Below, one piece after another: positions 1 through 64,000 of a stretch of DNA of 64,000 bases; the first letter of the stretch is position 1; the number at the start of each line of letters is the position of its first letter. The position numbers were made by a program, and so were the translations under genes. This DNA comes from Shewanella sp. Arc9-LZ (GTDB lineage: Bacteria > Pseudomonadota > Gammaproteobacteria > Enterobacterales > Shewanellaceae), in the NCBI RefSeq assembly GCF_010092445.1, contig NZ_CP048031.1:3968001-4032000 (forward strand). The letters run 5' to 3'. The notes under the pieces are model-generated. The model saw only the letters and a list, made by a program, of their open reading frames with translations. It searched no databases and was not told where the DNA came from.

Positions 1-635
1 GCTAGCAGATAAAGATAAATTCTTGATGGTACAGGTGGGTGCTGCTCATGACTTGTATAGTGGTCATATGATATTTTTTTTAGCTTATCTAGGAGTCTTT
101 TCCGAGGAGGTTTAACATCTACTACTGAATGAACAATCCTATTCAGCTTGCCATATAGAGAAACAAGGTAAGTTATAAAGTGTGGAGAAATGCCTTTTGA
201 TACCTTTTTTATAAATGATTCACTATTGAGTGCATTTATCAATCCCAATTCAGCACCACCAAAATCAGATATAATCTTAAGAAATCGAAGGTAAAACAAA
301 GTAGTAGTTGCGGAAAGGTTCTCATCAGGAGATAACCATGAGATTGAAAAAATGATAAGCTTTGCTTCATCCATAACATCGTTATAGTCAATACTTTTAT
401 TGCTTCCTTGCAATATTTTAAAATCAAGAAAACATCTTACACCTCTAGATGTGTAATAACTCCAATTCCAAGTGTTATCCTTAAAGTGTGATATAGCTTT
501 AGCCTCTAAATTTCTACCAACTACAAAATTTGGGCTAGGTCTTCCGGAGGTAGAAGTATATCTATCTGGTAGCAGGTCTTGAATAGTGTTGTCAGTATCG
601 ACAGACCAATCGTAGGTGATCGCGCTATTTACCAT
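1..635 (-). CDS. Third gene of recombinase trio, N-terminal part (runs off left edge)
   Basis: The frame is open from an ATG at 635 to the window edge, about 211 residues, with no stop. The ATG directly follows the stop of the preceding gene (TAA then ATG), which indicates translational coupling. The visible part is a hydrophilic N-terminal region with a segment near residues 200-208 (PPVPSRIYL) that resembles the linker before the core-binding domain of large tyrosine recombinases. That resemblance is from memory and weak. The catalytic region would lie outside the window. By position it should be the third member of a mobile-element trio: intB of strand-biased circularizing elements or gmtX of gamma-mobile-trio islands. 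The sequence here cannot decide between them. Confidence 0.6.
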   Translation of the reverse strand, partial: MVNSAITYDWSVDTDNTIQDLLPDRYTSTSGRPSPNFVVGRNLEAKAISHFKDNTWNWSYYTSRGVRCFLDFKILQGSNKSIDYNDVMDEAKLIIFSISWLSPDENLSATTTLFYLRFLKIISDFGGAELGLINALNSESFIKKVSKGISPHFITYLVSLYGKLNRIVHSVVDVKPPRKRLLDKLKKISYDHYTSHEQHPPVPSRIYLYLL

Positions 636-2486
636 TTAAGCAATCCCCAATTCCATTAATTGCTCATACTTATATTCCCAATATGAGTCCAATATCCCAT
701 CTTCGTAAACCTCCTTTCGCACCTGTTCAACCAATTTACCATCATCTTGCAATTCATCAGAAACTGCATTTAGGAAATATTCTATCCTCGCCAGTACCTC
801 ACCGTATAAGTTTTCAAAATTAGTCAAAGATGCACTCAAATACGATGTTGACTCTATACAAAATCGACAACTAAGTAGCTTTCTAACATCTTTTTCATCG
901 GCAAAGACTGAGTAGTTATCACACATTAAGCATCCTTCGCTTTTCTTACAATCAGATGGAACCTCATGGTTAGTATCGATATCACGTGTTGGATTACCAT
1001 AGTCCTTACAATTTCCAGTCCCCACTTCAACAAAGTCTCTTTCTCTTTGGGATTTAACCTTATTTCTTAATTTATCAAAGAAGCCTCCCATTTGTATCTC
1101 TGAATTTCTCTTCGTTCCGCTCGAATAGCACTCTTGCACTGTTCGAACGTCATTTTGTAATAACTCAGCAGTGGTATGAATATCTTTATTTGATAATAAC
1201 CACTCTGATTTATTGGCTCTCAGTTGCATATAGTAAATGTGAGAAAGATTAGCATCTATTTTTTGGAGTTGAATAAAAGAAGCTTTAAAGAAATCAAGCT
1301 TAAGCGGCCTCACCTCCAAAGTTTTTGTAAAACAAAAAAAAAGATAGTTTGTACTTCCAAATGCTTGTGTTATTTTTTGACGCATTTCTATATAACGGTC
1401 AAAGATCCTCTTGAATTCTGCCTTGATTGTAAATAAGACTTCTTTGTCATTTGCACGCCTTTTTATAGCTATAAAATCTTGAGACTCTTTTTTCATAACA
1501 TAACTATTTTGCCATTGTAGTTCCATCAATTGCTTTTTGTTTATCCCTGTAATTGATGCAAATAGAAATGCGAATGAGTAAATACCGATTCGAGCCAACC
1601 AATGCCATGCGTTATTACTGTAGTCATTGTGATATTCAATTAACTCTAGAGCAATCTTTTGAGCCCCGTTTAGCTTTCGCCCTTCAGCTAGAGCACTCTT
1701 AACCCCCACAATAACGCCCGACTTGTAATCGTAATATTTATAATTTGACTTATCTTCATCATTTGGATTAGCCCATTGCTTAACAGGAAATATCCAACAT
1801 TTATTATTTTTTCGACCTAAGTACACTGGAGAGTCCACACTCAAGGGAAAAGGCACTTCATTGATAATGGCATTTGATGTCGTATTAAAGAGGGCTTCGG
1901 CTATTGTTAAAGCCTTACCTAGATCATCTTCTGAAGGGGCTTCGGTGTGTTCAACTGAAGCCTTGCTTTTCTTAATAAGTTTCAAACCAAGTTCGATATT
2001 TTCTAGTTCTATTCCATCCCTCATAAATATGATTGCATCATACTGGTATCTCTGAGCAGCATTATTGGAAATAACTTTCAATCGAATTATTTGACGTAAA
2101 TAAGCGACATATTCTTCTAAAGCCAAACGAAAATCTGAATAATCGTATGACGATAGTAATTCTTTTTCATTGCAAAAAAACACAAATTTGCGGAAACGAC
2201 GCACTCGTGACGCAATAGAAGTTCTAGTAAGAGAGCCAACCTGTGAGTTAGCATATTCCAGTATTTTCTCTACAAGAGTCTCTCGATGCTTTCTCAAAGA
2301 GTTGGGAGCATATGTGAATCTTTTATTTGCCCCAGGCCCTAATTTCATAAAACAAAGTGCCCCTACATCTACCACTATGCCTTTAGCAACCTCCAACCCA
2401 CAGTGATGAAGATCATAAGGATTTACCGAGTAGGGCTCACCTAGTTTAGTTATTACAAGCTCACGAAGAATCAATGAATTAACCAT
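636..2486 (-). CDS. Recombinase-fold protein lacking catalytic residues (Tfp/GmtZ-like)
   Basis: This 616-residue protein is the middle gene of the trio. It overlaps the upstream recombinase gene by 8 bp and its stop abuts the next ATG. Its central region aligns by eye with tyrosine recombinases, but the key residues are gone. The first catalytic arginine region reads SITGINKKQL, and the HxxR box is replaced by a segment around LRANK. The C-terminal region has clustered cysteines (CKKSEGCLMC, LLSCRFC), suggesting a zinc site. Inference: it is a structural or regulatory partner in the recombination complex, like the tyrosine-recombinase-fold protein of strand-biased circularizing elements or the second protein of the gamma-mobile-trio. 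Which family it belongs to cannot be settled from sequence reading alone. Confidence 0.7.
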   Translation of the reverse strand: MVNSLILRELVITKLGEPYSVNPYDLHHCGLEVAKGIVVDVGALCFMKLGPGANKRFTYAPNSLRKHRETLVEKILEYANSQVGSLTRTSIASRVRRFRKFVFFCNEKELLSSYDYSDFRLALEEYVAYLRQIIRLKVISNNAAQRYQYDAIIFMRDGIELENIELGLKLIKKSKASVEHTEAPSEDDLGKALTIAEALFNTTSNAIINEVPFPLSVDSPVYLGRKNNKCWIFPVKQWANPNDEDKSNYKYYDYKSGVIVGVKSALAEGRKLNGAQKIALELIEYHNDYSNNAWHWLARIGIYSFAFLFASITGINKKQLMELQWQNSYVMKKESQDFIAIKRRANDKEVLFTIKAEFKRIFDRYIEMRQKITQAFGSTNYLFFCFTKTLEVRPLKLDFFKASFIQLQKIDANLSHIYYMQLRANKSEWLLSNKDIHTTAELLQNDVRTVQECYSSGTKRNSEIQMGGFFDKLRNKVKSQRERDFVEVGTGNCKDYGNPTRDIDTNHEVPSDCKKSEGCLMCDNYSVFADEKDVRKLLSCRFCIESTSYLSASLTNFENLYGEVLARIEYFLNAVSDELQDDGKLVEQVRKEVYEDGILDSYWEYKYEQLMELGIA

Positions 2487-3927
2487 GAACCCCTTCCTTT
2501 ATGCATTGTATAAGCTCTTTTAAATGCTTTTCATACTCAGATTGAGCTAGGTTTACTATTCCAATGTCCTGTCTGTAATCTAAGTAACCATCAGTTACTG
2601 TATAACTATCATGTCCCATACGGTCTCGTACAAGGTTCCTAACCTGAGTTAAAGTCATTTCACCAAGCTCAACTTTTAACAAAAGACTATCTGTGAGGTT
2701 CATACCAAATGTAGCTCTAAGATCGTGAAACTTAAAACTAAATGTCAGGCCAAGTTCTATCCTCATCATCGGTAGGAGTGTTTCTGCTATGAATGTTCTA
2801 ACGGTCGAGCCATCAGGTCTGGATCTTGTTTTCTGATTTGGATTAAATATGTTCCTTTCAACAGAATCCTCATAATAAGGAGACCCTCTGTTAGTTAAGA
2901 AAACATATGCATCATCATGACTTACATTGTCTCTTAGCGTCTTGTCTAACCATTTTTTTCTACGCTTTGTAATTTTATCACTAAAGATATAATCGATAAT
3001 AAAATCATGTAGCCAGCGTGGATATTCAATGGATATATTTTTCTCAGACTTTGTATCAACAGACGTACCAGAACCACATAAAAGCTTGATTAAGTCCACG
3101 TCATCAGAAAGTAAAGCATTAAAATGCTTTACTTTAAGGGTTAAAACCGTTTGAATTCTTGCTCCACTGAAAAGCGACATCAACATTATTAGAGTAATGG
3201 ACTCATTGCCTAACCTTATCAGACTACTTATAAGGACTTTTTGCTCATTCATATCTAGTGGGCGTAATCGACCACCATCAATAATCTTATACGTTTCTTT
3301 AAGTACTGATCTGCCTTTAATGGAAATATCAGTTGTTGTTACTGATTTAAACCTATTGAATCCGATGTTATCAGTGAAGGATATAAATCTTTCGCTTTCA
3401 CTCCAGGGTGGATGCTCAGGTTTAAAACCTCTTACTTTTTCCATCCATCTGTAAAATGCAATTGTTGTTTGCATAAACCTCTGGGCAGTGGATTTTGCAA
3501 TCTCCGCAGAGCGAACTTTAGATTTTAAATACGCCCTATACCTATAAGTAGGGCGATGCATTTTATTTTTAGGGAAAACTAAATAGTTAATCGAGTAGTC
3601 CTCAATGAACTCACGAAAATAGGCTATATCACCTGCAGCATTGGACTTCTGTATGACATGGAGGTCATCTGATTTATCTATAATCCTATCCCAAATAAAT
3701 AGACAACCATCATGCCAAGGGGAGCCATCTCTAGAAATCACCATATCTACTTGGTTAAAGTTAAGAACCTCACCATCATCACTCAACATTGGCTTATAGA
3801 AGTACCTCTCATTATCCTTAACAGTAGCTTCTGAAACTTCTTTGTCGCAAGTTTCTGTCAATGTAAAAACAGGAAGAGTGACTTTTCTAGCTCTATTTAA
3901 ACTCATAACCGCTCTTTTTTTCACCAT
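2479..3927 (-). CDS. Tyrosine recombinase/integrase, first gene of element trio
   Basis: This site-specific recombinase has the full tyrosine-recombinase signature when read from the ATG at 3927 (482 residues): Arg near 257 (SGARIQTVL), HxxR near 401-404 (FHDLRA), His near 439 (RMGHDS) and the nucleophile Tyr near 448 (DGYLDY). The long N-terminal part probably holds the core-binding domain (about 100-230). The frame is open up to 4092, but that extension runs antisense over the remnant of trmN6 and is not credible. ATG 3927 (MVKKRAV) or ATG 3906 (MSLNRAR, preceded by AAAGAG) are the likely starts. It is first of three tightly packed minus-strand genes, transcribed inward from the element end. 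It presumably catalyses integration and excision at the trmN6 junction. Confidence 0.85.
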   Translation of the reverse strand: MVKKRAVMSLNRARKVTLPVFTLTETCDKEVSEATVKDNERYFYKPMLSDDGEVLNFNQVDMVISRDGSPWHDGCLFIWDRIIDKSDDLHVIQKSNAAGDIAYFREFIEDYSINYLVFPKNKMHRPTYRYRAYLKSKVRSAEIAKSTAQRFMQTTIAFYRWMEKVRGFKPEHPPWSESERFISFTDNIGFNRFKSVTTTDISIKGRSVLKETYKIIDGGRLRPLDMNEQKVLISSLIRLGNESITLIMLMSLFSGARIQTVLTLKVKHFNALLSDDVDLIKLLCGSGTSVDTKSEKNISIEYPRWLHDFIIDYIFSDKITKRRKKWLDKTLRDNVSHDDAYVFLTNRGSPYYEDSVERNIFNPNQKTRSRPDGSTVRTFIAETLLPMMRIELGLTFSFKFHDLRATFGMNLTDSLLLKVELGEMTLTQVRNLVRDRMGHDSYTVTDGYLDYRQDIGIVNLAQSEYEKHLKELIQCIKEGVHG

Positions 3928-3946
3928 GAATATGTCCACATTAGAA

Positions 3947-3984
3947 AAACTAGCGCGCATTGTCAATAAGCCTAAACTAGCGCG
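3947..3984. repeat. 11-bp direct repeat at element/trmN6 junction
   Basis: AAACTAGCGCG occurs at 3947-3957 and again at 3974-3984, a period of 27 bp, between the first recombinase gene and the trmN6 remnant. A degenerate third copy (AAAATAGCGCA, 4019-4029) lies inside trmN6. Repeats at this position are candidates for recombinase-binding sites or the element end. That role is an inference from location. Confidence 0.6.
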
Positions 3985-4395
3985 TATCCACCCTACTTTG
4001 AGCAGGGCACACAAGCCAAAAATAGCGCACGAGCTGACGCCAGGCATACTAATACTTTGCCCTTTGCCGAATTGCAGAGTGTGATTAGCCAATTACTTGC
4101 TCCGCAAGGCACGGCAAGTGTTATTTTGCCACTGCAAAGTCTAGCCAGTTTTACTCAACAACTTAACACTTATGGTCTATTCGTTGCTAAGCAGCTTGAT
4201 ATCATTAGCATTGAAGGAAAGGTCGCTAACCGATCAATATTGGCAATCCAGCACTACCCAACAACAACTGAACCACAAACACTCACTCATCCTGCTGTTG
4301 AAACTCAGTATCATCAAATGACGATCCGCGACAAACAAGAGCGATATAGCGAAACGATGATAGATTTATGCCGCCCATTCTACTTAAAGCTTTAG
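3985..4395 (+). pseudogene. trmN6: trmN6 (yfiC) 3' fragment, disrupted by the element
   Basis: This is the C-terminal part of tRNA1(Val) adenine-37 N6-methyltransferase. Reading in frame from about 3985 gives YPPYFEQGTQAKNSARADAR and continues to a stop at 4395. It aligns with the E. coli YfiC region that begins at the catalytic NPPY motif (PPYxxQG, RAxAR, then L near FAELQ, ILP, and a C-terminal AFYL/PFYL-like end). The frame closes at a stop at 3973 and the motif's essential Asn is replaced, so sequence left of about 3985 belongs to the element. The first in-frame start-like codon is TTG 4057, which would give a 112-residue protein without the methyl-transfer motif. Inference: the gene is inactive unless an intact copy exists elsewhere. 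The 5' part should lie at the far end of the element, outside the window. Confidence 0.8.
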
Positions 4396-4448
4396 CCTGC
4401 TCAATAGGTCAGCTATAATACTCAACTATTTTTCAGCGAGACCAGCGC

Positions 4449-5669
4449 ATGCAATTTGAAGATTTCCAGCTCGACCCTAGCTTATTAGAGTCACTCAAGG
4501 CCATGGGACACAACACCCCTACCACCATTCAGCAGCAAACTATTCCATTGGCCATGGATCAGCGGGATATTTTAGCGCGTGCGCCAACTGGCACCGGTAA
4601 GACGGCCAGTTTTTTACTGCCTGCTTTACAGCACCTTATTGACTTCCCTCGTCGTTTTGAAGGCCAAGCACGTATTTTGGTGCTAACGCCAACGCGTGAA
4701 TTAGCCAGTCAAATTCATCGTTATGCAAGTCATTTAGCCACTGGGCTTGAGCTTAATATCGTCATTATTACTGGTGGTGTTCCATATGGCCCACAAGAAG
4801 AAGCACTTGCAGACAATGTTGATTTATTAATCGCCACCCCAGGTCGATTAATGGAATACCTAGATAAAGATAAATTTGACGCCACTGAAGTTGAAATTTT
4901 AATTATTGATGAAGCTGACCGCATGCTTGATATGGGTTTCTCATCAGTAGTGCAATCAATTGCCATTGAAGCTCAAGGCCGCAAACAGAACATGCTGTTT
5001 TCTGCCACGCTTGAAGGTAATGGGGTTAACCGTTTCGCTCGCGACTTATTAACCGATCCCGTAATGGTCGATGTTGAAGCGCCACGCAGTGAAAAAGCTA
5101 AAGTACACCAATGGGTTCACTTGGCCGACGATCAAGCACATAAATTTGCATTGTTATGCCATATTCTTCAACAAGAAAATGTTACGCGCACCATTGTGTT
5201 TGTTAAAACTCGCGAAATGGTCGCCAGCCTTGAAGGCTTATTACTAAAAGCCAATATCCCATGTGCATTTATGCGCGGCGATATGGAACAGAAAAAACGT
5301 TTCCAAGCATTGGGTCGTTTTTCTAAAGGCGAAGTTAATGTACTTTTGGCGACAGATGTTGCAGCTCGAGGAATCGATGTTGATGACATTACTCATGTGA
5401 TTAACTTTGACATGCCACGTTCTGCTGACGCCTATGTTCATCGAATTGGCCGTACCGCTCGCGCTGGCGCAAAAGGAACCGCAATATCACTAGTTGAAGC
5501 GCACGATATGCGTATTGTGTCTAAAATTGAACGATACATTGAGATCCCACTGAAACGTCGTGTGATTGAAGAACTTCGTCCTAAACACAAAGAAGCTAAA
5601 GTGCCTGGTAAGAAAAAAGCCAATGCAAAAGATGCTCGAGTTAAATCGAAAAAATATAAGAAAAAGTAA
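4449..5669 (+). CDS. srmB: ATP-dependent RNA helicase SrmB
   Basis: This DEAD-box RNA helicase has 406 residues, and SrmB proteins act in early assembly of the large ribosomal subunit. The Q motif region (TTIQQQTIP), Walker A (APTGTGKTAS), PTRELA, DEAD (IIDEADRMLDMGF), SAT, and the motif VI segment (HRIGRTARAG) are all visible in order. A lysine-rich tail (about 380-406) ends the protein, as is usual for RNA-binding extensions. The N-terminus and the adjacency to trmN6 (yfiC), which also neighbours srmB in E. coli, favour SrmB over the RhlE or DeaD types. It lies 53 bp downstream of the trmN6 remnant on the same strand. A TATAAT-like stretch at 4411-4416 could provide its own promoter despite the upstream insertion. 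Confidence 0.9.
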   Translation: MQFEDFQLDPSLLESLKAMGHNTPTTIQQQTIPLAMDQRDILARAPTGTGKTASFLLPALQHLIDFPRRFEGQARILVLTPTRELASQIHRYASHLATGLELNIVIITGGVPYGPQEEALADNVDLLIATPGRLMEYLDKDKFDATEVEILIIDEADRMLDMGFSSVVQSIAIEAQGRKQNMLFSATLEGNGVNRFARDLLTDPVMVDVEAPRSEKAKVHQWVHLADDQAHKFALLCHILQQENVTRTIVFVKTREMVASLEGLLLKANIPCAFMRGDMEQKKRFQALGRFSKGEVNVLLATDVAARGIDVDDITHVINFDMPRSADAYVHRIGRTARAGAKGTAISLVEAHDMRIVSKIERYIEIPLKRRVIEELRPKHKEAKVPGKKKANAKDARVKSKKYKKK

Positions 5670-5720
5670 CTTTTAGGCAGCTTTTTGCAGTGTCCTAAAA
5701 CACATTGACCAACTAGTATT

Positions 5721-5751
5721 AAAGCGAATTACTCAGTGATTCGCTTTTTTT
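5721..5751 (+). terminator. Rho-independent terminator after srmB
   Basis: AAAGCGAAT pairs with ATTCGCTTT around a short loop and is followed by a run of T. Confidence 0.8.
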
Positions 5752-6122
5752 ATCCCTAAAGCGCTATATATCATCATTAACTAGACCGAATACCGCCACA
5801 AAGTGTCAAGATATGTCAATTTATGCACAAAAAACACCCACCAACAAAATAGACTCTAAACCATTAATGGCTATGGATTAATACTTTCATACTGTATTTT
5901 ATTCTTGCTAAAACATATCAAAAAAACCAACTTATTAAGCGTTAATCGTAGAATCATAAAAAACACAATTTTTTGAAACATTTTATTTACATCAGGCTAT
6001 TTAGATAAACGTCATACTCTGTTAATTTAGATGCAATGAGTAATAAAATGAATCTGAATGAACATGTTAGCCAACGAAGTTAACTGTCTTTAGCATTATT
6101 TCAGCATGGATACGCAAAAGAA
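5752..6122. other. Intergenic, no gene seen
   Basis: This 371-bp AT-rich stretch lies between srmB and the efflux operon. It presumably holds the efflux promoter, but I see no clear operator, repeat, small ORF with a ribosome-binding site, or adjacent regulator gene. Confidence 0.5.
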
Positions 6123-7322
6123 ATGATAAAAATCATACTAAGAAGATTGTCACCACTCTTGATCATTATTGTATTTGTTGGGCTAGCCCTGGCACTTATT
6201 AGCACCCAAGAGACACCCGAGCAAAAAGATGAAGCCATCAGTGTACCGATAATTGATGTGCAAACCGTTACGCCGCAAACCTTATCGCTTAACTTACCCT
6301 CCTATGGTGTGGTTAACCCTAAATATAAAACTCAACTTGTCACTGAAGTTCAAGGGCGCATGCTAAGTATTTCAGCCAATTTTGTTGCCGGTGGCGTAGT
6401 TAAAAAAGGCGAGCAACTAGCCATTATCGAACCATCTGATTACGAAGCTGACCTTATTCAGGCTGAAGCGACTGTCGCACAGGCCACTGCAGCATTAAAT
6501 GAAGAGAAAGCCCGCGGTGTTGTGGCTAAAATTGAATTTAAAGATTTTGGTAAAGGCTTACCGCCAGAACTTGGGTTACGTATCCCACAACTGAAAAAAG
6601 AACAAGCCAACGTCAAGTATGCAGAAGCGGCATTAGCCCGTGCACAACGTAACTTAGCCCGCACCGTTATTCGCGCACCATTTGACGGCATCATTAAGGC
6701 CCGCAATGTCGACTTAGGCCAATATGTCACGTTAGGCACAAATTTAGGTGAACTATACGACACCAGTATCGCCGAAATCAGATTGCCGTTAGCAAATGAA
6801 GATCTCGCTTATTTAGAGTCGGTCGATAATCCTGAAACAGCAGTCACACTCACAGCATTGCTGGCGGGTAAACAAGTCTCTTGGCAAGGCAATATAGTGC
6901 GCAGCGAAAATGTCATCGACGAACAAACTCGCATGGTCTATTTGGTAGCAGAAATTCATGATCCCTATTTGCGTAACAACAAAACCGAAGGCCAACTACC
7001 TCTAAAATATGGCAGTTTTGTTAATGCCGTGATCACAGGTCGAACCGTTAATGATGTGGTAAAACTGCCTCGCCATGTAGTACGAAATGGTCAGGTTGCT
7101 GTAGTAAGTGCCGACAATATTATCGAAATACGCCCAGTGAATATTATTCGCTCAGACGTTGACTCCATTTATATTCAAGGCAGTTTCAAAGCGAATGAGC
7201 GCGTATCAACCACTAGCATCAACAGCTTAAACTCTGGACAAGCCATTAAAGTACTTGGTGAAGAAACCAAAACTGAACCAGTCGATACTGACACCCAAGC
7301 CGCTACGACTGCAGGTGAATAA
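6123..7322 (+). CDS. RND efflux periplasmic adaptor (membrane fusion protein)
   Basis: This 399-residue adaptor subunit belongs to a tripartite resistance-nodulation-division pump. An N-terminal membrane anchor (about 10-27, rich in Leu/Ile/Val) is followed by the lipoyl/barrel-sandwich half-motif (VQGRMLSISANFVAGGVVKKG), a helical hairpin with Ala/Glu/Lys-rich segments (about 110-180), the second half-motif (RAPFDGIIKARNVDLGQYV) and a beta-barrel domain. The length fits the HlyD/AcrA family. The stop is 2 bp before the ATG of the RND gene, so the two are certainly cotranscribed. No outer-membrane TolC-type gene is present here, so an unlinked channel must be used. Substrate is unknown. Confidence 0.9.
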   Translation: MIKIILRRLSPLLIIIVFVGLALALISTQETPEQKDEAISVPIIDVQTVTPQTLSLNLPSYGVVNPKYKTQLVTEVQGRMLSISANFVAGGVVKKGEQLAIIEPSDYEADLIQAEATVAQATAALNEEKARGVVAKIEFKDFGKGLPPELGLRIPQLKKEQANVKYAEAALARAQRNLARTVIRAPFDGIIKARNVDLGQYVTLGTNLGELYDTSIAEIRLPLANEDLAYLESVDNPETAVTLTALLAGKQVSWQGNIVRSENVIDEQTRMVYLVAEIHDPYLRNNKTEGQLPLKYGSFVNAVITGRTVNDVVKLPRHVVRNGQVAVVSADNIIEIRPVNIIRSDVDSIYIQGSFKANERVSTTSINSLNSGQAIKVLGEETKTEPVDTDTQAATTAGE

Positions 7323-7324
7323 TA

Positions 7325-10300
7325 ATGGATACTAATAAAGGCATTATCGCCTGGTTTGCTCGCAACAGTGTCGCCGCCAACTTACTGATGGCAGCCTTGC
7401 TTATTGGCGGTTTGTTTAGTGCTGTGCTTATTAATAAAGAAATTTTTCCAACGTTTGAATTAAATCTCATCAATATCAATGTGGCCTATCCTGGCGCTGC
7501 GCCACAAGAAATTGAAGAAGGGATTAATATAAAAATCGAAGAAGCTATTCAAGATATTAGCGGCATTAAAAAAGTGACGTCTGTTGCCAGTGATAGTGTT
7601 GGCTCGGTGACAATTGAAGTCGAAGACGGCTACGAAGTGCAGCAAGTACTAGATGAAGCAAAACTGCGTATTGATGCCATTGCGACCTTCCCAGATAACA
7701 TCGAAAAACCCAACATTTATCAAATAAAGCCAGAAAACAATGTCATTTGGGTGTCTGTCTATGGCGACATGACGCTACATGACATGAAAGAAATGGCTAA
7801 AGCGATCAGAGACGACATCACCGATTTACCTGCCGTCACTCGTGCAAAAGTCACTGGTGTTCGAGACTATGAAATTGGCATTGAACTGTCTGAAGACAAG
7901 TTACGCGAATATGGCATTACATTTACTCAAGTCGCTTTAGCGGTACAAAACTCATCGATTGATTTACCCGGCGGTTCTATTCGGGCCCAAGACGGTGACA
8001 TCTTACTGCGTACTAAAGGCCAAGCTTATACTGCTGATGACTTTGCCCAAATTGTGGTAGAGACTCGCGCAGATGGCAGCCGAATTATGTTACCGCAAGT
8101 CGCTACCATTAATGATGATTTTGAAGAGCGTTTAGAGTACACCCGCTTTAACGGTAAACCTGCTGCCGTCATTGAAATTACCAGTATTGATGATCAAAAT
8201 GCGTTAGATATTTCATCTCAAGTTAAAGCCTACGTTGCTGAACGTAAAAAAAGCTTGCCAAGCAATATTCAACTTGATACCTGGGGTGATTTAACTCACT
8301 ACTTGCAAGGTCGTTTAAACATGATGTTGTCGAACATGTTTTATGGCGCTCTGCTGGTGTTTATTATTCTGGCTTTGTTCTTAGACCTTAAACTCGCTTT
8401 TTGGGTAATGATGGGCTTACCGGTGTGCTTTTTGGGCACCATGTTATTAATGCCAATTGAACCGTTTAACATGTCGATTAACATGTTGACCTTATTCGCG
8501 TTTATTCTGGTGCTGGGGATAGTCGTCGACGATGCCATTGTCATCGGCGAAAGTGCCTATACCGAATTAGAAGAAAACGGCCACTCGTTGGATAACGTCG
8601 TAAAAGGTGTGCAAAAAGTAGCCATGCCCGCCACATTTGGGGTACTCACCACTATTGCGGCCTTTATCCCGATGATTATGGTGTCTGGGCCCATGGGGAT
8701 TATTTGGAAATCCATCGGTATGGTGGTGATTTTGTGTTTAGCGTTTTCGCTGATCGAATCAAAACTGATTCTACCTGCGCATTTGGCCCACATGAAAATC
8801 AAAAAACGCACTACACCGACTAACATTTTCTCGCGCTTTAAATTTGCCCTTAATGAATGGTTACAACACTTTATTCATAATACCTATCGTCACTTTTTAG
8901 AACGTTGTATTACGCGACGATATAGCGTGGTGGCGGTGTTTATTGGGGTACTAATTTTGTCGCTTGCATTAGTGCAAAGTGGCAAAGTACGCTGGGTTTT
9001 CTTCCCTGATATTCCATCAGATTTTATTCAAGTCCAGCTTGAAATGGAAGAAGGTAGCTCTGAGCAGAACACCCTAAAAGTACTGCAGCAAGTTGAGGAT
9101 GCGTTATATAAGATGAACGCCAAGCTTGAAGAGCAATACGGTTACCCAATGGTAAAACACAGCTATATCGAACTCAGTTCACGCAGCAGTGCGTTTGTGT
9201 TTACTGAACTGACTAAAGGCGAAGACCGTGAAATCGACGGCGTCGCAATTGCGGAAGAGTGGCGTAATCAATTACCTGAGTTATTGTCAGTTAAAAAGCT
9301 TAACATCAATGCCAGTACCAACGATGCCGGTGGCGATTTATCGTTTCGCTTAACCGCAACCGACTTAGACCAGCTATCTGAAGCGGCCAAAGTGCTTAAA
9401 GCAAAACTAGCCACTTACGAAGGCGTGTATGATATTACCGATAACTTCTCATCAGGTTCACATGAGATCCGCTTAAACATTCGTCCAGAAGCCGAAGCGC
9501 AAGGATTAACACTGTCAGATTTAGCTCGCCAAGTCCGTTACGGCTTTTATGGTTATGAAGCCCAACGTATTTTGCGTAATAAAGAAGAAGTGAAAGTCAT
9601 GGTACGTTACCCACTTGAGCAGCGCCGCACTGTGGGCGATCTTGAAAACATGCTTATCCGCACCCCGTCAGGCGCAGCGGTACCGTTTTCAACGGTAGCC
9701 AATATCGAACTGGGTGAGTCATATGCATCGATCACCCGAGTTGATGGTCGCCGAGCAATTACCATTAGTGCCAATGTGAATAAAAACAATGTTGAGCCAT
9801 CTAAAGTGGTTGCCGAAATTCAGGAAGACTTTTTACCTGAACTCACCGCGCGCTTCCCAAAAGTGGCTTCAGCTTTAGATGGTGGCAGTTTAGATGAGCA
9901 AAATGCCATGCTGGGTTTAGCCCAAGGCTTCTTTTTTGCCATGTTCACCATTTATGCTCTAATGGCCATCCCTTTAAAATCGTACACACAACCGTTAATC
10001 ATTATGTCGGTGATTCCGTTTGGCATGATTGGCGCCTTGTTTGGCCACTATATTCTTGGTTTATCCATGAGCGTGCTAAGTTTGTGCGGAATTGTGGCGT
10101 TAGCGGGGGTTGTGGTAAATGACTCGTTGATTTTGGTCGACTTTGTTAACCGCGCTCGCGAAGAGGGCAAATCGATAATGCAATCGGCTATCGATTCTGG
10201 TTGTTACCGTTTTAGAGCCATTATATTAACCTCGCTCACCACTTTTGTTGGCTTAGTGCCGATTATTATGGAAAAAAGCTTACAGGCTAAAATTGTTATC

Positions 10301-10477
10301 CCAATGGCTACATCGCTCGCATTTGGTATTTTATTTTCGACCGTAGTGACGTTAATTTTGGTGCCAATTTTGTACATCATTTTGGATGATATAAAACGCT
10401 TGTGGCAACGATTTTTTATTTGGTGGTGGCAACCTAAACCTGCTGAAAGTGAATTCAGATCTGACGAGCACCATTAA
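7325..10477 (+). CDS. RND efflux transporter, inner-membrane pump
   Basis: This 1050-residue proton-driven exporter is of the AcrB/HAE family. One transmembrane segment near residues 15-33 precedes the first large periplasmic domain, then TM segments run about 335-480. The second half repeats the pattern (TM near 535, periplasmic domain to about 855, TM cluster 860-1030). The TM4 acidic pair used in proton relay is present (GIVVDDAIVIGES). The TM10 position that is Lys in AcrB lies in GVVVNDSLILVDF and appears to be Asn, a variant typical of this less studied RND branch. The protein forms an operon with the adaptor just upstream. Drug, solvent or metal specificity cannot be read from the sequence. 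The lack of the heavy-metal-type motif favours small organic molecules. Confidence 0.9.
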   Translation: MDTNKGIIAWFARNSVAANLLMAALLIGGLFSAVLINKEIFPTFELNLININVAYPGAAPQEIEEGINIKIEEAIQDISGIKKVTSVASDSVGSVTIEVEDGYEVQQVLDEAKLRIDAIATFPDNIEKPNIYQIKPENNVIWVSVYGDMTLHDMKEMAKAIRDDITDLPAVTRAKVTGVRDYEIGIELSEDKLREYGITFTQVALAVQNSSIDLPGGSIRAQDGDILLRTKGQAYTADDFAQIVVETRADGSRIMLPQVATINDDFEERLEYTRFNGKPAAVIEITSIDDQNALDISSQVKAYVAERKKSLPSNIQLDTWGDLTHYLQGRLNMMLSNMFYGALLVFIILALFLDLKLAFWVMMGLPVCFLGTMLLMPIEPFNMSINMLTLFAFILVLGIVVDDAIVIGESAYTELEENGHSLDNVVKGVQKVAMPATFGVLTTIAAFIPMIMVSGPMGIIWKSIGMVVILCLAFSLIESKLILPAHLAHMKIKKRTTPTNIFSRFKFALNEWLQHFIHNTYRHFLERCITRRYSVVAVFIGVLILSLALVQSGKVRWVFFPDIPSDFIQVQLEMEEGSSEQNTLKVLQQVEDALYKMNAKLEEQYGYPMVKHSYIELSSRSSAFVFTELTKGEDREIDGVAIAEEWRNQLPELLSVKKLNINASTNDAGGDLSFRLTATDLDQLSEAAKVLKAKLATYEGVYDITDNFSSGSHEIRLNIRPEAEAQGLTLSDLARQVRYGFYGYEAQRILRNKEEVKVMVRYPLEQRRTVGDLENMLIRTPSGAAVPFSTVANIELGESYASITRVDGRRAITISANVNKNNVEPSKVVAEIQEDFLPELTARFPKVASALDGGSLDEQNAMLGLAQGFFFAMFTIYALMAIPLKSYTQPLIIMSVIPFGMIGALFGHYILGLSMSVLSLCGIVALAGVVVNDSLILVDFVNRAREEGKSIMQSAIDSGCYRFRAIILTSLTTFVGLVPIIMEKSLQAKIVIPMATSLAFGILFSTVVTLILVPILYIILDDIKRLWQRFFIWWWQPKPAESEFRSDEHH

Positions 10478-10504
10478 TCGAATTAATCCCAATTGTTAAC
10501 AAAA

Positions 10505-10532
10505 AACAGAGCTAACTCAGCTCTGTTTTTTT
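10505..10532 (+). terminator. Rho-independent terminator of RND operon
   Basis: ACAGAGCT, a 5-nt loop, then AGCTCTGT and a T-run. Confidence 0.85.
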
Positions 10533-10620
10533 TGCAGTAAAATCTGCGAGCTGAGCAACATAGTCACCATTAAAATTCAGCTAAAATGACCGCTATAATC
10601 TCTATGAAAGAAAGCCTGAC

Positions 10621-11253
10621 ATGAGCGACACAACTTTACCGATACCCACCTCACCTATACCAACCTTAGTTTACGATATCGGCAAGCACCGTTATCTCAA
10701 CATTACCGCCAGGTGCACTTTAAGATGCCAATTTTGCCCCAAACATAATGGCTCAAATCAAGTACACGACTATGACTTATCACTCACCCGACGTATTACT
10801 GCTGAGGACCTGTTGCCCTTGTTAGGCGATGTTCATGAGGTTGAAGAATATGTCTTTTGCGGCTTTGGTGAACCAACTCTAAACCTTGACTGCTTACTGC
10901 AAGTTGCTCATGCAATAAAAGCACAAGGCGGTAAAGTACGCCTAAACACTGATGGCCTGGGTAATCACTTTCATCGACGCAATATTTTGCCAGAGCTCAG
11001 TCAATGCATCGACAGTTTGTCTATTTCGCTTAACGCCGATACACCTGAAAGCTACCAACAGCATTGCCGCCCTAAGCTTGCCAATTCGTACACTGCATTA
11101 CTGGATTTTATTAAGCTTGCACCTCATTACATCCCTCTCGTTCAAGTAAGTGCCATTAACGGACTCGCAAATGTCAACATTGACCGCTGCCGCGATATCG
11201 CACAACAAAATGGCGTAGTATTTAAACAACGGGAACTCGATAACATTGGTTAA
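10621..11253 (+). CDS. Radical SAM protein, TatD-linked family
   Basis: This 210-residue radical S-adenosylmethionine protein carries the [4Fe-4S] cluster motif CxxxCxxC (CTLRCQFC, about residues 33-40). A glycine-rich GFGEPTLN segment (about 87-94) corresponds to the SAM-binding GGE-like motif, and SLSISLNAD lies further on. The small size and this N-terminus match what I recall of the TatD-associated radical SAM family. No tatD gene is adjacent in this window, and the flanking genes give no pathway clue. The reaction is unknown. The family is short because it lacks the C-terminal barrel strands and any SPASM-type auxiliary cluster. Confidence 0.75.
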   Translation: MSDTTLPIPTSPIPTLVYDIGKHRYLNITARCTLRCQFCPKHNGSNQVHDYDLSLTRRITAEDLLPLLGDVHEVEEYVFCGFGEPTLNLDCLLQVAHAIKAQGGKVRLNTDGLGNHFHRRNILPELSQCIDSLSISLNADTPESYQQHCRPKLANSYTALLDFIKLAPHYIPLVQVSAINGLANVNIDRCRDIAQQNGVVFKQRELDNIG

Positions 11254-11343
11254 ACAAATAGCGCCTAATCGCAGCTAGACGTTTTCGCCACTGCCGGCTT
11301 CATGCTAGTATTGCCATCAAGAGAATGCTAAAAAAGTGGCACC

Positions 11344-13593
11344 ATGTCTAAACACAAAGCAGTGAGTTCTTCAAACTCGTTATTAATTTCTTCACAGGCA
11401 ACTCATTGGTCGCAACAGCATATTCTTTCGCTGCTAAGCCAATTGATTATTTTATTAATAGCAGTGTTTATTGTCACTAGTATGGTAGTCAATTTAGGCG
11501 AGCGTCGCCTACAAGAAGATTGGGCAGACCAACGCTATAGTGAATTACAAACTGTCGCGTCCTTAGCGTCTGACAAAGTGTCATTTTTGCAGTTTAGAAC
11601 CCAAATCATCGCCAAAGGTGAGTTACTGCGCCAATATCTGCAAAACCCATCAGAAAAGCTACAATTAAAAACCATCGAAAACTGGGATTCATTAACTAAC
11701 AATATTCCAGAACTGCTTGGGTTGGCATTGTTTAACCCTCAAGGAAAACTCCAGTTTGCCACCACCGGTAGTTTCAATAACATGCAACTTCCCGCGGCAT
11801 TATTAGGCTCGGGCAGAAATATGGGCGGCGACGACATTTACACTTCACCCATGGCATTTACTCCCATTAATGGCATCTTAGAGCCCTATTTTTATCAGTT
11901 ATCATGGATAGAAAATCCAGACCAAAGTATCAAAGGGTATTTAGTCACTTACAATTCGATCGTTAAATTACTTGAAACTATAAAACCGGCTTTTTTTAAT
12001 CAAAATTCACCATTGCTCATGCTGGATACTCAAGGCTTCCTCTATGCAGGAGCCAACCAACCTGCACCACTAGACAATATGCCCGATGCACTTGGAGCAA
12101 GTTTAAAGCAGTCTTACCCAGAATTGTGGCGAGTGATGGCCATGAATAACTTTGGCCAGTTTCACAGCCATGATGCCACTTTCGTGTATTTAAAAGTCGA
12201 GTTAACCAGTCAATATGAGACTAAAAGAGAATACTTTTTATTGTCTTATATTCGTCATGACGACATTGCCACTCGTTATGCACAATGGCGAATTGTAGTC
12301 ATTATCGCTGGATGTCTCATCGCACTGTTAGCCAGTTTATTGATTATACTAAGACATCGATTTGTACTCGAGCGACGCGCAAAGCAAAATAGCGTTCAAT
12401 TGAGCAACGGTTTGTTTAACAGCGAATTAAGCTGCTTAATCGTTAATGATAACGGTCGAATCCAGAGCATTAATGCCAAAGCAGCTGCGGCATTATCTTT
12501 GCCAGTTGACGCTCTTAAAGACCGCAGTTTACAACGAGTGTTACACCTTGATGATGATCGCTTCAATCACATTAAAGAGACGTTAATTGAGAATAAGCAA
12601 TGGCATGGTGAGATCAGTTTAGAAACGCTTAATAGTAGTATGTTGCAAACCCATATTCGCAGTAAAAAATGCCCTAACAGTAATGAGCATTATTGGTTAG
12701 TGACATTTGAAGACATTACCGCATTATTTGAAAGCCAGCGCCAAGCCTATCTCTATCAATTAATGAGTAGCGGAGCGGTTGCTACGGCACTCACCGATGC
12801 CAATGGATTAATAGTAAAATGTAATAACCAATTTGATAACCTGATGTCTTTACACGGAGACACCAATATTTCGATCACTGAATTACTCGGCGATGAGTTG
12901 AAAAATCAATGGCAAAATATTAGTGCACAAATTAGCTTGCAAGGAGAGTGGACTGCGCAAATTATGCCATTTAACCACAGTCGTTATGAGCATTGTTTAA
13001 AAACGACGCTAGCAGGCCAGCTGACATTTGAAGGTGATATTGAATACCTTATTTGCACATTTGAACAGACAACCCCAACGGTGTCGGCCCAAAGTAGTAG
13101 CAACGTCATTGGCCATAGAAGTGCCATAGTGTTACGTTTAAATGAGCTAGAAAATTATTTTTTCAAACTTAGCGAGCTCACTAAAGAACATTCAAGCTTA
13201 CTGGTAATGGACATTAACCCAGAAGGGATTTTCAGTAACATGGGTAACATGAGCCAGCTTGAAAAGCGCCAAAAAGACATTGAGCTACAATTATTGATTG
13301 AGTTACCGCTTAATTACCAAATAGCACAATGGCAGCTCGGAAAACTCGTTATCTTACTGACCGAAACAAATGCAAACTCTGCACATCAATATGCGATTAA
13401 TATGCTTCAAAGTCTTGAAGAAAAGAATTTAGGTGAAGGGATTAACATTGGTATCGCCAGCTATTTGCAGCCACAAAGTTTGGATACATACCTTGCTAAC
13501 GCTGAAATAGCCTTAAAAAGAGCTAAACAATCTGTTGACCAGAACATTTGCCAAGCCTTTACTCGTCCTACGAATAAACAAAGTAGCACTTAA
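11344..13593 (+). CDS. Membrane sensor with PAS domains and degenerate GGDEF domain
   Basis: This is a 749-residue inner-membrane signalling protein. A TM segment (about 27-49), a periplasmic sensor domain (50-315) and a second TM (about 317-338) are followed by two cytoplasmic PAS-like regions (about 355-475 and 476-600). The C-terminal 130 residues keep the diguanylate cyclase framework: VMDINPEGIF in place of the metal-binding strand, INIGIASY, and a closing LANAEIALKRAKQ. The GGDEF signature itself has become QLGKLVILL, so catalysis is not expected. No EAL domain is present. Inference: it acts as a GTP or c-di-GMP-insensitive scaffold or interaction module. It lies 90 bp after the radical SAM gene on the same strand. 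Confidence 0.7.
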   Translation: MSKHKAVSSSNSLLISSQATHWSQQHILSLLSQLIILLIAVFIVTSMVVNLGERRLQEDWADQRYSELQTVASLASDKVSFLQFRTQIIAKGELLRQYLQNPSEKLQLKTIENWDSLTNNIPELLGLALFNPQGKLQFATTGSFNNMQLPAALLGSGRNMGGDDIYTSPMAFTPINGILEPYFYQLSWIENPDQSIKGYLVTYNSIVKLLETIKPAFFNQNSPLLMLDTQGFLYAGANQPAPLDNMPDALGASLKQSYPELWRVMAMNNFGQFHSHDATFVYLKVELTSQYETKREYFLLSYIRHDDIATRYAQWRIVVIIAGCLIALLASLLIILRHRFVLERRAKQNSVQLSNGLFNSELSCLIVNDNGRIQSINAKAAAALSLPVDALKDRSLQRVLHLDDDRFNHIKETLIENKQWHGEISLETLNSSMLQTHIRSKKCPNSNEHYWLVTFEDITALFESQRQAYLYQLMSSGAVATALTDANGLIVKCNNQFDNLMSLHGDTNISITELLGDELKNQWQNISAQISLQGEWTAQIMPFNHSRYEHCLKTTLAGQLTFEGDIEYLICTFEQTTPTVSAQSSSNVIGHRSAIVLRLNELENYFFKLSELTKEHSSLLVMDINPEGIFSNMGNMSQLEKRQKDIELQLLIELPLNYQIAQWQLGKLVILLTETNANSAHQYAINMLQSLEEKNLGEGINIGIASYLQPQSLDTYLANAEIALKRAKQSVDQNICQAFTRPTNKQSST

Positions 13594-13636
13594 AGTAACA
13601 ATTAAAGTAATAACCGCCGTAAAATTGATAGATTAA

Positions 13637-13671
13637 ATCACCTGACGCAGTATTGTGTAACGTCAGGTGAT
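13637..13671. terminator. 11-bp perfect hairpin between convergent genes
   Basis: ATCACCTGACG and its exact complement CGTCAGGTGAT are separated by 13 nt. The hairpin lies between convergent genes. There is no strong T-run, so terminator function is uncertain. Confidence 0.45.
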
Positions 13672-13765
13672 ATTCAATTTGAACGGTTGTTTAATCAATG
13701 GATAATGCCCATTCATTGGGCTACTCGATGAACATCAACATACTATTATGGTGTCCAACCTAATC

Positions 13766-15220
13766 TTAAGCGTGTGGTTTCGGATGACTCACCACTTCAG
13801 GAAGGATCTCATCTGATTCGAGCCTGAAAGGCTGAACATTATCAGGTAGTTTACTTTCAGTAATTTCAACAATGCTTGAACGATTCATGGTCACTTTAAA
13901 GCGAGCATATTCAGGTTGTTGCTTTCCGTCACGTAACACCGCAACCAAATTGACTTGATAACGACGTTCTACAGACTCATTACTAATATTACCTTCACTT
14001 TCTGAGTATATTTTAGCTTTTCCTCGCTCTAAATGGCGGGCAAAAGGCACTAAACTGAAGTTCACTTGCTCTTGAATTTGTGAATAATCAGCCTCAAAAG
14101 GCTTATTTGCCACCTTAGTCGCAATACGATAATGCAGTACTTCCGAATCCACTTTATTCTGGCTGTGGCGTTGCCTCATAATATCTGCCACCGTTTTGGG
14201 AATATCTTGGCTGCGCATGAATTCGAGCCAAACTAACTGCTTAGCCACCACGGTTTGAGTCGTGGTATCCCGTAAAATACGGCTCCATCTTGGACGACCG
14301 CGTTGGATAAGCCGCCACATCGCATTACGAAAATCCTCTTTAAAGATTTCCCTGAAACCATAAATAACCGCTAACGTCAGCAACAAGGTCAAGGTTAAGC
14401 CATTAAAGAAACCTTGCGCTTTTATAATCAATGCCGATACCACCAACATCACCAACCCAGTGGCGACGCCAGTAACAAATTTCTTTAACCCTACTCCAAG
14501 CGGTTTTAATTCTTCTTTTAATACTACGCCTTGTTGAATGAGTCGACGCAATAGCAACATCTTATTTGAAATACGGTTAGCGTCTTGCTGGGTTTGCATA
14601 GAGTTATATTTGCATACTTGCTCGCGGTAGTGATTCTCGTTACGGCATAAATTGAGCACTTTTTCTTTAACATCACTATAGTCAGCACTTCTAGGACTAC
14701 GTGCCAATGTCTTTAATAACTGCTGCTCACAAAACCAAGACAAGTAATTATCGGCATGCTCAAAATAAGATTTCCACTTAGGATCATTCGGTTCATTGCG
14801 TCGAAACTTTTTCAATAGTTGCGCAACCACATCACAAAGCTCATCTAAAGCAGGATAAAATTCATTTAATTCTAGTTTTTGGTGCAACTCTTTAACGTCA
14901 GTTTCAATGGCGACAGCAAATTGATAAGCGAATAAATTGAGGTATAAACGAAACTCTTCTAAGGTGCGTTTATTTAAACTGACGAAACGGGACTGAACTA
15001 AGGGTAAATGCAGCCCTTTAGAATAATAAGAACGACGCCCAAGAATACTACTGTGATAATAATCTTCTTCATCTAAGGTATGCGAACCAATACCCATTTC
15101 TGTTGGCAAATAAAAATACAGATCAAATACCCGTTGATCACCAGGGCCCATTTGATGACTGAACTTTATTGATAACGCTTCTTCTTGTTTTACTTTAACT
15201 TTTGCCACTATATATTTCAC
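13766..15220 (-). CDS. Membrane protein of unknown function
   Basis: I do not recognise a family for this 484-residue protein. A hydrophilic N-terminal half (about 1-245), with Tyr-, Phe- and Glu-rich segments, is followed by two closely spaced membrane helices (about 255-275 and 280-297). A basic cytoplasmic stretch (RLIQRGRPRWSRI) and a mixed C-terminal domain then run to residue 484. No signal peptide is visible, so both large parts probably face the cytoplasm. It ends 36 residues from a convergent hairpin and lies upstream of nothing obviously related. The length and coherent codon use argue for a real gene. Confidence 0.75.
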   Translation of the reverse strand: MKYIVAKVKVKQEEALSIKFSHQMGPGDQRVFDLYFYLPTEMGIGSHTLDEEDYYHSSILGRRSYYSKGLHLPLVQSRFVSLNKRTLEEFRLYLNLFAYQFAVAIETDVKELHQKLELNEFYPALDELCDVVAQLLKKFRRNEPNDPKWKSYFEHADNYLSWFCEQQLLKTLARSPRSADYSDVKEKVLNLCRNENHYREQVCKYNSMQTQQDANRISNKMLLLRRLIQQGVVLKEELKPLGVGLKKFVTGVATGLVMLVVSALIIKAQGFFNGLTLTLLLTLAVIYGFREIFKEDFRNAMWRLIQRGRPRWSRILRDTTTQTVVAKQLVWLEFMRSQDIPKTVADIMRQRHSQNKVDSEVLHYRIATKVANKPFEADYSQIQEQVNFSLVPFARHLERGKAKIYSESEGNISNESVERRYQVNLVAVLRDGKQQPEYARFKVTMNRSSIVEITESKLPDNVQPFRLESDEILPEVVSHPKPHA

Positions 15221-15297
15221 ACACCTTTTAAAATTGACACATAACTACTATACCGCAATGGGAATATTAAGCTAAAAGTTAATTTATTCAATCAAAA

Positions 15298-15885
15298 TCA
15301 ATCGGAAGTATTGGCTGATAGTAACTGACAGGACCAGATGTTATTACTTGGCAGAAATTTTAACGTTGCTCTCGTCAATGTATTATCTAAGTCAATTACC
15401 TGAATCTGCTGAGATACACTAGAACCAGCCATTAAGTGGTGAGCAGAAACACCATATTCATTTCGTAAATATGGTTGTAGCCGACTGTTTTGTTGCCAAC
15501 TGATAGGTTGCAGTGTTAACGCTAAATGATAAGTAAATGAGCCAATATCAACATGTTTAACCTTACCTAATAGTTGAGCAATTTCGGTAGCGTCTGTTGC
15601 GGACTCGAGTTTATAAGTCAGCTGAGCTTGATGGTGATCAATGTCTAGCATTAACCATAAATTGCTTTTATCAACCGTTAACGACGACTCTCCTTGTTGA
15701 CTGAAATAACCATCGGCATGGCAATTGAAATACCAAACATTATGGGTATTTGCAATGCGATTAAGCACACTGGTAGCAATGAATATAATGAGCAGAAAAC
15801 TTAATACAAAAAAAAGTTTGCCGCGTTTTGACTGTAGTAATCGGCGTATTTTAATATGTAATAATAGGGTTCTTAATCTAGCCAC
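15298..15885 (-). CDS. Single-pass membrane protein, ToxS-like partner
   Basis: The start was chosen at GTG 15885: AAAAGG lies 9 nt upstream and the GTG overlaps the stop of the preceding gene by 8 bp. A longer reading from ATG 15930 would overlap by 53 bp with no visible ribosome-binding site. The resulting 195-residue protein has a basic N-terminus, one TM helix (about 25-43) and a periplasmic domain with two cysteines. It has no recognisable enzymatic motif. Coupling to a ToxR-like regulator suggests a ToxS-type role, stabilising or modulating the regulator's periplasmic domain. That role is inferred from gene order and topology only. Confidence 0.65.
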   Translation of the reverse strand: MARLRTLLLHIKIRRLLQSKRGKLFFVLSFLLIIFIATSVLNRIANTHNVWYFNCHADGYFSQQGESSLTVDKSNLWLMLDIDHHQAQLTYKLESATDATEIAQLLGKVKHVDIGSFTYHLALTLQPISWQQNSRLQPYLRNEYGVSAHHLMAGSSVSQQIQVIDLDNTLTRATLKFLPSNNIWSCQLLSANTSD

Positions 15886-16624
15886 AAATGTGTACCTTTT
15901 GCAGCCATTGCTGGGTGATAAATGGCGCACCCATATTATCGATACTGACTTTGATACTATTAATTAATGGTGTCGCTTCACTGGAGTCGGTTAAAGTGAA
16001 ACTCATATAATCTTGATTGGCCGACAAAGCAACGTGAATGGAATCCCAGCGAATATTGTGACAAAGCCGTAGTTGCGATGATAAGCAGTCCGCATGCAAA
16101 ATGGCATCTTGCTGATTATTATTGCCAAACACAAACAACTGAACAATACGTCCATCAGGGCTTAGCACTTGTCGCAATACATCGGCTTGAGCAAACTCTG
16201 GAGGGTTAAGCTTAGAGTAAACAAATAATAATACACATAGTAGAATAACAATAATAAACAGATACTGACCTAAAGATAATAGCCGTTCAGGTAATTCCAA
16301 GATTTTAGTACGCTTAGCGGTTGCAGTTGAATATAAAATCACCCCCTGTTCAGGTACATATTCAATAAGGTTGGTGTGGCGCTTACACATGTAATTAATA
16401 ATTTTGCCGATAATATCGAGTAGTTCAGCATGAGATAATTGATGAGGACAGTCGCCTGAAATGGCCACTGTTTCAAGCATAGATAAGGGAACGACTTGAC
16501 CACGATGCAGGACTAACTGGCTCAGAATCCAATACTCGTGATCATTTAAATGCCACTGGGCTGCCGTGGTCTGATCGACCAACAAACGTTGTGTATTGTC
16601 GAACCAACAACATCCTATTTGCAT
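15878..16624 (-). CDS. ToxR/CadC-like transmembrane transcriptional regulator
   Basis: This 248-residue protein has an N-terminal winged helix-turn-helix of the OmpR/ToxR type (about 1-95). The features seen are WHLNDHEYWILSQLVLHRGQ, a recognition-helix region near HQLSHAELLDIIGKI and the wing ending in YVPEQGVILY. A TM helix follows (about 118-138, FIIVILLCVLLFVYS), then a periplasmic domain with a cysteine pair (DCLSSQLRLC, about 182-191), like the redox cysteines of ToxR periplasmic domains. It would bind DNA while anchored in the inner membrane and sense an envelope signal. The downstream gene is translationally coupled. A 17-bp palindrome 38 bp upstream may be its own operator. Confidence 0.75.
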   Translation of the reverse strand: MQIGCCWFDNTQRLLVDQTTAAQWHLNDHEYWILSQLVLHRGQVVPLSMLETVAISGDCPHQLSHAELLDIIGKIINYMCKRHTNLIEYVPEQGVILYSTATAKRTKILELPERLLSLGQYLFIIVILLCVLLFVYSKLNPPEFAQADVLRQVLSPDGRIVQLFVFGNNNQQDAILHADCLSSQLRLCHNIRWDSIHVALSANQDYMSFTLTDSSEATPLINSIKVSIDNMGAPFITQQWLQKVHICG

Positions 16625-16661
16625 CGCCCTGTCTCAGTGTATCGACTGATTCAAAAAGTAT

Positions 16662-16678
16662 ACTCTCAAAGTGAGAGT
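16662..16678. promoter_or_regulatory. 17-bp palindrome upstream of ToxR-like gene
   Basis: ACTCTCA-AAG-TGAGAGT is a perfect 7-3-7 inverted repeat, 38 bp before the regulator's ATG. It is a candidate operator, possibly autoregulatory. No known consensus was matched. Confidence 0.45.
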
Positions 16679-17114
16679 TTAATGGATGTTAAGCCAGCTA
16701 TCCTCCGGATAATATTGCTAATTCGTGAACCAGTCCGCGAATATAGCGATTATTTGCGCAAGGTATAATTGCATAATATTGAATATAGAAATTGCTAATT
16801 CATATTATTGTTGATTCATATTATCCTTGATTCGCCCAGTTTAAAATGGGAAAGGTTAAGACCATAGTCAATACAGAGCTAATATTATTGCTGGTGATCG
16901 CGCTGGCAATAGCAGAAATTGAGCCATCAATAGCAAGCTGATTAAAAGTAAAATCAACCTAATTAGCGATGAATAACGGTTGGATGTATATTGACAAGCG
17001 AGTGGATGCCTTAGTTTACTACCGATTGAATAAGTAAGTTACGGCTTAACAATGGCTCAATAGTCAGTGTTTTTGGTATATAGGTAAGACAATATTACAG
17101 CTAACAGCCCATAA
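16679..17114. other. Intergenic, no gene seen
   Basis: Apart from the palindrome at its left end and the terminator at its right, I see no coding frame with a ribosome-binding site, no tRNA and no repeat in this AT-rich stretch. Confidence 0.5.
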
Positions 17115-17140
17115 AAAAAGCTGGCAAAGCCAGCTTTCTG
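17115..17140 (-). terminator. Rho-independent terminator of DUF481 gene
   Basis: AAAGCTGGC-aaa-GCCAGCTTT is a 9-bp stem. On the minus strand it is followed by a T-run. Confidence 0.8.
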
Positions 17141-17179
17141 TTACTTACACTCAAGTGAACTAGGCTTTAGATTAGTCAC

Positions 17180-17920
17180 TTAAAATGCGTAAAGTAATGT
17201 CATGTTTGTTTCAGTATCAGTGCTTTCTTTGTCATCAAGCGGTTCACTGTTATAACGCACAATAACGGCAAATTTCATCGCTAGAGCACCTACGATATTG
17301 GCAGTTAATGAAGTTTCAGAACGCGCATCTAATTTACTACCCCAATCGGCAATAAATTTCTGTTGGAACTTAGATGAATCACTGATCTTGGTTTGGAAAT
17401 CAATCACCGCGTGAGCAACAACGCTGTCGTCGCTATCATAACCTTCTGCCAGTGCTGATTCTTCATCAAGTTGTTGGTAAATATAACCAGGACCCGCCTC
17501 CGCTTTTAAAGACATTCTGTCGGTATCAATAAAACGGTAACCATAACCAGCTGACGTCGTTGAAGTGAAATCATAACCAGTGAATGGATCAACTTCATAG
17601 TTAGTGTTAGCAAACAAATAGCTCAAATCATTAATTTGATAGTCACCTTGCACACCAAGAAAATAACGCTTTGCAGTCACTTCTTCGGTATCTTCTTTGT
17701 ATAATCCTTCAAACACATACTCGTTTTCCCAGTCACCTAATTCTTGTTTCAACGCTAGGCGCGCTTTAAACGAAGAAGTATCGGTATTACCTGTGGTTAA
17801 AGTCGCACCTAATTCTGCTTCACCAGCAAGAGTGGCATCACCTTCAACAAACTCACTTCCAGCATGTGCTGCAAATGGCATGGTTAGTGTAATAGCTGCA
17901 GTAAGTAGCAGTTTTTTCAT
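17180..17920 (-). CDS. DUF481 outer-membrane beta-barrel protein
   Basis: This 246-residue exported protein has a clear Sec signal peptide (MKKLLLTAAITLTMPFAAHA, cleavage after residue 20). The mature part alternates hydrophobic and polar residues in the manner of beta strands and ends in phenylalanine (LLYAF), typical of outer-membrane barrels recognised by the BAM complex. The GxxLTTGNTDT segment near residue 40 is characteristic of the DUF481/YdiY family, whose function is unknown. It is flanked by its own terminator and appears monocistronic. Confidence 0.85.
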   Translation of the reverse strand: MKKLLLTAAITLTMPFAAHAGSEFVEGDATLAGEAELGATLTTGNTDTSSFKARLALKQELGDWENEYVFEGLYKEDTEEVTAKRYFLGVQGDYQINDLSYLFANTNYEVDPFTGYDFTSTTSAGYGYRFIDTDRMSLKAEAGPGYIYQQLDEESALAEGYDSDDSVVAHAVIDFQTKISDSSKFQQKFIADWGSKLDARSETSLTANIVGALAMKFAVIVRYNSEPLDDKESTDTETNMTLLYAF

Positions 17921-18036
17921 GTCATTTCGTCCTTTATTTACGATTTACAAAATCTAATGGGGGGTCATGCGCTTAAAATTCCCACGCATACTAACACTTT
18001 GATCGCAGAATTGAAAAATAGTCATCCCCTTAAGCG

Positions 18037-19377
18037 TTAAGCAACAAGGCTCTTAGCCTGCCAACGGCCACTGCGCCAACGCCACAACATCGCCAACCCT
18101 CTAACCCACTCATCAAGCGCTAAGGCAGCCCAAATACCCAATAAACCATACTCTAAATGGATCCCGAGATAATAAGCACCTGGTACCGCGATACACCACA
18201 TTGAAAATAAGCCCATAAAAAACGGAAACTTGGCATCGCCGCTAGCTCTTAACGCATTAATCACCACTAAATTAAAAGTTCTACCGGGCTCCATAACTAA
18301 CGTGAGTACAAATAATTGCCCCACAAGGACAATAATGTCCTGTTCATCAGTAAACAGACCGACAAGGTTAGGTCCCCATATTGCAACGAATAAAGCCACA
18401 ACACTGGTAACAATCAAACCCAATTTTAATGCGCGATACATTTGATGCTCTGCAGCTTTTAATTGCTTAGCCCCCACCATATGACCAATAATAATTTCGT
18501 TACCTATGCCTATCGATAGCCCGAACAATAAGATAAACATACAAATTTGAAAATATAATGACTGCGCCGCTAAGGCTTTATCACCCATTAAGCCAACAAA
18601 TGAAGTGACGACCATAAATTGCAACATCCACGAGACGTTTTCGCCGGCGGCAGGTAAACCAATGTGAAACACTTTTTTTAGCATGACTTTATCTGGACGC
18701 AAAATACTCGGAATGTGTAATGGTATTTTGGTATAGCGTACAAACAACACCATCATAATGCTCACACCCACTAGTCGCCCAACAACAGTACTAATCGCAA
18801 CCCCTGCTACACCCATTTGTGGCAAACCAAACCAACCATAGAGCAATAATAAGTTGCCAATAAAGGTGATCACATTCATCGATAATGTTACCCACATAGC
18901 TTGCTGGGTAAAACCATGAGCCCGCATTCCGGCCGCTAAGCACATGGCCATCGCTTCGGGAATTAAACACAAACCGACAATTTGTAAATACAATTTACCA
19001 TCGGCCATAAGCTCCGCAGGTAAGTTCATTAGATTCAACATCATGGTTGAGCCGGTTAAAATACCTACCGCTGCGACCAAACCAACTAAAAAATTGAATC
19101 CGATAGATGAATACACTACGGCACTGGCTGCAGCTTTATTATTAGCCCCTAAATACTGAGTAATGACAACACTAGCGCCAATACTAACGAAACTAAATAA
19201 CGTAATGGCCAGTTCAAACACCATATTACCAACCGACAGCGCCGCCACACCTTGATACGACACATGGCTTATCATAAAAGTATTAATTGCTGCCGTTAAA
19301 AAGTGCAAAGCAAAGTCGACGAACAATGGCCAGGTCAGTGAAAATAAGGATAAAGGTGCATTCGGCTTAACAAGCAT
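18037..19377 (-). CDS. MATE family efflux transporter
   Basis: This 446-residue integral membrane protein has about 12 hydrophobic segments arranged as two six-helix halves, typical of multidrug and toxin extrusion antiporters driven by Na+ or H+. The N-terminal SLFSLTWPLFVDFALHFL and the repeated QYLGANN / GHMVGAKQ loops after helices 2 and 8 fit the family. No neighbouring regulator or partner gene is seen, so substrate is unknown. It appears to be transcribed alone. Confidence 0.9.
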   Translation of the reverse strand: MLVKPNAPLSLFSLTWPLFVDFALHFLTAAINTFMISHVSYQGVAALSVGNMVFELAITLFSFVSIGASVVITQYLGANNKAAASAVVYSSIGFNFLVGLVAAVGILTGSTMMLNLMNLPAELMADGKLYLQIVGLCLIPEAMAMCLAAGMRAHGFTQQAMWVTLSMNVITFIGNLLLLYGWFGLPQMGVAGVAISTVVGRLVGVSIMMVLFVRYTKIPLHIPSILRPDKVMLKKVFHIGLPAAGENVSWMLQFMVVTSFVGLMGDKALAAQSLYFQICMFILLFGLSIGIGNEIIIGHMVGAKQLKAAEHQMYRALKLGLIVTSVVALFVAIWGPNLVGLFTDEQDIIVLVGQLFVLTLVMEPGRTFNLVVINALRASGDAKFPFFMGLFSMWCIAVPGAYYLGIHLEYGLLGIWAALALDEWVRGLAMLWRWRSGRWQAKSLVA

Positions 19378-19518
19378 ATAATGAGTTCAACTATTAAAGA
19401 TGGCTAACGGAATAAGGTTATATCAATAAATGATGACGTTTTTGCGTCAATTTTTAAGGCGAGGATGATGCTAGATAGCGTTTAAAAAAACAACGTTTTT
19501 CGTTATTAATTTACAAAA

Positions 19519-19549
19519 AAATCAGCTCATTCAAAAAATGAGCTGATTT
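19519..19549 (-). terminator. Rho-independent terminator of fba
   Basis: A 12-bp stem (AAATCAGCTCAT with its complement), followed on the minus strand by a T-run. Confidence 0.85.
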
Positions 19550-19571
19550 GCTGTTTTAACGTAAAAAAGGT

Positions 19572-20636
19572 TTACATGATTTTAGGGTCAAGTTCACCAG
19601 ATTGATAAGCTTTATACATTGCTTGTAGTGACTTAGGCTTAATTTTAGAGGCCATACCCGCACAACCAAATGCTTCATAACGAGTCGTACAAATGTCAGC
19701 CATCGCTTCCATTGATGCTTTTAAGAATTTACGAGGATCAAATTCTGCAGGATGTTCAGCTAAGAATTTACGCACTGCACCCGTTGATGCCAAACGTAAA
19801 TCGGTATCAATGTTCACTTTACGCACACCGTGCTTAATACCTTCAACGATTTCTTCTAATGGTACGCCGTAAGTTTCTGGAATTTCACCACCATACTGGT
19901 TGATGATTTTCAGCCACTCTTGCGGTACAGAAGATGAACCGTGCATCACTAAATGCGTGTTAGGGATACGCGCATGAATTTCTTTAATACGGTCTATACG
20001 TAATACATCACCAGTAGGTTTACGACTAAACTTATAAGCTCCATGGCTGGTACCAATCGCAATAGCTAATGCATCAACATGAGTATCGGCAACAAAACGC
20101 GCTGCTTCTTCAGGAGTTGTTAGCATTTGGTCCATGCTGAGAATACCCGCAGCACCCACACCATCTTCTTCGCCTGCTTGGCCAGTTTCTAAACTGCCTA
20201 AACAACCGATTTCACCTTCAACTGACACACCACATGCATGAGCAAAAGCCACAGTACGACGAGTCACATCCACGTTATACTCGTATGACGCGGGTGTTTT
20301 ACCATCGGCCATTAACGAGCCATCCATCATTACTGATGACATGCCTAACTGGATTGAGCGCTGACAAATGTCAGGATCAGTACCGTGATCTTGATGAATA
20401 CATACCGGAATATCTGGATACTGCTCAAGCGCAGCAGCCATAAGATATTTTAAAAACTGTGGGCGAGCATATTTACGTGCACCAGCAGATGCTTGCACAA
20501 TAACAGGGCTGTCAGTTGCTTCAGCCGCTTGCATAATTGCACGCATTTGTTCAAGGTTGTTCACGTTAAATGCAGGGACGCCATAACCATGCTCTGCAGC
20601 ATGATCAAGCAGTTGTCGTAGAGAGATAAGAGCCAT
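19572..20636 (-). CDS. fba: Fructose-bisphosphate aldolase, class II
   Basis: This zinc-dependent aldolase interconverts fructose 1,6-bisphosphate with dihydroxyacetone phosphate and glyceraldehyde 3-phosphate. The start at 20636 (MALISLRQ) is preferred because GGAG lies 7 nt upstream. An ATG four codons earlier contains that ribosome-binding site. This gives 354 residues, the size of the CbbA-like class IIB branch. Metal and catalytic motifs are visible: CIHQDHGTD (about 79-87, Zn-binding His and Asp), [22 protein letters not shown] and KVNIDTDLR. It is the last gene of the minus-strand block tkt, epd, pgk, fba, separated from pgk by about 155 bp. Confidence 0.95.
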
Positions 20637-20791
20637 TTTGTTCTCCATTAATAGGGTGATTACTCACCTAGGTCGCTATCGTTTGGACGGATTTTAAACT
20701 CTGGCACAACCTACATCCTGTAGATTATGACAGAGCATTTTTTTATAATAATTATTATTAGGTTTTACGGTACAAATACTTGATATGTGAT

Positions 20792-21967
20792 CTAAGCGCC
20801 ACGCTTTTCAAGCATTGCTACAGCGGGTAATTCTTTACCTTCTAAAAACTCAAGGAAAGCACCACCGCCGGTTGAAATATAAGACACTTTGTCAGCAATG
20901 TTATACTTATCGACTGCCGCTAGAGTGTCACCACCGCCAGCAATAGAAAACGCTTTAGAATTAGCAATGGCTTGGGCAATACGCTTAGTACCTTCGCCGA
21001 ATTGATCAAACTCAAACACGCCAACAGGACCATTCCAGACGATCGTCCCTGCTTGTTCAATAATTTTAGCCAGTGCTTCTGCGCTATCTGGGCCGATATC
21101 AAAAATCATATCGCTATCGGTCACGTCTGCTACTGACTTTAATGTTGCAGTTGCAGTTGGGCTAAATTCGCTTGCTACAACAACATCTGTTGGTACAGGA
21201 ATATCACCACCACGGCTTCTAGCATTTGCCACAAGACGCTTTGCTTCTTCCACTAAATCAGCTTCATACAATGATTTACCGACGTTATAACCCGCAGCTG
21301 CGATAAAGGTATTGGCAATACCGCCACCCACAACAAGCTGGTCAACCTTAGTTGATAGGCTTTCAAGCACAGTTAATTTAGTCGACACTTTAGAACCACC
21401 TACTATCGCCACCATTGGACGAGCTGGGTTATCAAGCGCTTTGCCTAATGCATCTAATTCTTGCGACAATAATGGGCCAGCACAAGCAATAGGAGCATAA
21501 ACACCTACACCATGAGTAGATGCTTGGGCACGATGAGCCGTACCAAATGCGTCCATTACATACACATCACATAATGCTGCCATTTTTTTAGACAGAGCTT
21601 CATCGTTTTTACCTTCGCCAATATTAAAGCGAACGTTTTCAAATACCACAACTTCGCCAACATTCACGTCAACGCCATCAAGATAATCACTCACTAAGCG
21701 CACTGGGCAGTCTAACGCTTTAGCTAAATAATCGACTACCGGCTGCATTGAATATTCAGCGTTAAACTCGCCTTCTGTTGGGCGGCCTAAATGAGACATC
21801 ACCATTACGGCAGCGCCTTTTTTTAATGCGAGTTGAATGGTAGGTAATGATGCGCGTAAACGAGCATCACTTGTTACAACACCGTCGCTGACAGGTACGT
21901 TTAAATCTTCACGAATAAGCACACGCTTATTTTGTAGATCTAAATCTGTCATGTTAATAATTGCCAT
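20792..21967 (-). CDS. pgk: Phosphoglycerate kinase
   Basis: This 391-residue glycolytic enzyme transfers phosphate from 1,3-bisphosphoglycerate to ADP. Family motifs seen are REDLNVP (substrate-binding, about 18-24), MSHLGRP (about 57-63), [23 protein letters not shown] (about 183-197), WNGPVGVFE and the C-terminal [19 protein letters not shown] lies about 9 nt before the ATG. It stands between epd and fba on the same strand, the conserved epd-pgk-fba order of gammaproteobacteria. Confidence 0.97.
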
Positions 21968-22046
21968 AATTAGCAGTTCCTTTTTAAGTTAATACAAAGT
22001 CTTGCTGCGCAACCGGCTTAACCCATTGCGACATAATCTGTTGATA

Positions 22047-23066
22047 TTATCGATCTAACTTTGCTTGAATCATCGCTAAGCTAGTATCCAGCATGCGGTT
22101 GGCAAAACCCCATTCGTTGTCGCACCATAATAATAATTTGACCAAGTGGCCAGCACTGACACGCGTTTGGGTTCCGTCTACAATACTTGAACGTGGATCG
22201 TGGTTAAAATCACACGATACCAGAGGCTCGTCAGTATAGCCTAAAATACCATTAAAACTGCCGTTTGACGCAAGTTGTAACACACGGTTAATTTGCTCAA
22301 TATTGACCTTTTTCTCTAGCGTGACAGACAGGTCGATCGCGGTCACATTTATGGTTGGCACCCTAACAGAAATCGCTTCAAACTTATCTTTCATGTGCGG
22401 CAAAATACGCTCAATGCCTCGCGCTAATTTTGTGTCTACCGGAATAATAGATTGACCAGCAGCACGAGTTCGACGTAAATCATCATGATAAGCATCGATC
22501 ACTTGTTGATCGTTCATCGCCGAGTGAATCGTGGTAATGGCGCCACTCTTGACTTCAAAATGCTTATCCAATACATCGATAACCGGAACAATACAATTGG
22601 TAGTGCAAGATGCGTTAGAAATAACGGTATGCTCTGCGCGCAACAAATCATGATTAACACCATATACAATGGTCTCATCAACATCTGCAGAAGAAGGATG
22701 GCTTATCAGCACTTGCTTAGCACCTGCATGAATATGTGCTTCGCAAGCTTGGCGATCAATTAAGCTGCCGGTGGCTTCATAAACGATATCGATATCAAGT
22801 TCAGCCCAAGGCAATAAATTAGCATCGGGTTGATTGAGTAACAAAATGCTGTCATCACCAATAAGCAACTGATCACCATTTAGCTTAACGGTATGCTTGA
22901 AACGACCATGAGTCGTGTCATATTGAGTTAAATGACATATGGCTTCTGGCTTTGCCAACTCATTGATCGCCACAATTTGGATTTGTTGACGTTTTCCAGA
23001 TTCGTACAATGCACGAAGTATTGAGCGGCCAATCCGGCCATAACCATTAATTGCAACTCGAATCAT
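22047..23066 (-). CDS. epd: D-erythrose-4-phosphate dehydrogenase
   Basis: This 339-residue NAD-dependent dehydrogenase has the glyceraldehyde-3-phosphate dehydrogenase fold. The Rossmann motif NGYGRIGR is at residues 8-15, the catalytic cysteine in SNASCTTNC (about 154) and the catalytic histidine in [11 protein letters not shown]. The MNDQQ segment and the position next to tkt and pgk mark it as Epd, which makes erythronate 4-phosphate for pyridoxal phosphate synthesis, rather than glycolytic GapA. Erythrose 4-phosphate is a product of the neighbouring transketolase. Confidence 0.93.
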
Positions 23067-23176
23067 TTAGGGTCCAGAGTAATTATCCGAAGCACTTATT
23101 ATTCAACAAATTATGATAAAAACATCTATTAATAAGTGACTTAGCATATATTATTTCACGTGAATTAAAGAGATAA

Positions 23177-23210
23177 AAAAACGGCCTACAATAGTATTGC
23201 AGGCCGTTAT
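23177..23210 (-). terminator. Rho-independent terminator of tkt
   Basis: AACGGCCT and AGGCCGTT form the stem. On the minus strand a T-run follows. It separates tkt from the epd-pgk-fba genes. Confidence 0.8.
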
Positions 23211-23255
23211 TATACAGATTAAACACCTAATAGATAAGTGTTTAATCTCAGTTGA

Positions 23256-25250
23256 TTATCCTAAAGATTGGACAGTTTTTACTACATTATCAACAGTGAA
23301 GCCGAAATGTTTAAGTAAATCACCACCAGGAGCAGACTCACCAAAGGTGGTCATACCCACTACAGCACCATCAAAACCAATATATTTGTACCAGAAGTCA
23401 GTATGTGCCGCTTCAACCGCAACACGTTTAGTGACACCTTTTGGTAGTACAGATTCTTTGTAAGCAGCATCTTGCTTATCAAACTCAGTCGTAGAAGGCA
23501 TAGAAACTACCCGCACTTTTTGACCTAGTTTGGTGAGCTCTGCGGCAGAATCCATCGCCAACTGCACTTCTGAACCTGTGGCAATCAAAATCACATCAGC
23601 AGTGCCTTGGCAATCAGACAGTACATAACCACCTTTAGCTACGTTAGCTAATTGCTCAGCAGTACGCGCTTGTGCCTTAAGACCCTGACGGCTAAAGATT
23701 AATGAAGTTGGTGCATCACGACGTTCAATCGCCGCCTTCCAAGATACTGCCGTTTCCGCAGCATCACATGGACGCCAAACAGCCATATTAGGCGTTAAAC
23801 GTAAGTTAGCTAATTGCTCAACCGGTTGGTGAGTTGGGCCATCTTCGCCTTGGCCGATTGAATCATGGGTATAAACGAAAATGTTTTGAATGCCCATTAA
23901 TGCTGACATACGTACCGCGTTACGTGCGTACTCCATGAACATCATGAAAGTTGCGCCATAGTTAATAAAACCACCATGTAACGACGCGCCGTTCATAATA
24001 CCGCTCATACCGAATTCACGTACACCGTAATAGATGTAGTTACCGGCAGGATCGTCTTGAATACCTTTTGAACCAGACCAAAGCGTTAAATTAGAACCGG
24101 CTAAGTCAGCGCTACCGCCAAGTAATTCAGGCAACATAGCACCAAAGAAACCAATTGAATTTTGAGACGCTTTTCGACTCGCAATACCTTCGGCTTTATC
24201 TTGGCTTTCTTGGATAAAGGCTTGTGCTTTTGCTTCAAAATCTGCAGGTAAGTCACCTTTTAATACGCGACGTTCATATTCTGCAGCCAGTTCAGGGAAC
24301 GCAACTTGGTAAGCAGCAAACTTGTCATTCCATAATGACTCGTTAGCAACACCTTTATGTTTAGCATCCCAACCAGCATACACATCAGATGGGATTTCAA
24401 AAGGAGCGTGTGGCCAGTTTAAGAACTCACGAGCTGCTGCAATTTCAGCATCACCTAATGGTGCACCATGACAATCATGGCTACCCGACTTGTTAGGCGA
24501 ACCAAAACCAATAATGGTTTTACAGCAAATCATCGATGGCTTATCTGTTACAGATTTAGCTTGTTCAATCGCGGCGCGGATAGCATCTGGATTATGACCA
24601 TCTACATCGGCAATAACGTGCCAGCCATAGGCTTCAAAACGCTTAGGAGTGTCATCAGTGAACCAGCCTTCAACATGACCATCGATAGAAATACCGTTGT
24701 CATCCCAAAATGCGACTAACTTTCCAAGGCCTAATGTTCCGGCTAATGAACTGACTTCGTGAGAAATACCTTCCATTAAACAGCCATCACCTAAGAAACA
24801 GTAGGTGAAGTGATCGACGATGTCGTGGCCTGGACGGTTAAACTGAGCCGCCAAGGTTTTTTCCGCAATAGCCATACCAACAGCATTACTCAAACCAGCG
24901 CCTAAAGGACCGGTTGTAGTTTCAACACCAGGGGTATAACCATATTCAGGATGACCAGGCGTTTTTGAATGCAGCTGACGGAATTGCTTTAGCTCTTCAA
25001 TAGGCAATTCATAGCCAGTTAAATGCAATAAAGAGTATATAAGCATAGAGCCATGACCGTTTGACAGAACAAAACGATCGCGATCGACCCAGTTAGGATT
25101 AGTTGGATTGTGCTTTAGAAAATCATTCCATAGCACTTCGGCGATATCTGCCATCCCCATTGGGGCACCTGGATGACCAGAGTTAGCTTTTTGAACCGCA
25201 TCCATACTTAGGGCGCGAATAGCGTTAGCGAGTACTTTACGAGATGACAT
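23256..25250 (-). CDS. tkt: Transketolase
   Basis: This thiamine-diphosphate enzyme of the pentose phosphate pathway has 664 residues from the ATG at 25250 ([17 protein letters not shown]). That start matches the E. coli N-terminus and follows GGAGAG by 5 nt. The open frame extends 16 codons upstream without support. Motifs seen are the substrate His in [18 protein letters not shown] for ThDP/Mg binding, [16 protein letters not shown] and the C-terminal GFTV domain. A terminator follows. The gene diverges from metK across a 530-bp region. Confidence 0.96.
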
Positions 25251-25735
25251 GCTCTCTCCTGCTTGTTTGTAAGGTCTAACGGGCAATTGTGAAGCCATAT
25301 TTTCCCCTACAAGGCGATGTGACGCAAATTAAAATTTTTCGGGTTTCTTTTTAACCGTTAAATAAACGGTGATTTCATACAATGCCAATAAATAAACATC
25401 GTAAATACAGCATCAAATGGTCAGCATGACCATAACATGAGATAAATACAGAGTAATTATTTATTGCCACTTGTAAATAAAAAGTATCGTGATTGGCAGA
25501 GCTATGGCTCTGATTAGGCAATATAATCTCTAATCTATCAAAAACATTGTCTATTTTTATGATAAATACACCGCGCAAGTCGATGAGCACTTAAATAAAG
25601 CCATATGAATCAAAAACTTGATTTTTCACCAGTATAAACATATCTATGATTAACAAAAAAAATTATGCTCCATTGCACAATTCTCCAGTTAAATTCGTAT
25701 AAAGGGGTGTTATCAAATTAGATTTCGACTAAAAT
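25251..25735. other. tkt-metK divergent intergenic region
   Basis: This roughly 485-bp AT-rich region carries the divergent promoters of tkt and metK. The 71-residue frame in it lacks a convincing ribosome-binding site. A weak promoter for metK could be TTGCAC (25673) with TATAAA (25698), but the 19-bp spacing is long. Otherwise only the MetJ boxes at its right edge are recognisable. Confidence 0.4.
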
Positions 25736-25751
25736 AGACGTCTAGACGTAT
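25736..25751 (+). promoter_or_regulatory. Tandem MetJ boxes upstream of metK
   Basis: AGACGTCT followed directly by AGACGTAT gives one perfect and one 7-of-8 match to the MetJ 8-bp met box, in tandem as MetJ requires. It lies 32 bp before the metK ATG. Repression by MetJ with S-adenosylmethionine is the established role of such sites. Confidence 0.85.
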
Positions 25752-25782
25752 ATTCAAATGCAACCAACGAGATTCTCCTATT

Positions 25783-26934
25783 ATGGCAAAGCACTTGTTT
25801 ACCTCTGAGTCTGTCTCAGAAGGTCATCCAGATAAAATCGCCGATCAGATTTCTGATGCGGTATTAGACGCAATACTTGAGCAAGATCCAAAGGCTCGTG
25901 TTGCGTGCGAAACGTATGTCAAAACCGGTATGGTATTAGTGGGCGGTGAAGTCACCACTTCTGCTTGGGTAGACATTGAAGAAATTACCCGTAAAACCGT
26001 ACGCGAAATCGGTTACACCAATTCAGATATGGGTTTTGATGCTGATTCATGTGCGGTACTTAATGCCATAGGTAAACAGTCACCAGATATCAATCAAGGT
26101 GTTGATCGTTCAGACCCTGCAGAGCAAGGTGCTGGTGATCAGGGTTTAATGTTTGGTTATGCCAGCAATGAAACTGATGTATTAATGCCTGCACCGATTA
26201 CTTACGCGCACAAATTAGTTAAGCGTCAGTCTGAAGTACGCAAAGACGGCACACTACCTTGGTTACGCCCAGATGCTAAAAGCCAGGTAACGTTTGCTTA
26301 TGATGATGGCAAAATCATCGGTATTGATGCGATTGTATTATCTACTCAACATCGTGAAGACGTGAGTCAAGCTGATTTAATTGAAGCGGTAATGGAAACT
26401 ATCATCAAGCCGGTATTACCTGCTCAATGGTTAAACAAAGACACTAAATACTTTATCAACCCTACTGGTCGCTTTGTGATTGGTGGCCCTGTTGGTGATT
26501 GTGGTTTAACAGGTCGTAAAATTATTGTAGATACCTACGGCGGTATGGCTCGTCACGGTGGTGGTGCTTTCTCTGGTAAAGACCCATCAAAAGTAGACCG
26601 TAGCGCGGCTTATGCTGCACGTTATGTAGCTAAAAATATCGTTGCAGCTGGTCTAGCTGACCGTTGTGAGCTACAAGTGTCATATGCTATTGGTGTTGCA
26701 GAGCCAACGTCTATTAGTATTGAAACATTCGGTACCGGTAAAGTATCAGAAGAAGTATTGATTAAATTAATACGTCAACACTTCGAATTACGTCCATACG
26801 GCTTAACAGCAATGCTAGATTTGGCACGCCCAATCTATCAGCAAACTGCTGCTTATGGCCACTTTGGCCGAGATATCTTCCCTTGGGAAGCGACTGATAA
26901 AGCTGAAGCACTTCGTGCAGATGCAGGTTTATAA
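25783..26934 (+). CDS. metK: S-adenosylmethionine synthetase
   Basis: This enzyme makes S-adenosylmethionine from methionine and ATP. The 383 residues match the family length. The N-terminal [17 protein letters not shown] with GHPDK (about 14-18), the GAGDQG loop (about 118-123), the [13 protein letters not shown] segment and the phosphate-binding [19 protein letters not shown] region are all present. It is monocistronic with a strong terminator and sits behind tandem met boxes, so it is probably repressed when its own product is plentiful. Confidence 0.97.
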
Positions 26935-26989
26935 TCAGCCAGCATAATTATCGTCTTAAGCTAGTGTCTGTATTAAGCTAACACGATAA

Positions 26990-27021
26990 AAAATAAAACC
27001 GCCAACTGGCGGTTTTATTTT
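26990..27021 (+). terminator. Rho-independent terminator of metK
   Basis: A 15-bp stem with a 2-nt loop, GC core ACCGCCA/TGGCGGT, flanked by A- and T-rich arms. It could work in both directions. Confidence 0.9.
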
Positions 27022-27053
27022 ATCTATCATTGGCAATACAATGATTTGATCTA

Positions 27054-27083
27054 AACATTTAATCTCAACATTTAATCTCAACA
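27054..27083. repeat. 13-bp tandem repeat before acetyltransferase gene
   Basis: AACATTTAATCTC occurs twice in tandem plus four bases of a third copy, ending at the ATG at 27084. It occupies the place of the ribosome-binding site, and no purine-rich site is visible. Confidence 0.7.
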
Positions 27084-27683
27084 ATGGCTCAGATTATGTA
27101 TCAACCCACTTGGCTAAACACAAAGATAACAGCAAACCACCAGCCATCAACGGCAACTAACCCCTGTGCGATAAACAGCCCTGTTACTAACATTCCAGCC
27201 ATTAACTTGCCAGCCATTAAACAGTGGTCTGCAATCAAGTTATTCTATCGTCAACATATGCCGTATGCTCGATTAGCTCAGAAAGAGTCTGTGGCTGTCA
27301 TTCATCATCTAAGCCCACCAGCTACTGATGAAGTTGATATAAGCCAGCAAAAAATAATCGCTGCGGTAAGAGTTAAACCTATTGGCCAATATCAATTAAT
27401 CAATGGATTATTGGTTCACCCTGACTACCGTGGACAACAGCTTTCAACTCAGTTATTGAAATTTATCGCGCCCAAATTAACCGCTAAAAATTGCTTCTTG
27501 TTTGCTCATCCGTGGTTAATTGGCTTATATCAACAGCAGCACTTTATCGTTATAGATCAAAATGTCGTGATAGGTCAAAATGATTTATCAGCGATACCAG
27601 CAGACATCACTCAGTTGTATCGTCGCTATCACAGTGAACAACGACCACTAGTGTTGATGCAGCTCAATGATCCCGATAAATAA
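27084..27683 (+). CDS. GNAT family N-acetyltransferase
   Basis: This 199-residue protein has a GNAT core in its C-terminal two thirds. The acetyl-CoA-binding motif A is seen around GLLVHPDYRGQQLSTQLL (about 113-130), preceded by a KIIAAVRVKPIG strand. The first 45 residues are Asn-, Pro- and Ala-rich with repeated PAIN/PAIK units and are probably not part of the fold. The true start may be later, because no ribosome-binding site precedes the ATG at 27084. Substrate is unknown. Confidence 0.7.
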   Translation: MAQIMYQPTWLNTKITANHQPSTATNPCAINSPVTNIPAINLPAIKQWSAIKLFYRQHMPYARLAQKESVAVIHHLSPPATDEVDISQQKIIAAVRVKPIGQYQLINGLLVHPDYRGQQLSTQLLKFIAPKLTAKNCFLFAHPWLIGLYQQQHFIVIDQNVVIGQNDLSAIPADITQLYRRYHSEQRPLVLMQLNDPDK

Positions 27684-27845
27684 TCTAGATTAATAATCTA
27701 ACTCAATAAGATCAATGAGCCAAACTCAGACAAAATCTAGATCGTATTAAAGCCTCTCAAGGCTATTGCACACCAATAAATTTAGCCCAAATAGACTTAA
27801 GCGTAATCAAACTAAGTCAGCATAAGTACAAGGTGATCGAACTCG

Positions 27846-28202
27846 TTAACAATGATCGAAATGTGAACTTTCAATACACATAAACGACACTTGTTGCATT
27901 GTCATTACGGGCACTACTTTGACACTGATAGACGCTAAGTTAATCCGCTCGACATCGGTAAATAGCGTAATCGCTGCTTGATAATTATTGGTTACGCCAC
28001 AAAATAGCCACATGTCTTGCCAGCGCACAAAATACCCCGATTGCTGCAATTGCGGATCATCTGGATTTTGTAAATCGGCTTCAACACACTCATACAACTC
28101 TGTCGCATCAGTCAACACCGCGGCTATTAGCTTCATATTGTCAAATGCAGATAATCTTAAATCCAAATAGGGTGAAAAGAGTGCTTCAAAGTTAGTACTC
28201 AT
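27846..28202 (-). CDS. Hypothetical protein
   Basis: The 118-residue protein is read from ATG 28202 (MSTNFEALF), which has GAGGAA 4-5 nt upstream. The open frame reaches 11 codons further without support. It has no signal peptide or TM segment and is acidic, with aromatic residues in a FVRWQDMWLFCG segment near the middle. I do not recognise it. It is followed upstream by a GNAT gene and a small membrane-protein gene on the same strand, about 50 bp apart. Confidence 0.65.
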   Translation of the reverse strand: MSTNFEALFSPYLDLRLSAFDNMKLIAAVLTDATELYECVEADLQNPDDPQLQQSGYFVRWQDMWLFCGVTNNYQAAITLFTDVERINLASISVKVVPVMTMQQVSFMCIESSHFDHC

Positions 28203-28250
28203 AATATTCCTCATAAATAACCACTTTATCAACACCCCTTAGTATAACGA

Positions 28251-28799
28251 TCACGTAATATTAGCTGTGGCCAGTAAACAATAATCACGTTGTTCAAAAC
28301 GAAATTGATCAATCTCTGTCATTGCGGCTTTTTGTTGATGTGCTGCCAACGAACGCGCATTGTCAGCGGCAACATACGTCACCATAAATGGAAAGGTATC
28401 TGCCACTTGTTTTTTTAATTCGGTAACCAGCGCCGAAAAAACTCCCTGGCCGCGTTTTGATTCTTGTATCCAAACGGGTCCATATTGGCACGTGTTAGTC
28501 GTCGATAAAGCTTGTCCATTTAAATCGGCAAACTTAAGTTTTTGAATAATATGTCGGTACAATGGTTGCGAGGAAAAAAATGACCATTTTGCCGCCATCA
28601 CATATCCAATGATCACCCCTTGCTCTTCAGCTACGATAAACCAATGTTGATTTATCAACTGGCTCACCTCTGCTTTGGTAAATGAATGAGCATGAAGTTG
28701 GCTATTTGAACCTACCAACTCATCATCAACATGGGCTCGTTCTAACTGCACAATAGCAGCAACATCGGTTAATAACGCCTTACGGATAATAAATGACAA
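28251..28799 (-). CDS. GNAT family N-acetyltransferase
   Basis: The 182-residue sequence shows an acetyltransferase fold throughout: N-terminal IIRKALLTDVAAIVQLE, the central strand WFIVAEEQGVIIGYVMAAKW, and motif A around IQESKRGQGVFSALVTELKK (about 112-131). It starts 3 bp after the stop of the 72-residue membrane-protein gene, so the two are cotranscribed. Substrate is unknown. It is unrelated in detail to the other GNAT protein at 27084. Confidence 0.85.
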   Translation of the reverse strand: MSFIIRKALLTDVAAIVQLERAHVDDELVGSNSQLHAHSFTKAEVSQLINQHWFIVAEEQGVIIGYVMAAKWSFFSSQPLYRHIIQKLKFADLNGQALSTTNTCQYGPVWIQESKRGQGVFSALVTELKKQVADTFPFMVTYVAADNARSLAAHQQKAAMTEIDQFRFEQRDYCLLATANIT

Positions 28800-28802
28800 T
28801 GA

Positions 28803-29021
28803 TTATTCCTTTGACCCTGAATTGGGAGATTGTTTCTTAGCCCATTCTATCACTAGCGCAACGGGCAGCGGAGACATAATTAGTGTTCCCACGCCAATGA
28901 GTGAAGCAATGACCAACATCCCACTGACTTGTTGACCGATATCACTTTGCCAATATAAGCCGACACCCACCAACAACATGATTAAACCGACGAAATGTAA
29001 CACTTTAACTAATTTGATCAT
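28803..29021 (-). CDS. Small two-helix membrane protein
   Basis: This 72-residue protein has two hydrophobic helices (about 9-25 and 34-57) and a basic, Ser-rich C-terminus. The composition and spacing to the GNAT gene (3 bp) support a real gene. I do not recognise a functional family. Confidence 0.7.
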   Translation of the reverse strand: MIKLVKVLHFVGLIMLLVGVGLYWQSDIGQQVSGMLVIASLIGVGTLIMSPLPVALVIEWAKKQSPNSGSKE

Positions 29022-29143
29022 TTGCGACTCTTTAATACGTTAAATAATGTTCATTAATCCAAAACATTACAATTATTTACGCTCTTATTCACACTCAAGT
29101 AGTAGAATAACGGCAATTTTTTGGTATATGGAAATCTCTCAAC

Positions 29144-29569
29144 ATGATAAAGCATATTCTCGGCGCCACTGTTATATTTTTAGGCCTTAGTGCTTGTCAA
29201 AGCCACACTCAAATTGTCTCAAATGAACAATTAATTGGTACTTGGCATGTAGAAGTCGTCCTCGACACTCCTACCATTAATAATAGCCCAGCAAATTTAG
29301 TTTTTGCTCCAAACGGTGAACTGACAGGTAATAATAGCTGTAATCAATTTTTTGGTCGTTACGCCCAACAAGGTCACTTGCTTCAACTTGCACCATCAGG
29401 TTCGACTATGAAAGCCTGTATCGATAGTTTAATCACCCAAGAAGCTGAACTGATGCAAGCGATTTCATTGGTAGAACAAGTTGATTTCTCTAAAGGAAAA
29501 CTCAATCTATTGTCTATAAATGGTGATACGCTATTGGTACTGACAAAACAATCGTTACCCTTATCCTAA
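29144..29569 (+). CDS. META domain lipoprotein (HslJ-like)
   Basis: This 141-residue lipoprotein has a type II signal with lipobox LSAC near residue 18. The mature domain has the META signature: a GTWHVE strand, then GNNSCNQFFGRY (about 65-76) and GSTMKAC, with the paired cysteines seen in HslJ-like proteins. The E. coli relative HslJ is linked to heat shock and novobiocin resistance, but the molecular role is not known. It is monocistronic. Confidence 0.85.
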   Translation: MIKHILGATVIFLGLSACQSHTQIVSNEQLIGTWHVEVVLDTPTINNSPANLVFAPNGELTGNNSCNQFFGRYAQQGHLLQLAPSGSTMKACIDSLITQEAELMQAISLVEQVDFSKGKLNLLSINGDTLLVLTKQSLPLS

Positions 29570-29631
29570 AGCCTATGGTTTAAATGAGTCGCCGGATTAG
29601 TTATTAGTGTCAGTTTAAAGTTCCATTAAAA

Positions 29632-29649
29632 AATGAATTTTTATTCAAT
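29632..29649 (+). promoter_or_regulatory. ARG box upstream of argR
   Basis: AATGAATTTTTATTCAAT fits the arginine-repressor half-site consensus TGAAT/ATTCA with a 4-bp A/T centre. It lies 87 bp before argR and suggests autoregulation. Confidence 0.8.
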
Positions 29650-29664
29650 AAATCTGATTCTTTC

Positions 29665-29681
29665 TTGACTTAATAAGTCAA
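29665..29681. promoter_or_regulatory. 17-bp palindrome over the argR -35 region
   Basis: TTGACTTAATAAGTCAA is a perfect 8-1-8 inverted repeat whose left end is a good -35 hexamer (TTGACT). CAAAAT follows at 17-bp spacing as a possible -10. It may be an operator. No factor is assigned. Confidence 0.5.
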
Positions 29682-29735
29682 TCTATTCAAAATGTGCTAG
29701 ATTTTTGAATAACAACTATAAGATGAATTATCACT

Positions 29736-30206
29736 ATGCCAGCGACAAGAAATCAGGATGAGCTCGTACGCACTTTTAAAGCGATTCTCAAAGAAGAACG
29801 TTTTGGAAGCCAAAGCGAGATTGTTAATGCGCTTCAAGCCGAAGGATTCGGTAATATTAATCAATCTAAAGTATCACGTATGCTCAGCAAATTTGGTGCT
29901 GTACGCACTCGCAACGCTAAGCAAGAGATGGTGTATTGCCTCCCTGCCGAGCTAGGCGTACCTACTGCGGGTAGCCCAGTTAAAAATTTGGTATTGGATG
30001 TCGATCATAACCAAGCCATGATCGTGGTAAGAACTAGCCCTGGTGCTGCGCAATTAATCGCCCGTTTGCTCGACTCAATAGGCAAACCAGAAGGGATATT
30101 AGGTACTATTGCCGGTGATGATACTATTTTCATCTGTCCAGCAAGTATTAAAACCATTGATGAGACATTAGAAACGGTTAGATCTTTATTCAACTATAGT
30201 GAATAA
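29736..30206 (+). CDS. argR: Arginine repressor
   Basis: This 156-residue hexameric repressor and recombination accessory factor responds to arginine. An N-terminal winged helix has [20 protein letters not shown] and the recognition helix [17 protein letters not shown] (about 45-61). The C-terminal oligomerisation and arginine-binding domain ends with [13 protein letters not shown], containing the GDD arginine-contact motif. An ARG box lies upstream. In related species argR neighbours mdh, which is not present here. Confidence 0.96.
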
Positions 30207-30220
30207 AAAACCATTTCAAT

Positions 30221-30250
30221 AAAAAAGCAATGCCATGGCATTGCTTTTTT
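30221..30250. terminator. Bidirectional terminator between argR and DyP gene
   Basis: AAAAAAGCAATGC-catg-GCATTGCTTTTTT is symmetric, serving both convergent genes. Confidence 0.9.
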
Positions 30251-30268
30251 ATTACCTAAAACTGGCGT

Positions 30269-31222
30269 TTACGCATCATCAAATTGAGTTAAAAAATCCA
30301 ATGATGGCACAAAGAAAGACGATCCAGTCAGCGCTTTAGTAAACAACATCAAATGATCATGATTCCCGTGACCATCACCGTGCACCATACTGCGGAGCAT
30401 TTGTTCGAAGTGATCCGGTGTACGACATACTGAAATAAACATCAATCCTTGTTCTCTAATCGAACCATATGGCATGCTTTGACGTAAAATTTCTAATGCG
30501 TTACCGTGTGGATCTTTTAAGTTAACTCGTTTTGTGTGGCTGGTTAATGGCTTATCTTCTGATTCATACTCAATATCATCAACTTTGGTACGACCAAAAA
30601 TATCTTCTTGTTTTTTAAGCGGTAAACGATGCCACTTACTTAAGTTATGCATGTATTTTTGGACATGAACATAACTACCAGAGACAAATTCTTGATCTTC
30701 ATCACCGACAAGTGCAACTTGTTGACGATGGCGTCCTTTAGGGTTTTCAGTACCATCAACAAAACCAGTTAAGTCACGACTGTCCATAAAGCGAAAGCCA
30801 CGTTCCTCATCGACTAACTCGACCAAATCTTCAAACATTTGGTTAATTTCATTGGCGACAAGATGCAAAATATCATAGCGATCACAACGGATATGAATAA
30901 ACAGATCATATTCCATTGCAGGTGCATCACGGTTACCTTCACTCATGGCCGGAAAAGGTTTTAATAATGCAGGGCGAGATTCTGGATAAAAGGTATCCCA
31001 AAAATTAGCCCCAATACCCACAAAGCCATTAAAAGCACTGTCGGCATATTGATCCGTGAGTTCATAAATATACTGCGCTACATTAGCAATAGATGGGCGT
31101 AACTGATCTTCAACACCATCGTTGGCATTAAACATCAAGTACACACTGTGTAAATTCCCTTCTGCGCAAATTCCTAACTGTTCACGAGGCATAACTTGGT
31201 TACCCATATTAACTTCATCCAT
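30269..31222 (-). CDS. Dye-decolorizing (DyP-type) heme peroxidase
   Basis: This 317-residue heme peroxidase closely resembles what I recall of Shewanella oneidensis TyrA. The distal GFVDGTENP motif (catalytic Asp156), the proximal heme ligand His229 (SHTKRVNL) and distal Arg247 (EILRQSMPYG) are all present. There is no signal peptide or Tat motif, so it should be cytoplasmic unless packed in an encapsulin. No encapsulin gene is near. Methionines at 1, 6 and 11 are all possible starts, and no strong ribosome-binding site decides. It is convergent with argR. Confidence 0.92.
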   Translation of the reverse strand: MDEVNMGNQVMPREQLGICAEGNLHSVYLMFNANDGVEDQLRPSIANVAQYIYELTDQYADSAFNGFVGIGANFWDTFYPESRPALLKPFPAMSEGNRDAPAMEYDLFIHIRCDRYDILHLVANEINQMFEDLVELVDEERGFRFMDSRDLTGFVDGTENPKGRHRQQVALVGDEDQEFVSGSYVHVQKYMHNLSKWHRLPLKKQEDIFGRTKVDDIEYESEDKPLTSHTKRVNLKDPHGNALEILRQSMPYGSIREQGLMFISVCRTPDHFEQMLRSMVHGDGHGNHDHLMLFTKALTGSSFFVPSLDFLTQFDDA

Positions 31223-31683
31223 CTTAATACTAAATGTCGGCCTAAACGGTGATAATTTAACGTTTTGATGTTATTCGACGGCGATTAACATCTCTTACCA
31301 GTTAAGCTAATCATTAGATTAACTTAATCAAATTTAAATTACTTGAAGTGTACTCACATTTAGCCCGTTTGTAATACATATTGTATTCATATTCGTGCAG
31401 ATAACAGCTTGATCATTCATTACAATTGTTAACGAACTCACTAGAGTTAAGGGCCAAAAAGTAAGCCCTAAATCAGATATTTAGCCTATGTCATCGTAAA
31501 ATTAGCCATTATTTTGCAAGCATGAGGTAAGTATCTTATTGCTGGGGTGTTTAAAGCAGCGTTATTACAAGTTAATAACGTACTGTTAGCAACACTTTTA
31601 GCAAACAAAGGGGAATTTGATAACCACTTTCCCCGAACTAAGGTTCACTACAGGCTGGACAATTAAAATTACAGCATTGATAG
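31223..31683. other. Intergenic, no gene seen
   Basis: This stretch carries the DyP promoter region and the 3' flank of fbpC. It contains a small 6-3-6 inverted repeat (31373-31387, AATACA-TAT-TGTATT). I see no supported ORF, RNA gene or clear terminator. Confidence 0.45.
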
Positions 31684-32715
31684 TTAATTAAAAATCACCA
31701 GTGGATGCGCTGTAATATTTATGTCCACTCGTTGACCGGGCATTATCGTCGTTGATTGGCTACTGACGTCCAAAATATCATCGCCAATTTGGACCTGATA
31801 ATGACATACCGTACCAAGGAAATGCCTTTCGACAATGCATCCTCGGCCATTGATACAAGGATGTAACTCAATTTGCTGTGGTCTCAATAATAATTGCCCT
31901 TGGCTGCCAACAGGTAAAGACAATGCTTCTGTGCTGCTAAGATCGCCCAAAGAATAGTGCACTTGATGGCTGGAGGTGACCGTAACAGGTAAATAATTAC
32001 CTGCGCCTAAAAAGTCGGCAACGTAGCGATCAGTTGGTGCACTGTATAAGGTTTCGGCTTTACCATGCTGAATAATGGCGCCATCCTTAAATAAAGCCAG
32101 TTTATCTGCAAACACAAATGCTTCATCTTTACTGTGAGTCACAAACACGGCACTGACATTACGTTGTTTCAATATGGCGCGAATTTCTAACATCATATCG
32201 TTACGAACTTGCGCATCGATATTGGAAAAAGGTTCATCTAGCAATAATAATTCTGGTTGATATGCCAATGCACGTGCAATCGACACTCGTTGCTGTTGAC
32301 CGCCTGATAATTCATGCGGGTAACGCGATGCCAACCCGGTTAATTTAACCAACTCGAGCATTTCTTCTAATCGAGCTAACCGCGCAGTACGATTGAGTTC
32401 GTTAACCCCAAATAAGATATTGTCTGCCACGGTTAAGTGCGGAAATAAGGCATAGTCTTGAAAAATCATTCCCACACCACGTTGCTCGCTCGCAACAAAC
32501 ACACCATCACCACTCAGCGTTTGCCCATTGATGCTGATGCAACCTTGGCTAATGGCTTGTAAGCCCGCAATCGCGCGCAGCAGTGTTGTCTTGCCGCAGC
32601 CACTGGGGCCTAATAATGCGACAATTTCACCTTGCGCCAAGGTAAGATCTAAATGGCGCAACACCACTTGACCGTGATAATCGCTGCAAACATTTTCAAT
32701 GGTTAAGGTTGACAT
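31684..32715 (-). CDS. fbpC: Ferric iron ABC transporter ATPase
   Basis: This 343-residue ATP-binding subunit drives ferric iron uptake. Walker A GPSGCGKTT (about 36-44), the signature LSGGQQQR (about 136-143), Walker B LLLLDEPF and the switch His in VFVTHSKDEAF are intact. The C-terminal 100 residues form a TOBE-like regulatory domain as in FbpC/CysA-type ATPases. It starts 2 bp after the permease stop. It is the third gene of the fbpABC operon under a Fur box. Confidence 0.92.
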   Translation of the reverse strand: MSTLTIENVCSDYHGQVVLRHLDLTLAQGEIVALLGPSGCGKTTLLRAIAGLQAISQGCISINGQTLSGDGVFVASEQRGVGMIFQDYALFPHLTVADNILFGVNELNRTARLARLEEMLELVKLTGLASRYPHELSGGQQQRVSIARALAYQPELLLLDEPFSNIDAQVRNDMMLEIRAILKQRNVSAVFVTHSKDEAFVFADKLALFKDGAIIQHGKAETLYSAPTDRYVADFLGAGNYLPVTVTSSHQVHYSLGDLSSTEALSLPVGSQGQLLLRPQQIELHPCINGRGCIVERHFLGTVCHYQVQIGDDILDVSSQSTTIMPGQRVDINITAHPLVIFN

Positions 32716-32717
32716 AA

Positions 32718-34349
32718 TTAGCCTTGTTGCTCCAAAGAGCGATTAAGATAAATCAAGGGTACAAGCCCAACTAACACAATCACAATAGCGGCCAATGCGC
32801 CATGTTCTAGTTTTTCATCTGAGACAAATTGGAAAACATAAGTCGCCAAGTTTTCAAATCCTATAGGACGCAATAATAACGCTGCGGGTAATTCTTTCAT
32901 GCTTTCAATAAACACTAACAAAGCACCGGCAAAAATCCCTTTGCGTAATAAAGGCAAATGTACTCGCCATAGTAGCTGAGTAGGCGTTCGTCCTAAGGTA
33001 ATACACGCCATGTCTAAAGAAGGGGAAATACGTTTATAACTGTTTTCTAAACTGCCGATGGATATAGCAATAAAACGAACACAAAAAGCAAAAATCAGTG
33101 CAAACACGCTGCCAGTCAGCAATAAACCTGGGCCTTGGGCGCCAAACCAATCGTAAATATCGTTAATCGCAAAGTCGATAAGCGTCAGAGGTACTAATAC
33201 ACCAATCGCCAACACCGTTCCCGGTAAAGCATAACCAGTACTGCTCAATCTTGCGGGAAGCTGATCACTTTGTCGCGGACTCACACGGCGTACAAACATT
33301 AATATCAATGATAGGACTACGCACACACCACTGACAATAGCGGCAATATATAAACTGTTTAGGCTATACTGCCAAAATCGAACATCCCAACTTTCATTGA
33401 AATAATCGATAGCATATCCACACAACACAATGAAAGGTAATAAAAAGGCTGTAAATAACAAAACAGCGCAATAGCCTAATGCGACCCAAGCCATTTTTGG
33501 TGACAACACATATCTGTCAGCTTCATTAAGAGAAGATTGTTTTTGAAATAATTGTTGTTTCCGACGGGCAAAACGCTCAACCCCAATCATAGAAAATACC
33601 ACTAACAGCATAATGGCTGACAGCTTTGCTGCCGCGGTTAAACTGCCATAGCCGAGCCACGTGTCGTAAACTGCTGTGGTTAATGTCGGTACAGCAAAAT
33701 AACTCACGGTGGCAAAGTCTGCTGCGGTTTCCATTGCCACAAGTGCAACGCCGACAGCCAAAGCGGGTCTTGCCATTGGCAGCGCAAGACGCCAAAAACT
33801 GCGCCACGGACTACATCCCATAACACGCGATGCGTATAACAAACTGGAAGACTGCTCCATAAACGCAGTACGCGCTAATAAATAAATATAAGGAAACAAT
33901 ACTAACGATAATATTATCGCTGCTCCGCCAAGACTGCGTATCGCGGGAAAGTAATAGTCGTGGGGAGATTGCCAGTCAAACCAAGCCCTCAATACACGTT
34001 GCACCGGACCTGCATAATCAAGCATGTCGGTATAAACATAAGCCACAATGTAGGCTGGCATCGCTAACGGGAGAAGGAGTAGCCATTGAAAGTAACGGCG
34101 AAAGGGAAAGTCACAACGGGCAATTAACCAAGCAGCAGGAATCGCTAAAAGTAGGCTTCCGAGTCCAACCAACAACATGAGCAATAAACTATTGACTATG
34201 TATGTCGGTAGCACTGTATTGAATAAATGGCTAAATACAGCTTGATCAGGAAGAGTGGACTGCACAATTAAGGCAATCAGTGGCAAGATTAATATTGCCG
34301 TAATAAAATAACCAGCAAGCGACCAGCTTCTGGTTAAACCTAAAATCAT
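32718..34349 (-). CDS. fbpB: Ferric iron ABC transporter permease
   Basis: This 543-residue inner-membrane permease is of the FbpB/SfuB type, a fusion of two binding-protein-dependent permease domains. About 12 hydrophobic helices can be counted. Two EAA-like cytoplasmic loops contact the ATPase: around ASRVMGCSPWRSFWRLALPM (about 180-199) and ACITLGRTPTQLLWRVHLPL (about 445-464). The gene lies between fbpC (2 bp) and fbpA (about 100 bp, with an 8-bp tandem repeat between). Confidence 0.93.
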   Translation of the reverse strand: MILGLTRSWSLAGYFITAILILPLIALIVQSTLPDQAVFSHLFNTVLPTYIVNSLLLMLLVGLGSLLLAIPAAWLIARCDFPFRRYFQWLLLLPLAMPAYIVAYVYTDMLDYAGPVQRVLRAWFDWQSPHDYYFPAIRSLGGAAIILSLVLFPYIYLLARTAFMEQSSSLLYASRVMGCSPWRSFWRLALPMARPALAVGVALVAMETAADFATVSYFAVPTLTTAVYDTWLGYGSLTAAAKLSAIMLLVVFSMIGVERFARRKQQLFQKQSSLNEADRYVLSPKMAWVALGYCAVLLFTAFLLPFIVLCGYAIDYFNESWDVRFWQYSLNSLYIAAIVSGVCVVLSLILMFVRRVSPRQSDQLPARLSSTGYALPGTVLAIGVLVPLTLIDFAINDIYDWFGAQGPGLLLTGSVFALIFAFCVRFIAISIGSLENSYKRISPSLDMACITLGRTPTQLLWRVHLPLLRKGIFAGALLVFIESMKELPAALLLRPIGFENLATYVFQFVSDEKLEHGALAAIVIVLVGLVPLIYLNRSLEQQG

Positions 34350-34385
34350 AAATAATACCGAGTTAACTTAGCGCACCATCAATAA

Positions 34386-34412
34386 ATCTATCAATCTATC
34401 AATCTATCAATC
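34386..34412. repeat. 8-bp tandem repeat between fbpA and fbpB
   Basis: ATCTATCA is repeated three times plus a partial fourth copy in the 100-bp gap between fbpA and fbpB. Repeats of this kind can change copy number by slippage. No promoter dependence is shown. Confidence 0.75.
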
Positions 34413-34451
34413 ATATCGATAATGCGCTGATAATGTTTAAACAAGCTTCAA

Positions 34452-35459
34452 TTAAAGATCAAATTTCACTTCATCAAGCAGTTTTACAGCGTCTTGATGA
34501 TATTCAGCCAACTTATAGATAGGCAAACTATCGGCTTTAAAATCACCCCATGACGCCACTAATTCAGACGGTTCGACATCAGCCTTTACCGGATATTCCA
34601 TATTAACTTCAGCATACATTTTCTGTGCAACGTTTGAAGTAAGAAATTCCATTAGCTTAATCGCATTATCTTTATGCGGTGAATGTTTGGCTAATGCCAT
34701 ACCTGATACGTTTACATGAGCACCACGGTTCTGTTGATTAGGAAAGTTAATTTCAACCGCTTCAGCCCAGCTTTTCTGATTTTTATCCATCAGCATGTTG
34801 CCGTAGTAGTAGCTGTTACCGATAGCAATGTCACACATGCCTTCTTTAACTGCTAATACTTGATCACGATCATTGCCTTGAGGCTTACGAGCTAAATTAG
34901 CTTTTACCCCTTCTAACCAGGTTTTCGTTTTCGCTTCACCGTCATGGGCAATCATCGACGCCACTAATGCGACGTTATAAGGGTGTTTACCGCTGCGGGT
35001 ACAAATTTTACCTTTGTATTCTGCTGAAGCTAAGTCTTCGTAATCGATGTCAATTTTACCGCTACGCTCTTTTGAAGAATACAGATTACGAACACGCATC
35101 GTCAGCGCATACCAATTGTTCTGTTGTGACCGATATTGAGGGGGAATATTGCTATTAATCACCGCACTGTCGACGGGAGAAACAAGATCTTTTTCCACTA
35201 ATTCCATTAAGCGAGAGAAGTCAGATGTTAACACCACGTCAGCGGGAGATAGGCGACCTTCACGCACCATACGTTCTGCAATGCCATCTTTAGCAAAAAC
35301 AACCTTTACGTCGACACCACTTTGCTCGGTAAACTTTTCTAGAATAGGTTCAATCAGGAAAGCTTGGCGATAAGAATAAACCGTTAATGCATCTGCAGCA
35401 CTCACAGAAGAAGCAACACAAGCCAAGCCTAATAATGCGACACTTTTTAGCAATTTCAT
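34452..35459 (-). CDS. fbpA: Ferric iron-binding periplasmic protein
   Basis: This 335-residue substrate-binding protein belongs to an iron(III) ABC transporter. A signal peptide ends at SSVSAA (about residue 22) and is followed by DALTVYSYRQ, the typical start of mature FbpA. The tandem tyrosines that bind Fe3+ are present in IAIGNSYYYGNM (about 212-223). KIC and a VNVSGMALAKHSP segment fit the family. It is first in the operon fbpA-fbpB-fbpC, with a near-consensus Fur box 50 bp upstream of its ATG. Confidence 0.94.
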   Translation of the reverse strand: MKLLKSVALLGLACVASSVSAADALTVYSYRQAFLIEPILEKFTEQSGVDVKVVFAKDGIAERMVREGRLSPADVVLTSDFSRLMELVEKDLVSPVDSAVINSNIPPQYRSQQNNWYALTMRVRNLYSSKERSGKIDIDYEDLASAEYKGKICTRSGKHPYNVALVASMIAHDGEAKTKTWLEGVKANLARKPQGNDRDQVLAVKEGMCDIAIGNSYYYGNMLMDKNQKSWAEAVEINFPNQQNRGAHVNVSGMALAKHSPHKDNAIKLMEFLTSNVAQKMYAEVNMEYPVKADVEPSELVASWGDFKADSLPIYKLAEYHQDAVKLLDEVKFDL

Positions 35460-35508
35460 TAATCAACGCTCCTTAACTGAATCAATATTCCGCCGCCACC
35501 GGCGCAAT

Positions 35509-35523
35509 TGATAATGGTTATCA
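35509..35523 (-). promoter_or_regulatory. Fur box upstream of fbpA
   Basis: TGATAATGGTTATCA differs from the 15-bp Fur core TGATAATNATTATCA at one position and is an inverted repeat with flanking complementarity. It is placed to repress fbpABC when iron is ample. Confidence 0.85.
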
Positions 35524-35621
35524 ATTGCAACAGGGTAAGTGATCATATCAAAAGGAGCAAGTGCTGTTTCACATTCAGCGGTTAAAACGCCAAGGCTAAA
35601 ACATCAAATTGTTATGCTGTA

Positions 35622-35625
35622 AGCC
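35622..35625. repeat. Left target-site duplication of IS3 element
   Basis: AGCC directly precedes the left inverted repeat. An identical AGCC follows the right one at 36826-36829. Confidence 0.8.
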
Positions 35626-35665
35626 GGTAATCTCCCCATTTTTAGCTGAGATCAAAAGTAGAGAC

Positions 35666-36493
35666 TTAGGCCACTAGTGCCAGTTTTTGCTTTGGTGGGA
35701 CACCACCAATTGCTGTATTGGGTCTTTCATTGTTATAAAACCATAGCCATTGTGTCGCATGTTCCTGTACCTCGGCAATACTATTCCAAAGATATTGGCT
35801 CAGCCATTCGTATCGCACAGTCCGATTATAGCGTTCTACATAGGCATTCTGCTGTGGATTGCCAGGCTGAATAAATTTCAGTTCTACATTGTGTTTTTCA
35901 GCCCAGGCAGCCAGTACCGCACTTATATACTCTGGACCATTATCACTGCGTATCTGTTTTGGTTTTCCACGCCATTCGATGATTTGATCCAATGTTCTCA
36001 CCACACGCTCCGCAGGTAAGGAGAAGTCGACTTCTATCGCCAAGCCTTCACGGTTGTAATCATCAATCACGTTCAATAACCTAATGCTGCGACCATCTTC
36101 CAGTTGGTCGTGCATAAAGTCCATGGACCAACATTCATTGATTGCCTCTGGCACCGCCAATGTGTCCGGTTTATCACGCTTCAAGCGTTTCCTCGGCTTA
36201 ATTCGTAGATTTAGCTCCAATTCTCGGTAAATCCTATACACCCGCTTATGGTTCCATCGGTAGCGTTTCACGTTACGTAAAAAGTAATAACATAGCCCAA
36301 ACCCCCAACACCGATGAGTTGATGTCAGTTGCTGTAACCAGTCGGCTATTGCAGCGTTTTCATCACTGAGTTTTGCCTGATAGCGATAACAGCTCTCACT
36401 GAGTCCAAACAAGGCACACGCAAATGCGATCGAAATGGCTTTATCTTGCACCGCCTTTTGCGCCAGCTCCCGCCGCCGCGACGGCTTTACCAC
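35666..36493 (-). CDS. IS3-family transposase OrfB (integrase domain)
   Basis: This is the 275-residue catalytic part of the transposase. The DDE residues are visible in the expected blocks: [20 protein letters not shown] and [14 protein letters not shown]. An N-terminal HTH_21-like region precedes them ([13 protein letters not shown]). It overlaps orfA by 7 bp in the -1 frame and is most likely made as an OrfAB fusion by frameshifting. A GTG at 36493 also exists. Confidence 0.95.
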
Positions 36494-36753
36494 TTTTTTT
36501 CGATGGCCTCTTTGAGTATTTCAGCTTTGAGTCGCTCTTCGGCATACATTTTTTTGAGTCGTGAATTCTCAGCCTCTAACTCCTTCAATCGCGCCATCAT
36601 AGAAGCGTCCATGCCACCGAATTTGGCGCGCCATTTGTAGAAGGTCGCAGAGCTCATGCCATGCTCACGGCAAAGCCCCGGAACTGGGGTGCCAGCTTCA
36701 GCTTGTTTAAGGATTGCTAGGATTTGGCTGTCGCTAAATTTTGATGTTTTCAT
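36487..36753 (-). CDS. IS3-family transposase OrfA
   Basis: This 88-residue DNA-binding protein has a helix-turn-helix ([15 protein letters not shown] through [18 protein letters not shown]) and a C-terminal leucine-zipper-like coiled coil ([20 protein letters not shown]). It ends at KKW followed by TAA. The A7-G run at 36494-36500 (minus strand AAAAAAAG), just before its stop, is a typical -1 slippery site for making OrfAB. Confidence 0.95.
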
Positions 36754-36878
36754 GCAGAATCTCCCTGCGTATATATTACGAGAAAATTCTACTTTTGAAA
36801 TCTACTATTTTTAGGGGGGATTACCAGCCAATATGGCAAGCTTAAGCCACTATCATGGAATTATGATTGACCAAAACA

Positions 36879-37628
36879 TTACCAGTATTTTTCGACCGTA
36901 ATTTGTCCAGGCGCTCGTCGAAGATTTTTTACTAAGCCTTTTTCAACTAAAGCGGTTTGCGCATCATTTATCATTCCTGGGTTACCACAAATCATCACTT
37001 GAGAATGTTCCGCATTAATCCCTAAGCCTGCTTTCTGTTCAATTAATCCGCTGCTAATGCCATCAGGAATACGACATGATAAGCCTTCGGGATAATCTTC
37101 ACGGGTCACAATGGGAATAAACACAAACTGCTGAGGATATTGACTAATAAACTGTTTAATCGTTTCTAAATAAGCTAAATCTTCACCAAGTCTTACACCA
37201 TAAACTAGCACGACTTTTTCAAAGCGTTGCCAAGGCTCATCGGTTGCAAGCATAGAGATAAAAGGCCCCACTGCAGTGCCTGTTGATAACAGCCATAAGT
37301 GTTTACCTTGCAATGCCCCTTTAGGCACCTCATCTAAGGTCATAAAACCGGTCGCTTTGGGCGTGATTTGAATGGTATCACCTGGGCTTAATGCTTTTAG
37401 ATCTGGAGATAACTGACCATCCTCTACCGCAACAGCCAGCACCTCGACATAATCAGTCCCAGGGGGATTTACAAGCGAATACGCACGCGCGACACGTTTA
37501 TCATCACGCATTTGGCTGAGCTTAATAAACTGACCTGCGATAAAAGGTTCGACATCGGCTTTGATACGCAACGAGAATAATTTATCATTCCAATCAATGC
37601 GTTTTAGCACGGTACCGGTAATCCACAT
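36879..37628 (-). CDS. fpr: Ferredoxin/flavodoxin-NADP+ reductase
   Basis: This 249-residue FAD enzyme moves electrons between NADPH and ferredoxin or flavodoxin. The FAD-binding RAYSLVNPP (about 48-56), the NADP-binding STGTAVGPFISML (about 115-127), VLVYGVR and MICGNPGMI (about 211-219) are present, and the C-terminal aromatic EKYW is typical of bacterial Fpr. It is cytoplasmic and monocistronic. The IS element lies just beyond its 3' end. Confidence 0.95.
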   Translation of the reverse strand: MWITGTVLKRIDWNDKLFSLRIKADVEPFIAGQFIKLSQMRDDKRVARAYSLVNPPGTDYVEVLAVAVEDGQLSPDLKALSPGDTIQITPKATGFMTLDEVPKGALQGKHLWLLSTGTAVGPFISMLATDEPWQRFEKVVLVYGVRLGEDLAYLETIKQFISQYPQQFVFIPIVTREDYPEGLSCRIPDGISSGLIEQKAGLGINAEHSQVMICGNPGMINDAQTALVEKGLVKNLRRAPGQITVEKYW

Positions 37629-37770
37629 GACTTTGTTCCTTTTAGACTGGCGTATGTATTTACTATAATACCAATCTATACAGATATTTGCTTAATTAAA
37701 AGCCTCCCCGATTTATATCTATAGTGAATAATCACACGCGATTAACTCACTTAAAAGAACAGAGCTAAGT

Positions 37771-38388
37771 TTACGTAGTTGATGAATCTTGCTTAGCTGA
37801 ATGGGCATCTAGGCGGTCTTGTTGAAACTGAGCAAGTTTTTGCTGTATGAGCTCATAGGTTTGATCGACTCCTGCTGCAATATCGCCTTCTAATACTTTG
37901 AGCCCAGATAAGATATCGCTAGCCTCTTTAAAACCTTGATCAATAGCATCACCAATTTTCACCATAAAACTGCTAACTTGCTCATCAAACCCCATGGATT
38001 TATTTTGTTGTTGATGTACCGAGAAGAAATTTGTCGCAAAGCTGACAATACGATCGGCTGTCGCTTCAGGAGAGTAATCCACTCCACTTTCAATACTTTT
38101 TTGGACTGAGTTCTCCCCCAGTGTTGGCGCAAGCTCTTCATTAATGGCTTCAATCGCGGCACGGTAAAGTAATGCCATAGACTTATCACCCGCAGCAATA
38201 CTGACTTCTTCTTGCGCCGCTAAAATCGAATTATTCATCATTTGTCGACTTAGCTGATTGCTGGTTAACTTAGGCTCAACCGGGGAATTTTTCTCAGCTT
38301 GGTGGCTTGATGAAGTTTGCGATGTATTAACTGTTTTATTGTCACGCAGTGGACTGGCATTACTGCTATTTGATTGTTTAATTTCCAT
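37771..38388 (-). CDS. DUF5610 domain protein
   Basis: This 205-residue hydrophilic protein is read from MEIKQSNSS (an ATG five codons earlier is also possible). The first 65 residues are Ser/Asn/Gln-rich and disordered-looking. The rest is helical, with a segment around SPEATADRIVSFATNFFSVH that matches my recollection of DUF5610. There is no signal peptide or TM helix. Function is unknown, and it stands alone between fpr and an FMN enzyme. Confidence 0.7.
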   Translation of the reverse strand: MEIKQSNSSNASPLRDNKTVNTSQTSSSHQAEKNSPVEPKLTSNQLSRQMMNNSILAAQEEVSIAAGDKSMALLYRAAIEAINEELAPTLGENSVQKSIESGVDYSPEATADRIVSFATNFFSVHQQQNKSMGFDEQVSSFMVKIGDAIDQGFKEASDILSGLKVLEGDIAAGVDQTYELIQQKLAQFQQDRLDAHSAKQDSSTT

Positions 38389-38594
38389 GATATTAGCTCG
38401 CATACAATGACCGATAGCTTAATTATCGACCCAAAAACTCATTTCTAAAGTCATAAATTAAAACAATTAAGAGAAATTTATTAATATCAATTTTACTAAA
38501 GAATAGCCTGTTGATTAACATCATCAATTTAACTTGCCCAAATGAACATCTGCTAATATGGTAATCAGATTGATAGCCAAATAGGAATAACAAC

Positions 38595-40082
38595 ATGCCG
38601 CAACAACATTGGTTCATGTGGGGAATAGATATTTTTTCTGGTCTTTTCTTAGTGTTATTTTGGTTATTACTGATCGCTGTAATTTACATGTTTATCGCTG
38701 ATAAATTGCAAACCAAACAAGCCATTCGACACAACTACCCTGTTATCGGTCGATTTCGATATATATTTGAAAAACAAGGTGAGTTTTTTAGACAATACTT
38801 TTTTTCTCAAGATCGCGAAGAACTGCCGTTTAATCGAGCCGAACGCAGTTGGGTATATCGCGCAGCTAAAAATGTTGACAGGACAATTGCGTTTGGGTCG
38901 ACACAAGTTCTGGATAAACCGGGTGCGGTAATGTTCATGAACTCAGCATTCCCTGTCAGTGATCATGACACTCACCAAACCATCGCGGTAATCATTGGTC
39001 CTGAATGTAAACACCCTTACACAACCGATAAAATTTGCCATATCTCGGCCATGAGCTTTGGTGCCTTGTCTCGCCCAGCCATTACAGCACTATCCCATGG
39101 TGCAGCAAAAGCAGGCTGTTGGCTCAATACTGGCGAAGGTGGGTTAAGTCCTTATCATCTAAAAGGACATTGTGATTTAGTGTTTCAGATAGGTACCGCT
39201 AAATATGGTGTGCGTAACGAGCATGGTCATTTAGACCCACAAAAACTGACCGATATTGCCGCTCATCCTGAAGTAAAAATGTTTGAAATTAAATTAAGCC
39301 AAGGTGCTAAGCCTGGCAAAGGTGGTATTTTACCGGCGATAAAAGTCACCGAAGAAATCGCAGCTATTCGCGGTATCCCAGCAGGACAAGACTCCATAAG
39401 CCCCAATGGCCACATTGAATTACATAATGTTGCTGACATTGTCGATATGATCAATCAAGTAAGAGATATCAGCGGTAAACCAACCGGTATTAAAGCGGTA
39501 TTAGGTGACATGTCATGGGTTACTGAATTTCTAGATGAAATTGAACGTCGTGGTATTGAATATGCGCCAGACTTTTTTACCTTAGACAGTTCCGATGGTG
39601 GTACGGGCGCGGCACCACAAGCCTTAATGGATAATGTCGGCTTACCATTGCGCCAAAGTTTACCGTTACTGGTTGATTTACTTAATGAACGCGGCTTTAA
39701 ACAACGTATTAAAGTGATTGCGACCGGTAAAATGATCATGCCGTCATACGTGGCATGGGCATTAGCCACCGGCGCCGACTTTATTGCTTCAGCTCGCGGA
39801 AATATGTTTGCCTTGGGCTGCATTCAATCGTTACAGTGCAACCGAGACACCTGCCCAACCGGTATAACCACTCACAATATACGATTGCAAAAAGGCTTGG
39901 ATCCAAAAGATAAATCTGCACGCGTCGCAAACTACAATCATTTCTTACATTACGATTTAACCATGATCGCACATTCATGTGGTGTAACCGACCCAAGATA
40001 CTTAACCCGTCATCATGCCCGAATAGTGCAATCAACGGGTGTAGCGGTCACTCTCGATAAACATTACCGACATATGCAATAA
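38595..40082 (+). CDS. FMN-binding glutamate-synthase-family protein
   Basis: This 495-residue protein begins with a TM helix (about 10-31) that would anchor it to the inner membrane. The rest is the FMN-binding TIM-barrel domain of glutamate synthase: SFGALSRPAI, the NTGEGGLSPYH segment, AKPGKGG, DGGTGAAP (about 336-343) and the three cysteines of the 3Fe-4S cluster (C-x5-C-x4-C, GCIQSLQCNRDTCPTG). The glutaminase and amidotransferase parts of real GltB are missing, so glutamate synthesis is not expected. The natural reaction and electron partner of these stand-alone proteins are not established. Confidence 0.88.
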   Translation: MPQQHWFMWGIDIFSGLFLVLFWLLLIAVIYMFIADKLQTKQAIRHNYPVIGRFRYIFEKQGEFFRQYFFSQDREELPFNRAERSWVYRAAKNVDRTIAFGSTQVLDKPGAVMFMNSAFPVSDHDTHQTIAVIIGPECKHPYTTDKICHISAMSFGALSRPAITALSHGAAKAGCWLNTGEGGLSPYHLKGHCDLVFQIGTAKYGVRNEHGHLDPQKLTDIAAHPEVKMFEIKLSQGAKPGKGGILPAIKVTEEIAAIRGIPAGQDSISPNGHIELHNVADIVDMINQVRDISGKPTGIKAVLGDMSWVTEFLDEIERRGIEYAPDFFTLDSSDGGTGAAPQALMDNVGLPLRQSLPLLVDLLNERGFKQRIKVIATGKMIMPSYVAWALATGADFIASARGNMFALGCIQSLQCNRDTCPTGITTHNIRLQKGLDPKDKSARVANYNHFLHYDLTMIAHSCGVTDPRYLTRHHARIVQSTGVAVTLDKHYRHMQ

Positions 40083-40228
40083 ATTAAACCTCAACCCCAG
40101 TGAATAACTGGGGTGCGCTGAGCGGATTACTTTGCCGAAGTTAAGAATAGGTGTACAATATATTTTGATATCGATCACAGTAAGTAGTCTTAATGTGATT
40201 TTAAAGAGGCATCAATTCAGGGGATTTC

Positions 40229-40423
40229 GTGTTGAACATAAAAACGAATGCAGCAGATCTAAATGTCAAAAGCTTAAGTTTAAGCTGCAGAAACTGTAAT
40301 CGGATGACAGAAATCGAAGGTGAATTTGTGTGTTTTGAACAAGGAAAAATCAAACGCTTAACTTTAGATCCTTCTCCAGCTGCACTCATAAAAATGGTCT
40401 GTATTGGTTGGCAGAAAAAGTAA
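40229..40423 (+). CDS. Small cysteine-containing protein, possible
   Basis: A GTG start at 40229 is preceded by AGGGG at 6-nt spacing, supporting translation of a 64-residue protein. It has a Cys-x2-Cys pair (SCRNCN) and two further cysteines, so a small metal-binding fold is possible. I do not recognise it. Confidence 0.45.
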   Translation: MLNIKTNAADLNVKSLSLSCRNCNRMTEIEGEFVCFEQGKIKRLTLDPSPAALIKMVCIGWQKK

Positions 40424-40628
40424 GCTTTTGATCATTAGTAGCAGCACTCGTCACCATTGAATCAACTCACTATAATTCCTATCTTCTTCCAAGTATTTGA
40501 TACCGTAAACCAGCCAAATACTAACGACTAAAGTCATTTGAACATGTCAAAATACATCCGTTGATATCACTTTATCTGCATAATGTGCAAATCAATGAAC
40601 CAACATAAGTTGATTAACGCGATGTAAA

Positions 40629-40877
40629 CTAAGAAAGCATGTCCTGCGGATCATCACTTTGTTTAATAATGTTTTTATCAAGGTCTTTGTTCATTGCTTT
40701 AGCTAAAGTGAGTCCTCGAGTCGTTACTCTCAAACCGGCACATAAGTCGTTATAAACTATTTTAATAGCATCATCAGACATGTTACGCGTTTTAAGCATT
40801 GCCATAATAGCAAACCAATCGGTTGTCACTTGATGTCGGGTGCCTTCTAGCGCCGCAATTAACGCAATATTATGCAC
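40629..40877 (-). CDS. Small hypothetical protein with GTG start
   Basis: The protein has 82 residues. The start is GTG at 40877, supported by a strong GGAGGTGA ribosome-binding site 4 nt upstream. It is mostly helical with no signal peptide or TM helix and an acidic C-terminus. I do not recognise a family. Confidence 0.65.
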   Translation of the reverse strand: MHNIALIAALEGTRHQVTTDWFAIMAMLKTRNMSDDAIKIVYNDLCAGLRVTTRGLTLAKAMNKDLDKNIIKQSDDPQDMLS

Positions 40878-41160
40878 AAGTCACCTCCATACACGAATTC
40901 GCACCTTTGATAAAATCCAATTGATTGAAAAATAAAGTTATCTGGAATAAATAACCCACAAGTTAGGCTATAGATTAACTGCGTTGATCACTGTCGTCAA
41001 AAGATTCATTCGCGTTAAATATATCCAGACGATTTAAACACCGCTCAGCGCTGTTAAAGTAGTCAGATACTGAGTGTTTACGCTATAGAGAGATTTTTAT
41101 TTGTGGCAACGACAGTATTTTACCCGACAACATCATAGCGCGATATCCATTGACCAACCC

Positions 41161-42954
41161 TTAATCATTTGGCAGATCTTTTTGTTCATGTTGAATATGC
41201 CAAAGCCGAGCATAAAGCCCTTGTTGAGCTAACAAACTGGTATGAGTTCCATGTTCAACAATCTTACCTTTACTCAATACAACGATTTGGTCAGCATCAA
41301 TAATGGTCGATAAACGATGGGCGACCACTAAACTTGTATGGCCTTTGGCTGCATCTCGCAAGGCGCTCAAAATGGCTTGCTCTGAGCGTGAGTCTAATGA
41401 AGATGTGGCTTCATCGAACACTAAAATAGGCGCTCCTTTCAACACCGCGCGTGCAATAGCAACACGTTGCTTTTCGCCGCCGGAGAGCTTTAATCCTCGC
41501 TCACCGACCTTGGTGTTACCTTTATCCGGCAATGATTCAATAAAGTCACTCAAATGAGCCAATTTAATCGCCGCGAGAATCTCATCGTGAGTCGCATCTG
41601 AGCGACCATACCTAATATTTTCATAAATAGAATCATTAAATAACACAGTATCTTGCGGTACCACTGCGATGGCTCTTCGTAAGGCCTGTTGGCTAAGTTG
41701 ACGCACATCAATACCATCAATAGTGATAGACCCACGGTCAACATCATAAAAGCGGAATAACAGTTTAATGATAGTTGACTTACCTGCGCCACTGTCGCCC
41801 ACTACGGCAATTTTTTTCCCTGCTGGCACATCAAAACTAACGCTGTTTAAAATAGCGCGTTGGTCGTAATGAAAGCTCACATCAGTAAACTTTATTGCCC
41901 CGACAATTGGACTGGCTTCAATAGCATCGACGCGGTCTAACACTTGTGGTTGTTTGTCTAAAATATCAAACATACGTTCAATATTGGCTAATGCCCCACG
42001 GATCTCACGGTAAACAAAGCCTAAAAAATTTAATGGAATGAACAGCTGCATCATAAAAGCATTAATGAGAACAAAGTCACCAATTGTCATCGAGCCTTGG
42101 CTCACTTCATAAGCCGCCAGCGCCATCATAGCCGTCATCGCAACAGCAATAATTAATGCTTGTCCACCGTTAAGCGCAAACAATGATAAACGGTTTTTTC
42201 GCTTTGCAACTTCCCATTGTTCAAGTGCGGAATCATACCGTTGTGACTCAAATTCTTCATTGTTAAAATATTTTACAGTTTCATAATTTAACAAGCTATC
42301 GATTGAACGCGTATTAGCCAGCGAGTCAGCTCTCGCAGCATCGCGCACATAACCCGTGCGCCACTCTGTCGCCACAATTGAATAACCAATATAGGCCACC
42401 ACAGAAAATAAAGTGATCAGCGCAAAACTGGCGCCATAGTTATAAAAGAAAATACCGATCACTAAGGCAATCTCAAGCAGGGTTGGCACAATATTAAATA
42501 CCATAAAGCGCATTAAAAAACTGACGCCACTTGTGCCGCGTTCAATATCACGAGACAGGCCGCCAGTACGGCGATCTAAATGAAAATCAAGATCGAGCCG
42601 ATGTAAATGTTCAAAAACGGCTCTTCCAAGGCGGCGAATAGCGCGTTCGGTAACACGGCCAAATAACGTATCTCGTATCTCGCCAATTATAACATTCAGC
42701 AAACGTACCATGCCGTAAGCTAGCACCAATCCAACAGGAACTGCGATGAGCTGGGCTGAAGATTGCTTATCAAGCGTATCGACTAATTCTTTCAGAATAA
42801 ATGGCAGTGCAACACTCGCAATTTTAGCAACGATTAAGCAAATCATTGCTAACAACACTCGTGCTTTAAATTCTAATAAATATGGCCATAATAATCTTAA
42901 AACATGCCAATTTAACTTCCCTACCGGGCCTTCGAAATACGCAGAAGGTCTCAT
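41161..42954 (-). CDS. ABC exporter, Atm1/HMT type
   Basis: This 597-residue half-transporter has a six-helix membrane domain (about 25-310) and a C-terminal ATPase with Walker A VGDSGAGKST, signature LSGGEKQR, Walker B ILVFDEATSSLD and the H-loop VVAHRLSTI. The N-terminal region and the segment RDIERGTSGVSFLMRFMVFN match the Atm1/HMT1/ABCB7 subfamily, which exports glutathione-linked sulfur or metal species, rather than MsbA. It would act as a homodimer in the inner membrane. No operon partner is seen. Confidence 0.88.
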   Translation of the reverse strand: MRPSAYFEGPVGKLNWHVLRLLWPYLLEFKARVLLAMICLIVAKIASVALPFILKELVDTLDKQSSAQLIAVPVGLVLAYGMVRLLNVIIGEIRDTLFGRVTERAIRRLGRAVFEHLHRLDLDFHLDRRTGGLSRDIERGTSGVSFLMRFMVFNIVPTLLEIALVIGIFFYNYGASFALITLFSVVAYIGYSIVATEWRTGYVRDAARADSLANTRSIDSLLNYETVKYFNNEEFESQRYDSALEQWEVAKRKNRLSLFALNGGQALIIAVAMTAMMALAAYEVSQGSMTIGDFVLINAFMMQLFIPLNFLGFVYREIRGALANIERMFDILDKQPQVLDRVDAIEASPIVGAIKFTDVSFHYDQRAILNSVSFDVPAGKKIAVVGDSGAGKSTIIKLLFRFYDVDRGSITIDGIDVRQLSQQALRRAIAVVPQDTVLFNDSIYENIRYGRSDATHDEILAAIKLAHLSDFIESLPDKGNTKVGERGLKLSGGEKQRVAIARAVLKGAPILVFDEATSSLDSRSEQAILSALRDAAKGHTSLVVAHRLSTIIDADQIVVLSKGKIVEHGTHTSLLAQQGLYARLWHIQHEQKDLPND

Positions 42955-43305
42955 TTATGCTCCAATTAATTACCACTGCTATAGGCAGTTCGCCACGACC
43001 TAATATTGATTGTCTTATTATATGTCATTTTCTAATCAGACATCGGTCACATTACTATGGATTAAGTCCACACTCATGTTTAACATAAAAGGGCTATTTG
43101 AGCGTCAGGTAAATAGTACTTTAGAACTATCAATGAATAAAATCACACAGACTAAAATACTACTTTTTAAATTTTTTTAGTCATTTTATGCTTTTTTAAG
43201 CTAAATAGAGTTATTTCTGTCAGCAGAATTTGTTACTCTTCAAGCACAGATAAACGCCTGTTTGATAATAAACAAACAACGATTTACTAGTTTAAAGGAT
43301 GCTTT
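42955..43305. other. Intergenic, no other gene seen
   Basis: This divergent promoter region lies between the ABC exporter and the 58-residue gene. It is AT-rich, and the frames found are shadows without ribosome-binding sites. Confidence 0.45.
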
Positions 43306-43482
43306 ATGTTGGATAGCTCGAAAATTCAATACCCACCATTACAATTAATACAAACATGGGTATGGATGATGATTGAATCAGGTAACCCTGAACTGCAAGA
43401 TAAAGGGCGTGATAATCTTATTTCAGCGTTTGGCAGTTTAGCTAAGGCCAATGAATACTTAGTACAACATATAAAAAAATAA
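43306..43482 (+). CDS. Small protein of 58 residues
   Basis: An ATG preceded by AAAGGA at 6 nt spacing begins a protein with N-terminus MLDSSKIQYPPLQLIQ, ending ...EYLVQHIKK. It is helical and mixed in charge, with tryptophans near the start and no TM helix. The stop codon is the first base pairs of a strong terminator, so the transcript is very short. I do not recognise the family. Confidence 0.65.
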   Translation: MLDSSKIQYPPLQLIQTWVWMMIESGNPELQDKGRDNLISAFGSLAKANEYLVQHIKK

Positions 43483-43507
43483 GGCGCATTGTGCGCCTTA
43501 TTTTTTT
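43481..43507 (+). terminator. Terminator overlapping stop of 58-residue gene
   Basis: AAGGCGCA-ttg-TGCGCCTT followed by a T-run. The first A residues are the gene's stop codon. It also faces the convergent aroG. Confidence 0.9.
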
Positions 43508-43526
43508 AGGTGTAACTAATCAAATA

Positions 43527-44582
43527 TCAAGCTTTACGACGGTCAAGTACACTCTTATTGAGTGTTGCTAAAAGTGACTCTGTATCATCCCAGCCGATAC
43601 AAGCATCTGTTACGCTCTGTCCATAACACAATGCACTACCTTCAATAAGGTCTTGGCGTCCTTCAACTAAATGACTTTCAACCATCACACCAAAAATAGC
43701 ATGATTACCTTGAGATATTTGCCCTGCAACATCATCGGCAACCATCATCTGCTTCTTGTAATCTTTACTACTATTAGCATGGCTAAAATCAATCATAATA
43801 TTATCTGTCAAACCAGATTTAGCCAGCTGCTTGGCAATGTCGGACACGTGTTCGGCACTATAATTAGGCGCCCGACCTCCACGTAAAATAATATGACAAT
43901 CTGGATTCCCTTTGGTTGACACTATGGCTGAATGACCAAACTTAGTGACCGACAAGAAATGATGTGGAGCACTCGCAGCTCCAATGGCATCAATAGCCAC
44001 TTTAATGGTTCCATCGGTACCATTTTTAAATCCTACTGGACAAGATAGCCCCGATGATAGTTCACGGTGTACTTGAGATTCGGTAGTACGTGCACCAATA
44101 GCGCCCCAACACATCATGTCAGCAACATATTGAGGCGTGATCATATCTAAAAACTCACCTGCTGTTGGTATACCAGAGTCATTTAAATCAACGAGTAATT
44201 TACGAGCGGTCCGTAAACCATCATTTAATTGAAAACTGTTATCCATATACGGATCATTAATTAACCCTTTCCAACCTACTGTCGTTCTCGGCTTTTCAAA
44301 ATACACTCGCATGACAATTTCAAGCTGATTTTTATACTGTTCCCGCAATTTAACTAAGCGTTGACCATACTCTAAGGCGGCAACAGGATCATGAATTGAA
44401 CAAGGGCCAATCACCACTAATAAGCGATCATCTTTACGGGCTAGAATTTGATGAATACTGTTACGCGCATTGAAAACAGTTGATGATGCATGTTCGGTTG
44501 CCGGAAATCGTTCTAGAATCGCAATGGGTGGAAGCAATTCTTTTATTTCATCGATACGAATATCGTCATTTTGATAATGCAT
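43527..44582 (-). CDS. aroG: 3-deoxy-7-phosphoheptulonate synthase (DAHP synthase), AroG type
   Basis: This first enzyme of the shikimate pathway condenses phosphoenolpyruvate with erythrose 4-phosphate. Its 351 residues align almost end to end with E. coli AroG: LLVVIGPCSIHDP (about 55-67), MRVYFEKPRTTVGWKG, GARTTESQVHRELSSG, HANSSKDYKKQ and GVMVESHLVEG. Phenylalanine feedback is likely by homology but not proven from sequence. It is monocistronic, and no TyrR box or attenuator is evident upstream. Confidence 0.95.
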   Translation of the reverse strand: MHYQNDDIRIDEIKELLPPIAILERFPATEHASSTVFNARNSIHQILARKDDRLLVVIGPCSIHDPVAALEYGQRLVKLREQYKNQLEIVMRVYFEKPRTTVGWKGLINDPYMDNSFQLNDGLRTARKLLVDLNDSGIPTAGEFLDMITPQYVADMMCWGAIGARTTESQVHRELSSGLSCPVGFKNGTDGTIKVAIDAIGAASAPHHFLSVTKFGHSAIVSTKGNPDCHIILRGGRAPNYSAEHVSDIAKQLAKSGLTDNIMIDFSHANSSKDYKKQMMVADDVAGQISQGNHAIFGVMVESHLVEGRQDLIEGSALCYGQSVTDACIGWDDTESLLATLNKSVLDRRKA

Positions 44583-45010
44583 AGTGGTTACAACTCCGGC
44601 AAAACGTCTTATGAGTCTGATTCAATAAATAAATCAGCTGATACGATTCATTAAAAATGATAAAAAACCATCGAAAAAATGAACATGAATCATCAATTTA
44701 ACCAGTATCTATCGACAAATCAATCAAGTATTATTCATCAGTGCCGATAGTAGTGACTATCAGTATGTGATTGGGAATACGTAATAGGAAGCAATAGCAA
44801 CTGAGCTCACTTGGCTACCCCGTAAACCGAGTATGAAATACACTTATACATTGATTTTTTAGCACCAAATATCACTAACATAAACTGTCTCATAAAAAAG
44901 ACACTCTGATGATATTAATATGCTTTACTTTAATGATTAACATCATTAATTCAACACAAGGAAGATGAGCAACTTAATACTTGGCAAGCTATCCAGAGGA
45001 GGATAACAGA
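44583..45010. other. Divergent aroG/solute-binding gene intergenic region
   Basis: This stretch carries the aroG promoter region and that of the gene at 45011. The one notable element is the inverted repeat at 44930-44949. No other gene, riboswitch or tRNA is seen. Confidence 0.4.
44930..44949. promoter_or_regulatory. 20-bp palindrome upstream of solute-binding-like gene
   Basis: An 8-4-8 perfect inverted repeat (TTAATGAT, TAAC, ATCATTAA), 62 bp before the TTG start at 45011. It could be an operator. No factor is assigned. Confidence 0.4.
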
Positions 45011-45853
45011 TTGAAATATTTTAATATTTATTTATTAGGTTCATTGTTAACTCTTTGCAATCCTGCGATTGCCACGTCAGTAGATCCCATCGATGATACG
45101 CACGAATTAGTCGAACTCCACTCGCAAAATTACCATACAACGTTGATTCCGATCATTAATAGCATCAGTTTCTCTACCAGTAACAGTATTGCACCCTACT
45201 TCTTTACCGATGAAAACACTGGTGTGCAGTATGACCTTCTGAAGGCTGCTCTGGACAGTGAAAATATAGACATAAAAGAGATTGTGCATGCGCCTAATTT
45301 GCGTGCGCAGCGCCTAGTCAAAACCAATAAAATAGACTGCATGATCAATGCACCCGATAACGTGGCAGGACTATTTTATACACAGAGCTTGCTTGAATAT
45401 CAAAATAGCGTGTTTTACTTATCTAGAAATAACCTTAAGATTGAACAAATTACCGATCTTAGCGCATTGTCTATTTTAGGATTCCAAAATTCAAAACAAT
45501 ACTTAGGTGATGAGTTTAAAGACATCGCGAATGCCAACCCTAACTACAGTGAAATCACCAATCAGAAAAGCCAAGTGGTGATGTTATTTAATGGATATGT
45601 GGAGGTCATTGTTTTAGAAAGACGAATATTTGAATATTATCGTCATTTACTCAAATCAAAACTCGATACCAGCATACCAGTAACAGAAGTGGCACTCTTT
45701 GACCCTGCTCAACGTAAAATTGCCTGTTATGATCAAAAAACGACTAACCGAGTAGATAGTGCCATTACTACACTCAAACAGTCATATCGCTACCAAGAGA
45801 TACTCGATCTAGCTGAACAAAACAATTATCAACCGCAGTATCAAATACCTTAA
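45011..45853 (+). CDS. Periplasmic solute-binding-protein-like protein
   Basis: The start is TTG 45011, supported by GAGGAGG 8 nt upstream and a resulting signal peptide (MKYFNIYLLGSLLTLCNPAIA). The open frame reaches 44981 without support. The mature protein is about 260 residues. A region with TDENTGVQYDLLKAAL, AQRLVKTNKIDCMIN and a later SILGFQNSKQYLG follows the layout of family 3 (amino-acid type) extracellular solute-binding domains. No transporter subunits are nearby, so it may be a sensor or orphan binding protein. Ligand is unknown. Confidence 0.7.
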   Translation: MKYFNIYLLGSLLTLCNPAIATSVDPIDDTHELVELHSQNYHTTLIPIINSISFSTSNSIAPYFFTDENTGVQYDLLKAALDSENIDIKEIVHAPNLRAQRLVKTNKIDCMINAPDNVAGLFYTQSLLEYQNSVFYLSRNNLKIEQITDLSALSILGFQNSKQYLGDEFKDIANANPNYSEITNQKSQVVMLFNGYVEVIVLERRIFEYYRHLLKSKLDTSIPVTEVALFDPAQRKIACYDQKTTNRVDSAITTLKQSYRYQEILDLAEQNNYQPQYQIP

Positions 45854-45858
45854 AGGTA

Positions 45859-47079
45859 CTAATTTTGTTTAAACGCTTGCAGCTTAATTTGGTAACGTTG
45901 CTTATTATTGCTATCACTTAAGGCTAACGCACGTTTAAGGTTTTTCTCAGCCAGACGCTCTTCACCTGTTGCCCAATAAGCCCTAGACAACCCAAAATAA
46001 AATTCATGACGATAATCCGCTTTATCAACTGCTCGTTTATACCATATGAGTGCATCTTGATATTGCTTATCAAAATACGCTTGTTGAGCCATGTCAAAAT
46101 AGTAAAACGGATTATTTATTCTCGCGAGTTCAAGCACTTTATGTATTTGCGCCCATTCATCTAAACGCCCTTGTTCACCTAAAATCAACGCCAAATTGTA
46201 TAATGTGGTTAAATCTTGCGAGTCAATTTGTAACGCTAAACGATATGCATATTCAGCCTCAACTTCGTAGCCCTTATGTCGATAAATAACCGCTAGAGTA
46301 TTGATGGCCGCCACATATTGCGGATCCAATTGAATGCTTTTTTTAACCAGTGCATAAGCCGCATCAAAATCAGTTTTAATTAACGCTTCTGCTGCAATAT
46401 TATTATAAAACATCGCGGTTAGCTGGCGCTTATTAACTGTTTTTTTATGATACGCACGCACAGAGCGTTCAGGCAAAAAGTCCACTAGAACATCAGTACC
46501 TCTAAATAACACAGTGTTATTAGCCCTTGGAGGTAACAAACGTAAATTAACGTGACCATTAACTAAATAAAAACCACCTCGCCTATCCCAAACGGGTTCT
46601 ACATCTATGTCATTAAACTCCACGGGCACATTTAACGCATCAGCCAACGCCGCCGATAACACAACCAAAGACATACAATTACCTTGACGATTAAGCACCG
46701 TTTCACTGGCTGAGCGGGTAACATTATCACGATACTCAAAACCACCATCTTGTGCGCCTATATATTGAGCCAACCATTCATTAGCCAGAATATTTTGACT
46801 GCGAAGAGTACTATCTGCTTGAAACTGTCGCCTAAATTGTGCGACAAACTTATCAGGTAAACGATAAATATCATCAATAGCCACAGTCTCAACAGGCATG
46901 AACATTTCATCATGAAATAGGTCAGTAATCTTGATTGCTTTGTTTTGGGGCTGAGTTGATTGACAAGCGCTCATGCTGAAAAGTAAAACAATAAGCAGTA
47001 GATGGGTCCATTGAAGTCGTAAGTGGTCATCCTTGGCAAAGGAATTAACCTCTGTCTTTTTTGGGTGATGAGTAAACAT
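45859..47079 (-). CDS. TPR lipoprotein with transglutaminase-like domain
   Basis: This 406-residue envelope lipoprotein has a hydrophobic segment and lipobox (SMSAC, Cys39). A papain-like/transglutaminase-type domain follows, with a plausible Cys-His-Asp set: Cys135 (RQGNCMSL), His176 (NGHVNLR) and Asp200 (VLVDFLP). At least four tetratricopeptide-like helical repeats (about 225-400) complete it. This pattern suggests a peptidase-like or acyl-transfer domain presented with a protein-binding scaffold, but the reaction is unknown. It converges with the solute-binding-like gene. Confidence 0.78.
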   Translation of the reverse strand: MFTHHPKKTEVNSFAKDDHLRLQWTHLLLIVLLFSMSACQSTQPQNKAIKITDLFHDEMFMPVETVAIDDIYRLPDKFVAQFRRQFQADSTLRSQNILANEWLAQYIGAQDGGFEYRDNVTRSASETVLNRQGNCMSLVVLSAALADALNVPVEFNDIDVEPVWDRRGGFYLVNGHVNLRLLPPRANNTVLFRGTDVLVDFLPERSVRAYHKKTVNKRQLTAMFYNNIAAEALIKTDFDAAYALVKKSIQLDPQYVAAINTLAVIYRHKGYEVEAEYAYRLALQIDSQDLTTLYNLALILGEQGRLDEWAQIHKVLELARINNPFYYFDMAQQAYFDKQYQDALIWYKRAVDKADYRHEFYFGLSRAYWATGEERLAEKNLKRALALSDSNNKQRYQIKLQAFKQN

Positions 47080-47176
47080 TATTCAGCCCTCAGATAGGAA
47101 TACGCTATCTAAAAGCATAGTCAATAGATGCCCATTAGGCCAAAACAACCACTACAAGTTTGTAATGGCTTATTAG

Positions 47177-47512
47177 CTACTGAGGAGGATTTACACTAAC
47201 AGGAGGATCTATTTGGATAAAAAGTTGTGTGTCTTGATATTCGTAGGGACGATAAAATTGATTGCCACAGCTAAAATAATGAAATGGTGACGTCACGGCT
47301 AAACAACCAATAGGCAGTGATTGCAAAATCATTATCTGCTGTTGCTGTCTTAACAACTCTTGCCATTCGTGCTGTTGTAATACACTGTCGCGAACAGCAA
47401 AAGCATCAAAAGGCGTTGATGACTGGCGCACCACAACGGTGCCAGCATAGCTTGCTGCGCTTAATAACAAAGATCCCATTAATAAATTTATCAGTATTGG
47501 TTTCATCATCAC
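47177..47512 (-). CDS. Secreted hypothetical protein
   Basis: This 111-residue protein has a signal peptide (about 1-23, ending in SAASYA). The mature part is short and glutamine-rich (LLRQQQQIMILQ), with two cysteines that could pair. No family recognised. Confidence 0.6.
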   Translation of the reverse strand: MMMKPILINLLMGSLLLSAASYAGTVVVRQSSTPFDAFAVRDSVLQQHEWQELLRQQQQIMILQSLPIGCLAVTSPFHYFSCGNQFYRPYEYQDTQLFIQIDPPVSVNPPQ

Positions 47513-47611
47513 CTCATCACAGATTTCATCATCTAATAGTGTATACGTTAAGCTGGCACATGGCCCTTTATTTACCTCAATTGAGTCAGTAATAACGTTA
47601 TTAATCTACAA

Positions 47612-47640
47612 AAAAAAACAGAACCCTAAGGTTCTGTTTT
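47612..47640 (-). terminator. Rho-independent terminator of amt
   Basis: AAAACAGAACC pairs with GGTTCTGTTTT. On the minus strand a T-run of ten follows. Confidence 0.85.
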
Positions 47641-47661
47641 CTATGTTAGCTAATTAACTCA

Positions 47662-48912
47662 TTAGCCAGCGGTTTTCACACTCACAAACTCAGGGTAAGC
47701 ATCTACTCCACAGTCAGAAGCATCCATACCGTTGTACTCTTCTTCTTCTGTCACACGGATACCCATAGTCATTTTTAATACAAACCATACCAGTAACGAT
47801 GTGGTAAATACCCAAATGAAGATAACCGCAGCACCGTATAGCTGACTGCCAAAACTAGCATCGGCATTTGATAATGGTACTAACATTAGTCCAAGGAATC
47901 CCGCAACACCGTGCACCGAAATGGCACCGACTGGATCATCAATTTTAATTCGGTCAAATGCAATCACTGAGAAGATAACAACTGCACCAGCAACCAAACC
48001 AATTACACCGGCCATTAACAACGAAGGTGATAAAGGATCAGCAGTAATTGCCACTAAACCCGCTAACGCACCGTTTAAAATCATGGTTAAATCAGCTTTA
48101 CCCCAAACAACTTTACACACAATAAGCGCTGAGATTGCACCAAATGCGGCGGCAGAGTTAGTGTTTACAAAGATTTTAGCGACAGCACTGGCGTTTTCAG
48201 CATCTGAAACCAACAGCTGTGAACCACCGTTGAAACCAAACCAACCCATCCATAAAATGAACATACCTAAAGTAGCCATTGGTAAGTTAGAGCCTGGAAT
48301 AGGATGAACTTGGCCATTTTCACCATATTTACCTTTACGAGCACCAAGAAGCAGCACACCAGATACTGCAGCTGCAGCACCAGCCATGTGCACAATGCCA
48401 CTACCAGCAAAGTCAACAAAACCAGCTTCAGAGAGGAATCCACCACCCCATGTCCAGTAACCTTCAATAGGATAAATGACCGCGGTCATGACGACCGAAA
48501 AAGCTAAGAAAGACCATAACTTCATCCGTTCAGCCACAGCACCAGATACTATCGACATTGCCGTAGCAACAAACACGACTTGGAAGAAAAAGTCTGATTC
48601 CAAAGCATGGTCTGCACCATCGGCTTGCGAACCGATTAACGAACCAAAAGAAGGAATAAAACCACCTTCTACATTGTCGACATACATGATGTTGTATCCG
48701 ACGAATAAAAACATCACACATGCAATTGAATATAAACACACGTTTTTAGTTAATATTTCAGTGGTGTTTTTTGAGCGAACTAAGCCGGCTTCTAACATGG
48801 CAAAACCCGCTGCCATCCACATAACTAACGCACCTGAAATGAGGAAATAGAACGTGTCTAATGCAAAACGTAGTTCAGTTACCGTCAGGCCTAATTGAGT
48901 TAATTCTTCCAT
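47662..48912 (-). CDS. amt: Ammonium transporter
   Basis: This 416-residue Amt channel is read from ATG 48912 (MEELTQLG), which has AAGGTGG 5 nt upstream. The open frame begins 12 codons earlier without support. About 11 TM helices are visible, and the pore twin histidines appear in GSGIVHMAGA (about 168) and ISVHGVAGF. The protein lies 10 bp downstream of glnK, the usual Amt-GlnK pair in which GlnK blocks the channel when nitrogen is ample. Sigma-54 and NtrC-type sites upstream of glnK should control both. Confidence 0.95.
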   Translation of the reverse strand: MEELTQLGLTVTELRFALDTFYFLISGALVMWMAAGFAMLEAGLVRSKNTTEILTKNVCLYSIACVMFLFVGYNIMYVDNVEGGFIPSFGSLIGSQADGADHALESDFFFQVVFVATAMSIVSGAVAERMKLWSFLAFSVVMTAVIYPIEGYWTWGGGFLSEAGFVDFAGSGIVHMAGAAAAVSGVLLLGARKGKYGENGQVHPIPGSNLPMATLGMFILWMGWFGFNGGSQLLVSDAENASAVAKIFVNTNSAAAFGAISALIVCKVVWGKADLTMILNGALAGLVAITADPLSPSLLMAGVIGLVAGAVVIFSVIAFDRIKIDDPVGAISVHGVAGFLGLMLVPLSNADASFGSQLYGAAVIFIWVFTTSLLVWFVLKMTMGIRVTEEEEYNGMDASDCGVDAYPEFVSVKTAG

Positions 48913-48922
48913 AGCAGCCACC

Positions 48923-49261
48923 TTATAATGCTTCGTTATCAAGTTCACCCGTACGAATACGGATCGCTTGTTCTAAATCAGTCACAAAAATTTTTCCATC
49001 ACCTATTTTGCCGGTATGTGCAGCACTGGTAATGGCTTCAATAAGCATGTCCAAATTTTCATCTTTGGTGGCAATTTCTAATTTTACTTTAGGAAGAAAG
49101 TCCACTTGATACTCTGCCCCACGATAAAGTTCAGTGTGACCTTTTTGGCGTCCAAAGCCTTTTACTTCAGTAACAGTCATACCTTCAATGCCCATGCCTG
49201 CAATGGCTTCACGGACATCATCCAATTTAAATGGCTTGATGATAGCGCTGACGAGTTTCAT
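48923..49261 (-). CDS. glnK: P-II nitrogen regulatory protein
   Basis: This 112-residue P-II signal protein is read from ATG 49261 (MKLVSAIIKP). GGAGG is 5 nt upstream, and the length is the family norm. The T-loop carries the uridylylation site Tyr51 (TELYRGAEYQVDF). The B-loop region GDGKIFV and the C-terminal RIRTGE are typical. Its position beside amt marks it as GlnK rather than GlnB. It senses ATP, 2-oxoglutarate and glutamine status and gates the ammonium channel. Confidence 0.96.
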   Translation of the reverse strand: MKLVSAIIKPFKLDDVREAIAGMGIEGMTVTEVKGFGRQKGHTELYRGAEYQVDFLPKVKLEIATKDENLDMLIEAITSAAHTGKIGDGKIFVTDLEQAIRIRTGELDNEAL

Positions 49262-49319
49262 CTCGACCTCCAAAAGTGTGAAAAAATGTAATTGTTATTA
49301 ATTTGTTGGATGAGTTAAT

Positions 49320-49334
49320 TCAATCATTAGGCCA
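49320..49334 (-). promoter_or_regulatory. Sigma-54 promoter of glnK-amt
   Basis: On the minus strand TGGCCTAATGATTGA carries the -24 TGGC and -12 TTG elements at correct spacing. The last G/C of the -12 box is A. It lies about 60 bp before the glnK ATG. Confidence 0.65.
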
Positions 49335-49397
49335 CTTTTTCAATATGCTGTTATATATAGCTTTTATTTTATTTACTCTTTTATTTATTAACATTAA

Positions 49398-49414
49398 GGC
49401 ACCAATCAAGTGCA
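49398..49414 (-). promoter_or_regulatory. NtrC-type enhancer site
   Basis: On the minus strand TGCACTTGATTGGTGCC closely matches known NtrC sites (half-sites GCAC and GGTGC, 17-bp spacing). It is about 75 bp upstream of the -12 box. Further TGCACC-like half-sites lie at 49435-49490. Confidence 0.7.
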
Positions 49415-49511
49415 CAAGAAACATCGACGCATCGTTTTGGTGCAGCAAATCATCCACCTTTCATGCTACCTAGCAGCAAGAAACCGGTGCACTATCTCTA
49501 CATAACACAGA

Positions 49512-49543
49512 TAAAAAAACAGCCCTCAAATGAGGGCTGTTTG
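49512..49543 (-). terminator. Rho-independent terminator of nrfA
   Basis: ACAGCCCTCA-aa-TGAGGGCTGT, with a T-run on the minus strand. Confidence 0.85.
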
Positions 49544-49593
49544 TTAGATTTTTCAGGCTTGCACCTGAGGAGATTTTTTATGCTAAGTACAAC

Positions 49594-50991
49594 TTATTTA
49601 TAAGTCGCTTCGCGCTTTTTAGCTTCTTCTTTCCACTTAGGCACCAGTGTTTTCTTAAACTCAGCTTTTTCAGCATTCATGGTTTTCATGTCCATGCCTA
49701 ATGCTGCTTGTGCTTTTGCTTTCGTTGAAGTGTCAGGGTAAGCAATTGGTTGCTTAACACCTTTTGCACCGAGTAACTGAGCAAGTTTAACGCGAGCATC
49801 AGCTGCTTTATCCAATGAAGTACCTAAAATACGTAATACTTCAGCAGGAGCATGAGATGATGCACCATGAGATGCAGTCGCATAATCCCAACGCCACTGT
49901 GAATGACGAATATCCATTAGGATTGGCTTCATTTCAACTTCAGTTGCACCAGCATCCCACGCAGCTTTAGCTTCAAAGTGAGCTTTAACTAATTGAGTTT
50001 CAACACGTGCTTTTAAGTCTTGTGCTTTCTGTTTGCTTTCATTAACTTGCTTAACCATAAACTCTTTGCTTTGGCTGTGACAAGTTGCACATGTTTCTTC
50101 AAAGCGATCAAATGGGTTACCCACTTTATGGTCTGTAAATTTGCGGCCTTTGTCGTTAGTCACTTTAGGCATATGACAATCAACACAACTCACGTTATTT
50201 TGACCGTGAACACCCATTTTCCAAGTTTCATAACCAGGGTGTTGTGCTTTTAGCATAGGAGTTTTAGACACAGCATGAGTCCAATCAGAGAACTCCATGT
50301 TGTCGTAATACACTTCCATTTGCTCAACAGTGGTACCCATATCCCAAGGGAATTTAACGAAACCAGGACGTTCAGCCGTTTTCTCGAAATAATATTCTAC
50401 GTGACATTGAGCACACACCATTGACTGCTTGTCTTTACGAGAAGCTTTATCAAATGGAGTATTCAATGTTGTCATTGCGCGTTCTGCAAACGGACGAGAC
50501 ATACGTAACTTAGATGAGCCTTTTTCATGACAATCGCCACAACCAAGAACATTGACAATTTCTGGACCGCCTTTAGCCCACTTGCCACTGAAATAACCAT
50601 CTTCGCCCTGCTCTTCAATCACACGAGGAACATCAGGACTTTTACAGCTCCAACACGCCATTGGCATTGGACCATCTTCAGCATTTTTTGGCGCACCGGT
50701 ACGCAATGAATTCGTTACGTCAGTAACCGCATACATATGACCTCGTGGTGCATTGTAATCTTTAGCAAAGCCGTAGCCTGCCCACAATACGACTAGACTA
50801 GGTACTTTTTCCAACATATCGACAACTTCTTTGCTTTCATCAGTTGCATGCCAGCTGTCATATTGCTTAGAAAATTTATCTTTATAAACCTCATTTCGAG
50901 GCTCCGTTTTATCACTCGCCATTGCGCCAGCAGCTAAAAAACTGGCTGCCATCACTGCACTCAGTGCAATTGATTTCATATTCATCTTCAT
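49594..50991 (-). CDS. nrfA: Ammonia-forming cytochrome c nitrite reductase
   Basis: This periplasmic pentaheme cytochrome reduces nitrite to ammonia with six electrons. The five heme sites are visible in order: CWSCK (the Lys-ligated catalytic heme), CGDCH, CAQCH, CVDCH and CATCH. A signal peptide ends at AAGAMA. The start at 50991 (MKMNMKS) follows AAAGGG, and ATG 50985 is an alternative. The length (465 residues) is normal. In Shewanella the electrons come from CymA rather than NrfBCD, consistent with the absence of those genes here. It diverges from narQ-narP with NarP- and FNR-type sites between. Confidence 0.97.
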
Positions 50992-51080
50992 CACCCTTTA
51001 TCTCCGTGTTACATTATATTTAATTTAATAATCACGACATCTCCAAAGTCAAAGTTAGCGATTTAACACCGCTTTAAATA

Positions 51081-51096
51081 TACCCCTTATGGGGTA
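51081..51096. promoter_or_regulatory. NarP/NarL-type 7-2-7 site
   Basis: TACCCCT-TA-TGGGGTA is an inverted pair of heptamers that fits the NarL/NarP consensus except one base. It sits 90 bp from nrfA and about 170 bp from narQ. Confidence 0.75.
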
Positions 51097-51109
51097 TAGC
51101 GATGAAAGT

Positions 51110-51123
51110 TTGCGCCAGATCAA
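51110..51123. promoter_or_regulatory. Possible FNR/EtrA site
   Basis: TTGCGCCAGATCAA matches 8 of 10 positions of TTGATN4ATCAA. The site is degenerate and is tentative. Confidence 0.3.
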
Positions 51124-51268
51124 CATGTAAACAGGATGTATTTCACAGTTTTGTAAACTTGTTAATGTTATCAACCCATACCTAATGTAGAACACACTAT
51201 TGGACATCATATAAAACAGTACTTTTGACTTATTTTTAATCACTAATCGCTATCAACAGCAGGATTTT

Positions 51269-52984
51269 ATGTTTACTCGTGGCAGCCTTACTTCCACCAT
51301 TTTAAGTTTAATGCTCATTTTAATTTTGTTGTCATCAAGCTTAGCGGTGTTTTCTATCGTCAATTTAACCTTCAGCTTAGGCGATGCCAAAGGCATCAAC
51401 GCCTCGGGTTCACTGCGAATGCAAAGTTATAGGCTGTTGTTGTATACCAATGCCGGCAGTAGTAATACCGATGAAAAAATTTCTGCCTTCGAAAATACAC
51501 TTAGTTCAGAAGCACTTAAACGCTCTCTTCAGTGGTATAGCCCCAAAGAGCTGCGAGACCAATATTTATTGGTTATCGATAAGTGGCAAGTGATGAGAGT
51601 GTATATTGAAGAAGGGAATACGCGACTTTACTCAGCCTCATTAACCGACTTTGTCGACACCATTGATACCTTGGTATTAAAGATGGAATTGTTCGCGGCC
51701 TTTAAATTAAAGTTATTGGTTATTGGGCAGATTATCGGCTTATTTATTTTACTTGTTATCGCTTTCTTTGCCGTAGTATTCACACGTAAACGGGTTGTTA
51801 AACCATTGCAATTGTTGATGGATAGCGCAGCAACTATTTCGAAAGGTAACTTCAAAGTTGAGATGCCTAAAACGGGTTATATAGAACTGACGGCTCTAGG
51901 TAATGCACTGCAAAAGACGGCAGCGGAATTAGCCCATTTATATGAAGATTTAGAAAACCAAGTGAACGAAAAAACCTTGGCATTAACCCGAGCAAACAAT
52001 GAGCTAAAGTTTTTATACGACAATCTACTCATGTTACATGCTGATAAACTCGACTATAAAGCATTACAATCTGCAATCAATCAGCTGAAATATTATGAAG
52101 ACTTAACCTTTCTTCGCTTAGTCGTTGAGCATGATGATGGCTCTAAAGACGTTATTAAAGCTGAAGGCGGCTGGCCTGATGAGTTAGCCACTGAATCGGT
52201 ACAGTTTCCGCTATTAATAGAAAAGACCCAAATGGGCTATTTAGATGTAATATCTAATAAGCCATTGAATAAATTATTGTTTGAAAACTTCGCCATGATG
52301 TTAACCCGTTCAATTACTATCCATAATGCTACTGAACAACGGCAGCAACTGGCGCTACTGGAAGAACGTGCGGTCATCGCTAGAGAATTACATGATTCAA
52401 TTGGGCAATTATTATCTTTTCTGAAAATCCAGGTGAGTTTATTACGTAAAAGTCTTGCTCACAGTTGTCGTAGCCCTGAAGTAGAAGGTCAATTGACAGA
52501 GATTAATGAAGGTGTCAGTACTGCTTATGTACAATTACGTGAACTGTTATCAACCTTTAGATTAACCATTAAAGAGCCTAATTTAAGTCAAGCTATTGAA
52601 GTTATGTTGGATCAATTACGTCATCAAACGAATATCAATATCCAATTGAATTACAAGATATCAGCACATTTACTTGAAGCTAAACAACACATTCATATTT
52701 TACAATTAATTCGCGAAGCGACATTAAATGCAATTAAACACGCTAACCCTGCTCATATAGTGGTAGATTGTCAGTTAACAAATAATGGCATGATTACTAT
52801 TACAATATGTGATGATGGCATTGGCGTGACACATTTAGCTGAACGAGATCAGCATTTCGGTATTGGCATCATGCATGAACGCGCCAACAAACTGAATGGT
52901 ATCGTTTCGTTCAATAGTAACCAGCTCGGCGGTACGACTGTTACGCTGAGTTTTCCACCTCAACAGGAGCCTTTAAATGGGTAA
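51269..52984 (+). CDS. narQ: Nitrate/nitrite sensor histidine kinase NarQ
   Basis: This 571-residue sensor kinase has an N-terminal TM (about 11-32) and a short periplasmic region with a P-box-like SLGDAKGINASGSLRMQSYR segment (about 36-55) that binds nitrate. A second TM (about 146-168), a HAMP linker, a coiled-coil signalling helix, a GAF-like region and a HisKA_3 domain follow. The phospho-acceptor His is in RELHDSIGQ. The ATPase N box is in EATLNAIKHA, and GxG is near CDDGIGV. It shares an 8-bp overlap with narP, forming the NarQ-NarP pair. Confidence 0.93.
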   Translation: MFTRGSLTSTILSLMLILILLSSSLAVFSIVNLTFSLGDAKGINASGSLRMQSYRLLLYTNAGSSNTDEKISAFENTLSSEALKRSLQWYSPKELRDQYLLVIDKWQVMRVYIEEGNTRLYSASLTDFVDTIDTLVLKMELFAAFKLKLLVIGQIIGLFILLVIAFFAVVFTRKRVVKPLQLLMDSAATISKGNFKVEMPKTGYIELTALGNALQKTAAELAHLYEDLENQVNEKTLALTRANNELKFLYDNLLMLHADKLDYKALQSAINQLKYYEDLTFLRLVVEHDDGSKDVIKAEGGWPDELATESVQFPLLIEKTQMGYLDVISNKPLNKLLFENFAMMLTRSITIHNATEQRQQLALLEERAVIARELHDSIGQLLSFLKIQVSLLRKSLAHSCRSPEVEGQLTEINEGVSTAYVQLRELLSTFRLTIKEPNLSQAIEVMLDQLRHQTNINIQLNYKISAHLLEAKQHIHILQLIREATLNAIKHANPAHIVVDCQLTNNGMITITICDDGIGVTHLAERDQHFGIGIMHERANKLNGIVSFNSNQLGGTTVTLSFPPQQEPLNG

Positions 52985-53606
52985 GCCGTATTCCGTACTT
53001 GTTGTCGATGATCATCCATTATTACGCCGTGGTATTTGCCAATTAATCACCTCCGACGGTGACTTTTCGCTTTTTGGTGAAACGGGCACGGGACTAGAAG
53101 CTCTTACCGCCGTAGCCGAAGATGAACCCGATATTATTTTGCTCGATTTGAATATGAAAGGCATGTCTGGGCTTGATACTCTCAATGCTATGCGTCAAGA
53201 AGGTGTAACAGCAAGAATTGTGATTTTAACCGTCTCAGACGCTAAACAAGATGTCATTAGACTACTGCGAGCGGGTGCTGACGGCTATTTACTCAAAGAC
53301 ACTGAGCCTGATTTACTGTTAGAGCAACTCAAAAAAGCCATGCTGGGTCACCGAGTCATTAGTGATGAAGTAGAAGCTTATCTTTATGAGTTGAAAAATA
53401 CCATTGACGACAACAGCTGGATAGAGAATTTAACCCCGCGTGAATTACAAATATTGCAGGAGCTGGCGGAAGGTAAAAGTAATCGAATGATCGCCGAAGA
53501 CTTACACATCAGCGAAGGCACTGTTAAAGTTCATGTGAAGAATTTGCTGCGTAAAGCAAATGCAAAATCTCGCACAGAAATGGCCGTACGCTACCTTAAC
53601 AATTAG
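52977..53606 (+). CDS. narP: Response regulator NarP
   Basis: This 209-residue regulator has a receiver domain (phospho-acceptor Asp in ILLDLNMKG, about 57; acidic pocket VVDDHP; Lys in YLLKDTEP) and a LuxR/NarL-type helix-turn-helix (LTPRELQILQELAEGKSNRM, then GTVKVHVKNLL). The NarP name follows its overlap with narQ and the 7-2-7 site upstream of the divergent nrfA. Confidence 0.93.
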   Translation: MGKPYSVLVVDDHPLLRRGICQLITSDGDFSLFGETGTGLEALTAVAEDEPDIILLDLNMKGMSGLDTLNAMRQEGVTARIVILTVSDAKQDVIRLLRAGADGYLLKDTEPDLLLEQLKKAMLGHRVISDEVEAYLYELKNTIDDNSWIENLTPRELQILQELAEGKSNRMIAEDLHISEGTVKVHVKNLLRKANAKSRTEMAVRYLNN

Positions 53607-53628
53607 CCCACTATCAAAATCATATTTA

Positions 53629-53661
53629 ACAACAAGGCCACTTAAACGTGGTTTTGTTGTT
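53629..53661. terminator. Bidirectional terminator between narP and yacL-like gene
   Basis: AACAACAA / TTGTTGTT with an inner CCAC/GTGG stem. Confidence 0.7.
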
Positions 53662-53691
53662 ATTTATCATCCACTAGAATTAAGAGATGGG

Positions 53692-54063
53692 TTATTTATC
53701 GTTAATAAATGCTAACCAACTTTGCAGTACTGACTCAAAGTCTTCCAGACCACAATAACACTCAGATTCCGCATTATACAGGCTCATGGAGTCTTCTAAT
53801 AAGTGCTCTTCCTCAAAATCAATCACACTGGCAAACACTCTCACTTGCTCAAAGTCGATGTCGATAGTTAACTCTCCACCGATATCCCGCAAATGGTTAA
53901 GCGCCCCAGATTTGATTAACACAATCTGGGTGAGAATATGATTAGCTTTGCTCTTGTCGTCACCAAGCTCTTCAGCAAACCATCTGCCTAACACTTCATG
54001 ACCCATGCTAAATTCAGCAAAGACCGTGCCTTCTAGGCGATTTCGACGAAATTGATATTCCAT
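53692..54063 (-). CDS. yacL: UPF0231 family protein YacL
   Basis: This 123-residue acidic cytoplasmic protein matches E. coli YacL at key points: MEYQF start, SMGHEVLGRWF (about 19-29), FEQVRVFA and the closing CGLEDFESVLQ. The family has no known function. It lies between convergent narP and divergent zntB and appears monocistronic. Confidence 0.88.
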   Translation of the reverse strand: MEYQFRRNRLEGTVFAEFSMGHEVLGRWFAEELGDDKSKANHILTQIVLIKSGALNHLRDIGGELTIDIDFEQVRVFASVIDFEEEHLLEDSMSLYNAESECYCGLEDFESVLQSWLAFINDK

Positions 54064-54248
54064 ACTAGTACTCTTTTATTAGCATTTTTTCTATTTTAAC
54101 CGATGAACGGCCACTCTGCTGCTCGTTAGTTCAGCAAATATTGCGCTTGATGGTTAAATGCACGATAAATAAAGGATTTCATTTTATAAGGTTGTTTTAA
54201 ACTTGGGCAAGATAAAAAAATAGCGTAAATTATTACAATAGTGATCAC

Positions 54249-55229
54249 ATGGAATCTCTAATAATGAATAATGGTTTTATATACAGTTTATTGCTTACCG
54301 GCCCCAATGCTGGCCAGTCACTTACCGCGGAACAAATAGCACAATGGCAGCCTGCTGATGGGCTGTTGTGGTTACATCTGCGATATCGTGAACCTAAAGC
54401 TCGTAAATGGATTCTCAACTCCGGCTTACAGAGGGTTGAGATGGATACTCTGTTGGCCACTGATACTCGTCCACGAGTATTAAGTTCCGACAAAGGAATT
54501 TTACTGGCGTTACGAGGAGTTAATTTAAACCCAAACTCCGATCCAGAAGACATGGTCGCAGTGCGGATCTACGCTGAAGAGCACAAGATCATCTCAACCT
54601 GCGAGCGCCAGTTACAATCGGTGATTGATGTTGCCGATGCGATAACACAAGGCAAAGGTCCGGTTGATAGTGCAGCGTTTATCATGGCCATTTGTGAGCG
54701 TCTGACGCAACGTAAAGTGGAGTTTATTGGCAAACTGGAAGAGCAGCTCGATGAATTAGAAGAACGCGTTGTCACTCAAGTAAACAAAACCTTACGTACT
54801 GACATTGCCGAGCTGCGCAGACAAACCGTAGTATTGCGTCGCTACCTCGCGCCCCAACGAGAAGCATTTTCTCGTATGCTACAAGAAGCCAGCGAACTAT
54901 TTGACGACAATGATAAAGTCCGCTTACGTGAAATACACGAAACCCTTATTCGAGTAATAGAAGATCTTGATGCAATACGCGATCGAGCCAGCGTTACGCA
55001 GGAAGAGCTTCAATCACAACAGTCGGAACAAGTGAATCAGAGACTGTATTTCTTATCATTGATTTCGGCGGTATTTTTACCATTAGGTTTTTTAACAGGT
55101 TTATTGGGCGTCAATATTGGCGGAATACCTGGCGCTGAATCAAATTGGGCTTTTGCCGCATTCTGTGGCGGATTGTTTGCGCTGATAGGTTTGCAAATGT
55201 ACTTATTCTACCGTTTGAAATGGCTATAA
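54249..55229 (+). CDS. zntB: Zinc transporter ZntB
   Basis: This 326-residue CorA/MIT-family transporter has a large cytoplasmic N-terminal domain with a long helix (about 130-260). Two closely spaced C-terminal TM helices (about 268-288 and 298-318) follow, with the loop LLGVNIGGIPG between them holding the GxN signature in the ZntB form (GVN). It is a pentameric Zn2+ carrier in the inner membrane. ATG 54249 or 54264 could start it. Neither has a strong ribosome-binding site. Confidence 0.9.
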   Translation: MESLIMNNGFIYSLLLTGPNAGQSLTAEQIAQWQPADGLLWLHLRYREPKARKWILNSGLQRVEMDTLLATDTRPRVLSSDKGILLALRGVNLNPNSDPEDMVAVRIYAEEHKIISTCERQLQSVIDVADAITQGKGPVDSAAFIMAICERLTQRKVEFIGKLEEQLDELEERVVTQVNKTLRTDIAELRRQTVVLRRYLAPQREAFSRMLQEASELFDDNDKVRLREIHETLIRVIEDLDAIRDRASVTQEELQSQQSEQVNQRLYFLSLISAVFLPLGFLTGLLGVNIGGIPGAESNWAFAAFCGGLFALIGLQMYLFYRLKWL

Positions 55230-55432
55230 TCCGCCTCTAATATACATGATGGACATTGATCTGCTGAGGGTTAACTACTCGTCAAGAGCGGCTAATTTGC
55301 ACGTAATGACAATAAAATGATTAGCGGAGTTAACTTGGTATTACCTAACGTTAAACTACTAACGTTGAGCAATATAAAGCGACGGAGTTAATCACTTATC
55401 CAAGGCCATTCTAAGCAAATTTAACTGTAAAC

Positions 55433-55462
55433 AAAAAAGGACACCGAAGCGTCCTTTTTAAT
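55433..55462. terminator. Terminator between zntB and FKBP gene
   Basis: AAAAAGGAC, an 8-nt loop, GTCCTTTTT. It is symmetric and serves convergent genes. Confidence 0.8.
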
Positions 55463-55503
55463 TTATATTTATCAGTCTTTTAACGACTGAAACAATGTTG
55501 ATA

Positions 55504-56256
55504 TTACTTAGTTTCTACTGCAGCAGGTGTTTTCTCTACTGACATTAATTCAACTTCAAAAACCAATGTTGAGTTAGCAGGAATAGTGCCAGTATCACGT
55601 TCGCCATAAGCTAATTCTGATGGGATAACAAACTTATACTTAGCGCCTACAGGCATTAACTGTACGCCTTCAGTCCAACCAGGAATAACACGGTTTAGTG
55701 GGAACTTAGCCGTTTCACCACGAGCATATGAACTGTCAAATTCGGTGCCATCAATTAACGTGCCACGGTAATGAACTTCAACAGTGTCTTCAGCAGCAGG
55801 CTTTTCACCACTACCGGCCTCTAATACTTCGTACTGCAAACCAGACTCAGTCGTGGTTACGCCTTCTTTGGCTTTATTGTCTTCTAAGAATTTTTTGCCA
55901 TCTGCAATTGATTTAGCAGCTAACGTTTCAGCTTGCTCTAAGCGCTTGTCGTTTAGTTTTTTATCTAGGTTTTGTAATACAGTCTGCATTTCTTCTTCAG
56001 TTAACTGCATTTCTTCGCCTAAGCCATCGCTAAAGCCTTTAATCACCATAGCGCGGTCAACAGCAAAGCCTAATTCTTCTTGCTCTTTAATGTGACCAGA
56101 CATGTACTTACCAATTGAACCACCAACACTATATGCTTCTTTTTGAACGTCAGTTGTCAATTCAACTTTCTTTTGAGCAACGTCTTGTTCCTGATTACAC
56201 GCAGTAAGGCCAACAACGGCTAATGCAACTAACGATAATTTGTAAATAGATTTCAT
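55504..56256 (-). CDS. FKBP-type peptidyl-prolyl isomerase (FkpA-like lipoprotein)
   Basis: This is a 250-residue isomerase. A lipoprotein signal (LTACN, Cys20) is followed by an N-terminal dimerisation helix region (about 40-125) and a C-terminal FKBP domain (about 140-240). The domain holds VEVHYRGTLIDGTEFDSSY, the rotamase pocket GWTEGVQLMPVG and FVIPSELAYGE. The arrangement is that of FkpA/FklB-type envelope foldases. In Shewanella such proteins help fold periplasmic and outer-membrane proteins. It is monocistronic between two terminators. Confidence 0.92.
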   Translation of the reverse strand: MKSIYKLSLVALAVVGLTACNQEQDVAQKKVELTTDVQKEAYSVGGSIGKYMSGHIKEQEELGFAVDRAMVIKGFSDGLGEEMQLTEEEMQTVLQNLDKKLNDKRLEQAETLAAKSIADGKKFLEDNKAKEGVTTTESGLQYEVLEAGSGEKPAAEDTVEVHYRGTLIDGTEFDSSYARGETAKFPLNRVIPGWTEGVQLMPVGAKYKFVIPSELAYGERDTGTIPANSTLVFEVELMSVEKTPAAVETK

Positions 56257-56424
56257 TAAAGCTTCCTCAGCATCCTATAGTGGTTACAATAACCTTAATA
56301 CATTCAATCAATGAGATGTTTAATTGGTCATGTTCTCTTGCCACTTTATACTAGTTAAAACGGTTATACCATTGGGTAAACCTTATATGACAAGGTTTAG
56401 GACAATAATTCAAGGAGCAAGTTC

Positions 56425-57393
56425 ATGATACGCGTTCCAATGCTGTTTTTTTGGCCAACTCTAGTCTTAGTAAGCCTATTATCTGCATGCCAACCAACAG
56501 CGACGAAAGTTAAGGTCATCACTACTGATGCCAGTTATAGTGCAAGTTTGTCAAATGATGCAACCATAGCCTTGGTTAGCACGGCTCATAATGGCGTACA
56601 GGTATGGGATCTTACTGACTCAACGTTGTCTTACCAGTGGCTCCAAGGCCAACAACAAAATACCAGTAACGTCATTGATACTGCGATATCAGCAAATAGC
56701 CTTTATGCTGCAACAATTAGCAGCCACTCACTTGCAATATGGCGATTAACCGATGGTTCATCTGTCGGATGGTGGTCTTTGCCTTCTTATGCGCAAAGTG
56801 TCGCCATCGCTAATACAGGGCAAACCCTTGTGGGCTTAGTCGATGGCTCTGTGATGTCATTGTCACCTGAAAAATCACGCTTAATTCAATTTTTGGGCCA
56901 TCAAGAAAAAGTGAATAGCGTGTCTATTAGTGCCGATGGCAATACAGCATTAAGCGGCGGGAATGATGGTAAAGTATTACTTTGGCAAGCCCAAACGGGT
57001 CAACCATTACAACAATGGCAGTTAACATCCCGCATCACTAAAGTGGCGATTAACGATTCAGCGACTCTCAGCTTTGCAAGCGATATCACCGGTAATGCCA
57101 CCCTGTGGCAGTCGGATACCGGTAAACCAATAAGTCATCTCGATATTAATCGACGCCAAATGAATTTTTCAAGTGCTCGCTTTGTTAATAATGACCAGCA
57201 ATTACTCACAGGTACGCCATCAAGAGAAATCTTTTTATGGCAAATAGACTCAGGTAAACGACTTTCTCGCTGGCAAGTTCAATTGAGTAAAAACACCCAA
57301 AACAAAGGCGCTGTAGTATACTCTGCCGCAATGATAGCACCTGGCTCGATAGTCAGTATTAGCAGCCAAGGTTTAGTTGAATATTGGCAGTAA
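56425..57393 (+). CDS. WD40-repeat lipoprotein
   Basis: This 322-residue lipoprotein (LLSACQ, Cys22) has four or more WD40-like blades, each ending in WD/W-containing strands: GVQVWDLTD, LAIWRLTDGSS, KVLLWQAQTG, ATLWQSDTGK and IFLWQIDSGK. It may be a scaffold in the periplasm or outer membrane. It starts 36 bp upstream of slyX on the same strand. Partners are unknown. Confidence 0.85.
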   Translation: MIRVPMLFFWPTLVLVSLLSACQPTATKVKVITTDASYSASLSNDATIALVSTAHNGVQVWDLTDSTLSYQWLQGQQQNTSNVIDTAISANSLYAATISSHSLAIWRLTDGSSVGWWSLPSYAQSVAIANTGQTLVGLVDGSVMSLSPEKSRLIQFLGHQEKVNSVSISADGNTALSGGNDGKVLLWQAQTGQPLQQWQLTSRITKVAINDSATLSFASDITGNATLWQSDTGKPISHLDINRRQMNFSSARFVNNDQQLLTGTPSREIFLWQIDSGKRLSRWQVQLSKNTQNKGAVVYSAAMIAPGSIVSISSQGLVEYWQ

Positions 57394-57428
57394 TAACTAA
57401 TGTAATAATTCAGTAATAAGAGGTCGAC

Positions 57429-57641
57429 ATGGAAAGCGTTTTACAAAAGATTGATGATCTTGAAATGAAATTATCATTTCAAGATATCTCCATTGAAGAG
57501 TTAAACCAAGAAGTGATAAAACTCAATGCATTAGTTGCCAGACAGCAACAGCAAATGCTATTAATGGTTAATAAACTGCATTCTATTGAGCCTAGTAACA
57601 TGGCGTCTTCTGCCGAAGAGACTCCACCACCACATTACTAA
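57429..57641 (+). CDS. slyX: SlyX family protein
   Basis: This 70-residue protein is a single coiled coil ([20 protein letters not shown] with heptads) followed by a Pro-rich tail TPPPHY, the SlyX pattern. Function is unknown. AGAGG precedes the ATG. Confidence 0.9.
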
Positions 57642-57863
57642 AGCCTTGCGACCATACAAGATATTTTAGGATACTTTGACTGCTATCATAGTCAGCTGAT
57701 ATTCAGCAAATATGATATAGACTGTATTGAAATCGAGTGAATGGTCAGTACCATAGAATGAGACTATGCAAGTAATAACCTTGCTTACTCATAACAATTT
57801 AAACCATAAATAAGATTAACCTAGGTCGTCATCTAACGCGAATAACAAGGACAGCCGTCACCT

Positions 57864-58376
57864 ATGCAGCTAAAGCCACTACTCAGCATTGCTACCACAG
57901 GCGAACAGATACTGACTCAAATTGCTGAGCCAGTGACGGTGTTTGACGACGCATTACATACCTTAGCTGATAACATCCTCAGCACTATGCTGAATGCAAA
58001 TGGCGTCGGTATTGCGGCAACGCAAGTGTTCAGCAACGTAGCAATGTTTATCATGGCGTCAAATCCTAACGAACGTTATCCCCATGCGCCATCAATGCCT
58101 CCAACGGTAGTCATAAACCCACAGATTCTATCGGCATCTGCCGCAACAGAAACAGATGTAGAAGGTTGCTTATCCATTCCAGGTCAGCGGCTATCTATTG
58201 CACGACACAGCGAAATAGAAGTTCAGTATCAGTCGCTTGATGGCCAGTTACATCAACAAACATTAACGGGATTTGTTGCGCGTATTTTTCAACATGAATA
58301 TGACCACCTGCAGGGTATTACTTTACTTGAACGGGTCAACCTCATGACACCTCAGATACTGGTGCCACAATGTTAA
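57864..58376 (+). CDS. def: Peptide deformylase
   Basis: This 170-residue Fe/Zn deformylase removes the N-formyl group from new proteins. All three family motifs are present: GVGIAATQV (GxGxAAxQ, about 47-55), EGCLSIPG (about 95-102) and QHEYDHLQG (the HExDH metal site). It is short of the main Def's C-terminus and has neither fmt nor smf next to it, so it may be a secondary deformylase. It overlaps the next gene by 7 bp. Confidence 0.92.
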   Translation: MQLKPLLSIATTGEQILTQIAEPVTVFDDALHTLADNILSTMLNANGVGIAATQVFSNVAMFIMASNPNERYPHAPSMPPTVVINPQILSASAATETDVEGCLSIPGQRLSIARHSEIEVQYQSLDGQLHQQTLTGFVARIFQHEYDHLQGITLLERVNLMTPQILVPQC

Positions 58377-59740
58377 GAACATTCTGTATTGGGTTGAGTC
58401 TCATTATTGGCCTATCCGGTTGTGCCTTTAATAGTGTATTTGTTAACTATCCATCGCAAATAGCGCCATACAAGCAACAACTCAATAGCGATTCACCAAC
58501 AGCAAAAATCACTGATTTGGCCGACAATATTAGCGGCAATGATGGCTTACTTTACGCCCAAGAGTCTGGGCGTATTATGCAAATTGCGGGTGACTTTAGC
58601 GGCAGTAAAACCTATTACCAACAAGCCATTGACGATTATCAAGTTTTTGATGATAAAGCCATCGTGAGTGCCAGTAAATTAGGTGCAGGGGCGAGCAGTC
58701 TTTTACTCAACGATAATGCCATTCCTTATCGAGGTCCGGGTTATGAGCGTATTATGTTGCATCAATATCAGGCACTTAATTATTTATTTAGTGGCGACGC
58801 TCAAGGGGCATTAGTAGAAGTTCGCCGCAGTAATGAATTGCAAAGTATGGAACAAGCACGCTATCAGAAATCACAAAAATCAGTGCAAGACATGGCCAAT
58901 GGCACCATTGACGCGCAAGTAGCCCAATTAAGCAAAGAAGCGGGCAATGTCACCAGCTCGTTTCTAAACGCTTACAGCTATTACACTACTGGCTTGTTGC
59001 ACGAACTTGCTAACGAGCCTAATGATGCGTTTATTGATTATCGCAAAGCAGCACAAATTACCCCAGACAATGTGTATTTACAGCAAGATTTAGTTCGTTT
59101 AGCTAAACAACTGGGGATGCCTCAATACGACGAATTTAAACGTCGCTGGGGAGAGGCGGTAATGCCTAAACCCGACCAAGGCCAAGTTGTGTTTATTATT
59201 GAACGTGATTTTGTACCAGAAAAACAGAGTATTACGGTACCTTTTCCACTTAACGGTAATATCCAATCCGCGTCATTAGCGACCTATCAACCACAACGTC
59301 AGTTAGTCAATAACAGCCAAATCCAAGGGTTAGACGCGCCACTCACAGCACAAACTATTGCTAACATTGATGCGTTAGCCATTAATGCCTTAAAAGAAGA
59401 TTTACCCGCTGCGTTGTTTCGACAAGCCGCAAGAGTTTATGCTAAATACCAAATGAATCGAAGTGTACAAAACAGTAGTCAACGAGCCAATAATCAAGTT
59501 GATGCTGCTGCGATGGTAATGCAAATATTTAATGTTATCACCGAGCAAGCCGACCGTAGAAGTTGGTTAACCCTGCCACGTCAGGCTCAAATTGCTCGAC
59601 AATTTATCGATGCCGGCAGCTATAATGTTCGCTTAAATAGCAGCCAAAATGTAAATATTGACGTAAAACCAAACCGTACAACATTAATTTGGGCAATAGA
59701 GACTGGAAATCGTACCCGTTTTTATTCGATAATCATCTGA
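58370..59740 (+). CDS. COG3014-like lipoprotein
   Basis: This 456-residue lipoprotein (LSGC, Cys18) is mostly helical. A TPR-like stretch of Tyr/Asp-rich helices (GDFSGSKTYYQQAIDDYQ, and ELANEPNDAFIDYRKAAQI) suggests protein binding in the periplasm. It overlaps def and is followed 50 bp later by the LpoB-like gene, an order I recall in Shewanella and relatives. Function is not established. Confidence 0.72.
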   Translation: MLRTFCIGLSLIIGLSGCAFNSVFVNYPSQIAPYKQQLNSDSPTAKITDLADNISGNDGLLYAQESGRIMQIAGDFSGSKTYYQQAIDDYQVFDDKAIVSASKLGAGASSLLLNDNAIPYRGPGYERIMLHQYQALNYLFSGDAQGALVEVRRSNELQSMEQARYQKSQKSVQDMANGTIDAQVAQLSKEAGNVTSSFLNAYSYYTTGLLHELANEPNDAFIDYRKAAQITPDNVYLQQDLVRLAKQLGMPQYDEFKRRWGEAVMPKPDQGQVVFIIERDFVPEKQSITVPFPLNGNIQSASLATYQPQRQLVNNSQIQGLDAPLTAQTIANIDALAINALKEDLPAALFRQAARVYAKYQMNRSVQNSSQRANNQVDAAAMVMQIFNVITEQADRRSWLTLPRQAQIARQFIDAGSYNVRLNSSQNVNIDVKPNRTTLIWAIETGNRTRFYSIII

Positions 59741-59789
59741 TAGACGATAATTGCTTATCAACTGTCACTCATCACCAATGGAATTTACT

Positions 59790-60383
59790 ATGAAAAATTT
59801 GAAACTGATATTTGTATTAGCTGCAGTAATGGGGCTGAGCGCCTGTCAATCTAAAGTAGAGTATGGTGACGCGACGGAAGTCGAAACCGTTAACGAAAAC
59901 TTCGGTTCAACTGATCTGCAAGTTATCGCAGCAAAAATGGTCGACAGCATGATGGCATTCCCACCTGTTGTGGTAATGACACAGAGCAACCGCCCGATTG
60001 TATTTGTGGATAAAATTAAAAACAAAACCTCTGAACATATCGATACAGAATCAGTGACCGACACCATTAGCAATAAACTATTACGCTCTGGTAAGTTCCG
60101 TTTTATTGATATGACTAAGGTTGATACTGTACGCAAACAACTTGATTATCAAAACAATGCCGGCATGGTAGACCCATCTACGGCAATTAAATTTGGCCGT
60201 CAAATTGGCGCGCAATATATGCTTTATGGCAACTTATCAAGCATCGTTAAACAAGATGGCAGCACCAAAGATGTTTACTACAAAATGACCATGCGGTTAA
60301 TGGATCTTGAAACGGGCTTAATTGAATGGTCAGATGAAAAAGAAATCCGTAAAATGAAATCAAAGTCTTTTTTAGGCTTATAA
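59790..60383 (+). CDS. Penicillin-binding protein activator LpoB-like lipoprotein
   Basis: The start is ATG 59790 (MKNLKLIFVLAAVMG), giving a 197-residue lipoprotein (LSAC, Cys17). The longer frame from 59751 lacks a ribosome-binding site. The mature domain has the DUF/LpoB-type fold residues: PPVVVMTQSNRPIVFVDKIK, SGKFRFIDMTK, GAQYMLYGNLSSI and TGLIEWSDEKEIRK. LpoB activates PBP1b from the outer membrane in E. coli. By homology this is the likely role here, but the family is broad. Confidence 0.78.
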   Translation: MKNLKLIFVLAAVMGLSACQSKVEYGDATEVETVNENFGSTDLQVIAAKMVDSMMAFPPVVVMTQSNRPIVFVDKIKNKTSEHIDTESVTDTISNKLLRSGKFRFIDMTKVDTVRKQLDYQNNAGMVDPSTAIKFGRQIGAQYMLYGNLSSIVKQDGSTKDVYYKMTMRLMDLETGLIEWSDEKEIRKMKSKSFLGL

Positions 60384-60402
60384 ATCATTACTCATAGCAC
60401 TA

Positions 60403-60428
60403 AAGCCGACATTGTTGTCGGCTTTTTC
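60403..60428 (+). terminator. Terminator of LpoB-like operon
   Basis: AAAGCCGAC-attgtt-GTCGGCTTTTT. Confidence 0.85.
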
Positions 60429-60459
60429 ATACATCAAATAAAAAGTTAGGAACACTAAC

Positions 60460-63123
60460 GTGAAATTGTTATCCACTGAATTGTTTAGTCCTCGGGTCAT
60501 CAAAACCAGTCTCATCGCATTATGTTGTGCTAGCCTTGTCAGCTGCAGCAGCTCACTTTCAACATCATCCTTGCAACGGGATGGCTCTGCCTACATAAGC
60601 CAAGTACAAGCACAAGCAAGATCCAACGTGGTATCAAATGCACAATATGAGCTAACTTTCTTTTTAAGTGAGCACAGCCAATTCAGTGCAAAATCGATTG
60701 TTCACTTTGACTTAAGCAGCGTGCCAAAATCACTAACGCTTGATCTTAACAAAGCCAATATTAAGCAATTTATTGTTAACGGAACCAAGGTATATCCTAA
60801 TTACAATGGCGCTTATATTGTGTTAAATCAAAGTCTATTAGTTGATGGTCACAACACTGTAGAAGTTGAATTTACTCGAGAACACAGTACCAATGGCGAA
60901 GGCTTACATCGTTTTGTCGACCCAGTAGACAGTAAAGTTTATTTGTATTCACATTTTGAACCTGCAGCCGCCCAGCAAATGTTTGCAGTATTTGATCAAC
61001 CGGATCTTAAAGCCAGTTATCAGATTAACGTCCATGCACCCAAAGATTGGCAAGTGATCAGTGCCATGCGTGAAACCAATGTGGTTGACCAAGGCGATAC
61101 TAACTTATGGACCTTCCCTGCTACCCCAAAATTAAGCCCATATAACTTTTCTATGCACGCAGGTCCGTACCATGTTTGGGAAGATAATTCAGGCCGTTAT
61201 CCGATGCGTTTATTTTCGCGTCAGTCTGTGGCCAACCAAGTTACCCCTCAAGATTGGTTCACTTATACCAAGCAAGGTTTAGACTTTTTTGATAGCTACT
61301 TTGGTATTGCTTATCCGTTTAAAAAATACGACCAAGTATTAGTGCCTGACTTTCTTTATGGCGCAATGGAAAACGCAGGAGCGATCACTTTTTCTGAAGA
61401 CCGTTTCTTATTTAATGCCAAGATGACTGCCGAACAAAAAGAACGTTTAGCAGGCGTTATCATGCACGAAATGGCGCACCAATGGTTTGGCGACTTAGTC
61501 ACCATGAAGTGGTGGAATGGCTTATGGTTAAATGAAAGCTTTGCCTCATTTATGGGCACCCTTGCTACCAGTGAAGCCACTGAATTTAGTCATGCATGGC
61601 GCACTTTTTATGCCTCTGGTAAACAAGCTGCTTACCATCAAGATAGTTTAGTCACGACTCACCCAATTGAAGTGCCCGTGGCCACCAGCCAAAATGCCTT
61701 TGATAATATCGACGCCATTACTTATCAAAAAGGTGCATCGACCATCAAGCAATTACGTCATTTACTCGGTGAAGAAACCTTCCGCCGTGGAGTGAGCCAA
61801 TATTTACAACAATACAGTTATCAAAATGCTGAGCTTAATGACTTTATCAACAGTCTAGCTAAGGCTAGTGGTCGTGATTTGTCTTTGTGGACCAAAGAAT
61901 GGTTGTACGCGGCGGGTGTGAATACCATCAAAGCTCAGTACACTTGTCAGCGAGGTCAAATTGACTCGTTTGGGTTAGTGCAAACATCTGATGATGAACA
62001 ACATCCAACGTTACGTGAACAACGAGTACAACTAGGGTTGTTCAACAAAAATCGATATGGCATAGAAAAACAACAAGTGGTTGCGGTGACATACAAAGGC
62101 GCTTATACCGAAGTTGATCAGTTAATTGGCGAGGTTTGTCCTGATTTAGTGTATCCAAACTATGATGACTGGGGATTTGTGAAAGTAACGCTAGACTCTA
62201 GCTCATTTAACACCGCCAAACAGTCTCTAGGTCAAGTAACCGATCCGCTATTACGCTCTATGTTGTGGCAGAGCATGTGGGACAGTGTGATTGATGGTAA
62301 GACATCATTGGATCAGTTTTTAAATATCGCGTTAATTAATGCGCCACTCGAAAAAGACTACACCATTCTAGGTCAAGTACTTGGTAATCTGCAGCGTGCT
62401 AAGAACTATCTTGATTTAATGGCGCCAGCTAATGCGGCTTACAACAGTAAAATATCTAAGGCACTTAGCCAAATGAGCCTGCGGATGAGTATGGAAAGCT
62501 ACCGGAATAGTGATTTTCAACGCCGTTGGTTCGATGCTTATATTAGTTTATCTAGCCATGGCGATGCGTTAAAACATATCCAATCATTACTGCAAAGTAA
62601 GAGCCATATTAAAGGGTTAAGCATAGATCAAGATTTACGCTGGGCGATGATCCGCCAATTAAACCGTTATGATTACGGTGATGCTCAGGCGCTACTCGCC
62701 CAAGAAAAACACCTTGATCAATCTGACTCTGGTGAAAAAGCCGCGATTGCAGCCGAGGTTATCCGCCCACAGTCATCGCTTAAGCGTCAGTGGTTAAATA
62801 CCATTGAAAACAATGACAGCATGGCGTTCTCAAAAATTCGCGTCGCAATGTACAATATTTATCCGGCTGAACAAAAACTGTTAAGTGCCGCAACGGCAGA
62901 ACAACGCTTTGCCAACTTGCCGCTAATGGACGATAAAGGTCCGGTATTTATGCGCAGTTTTGCGGCGCAATTAATTCCGACCGATTGTAGTGCAACAAAC
63001 ATAGAAGCTATTAGCCATGTTTTAGATACACAAACGGGTTTATCACCATTGGTGAGACGCGCCCTACTCGAAACCCGTCAACAAGAACAACGCTGCGTAA
63101 AAATCAAACAAAAATTACAGTAA
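60460..63123 (+). CDS. M1-family aminopeptidase (lipoprotein)
   Basis: This 887-residue zinc aminopeptidase starts at GTG 60460 with AGGA 8 nt upstream. The lipobox SLVSCSS follows a signal (Cys near 29), so it is an envelope lipoprotein rather than the cytoplasmic PepN. The substrate-recognition GAMEN (about 304) and the HEXXH-x18-E zinc site (His336; MHEMAHQWFGD then LWLNES) are intact. Length and domains fit the M1 family (N-terminal beta domain, catalytic domain, helical C-terminal domain). Confidence 0.92.
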   Translation: MKLLSTELFSPRVIKTSLIALCCASLVSCSSSLSTSSLQRDGSAYISQVQAQARSNVVSNAQYELTFFLSEHSQFSAKSIVHFDLSSVPKSLTLDLNKANIKQFIVNGTKVYPNYNGAYIVLNQSLLVDGHNTVEVEFTREHSTNGEGLHRFVDPVDSKVYLYSHFEPAAAQQMFAVFDQPDLKASYQINVHAPKDWQVISAMRETNVVDQGDTNLWTFPATPKLSPYNFSMHAGPYHVWEDNSGRYPMRLFSRQSVANQVTPQDWFTYTKQGLDFFDSYFGIAYPFKKYDQVLVPDFLYGAMENAGAITFSEDRFLFNAKMTAEQKERLAGVIMHEMAHQWFGDLVTMKWWNGLWLNESFASFMGTLATSEATEFSHAWRTFYASGKQAAYHQDSLVTTHPIEVPVATSQNAFDNIDAITYQKGASTIKQLRHLLGEETFRRGVSQYLQQYSYQNAELNDFINSLAKASGRDLSLWTKEWLYAAGVNTIKAQYTCQRGQIDSFGLVQTSDDEQHPTLREQRVQLGLFNKNRYGIEKQQVVAVTYKGAYTEVDQLIGEVCPDLVYPNYDDWGFVKVTLDSSSFNTAKQSLGQVTDPLLRSMLWQSMWDSVIDGKTSLDQFLNIALINAPLEKDYTILGQVLGNLQRAKNYLDLMAPANAAYNSKISKALSQMSLRMSMESYRNSDFQRRWFDAYISLSSHGDALKHIQSLLQSKSHIKGLSIDQDLRWAMIRQLNRYDYGDAQALLAQEKHLDQSDSGEKAAIAAEVIRPQSSLKRQWLNTIENNDSMAFSKIRVAMYNIYPAEQKLLSAATAEQRFANLPLMDDKGPVFMRSFAAQLIPTDCSATNIEAISHVLDTQTGLSPLVRRALLETRQQEQRCVKIKQKLQ

Positions 63124-63162
63124 GCTTACCCATTACAACGGTAAATCAATTACGTTAAATCT

Positions 63163-63192
63163 AAAAAAGCGCTGATATTTATCAGCGCTTTT
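63163..63192. terminator. Bidirectional terminator
   Basis: AAAAAAGCGCTGAT-attt-ATCAGCGCTTTTT between convergent genes. Confidence 0.85.
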
Positions 63193-63282
63193 TATTATCT
63201 TGACCAAATGGAGCCGACACTTAGCAAGTTATGTGGCGATCACTTTCAATAGTCCATCTATAAACATCATCATTGCCACTCA

Positions 63283-64000
63283 CTAAGTGCGCACGCAAAA
63301 GCTCATCATCACTGGTGCATGATCGGTACTGTCGCTGTCGCGTTCATAGTCAGGCCGAACTAGATGACGATCAAACGTTTTATAATCAATTATATGAGCG
63401 AGGTTTTGCTGCTGAGTCGGATTAAACTCACTTGAGACTAATATGTAATCAAGTACTGAGCCACTGTTGCCATAGTAATGTGTCGGCTGCCTAGCAGGAT
63501 GCGGTTGCTCATCCACTAGTGAGCTTGACTCAAATTCATCCAGGGCCAATGTCGCGTTACACTTAGTCGCGGCGATAAACAGCTCATAGCTGTCAAACAA
63601 ACTACTTTGCTGTAACTCTGCCATTAATGAGGTTTCACCTAGTTTAGCCAGCCCAGGGTCTTCAATATCACTGCGATACACGCGTAATTGATTATTAAAT
63701 GCCGCTAAGAGTTCACTGCCCATGGTGTCATTAAAGTCACCCATCAACATAAAGGGCTGCTGAGTTTGCTGTCTTCTCATCAGCATTTGATGGCACAATA
63801 GAGCTGATTCACTGCCGCGCTGTAAACTGGATGCCCAACGCCCAAGCACTTGCCGTGCAACAAAATCAGCACCGCCATGTAAGCCACTTTCACTGATATC
63901 GTCACGACTCACGCCACTGCGTTTAGACTTAAGGTGAATGACATAACAATCACATGGACCAAATACTGGTAACTGTATCGTAGCCCGTAACGGTTTACGG
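63283..64000 (-). CDS. Endonuclease/exonuclease/phosphatase family protein, 3' part (runs off right edge)
   Basis: The frame is open from the right edge to a stop at 63283, about 238 residues. The apparent GTG start at 63912 is internal, since the reading frame upstream of it gives a family segment, HLKSKRS. Later motifs confirm the EEP fold: LMGDFNDTMGSE (the GDFND catalytic Asp/Asn), DYILVSSEF and SDSTDHAPVMM (the catalytic DHxPV). The N-terminal half with the first metal-binding Glu is outside the window. Substrate (DNA, phospholipid or sugar-phosphate ester) is not clear. Confidence 0.85.
   Translation of the reverse strand, partial: RKPLRATIQLPVFGPCDCYVIHLKSKRSGVSRDDISESGLHGGADFVARQVLGRWASSLQRGSESALLCHQMLMRRQQTQQPFMLMGDFNDTMGSELLAAFNNQLRVYRSDIEDPGLAKLGETSLMAELQQSSLFDSYELFIAATKCNATLALDEFESSSLVDEQPHPARQPTHYYGNSGSVLDYILVSSEFNPTQQQNLAHIIDYKTFDRHLVRPDYERDSDSTDHAPVMMSFCVRT

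Follow-up and report, generated by a model that had tools for sequence, protein, structure and literature searches.

Does the mobile element that ends inside trmN6 at this locus rob its host of a tRNA modification, or has the broken gene been replaced? The DNA analysed (the window, 64 kb) is G000:C1:3968001-4032000 of a complete one-contig genome of 4,911,031 bases (G000), which its gene content marks as probably that of a Shewanella. From the letters of the window, the preliminary description had proposed that an element with a trio of recombinases stops within the catalytic NPPY motif of trmN6, that the TrmN6 C-terminus is in frame only from PPYF, and that a stop and a replaced Asn codon precede it. 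These points were all borne out. The junction lies at the Pro-Pro codons, at window 3988, from where the plus strand reads in frame from PPYF to FYLKL and is 88% identical over 135 residues to the intact TrmN6 of a relative (G043), from residue 117 onward; the codon ahead of PPYF is TAT, replacing the Asn codon, and an in-frame TAA is found upstream at window 3973-3975. Leftward extension, which that description had advised, indeed revealed the 5' half of trmN6 together with the other end of the island, and a DNA search with the relative's region led to the same site as the protein search. The features of the split gene and its surroundings are as follows.

Window 3988-4395, plus strand: host trmN6, 3' part, running from the first Pro in NPPYF as far as the stop codon (protein match to a relative).
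G000:C1:3938082-3938435: 5' part of the host trmN6 (protein match, residues 1-118, 93% identity).
Window 3988-3993, plus strand: hexamer CCACCC, adjoining the intA-side end and encoding Pro-Pro of NPPY (junction sequence).
G000:3938430-3938435: hexamer CCTCCT, in the far-end flank, Pro-Pro codons (junction sequence).
G000:C1:3938436-3971987: the whole island, 33,552 bp, with its intA side at the right, in the window (both junctions and both gene parts).
Window 1-3987, minus strand: right-hand 3,987 bp of the island (junctions).
Window 4449-5669, plus strand: srmB-like RNA helicase gene of the host flank, 406 aa (ORF list).

The host trmN6 is thus in two parts, broken at the NPPY codons and separated by a 33,552-bp insert, and the 5' part ends at the very Pro-Pro codons where the 3' part begins. 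The left junction reads TTTGTAAC-CCTCCT-ACATCC and the right junction GCGTAT-CCACCC-TACTTT; from these positions, the island was delimited as G000:3938436-3971987. One hexamer flanks it on each side, and the two differ (CCTCCT vs CCACCC), although both encode Pro-Pro. No full-length trmN6 reads through the junction. Restoration of the gene by the far end was rejected, since the 5' part reads NPPTSKF and then meets a stop, and so was a pseudogene made by point mutation without insertion, since the 5' half was found 33.5 kb away.

Empty sites were sought in relatives, as had also been suggested. A single intact trmN6 (NPPYF) was found in six of them (L005, L006, L007, L119, L120, L121), and in the first three the match continues from trmN6 into srmB; in E. 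coli, too, srmB adjoins trmN. A protein search returned a TrmN6 match in 127 of 127 genomes of the genus, G000 being the only one with three matches, namely the two parts and one complete copy. Partial matches appeared in the genus list for G102 (residues 1-175), G027 (1-216) and G025 (1-205). Separately, trmN6 of another genome (G023:C1:3262783-3263561) appears as two abutting pieces, probably through a frameshift. That the insertion was seen in a single genome might suggest an assembly error or an ordinary rearrangement in place of a site-specific insertion; however, the genome is one contig, the same pair of codons marks both junctions, and the motif of the intA-side end is common to nine other islands, which leaves this explanation a very slight chance.

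The island carries its recombination genes at its right end, in a minus-strand operon of four genes in the order active, degenerate and active recombinase and small protein. The first three genes and the repeats of the island end lie at the following positions; the fourth gene encodes 125 aa.

Window 2479-3906, minus strand: intA, the first gene of the core, encoding an active tyrosine recombinase of 475 aa counted from the ATG at 3906 (aligned catalytic residues).
Window 636-2486, minus strand: second core gene, degenerate recombinase-like (tfp-like), 616 aa (alignment).
G000:3966632-3968635, minus strand, with the N-terminal part at window 3-635: third gene of the core, encoding an intB-like active tyrosine recombinase of 667 aa (alignment).
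Window 3949-3957 and 3976-3984, plus strand: two copies of ACTAGCGCG inside the island end (junction sequence and end alignment).

The core proteins were aligned with those of related loci, using rows that covered at least 70% of the query. All 56 IntA rows have the Arg, HxxR and Tyr, and all but one (55 of 56) also have the second His. The first catalytic Arg was absent from all 40 rows of the second protein, while the third protein had the full catalytic set in 34/34, with the residues starting from position 315, after a long N-terminus. None of the four proteins matched Pfam or NCBIfam at E 1e-3. All four matched, colinearly, a plasmid element of Stutzerimonas (E 3e-28, 4e-9, 1e-10, 1e-11) and one of Paraburkholderia (E 7e-110 to 5e-32).

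A direct repeat had been noted at the junction, and it is present there, but not as a duplication of the target that flanks the element: both ACTAGCGCG copies are 27 bp apart inside the element, for which reason a target-site duplication was rejected. Judged from their sequence and placement, the copies are probably recombinase-binding repeats. Ten intA-side ends, picked for a readable interrupted gene, were aligned. All ten start with (A/G)(T/C)A(C/T), positions 9-12 read AAGT or TAGT in nine (AACT in L112), and all have TGGAC about 50 bp inside. A 10-base repeat at an offset of 27 or 28 had at least 8 bases matching in five of the ten. The repeat of the present island matches at 10 of 10 bases; among 5000 shuffled ends (500 for each of the ten elements, any offset of 20-35), a match of 10 bases never occurred, and 90 had at least 8 matching.

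Beyond the core lies the cargo. Ten of its proteins were scanned for defence genes; MkoA scored 1284 bits and MkoB 227 bits, LmuB-like and OLD-like proteins also scored, and three of the ten did not score. The stretch G000:C1:3940201-3952974, left of the window, thus has the look of a defence island, with Mokosh-type MkoA/MkoB, a Lamassu-like LmuB ATPase and an OLD/GajA-like protein.

The preliminary description expected the insertion to cost the cell m6A37 in tRNA1(Val) unless the far end restored the gene. The far end restores nothing, and the expectation is still not supported, because the island itself contains a complete, diverged trmN6. This spare was invisible in the window, since it ends 2.2 kb to the left of it.

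G000:3965082-3965795, minus strand: island trmN6, complete, 237 aa, GTG start (ORF), 462 bp downstream of the fourth core gene.

Its product is 41% identical to the genus protein; when the pair is compared directly, the interrupted trmN6 of the window and the island copy are 34% identical over 137 aa (E 3e-23). Membership of the TrmN6/YfiC/TrmM family was judged by motif and full-length model match, and the island protein has both. The NPPY and the invariant columns are present in an alignment with TrmN of E. coli, Vibrio and the genus, and residues 4-237 match positions 10-244 of the NCBI TrmN model. It scored 223.8 bits on this model, where the native genus protein had 214.9 and three Vibrionaceae proteins 224-237; the curated cut-off of 350 was reached neither by it nor by the six other TrmN proteins tested. 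In a tree of 65 rows, it fell among Vibrionaceae-like TrmN6 proteins, forking with three near relatives (99/96), and the 26 genus rows were set apart from it (100/99). Its closest metagenome relatives among the matches listed were 82%, 76% and 76% identical, on short contigs, and relatives in other samples, again among those listed, spanned 66-82%. A structure was predicted for 218 residues, the first 19 being absent from the database copy, with a pLDDT of 88.8 and a pTM of 0.86. When this model was compared with the PDB by Foldseek, 3lpm ranked first and the Mycoplasma TrmM (7wm6, 7wm5) took ranks 2-5, in keeping with a TrmM fold. TrmM makes m6A37.

From sequence and model together, it is most likely that the island copy goes on making the tRNA1(Val) A37 N6-methyltransferase, an activity that is predicted here, and the cell probably keeps its TrmN6 function through this copy. 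Given a complete, native-like trmN6 on the island, with this predicted function, a loss of m6A37 is not expected. The modification would nonetheless be lost if the island copy were silent or acted on another substrate, for which its mere 41% identity to the native protein and its GTG start might speak. Against this, the copy scores on the TrmN model like native TrmN proteins, it has the 66-82% relatives just described and a complete predicted fold, and TrmN6 occurs in every one of the 127 genus genomes, so that its loss would be unusual; we hold a real loss to be improbable. The host halves themselves bear no sign of decay: comparisons with G000, 11 of 12 of them computable, gave a dN/dS of 0.05-0.12, and those among intact copies (9 of 10 computable) gave 0.07-0.13. 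The insertion may therefore be so recent that selection on the spare does not yet show.

How the island relates to known elements was considered next. A close plan is that of the strand-biased circularizing integrative element (SE) SE-6283 (Tn6283; PMC5991714, PMC9345347, PMC10214605), which, in the available text of these papers, shares with the island the core order of active, degenerate, active and small, a hexamer on each side, and a conserved housekeeping gene as target. Both also have a diverged copy of the target right after the fourth core gene, which in SE-6283 is bcp (pSEA1 6639-7112); the targets themselves differ, being bcp and trmN6. In SE terms, the island shows an R-H-R-Y recombinase, a degenerate one, a large R-H-R-Y one and a small protein, with unequal 6-bp footprint hexamers. 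IntA and IntB are recognisably similar to those of SE-6283 (20%, E 1e-13, and 21%, E 1e-18), whereas no Tfp or Srap homologue was recovered (second protein, phmmer E 0.23; fourth protein, BLAST E 0.45, phmmer E 0.054), and since these two proteins lack a match to SE-6283 we did not file the island as an SE. It may be noted that the fourth core gene of SE-6283 on pSEA1 (L177:6027-6524) is annotated as a bacterioferritin comigratory protein, a name apparently borrowed from the neighbouring bcp. Published SEs are confined to Gammaproteobacteria; the SE gene order, as an active-degenerate-active-small operon, was also observed in Burkholderiales (L075, L082 and L102, within the L060-L115 set).

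The general principle of breaking a gene and bringing a spare is already in print, as the accessible portions of the papers describe it, for bcp (PMC5991714, PMC9345347) and recA (PMC4405046). Tn6283 in the bcp gene of E. coli carries a peroxidase 54.8% identical to the bcp product, which may compensate, and its report likens this to the recA mobile element (PMC5991714); apart from the one on pSEA1, the SE-6283-like elements shown in the available part of the later paper lie in bcp, each carrying a bcp (PMC9345347). The recA island of Vibrio cholerae carries a divergent recA (PMC4405046, in the portion available) and resembles ours in having a specific site in a core gene and a divergent copy on board; its target is recA where ours is trmN6, and the likeness drawn here is one of target site and copy. 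A literature search, with supplements and most subscription papers outside its scope, returned no report of an island in trmN6, and a term search of the available text of PMC10214605 and PMC10121019 found no mention of yfiC or trmN.

GInts were the other candidates, compared by their published description. Like the island, they combine three genes of recombinase type with a fourth, small one, have imperfect direct repeats and measure about 35 kb, and they occur in beta- and gammaproteobacteria, as do the island's relatives; like them, the island has the three recombinase-type genes and the small gene in one operon at one end, with the cargo beyond. In the GInt papers, however, it is the third protein (GinC) that is without the first catalytic Arg, whereas in the island core it is the second. 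As this Arg is kept in 34 of 34 third proteins and missing in 40 of 40 second ones, the island was not filed as a GInt. GInt insertion is moreover described as probably not fully inactivating its targets, while the island cuts trmN6 mid-gene. The GInt paper, in its available part, describes no spare target copies, although GInts located at a ribonucleotide reductase gene that is duplicated are mentioned (PMC5385486).

The island trmN6 could instead be chance cargo, its homology to the target having no function. Islands do carry many foreign genes, and the copy is Vibrionaceae-like. The related islands bear on this directly, as several of them also break a gene and hold a copy of it. In Acinetobacter (L060, L063, L064), a host gene for an HExxH protein without a Pfam family is cut inside the HE motif, and an intact copy follows the fourth core gene on the opposite strand; in G861 and G863 the spare sits between the two host parts, which are some 18 and 24 kb from each other, and in G862 the contig ends ahead of the far part. 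The gene ssb was considered as the target of spare-carrying islands and discarded as wrong. In Pseudomonas (L091) and Cupriavidus (L102), the host gloA is cut after EDPD and an intact copy follows the core; the genome of L091 has a third gloA-like gene (51%). The far ends of these two islands were not found; a gloA-island far end was located in G859, but not in G858 (120 kb after 417001) nor in G860 (36 kb). In Onishia (L065), the host umuC lacks everything ahead of NNDGC, and some 5 kb past the core there is a copy of 471 aa (52%); in Halomonas (L066), umuC is cut in the same way and a 471-aa copy is on another contig. Unequal flanking hexamers were also seen in G861, G863 and G859. The break sites are accordingly NPPY of trmN6, EDPD-GYKIEL of gloA, NNDGC of umuC and HE of the HExxH protein. 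The EDPD-GYKIEL stretch of the gloA product presumably has a metal-ligand role.

Other islands have no spare. One (L095) breaks gloA in a genome whose only other gloA-like frame is a weaker one in two pieces (58% and 38%), two (L094, L112) break comM with only weak family matches in the genome (40 bits or less), and one (L092) breaks a DUF924 gene with two partial matches only. In the Aeromonas case (L094, contig C47 of G865), comM is split by an island about 13 kb long; its C-terminal part adjoins intA, the ChlI domain is about 13 kb off, and no strong second comM was found in that genome. Two further islands, in ychF (L097, L104), sit at the end of the gene and leave its Pfam domain complete, with no ychF copy in the cargo seen. 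Leaving out L072 (comEC) and L079 (HExxH), there were 12 islands that break inside a gene and have a decided outcome: eight had a spare (seven on the same contig) and four had none.

Whether such pairings arise by chance was examined in 39 of the 58 loci found with the IntA profile, namely those with a fourth gene, a host flank and some cargo, by comparing the ORFs of the last 1.3 kb before intA with the cargo seen (E 1e-5). A homologous pair was found in seven of the 39, of which six concern the interrupted gene and one (L093) a transposon-type gene common to other loci. With the window included, 17 of 1560 ordered cross-locus pairs matched, ten between loci with the same target and seven unrelated. 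Own-target copies therefore stand at 6/39, as against 7/1560 for cross pairs of unlike targets. A looser version (whole flank, E 1e-4) gave 10/39; its extra pairs, in L067, L087 and L109, do not lie at the junction. Although the comM, DUF924 and single gloA islands without a spare fit mere chance cargo, it is these counts, and the place of the copy immediately behind the fourth core gene in the window, L060, L063, L064, L091 and L102, that make us doubt it strongly.

The preliminary description had further supposed that an element aimed at the conserved motif would find sites in many gammaproteobacteria. This was not shown. The best IntA relative besides the query was 31% identical among 129 genus genomes, 37% among 394 order genomes and 33% among 369 class genomes, each search with its own E-value limit, and none revealed another island in trmN6. 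None of the 58 loci from the IntA-profile scan of genome contigs had a TrmN6 match at E 1e-3. Searches of plasmids with IntA and with the island TrmN6, and of viral contigs with the latter, likewise gave no second island in trmN6. When proteins were paired by equal contig size among the best 120 matches each, no TrmN6-clade protein paired with a recombinase; one IntA and one fourth-gene homologue did share a 41,101-bp contig among the matches listed. In passing, one homologue of the fourth core protein (P0268) bears the source name Cas5-associated protein, probably a misannotation, and four plasmid-collection records of 4.8-4.9 Mb (H18, H19, H21, H23) look like whole chromosomes.

Taken together, we consider it likely that an island with a four-gene core broke trmN6 at NPPY and supplies its own diverged, functional trmN6. 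The 33.5-kb island would have inserted at the hexamer that encodes the Pro-Pro of NPPY, cutting the gene in two, and the complete, diverged trmN6 beside its core would take over TrmN6 function, provided that it is expressed and methylates tRNA1(Val). The insertion would then cost the host little, while loss of the island without restoration of the gene would cost it TrmN6 function. According to the available text on SEs, the central 6 bp of a new target adjoins the intA-side end and the travelling 6 bp is left at the other (PMC10214605). By this rule, CCACCC would be the host's own target hexamer and CCTCCT would have come with the island. Since the hexamers need not match, and Pro-Pro is encoded by 16 of 4096 hexamers, the far-end CCTCCT hints at derivation from an earlier trmN6 target. 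The four of 12 islands that break a gene without a spare, and the lack of a second trmN6 island, count against this explanation. We put forward more tentatively, and with rather more doubt than belief, that breaking and replacing is the general design of four-gene recombinase islands, each lineage being tuned to the codons of one conserved, often catalytic, motif, at which the target scarcely varies, and carrying a diverged replacement of that gene beside its core. If this is true, target specificity and replacement travel as one unit, tying the host to the island.

The locus is thereby explained in outline: trmN6 is a new target of a design that had been known from isolated examples, and the design is more widely spread than these. 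Viewed alone, the junction would suggest that trmN6 was lost; an apparent loss of a tRNA modification becomes a gene swap, in which the one complete trmN6 left to the strain is Vibrionaceae-like and belongs to a mobile island that also bears defence genes. The layout makes it possible to predict which gene such islands target and where they end. Together with gloA, umuC and the HExxH gene, it makes the separate cases of bcp and recA appear as instances of a single, repeated strategy, whose occurrences in genomes can be counted.
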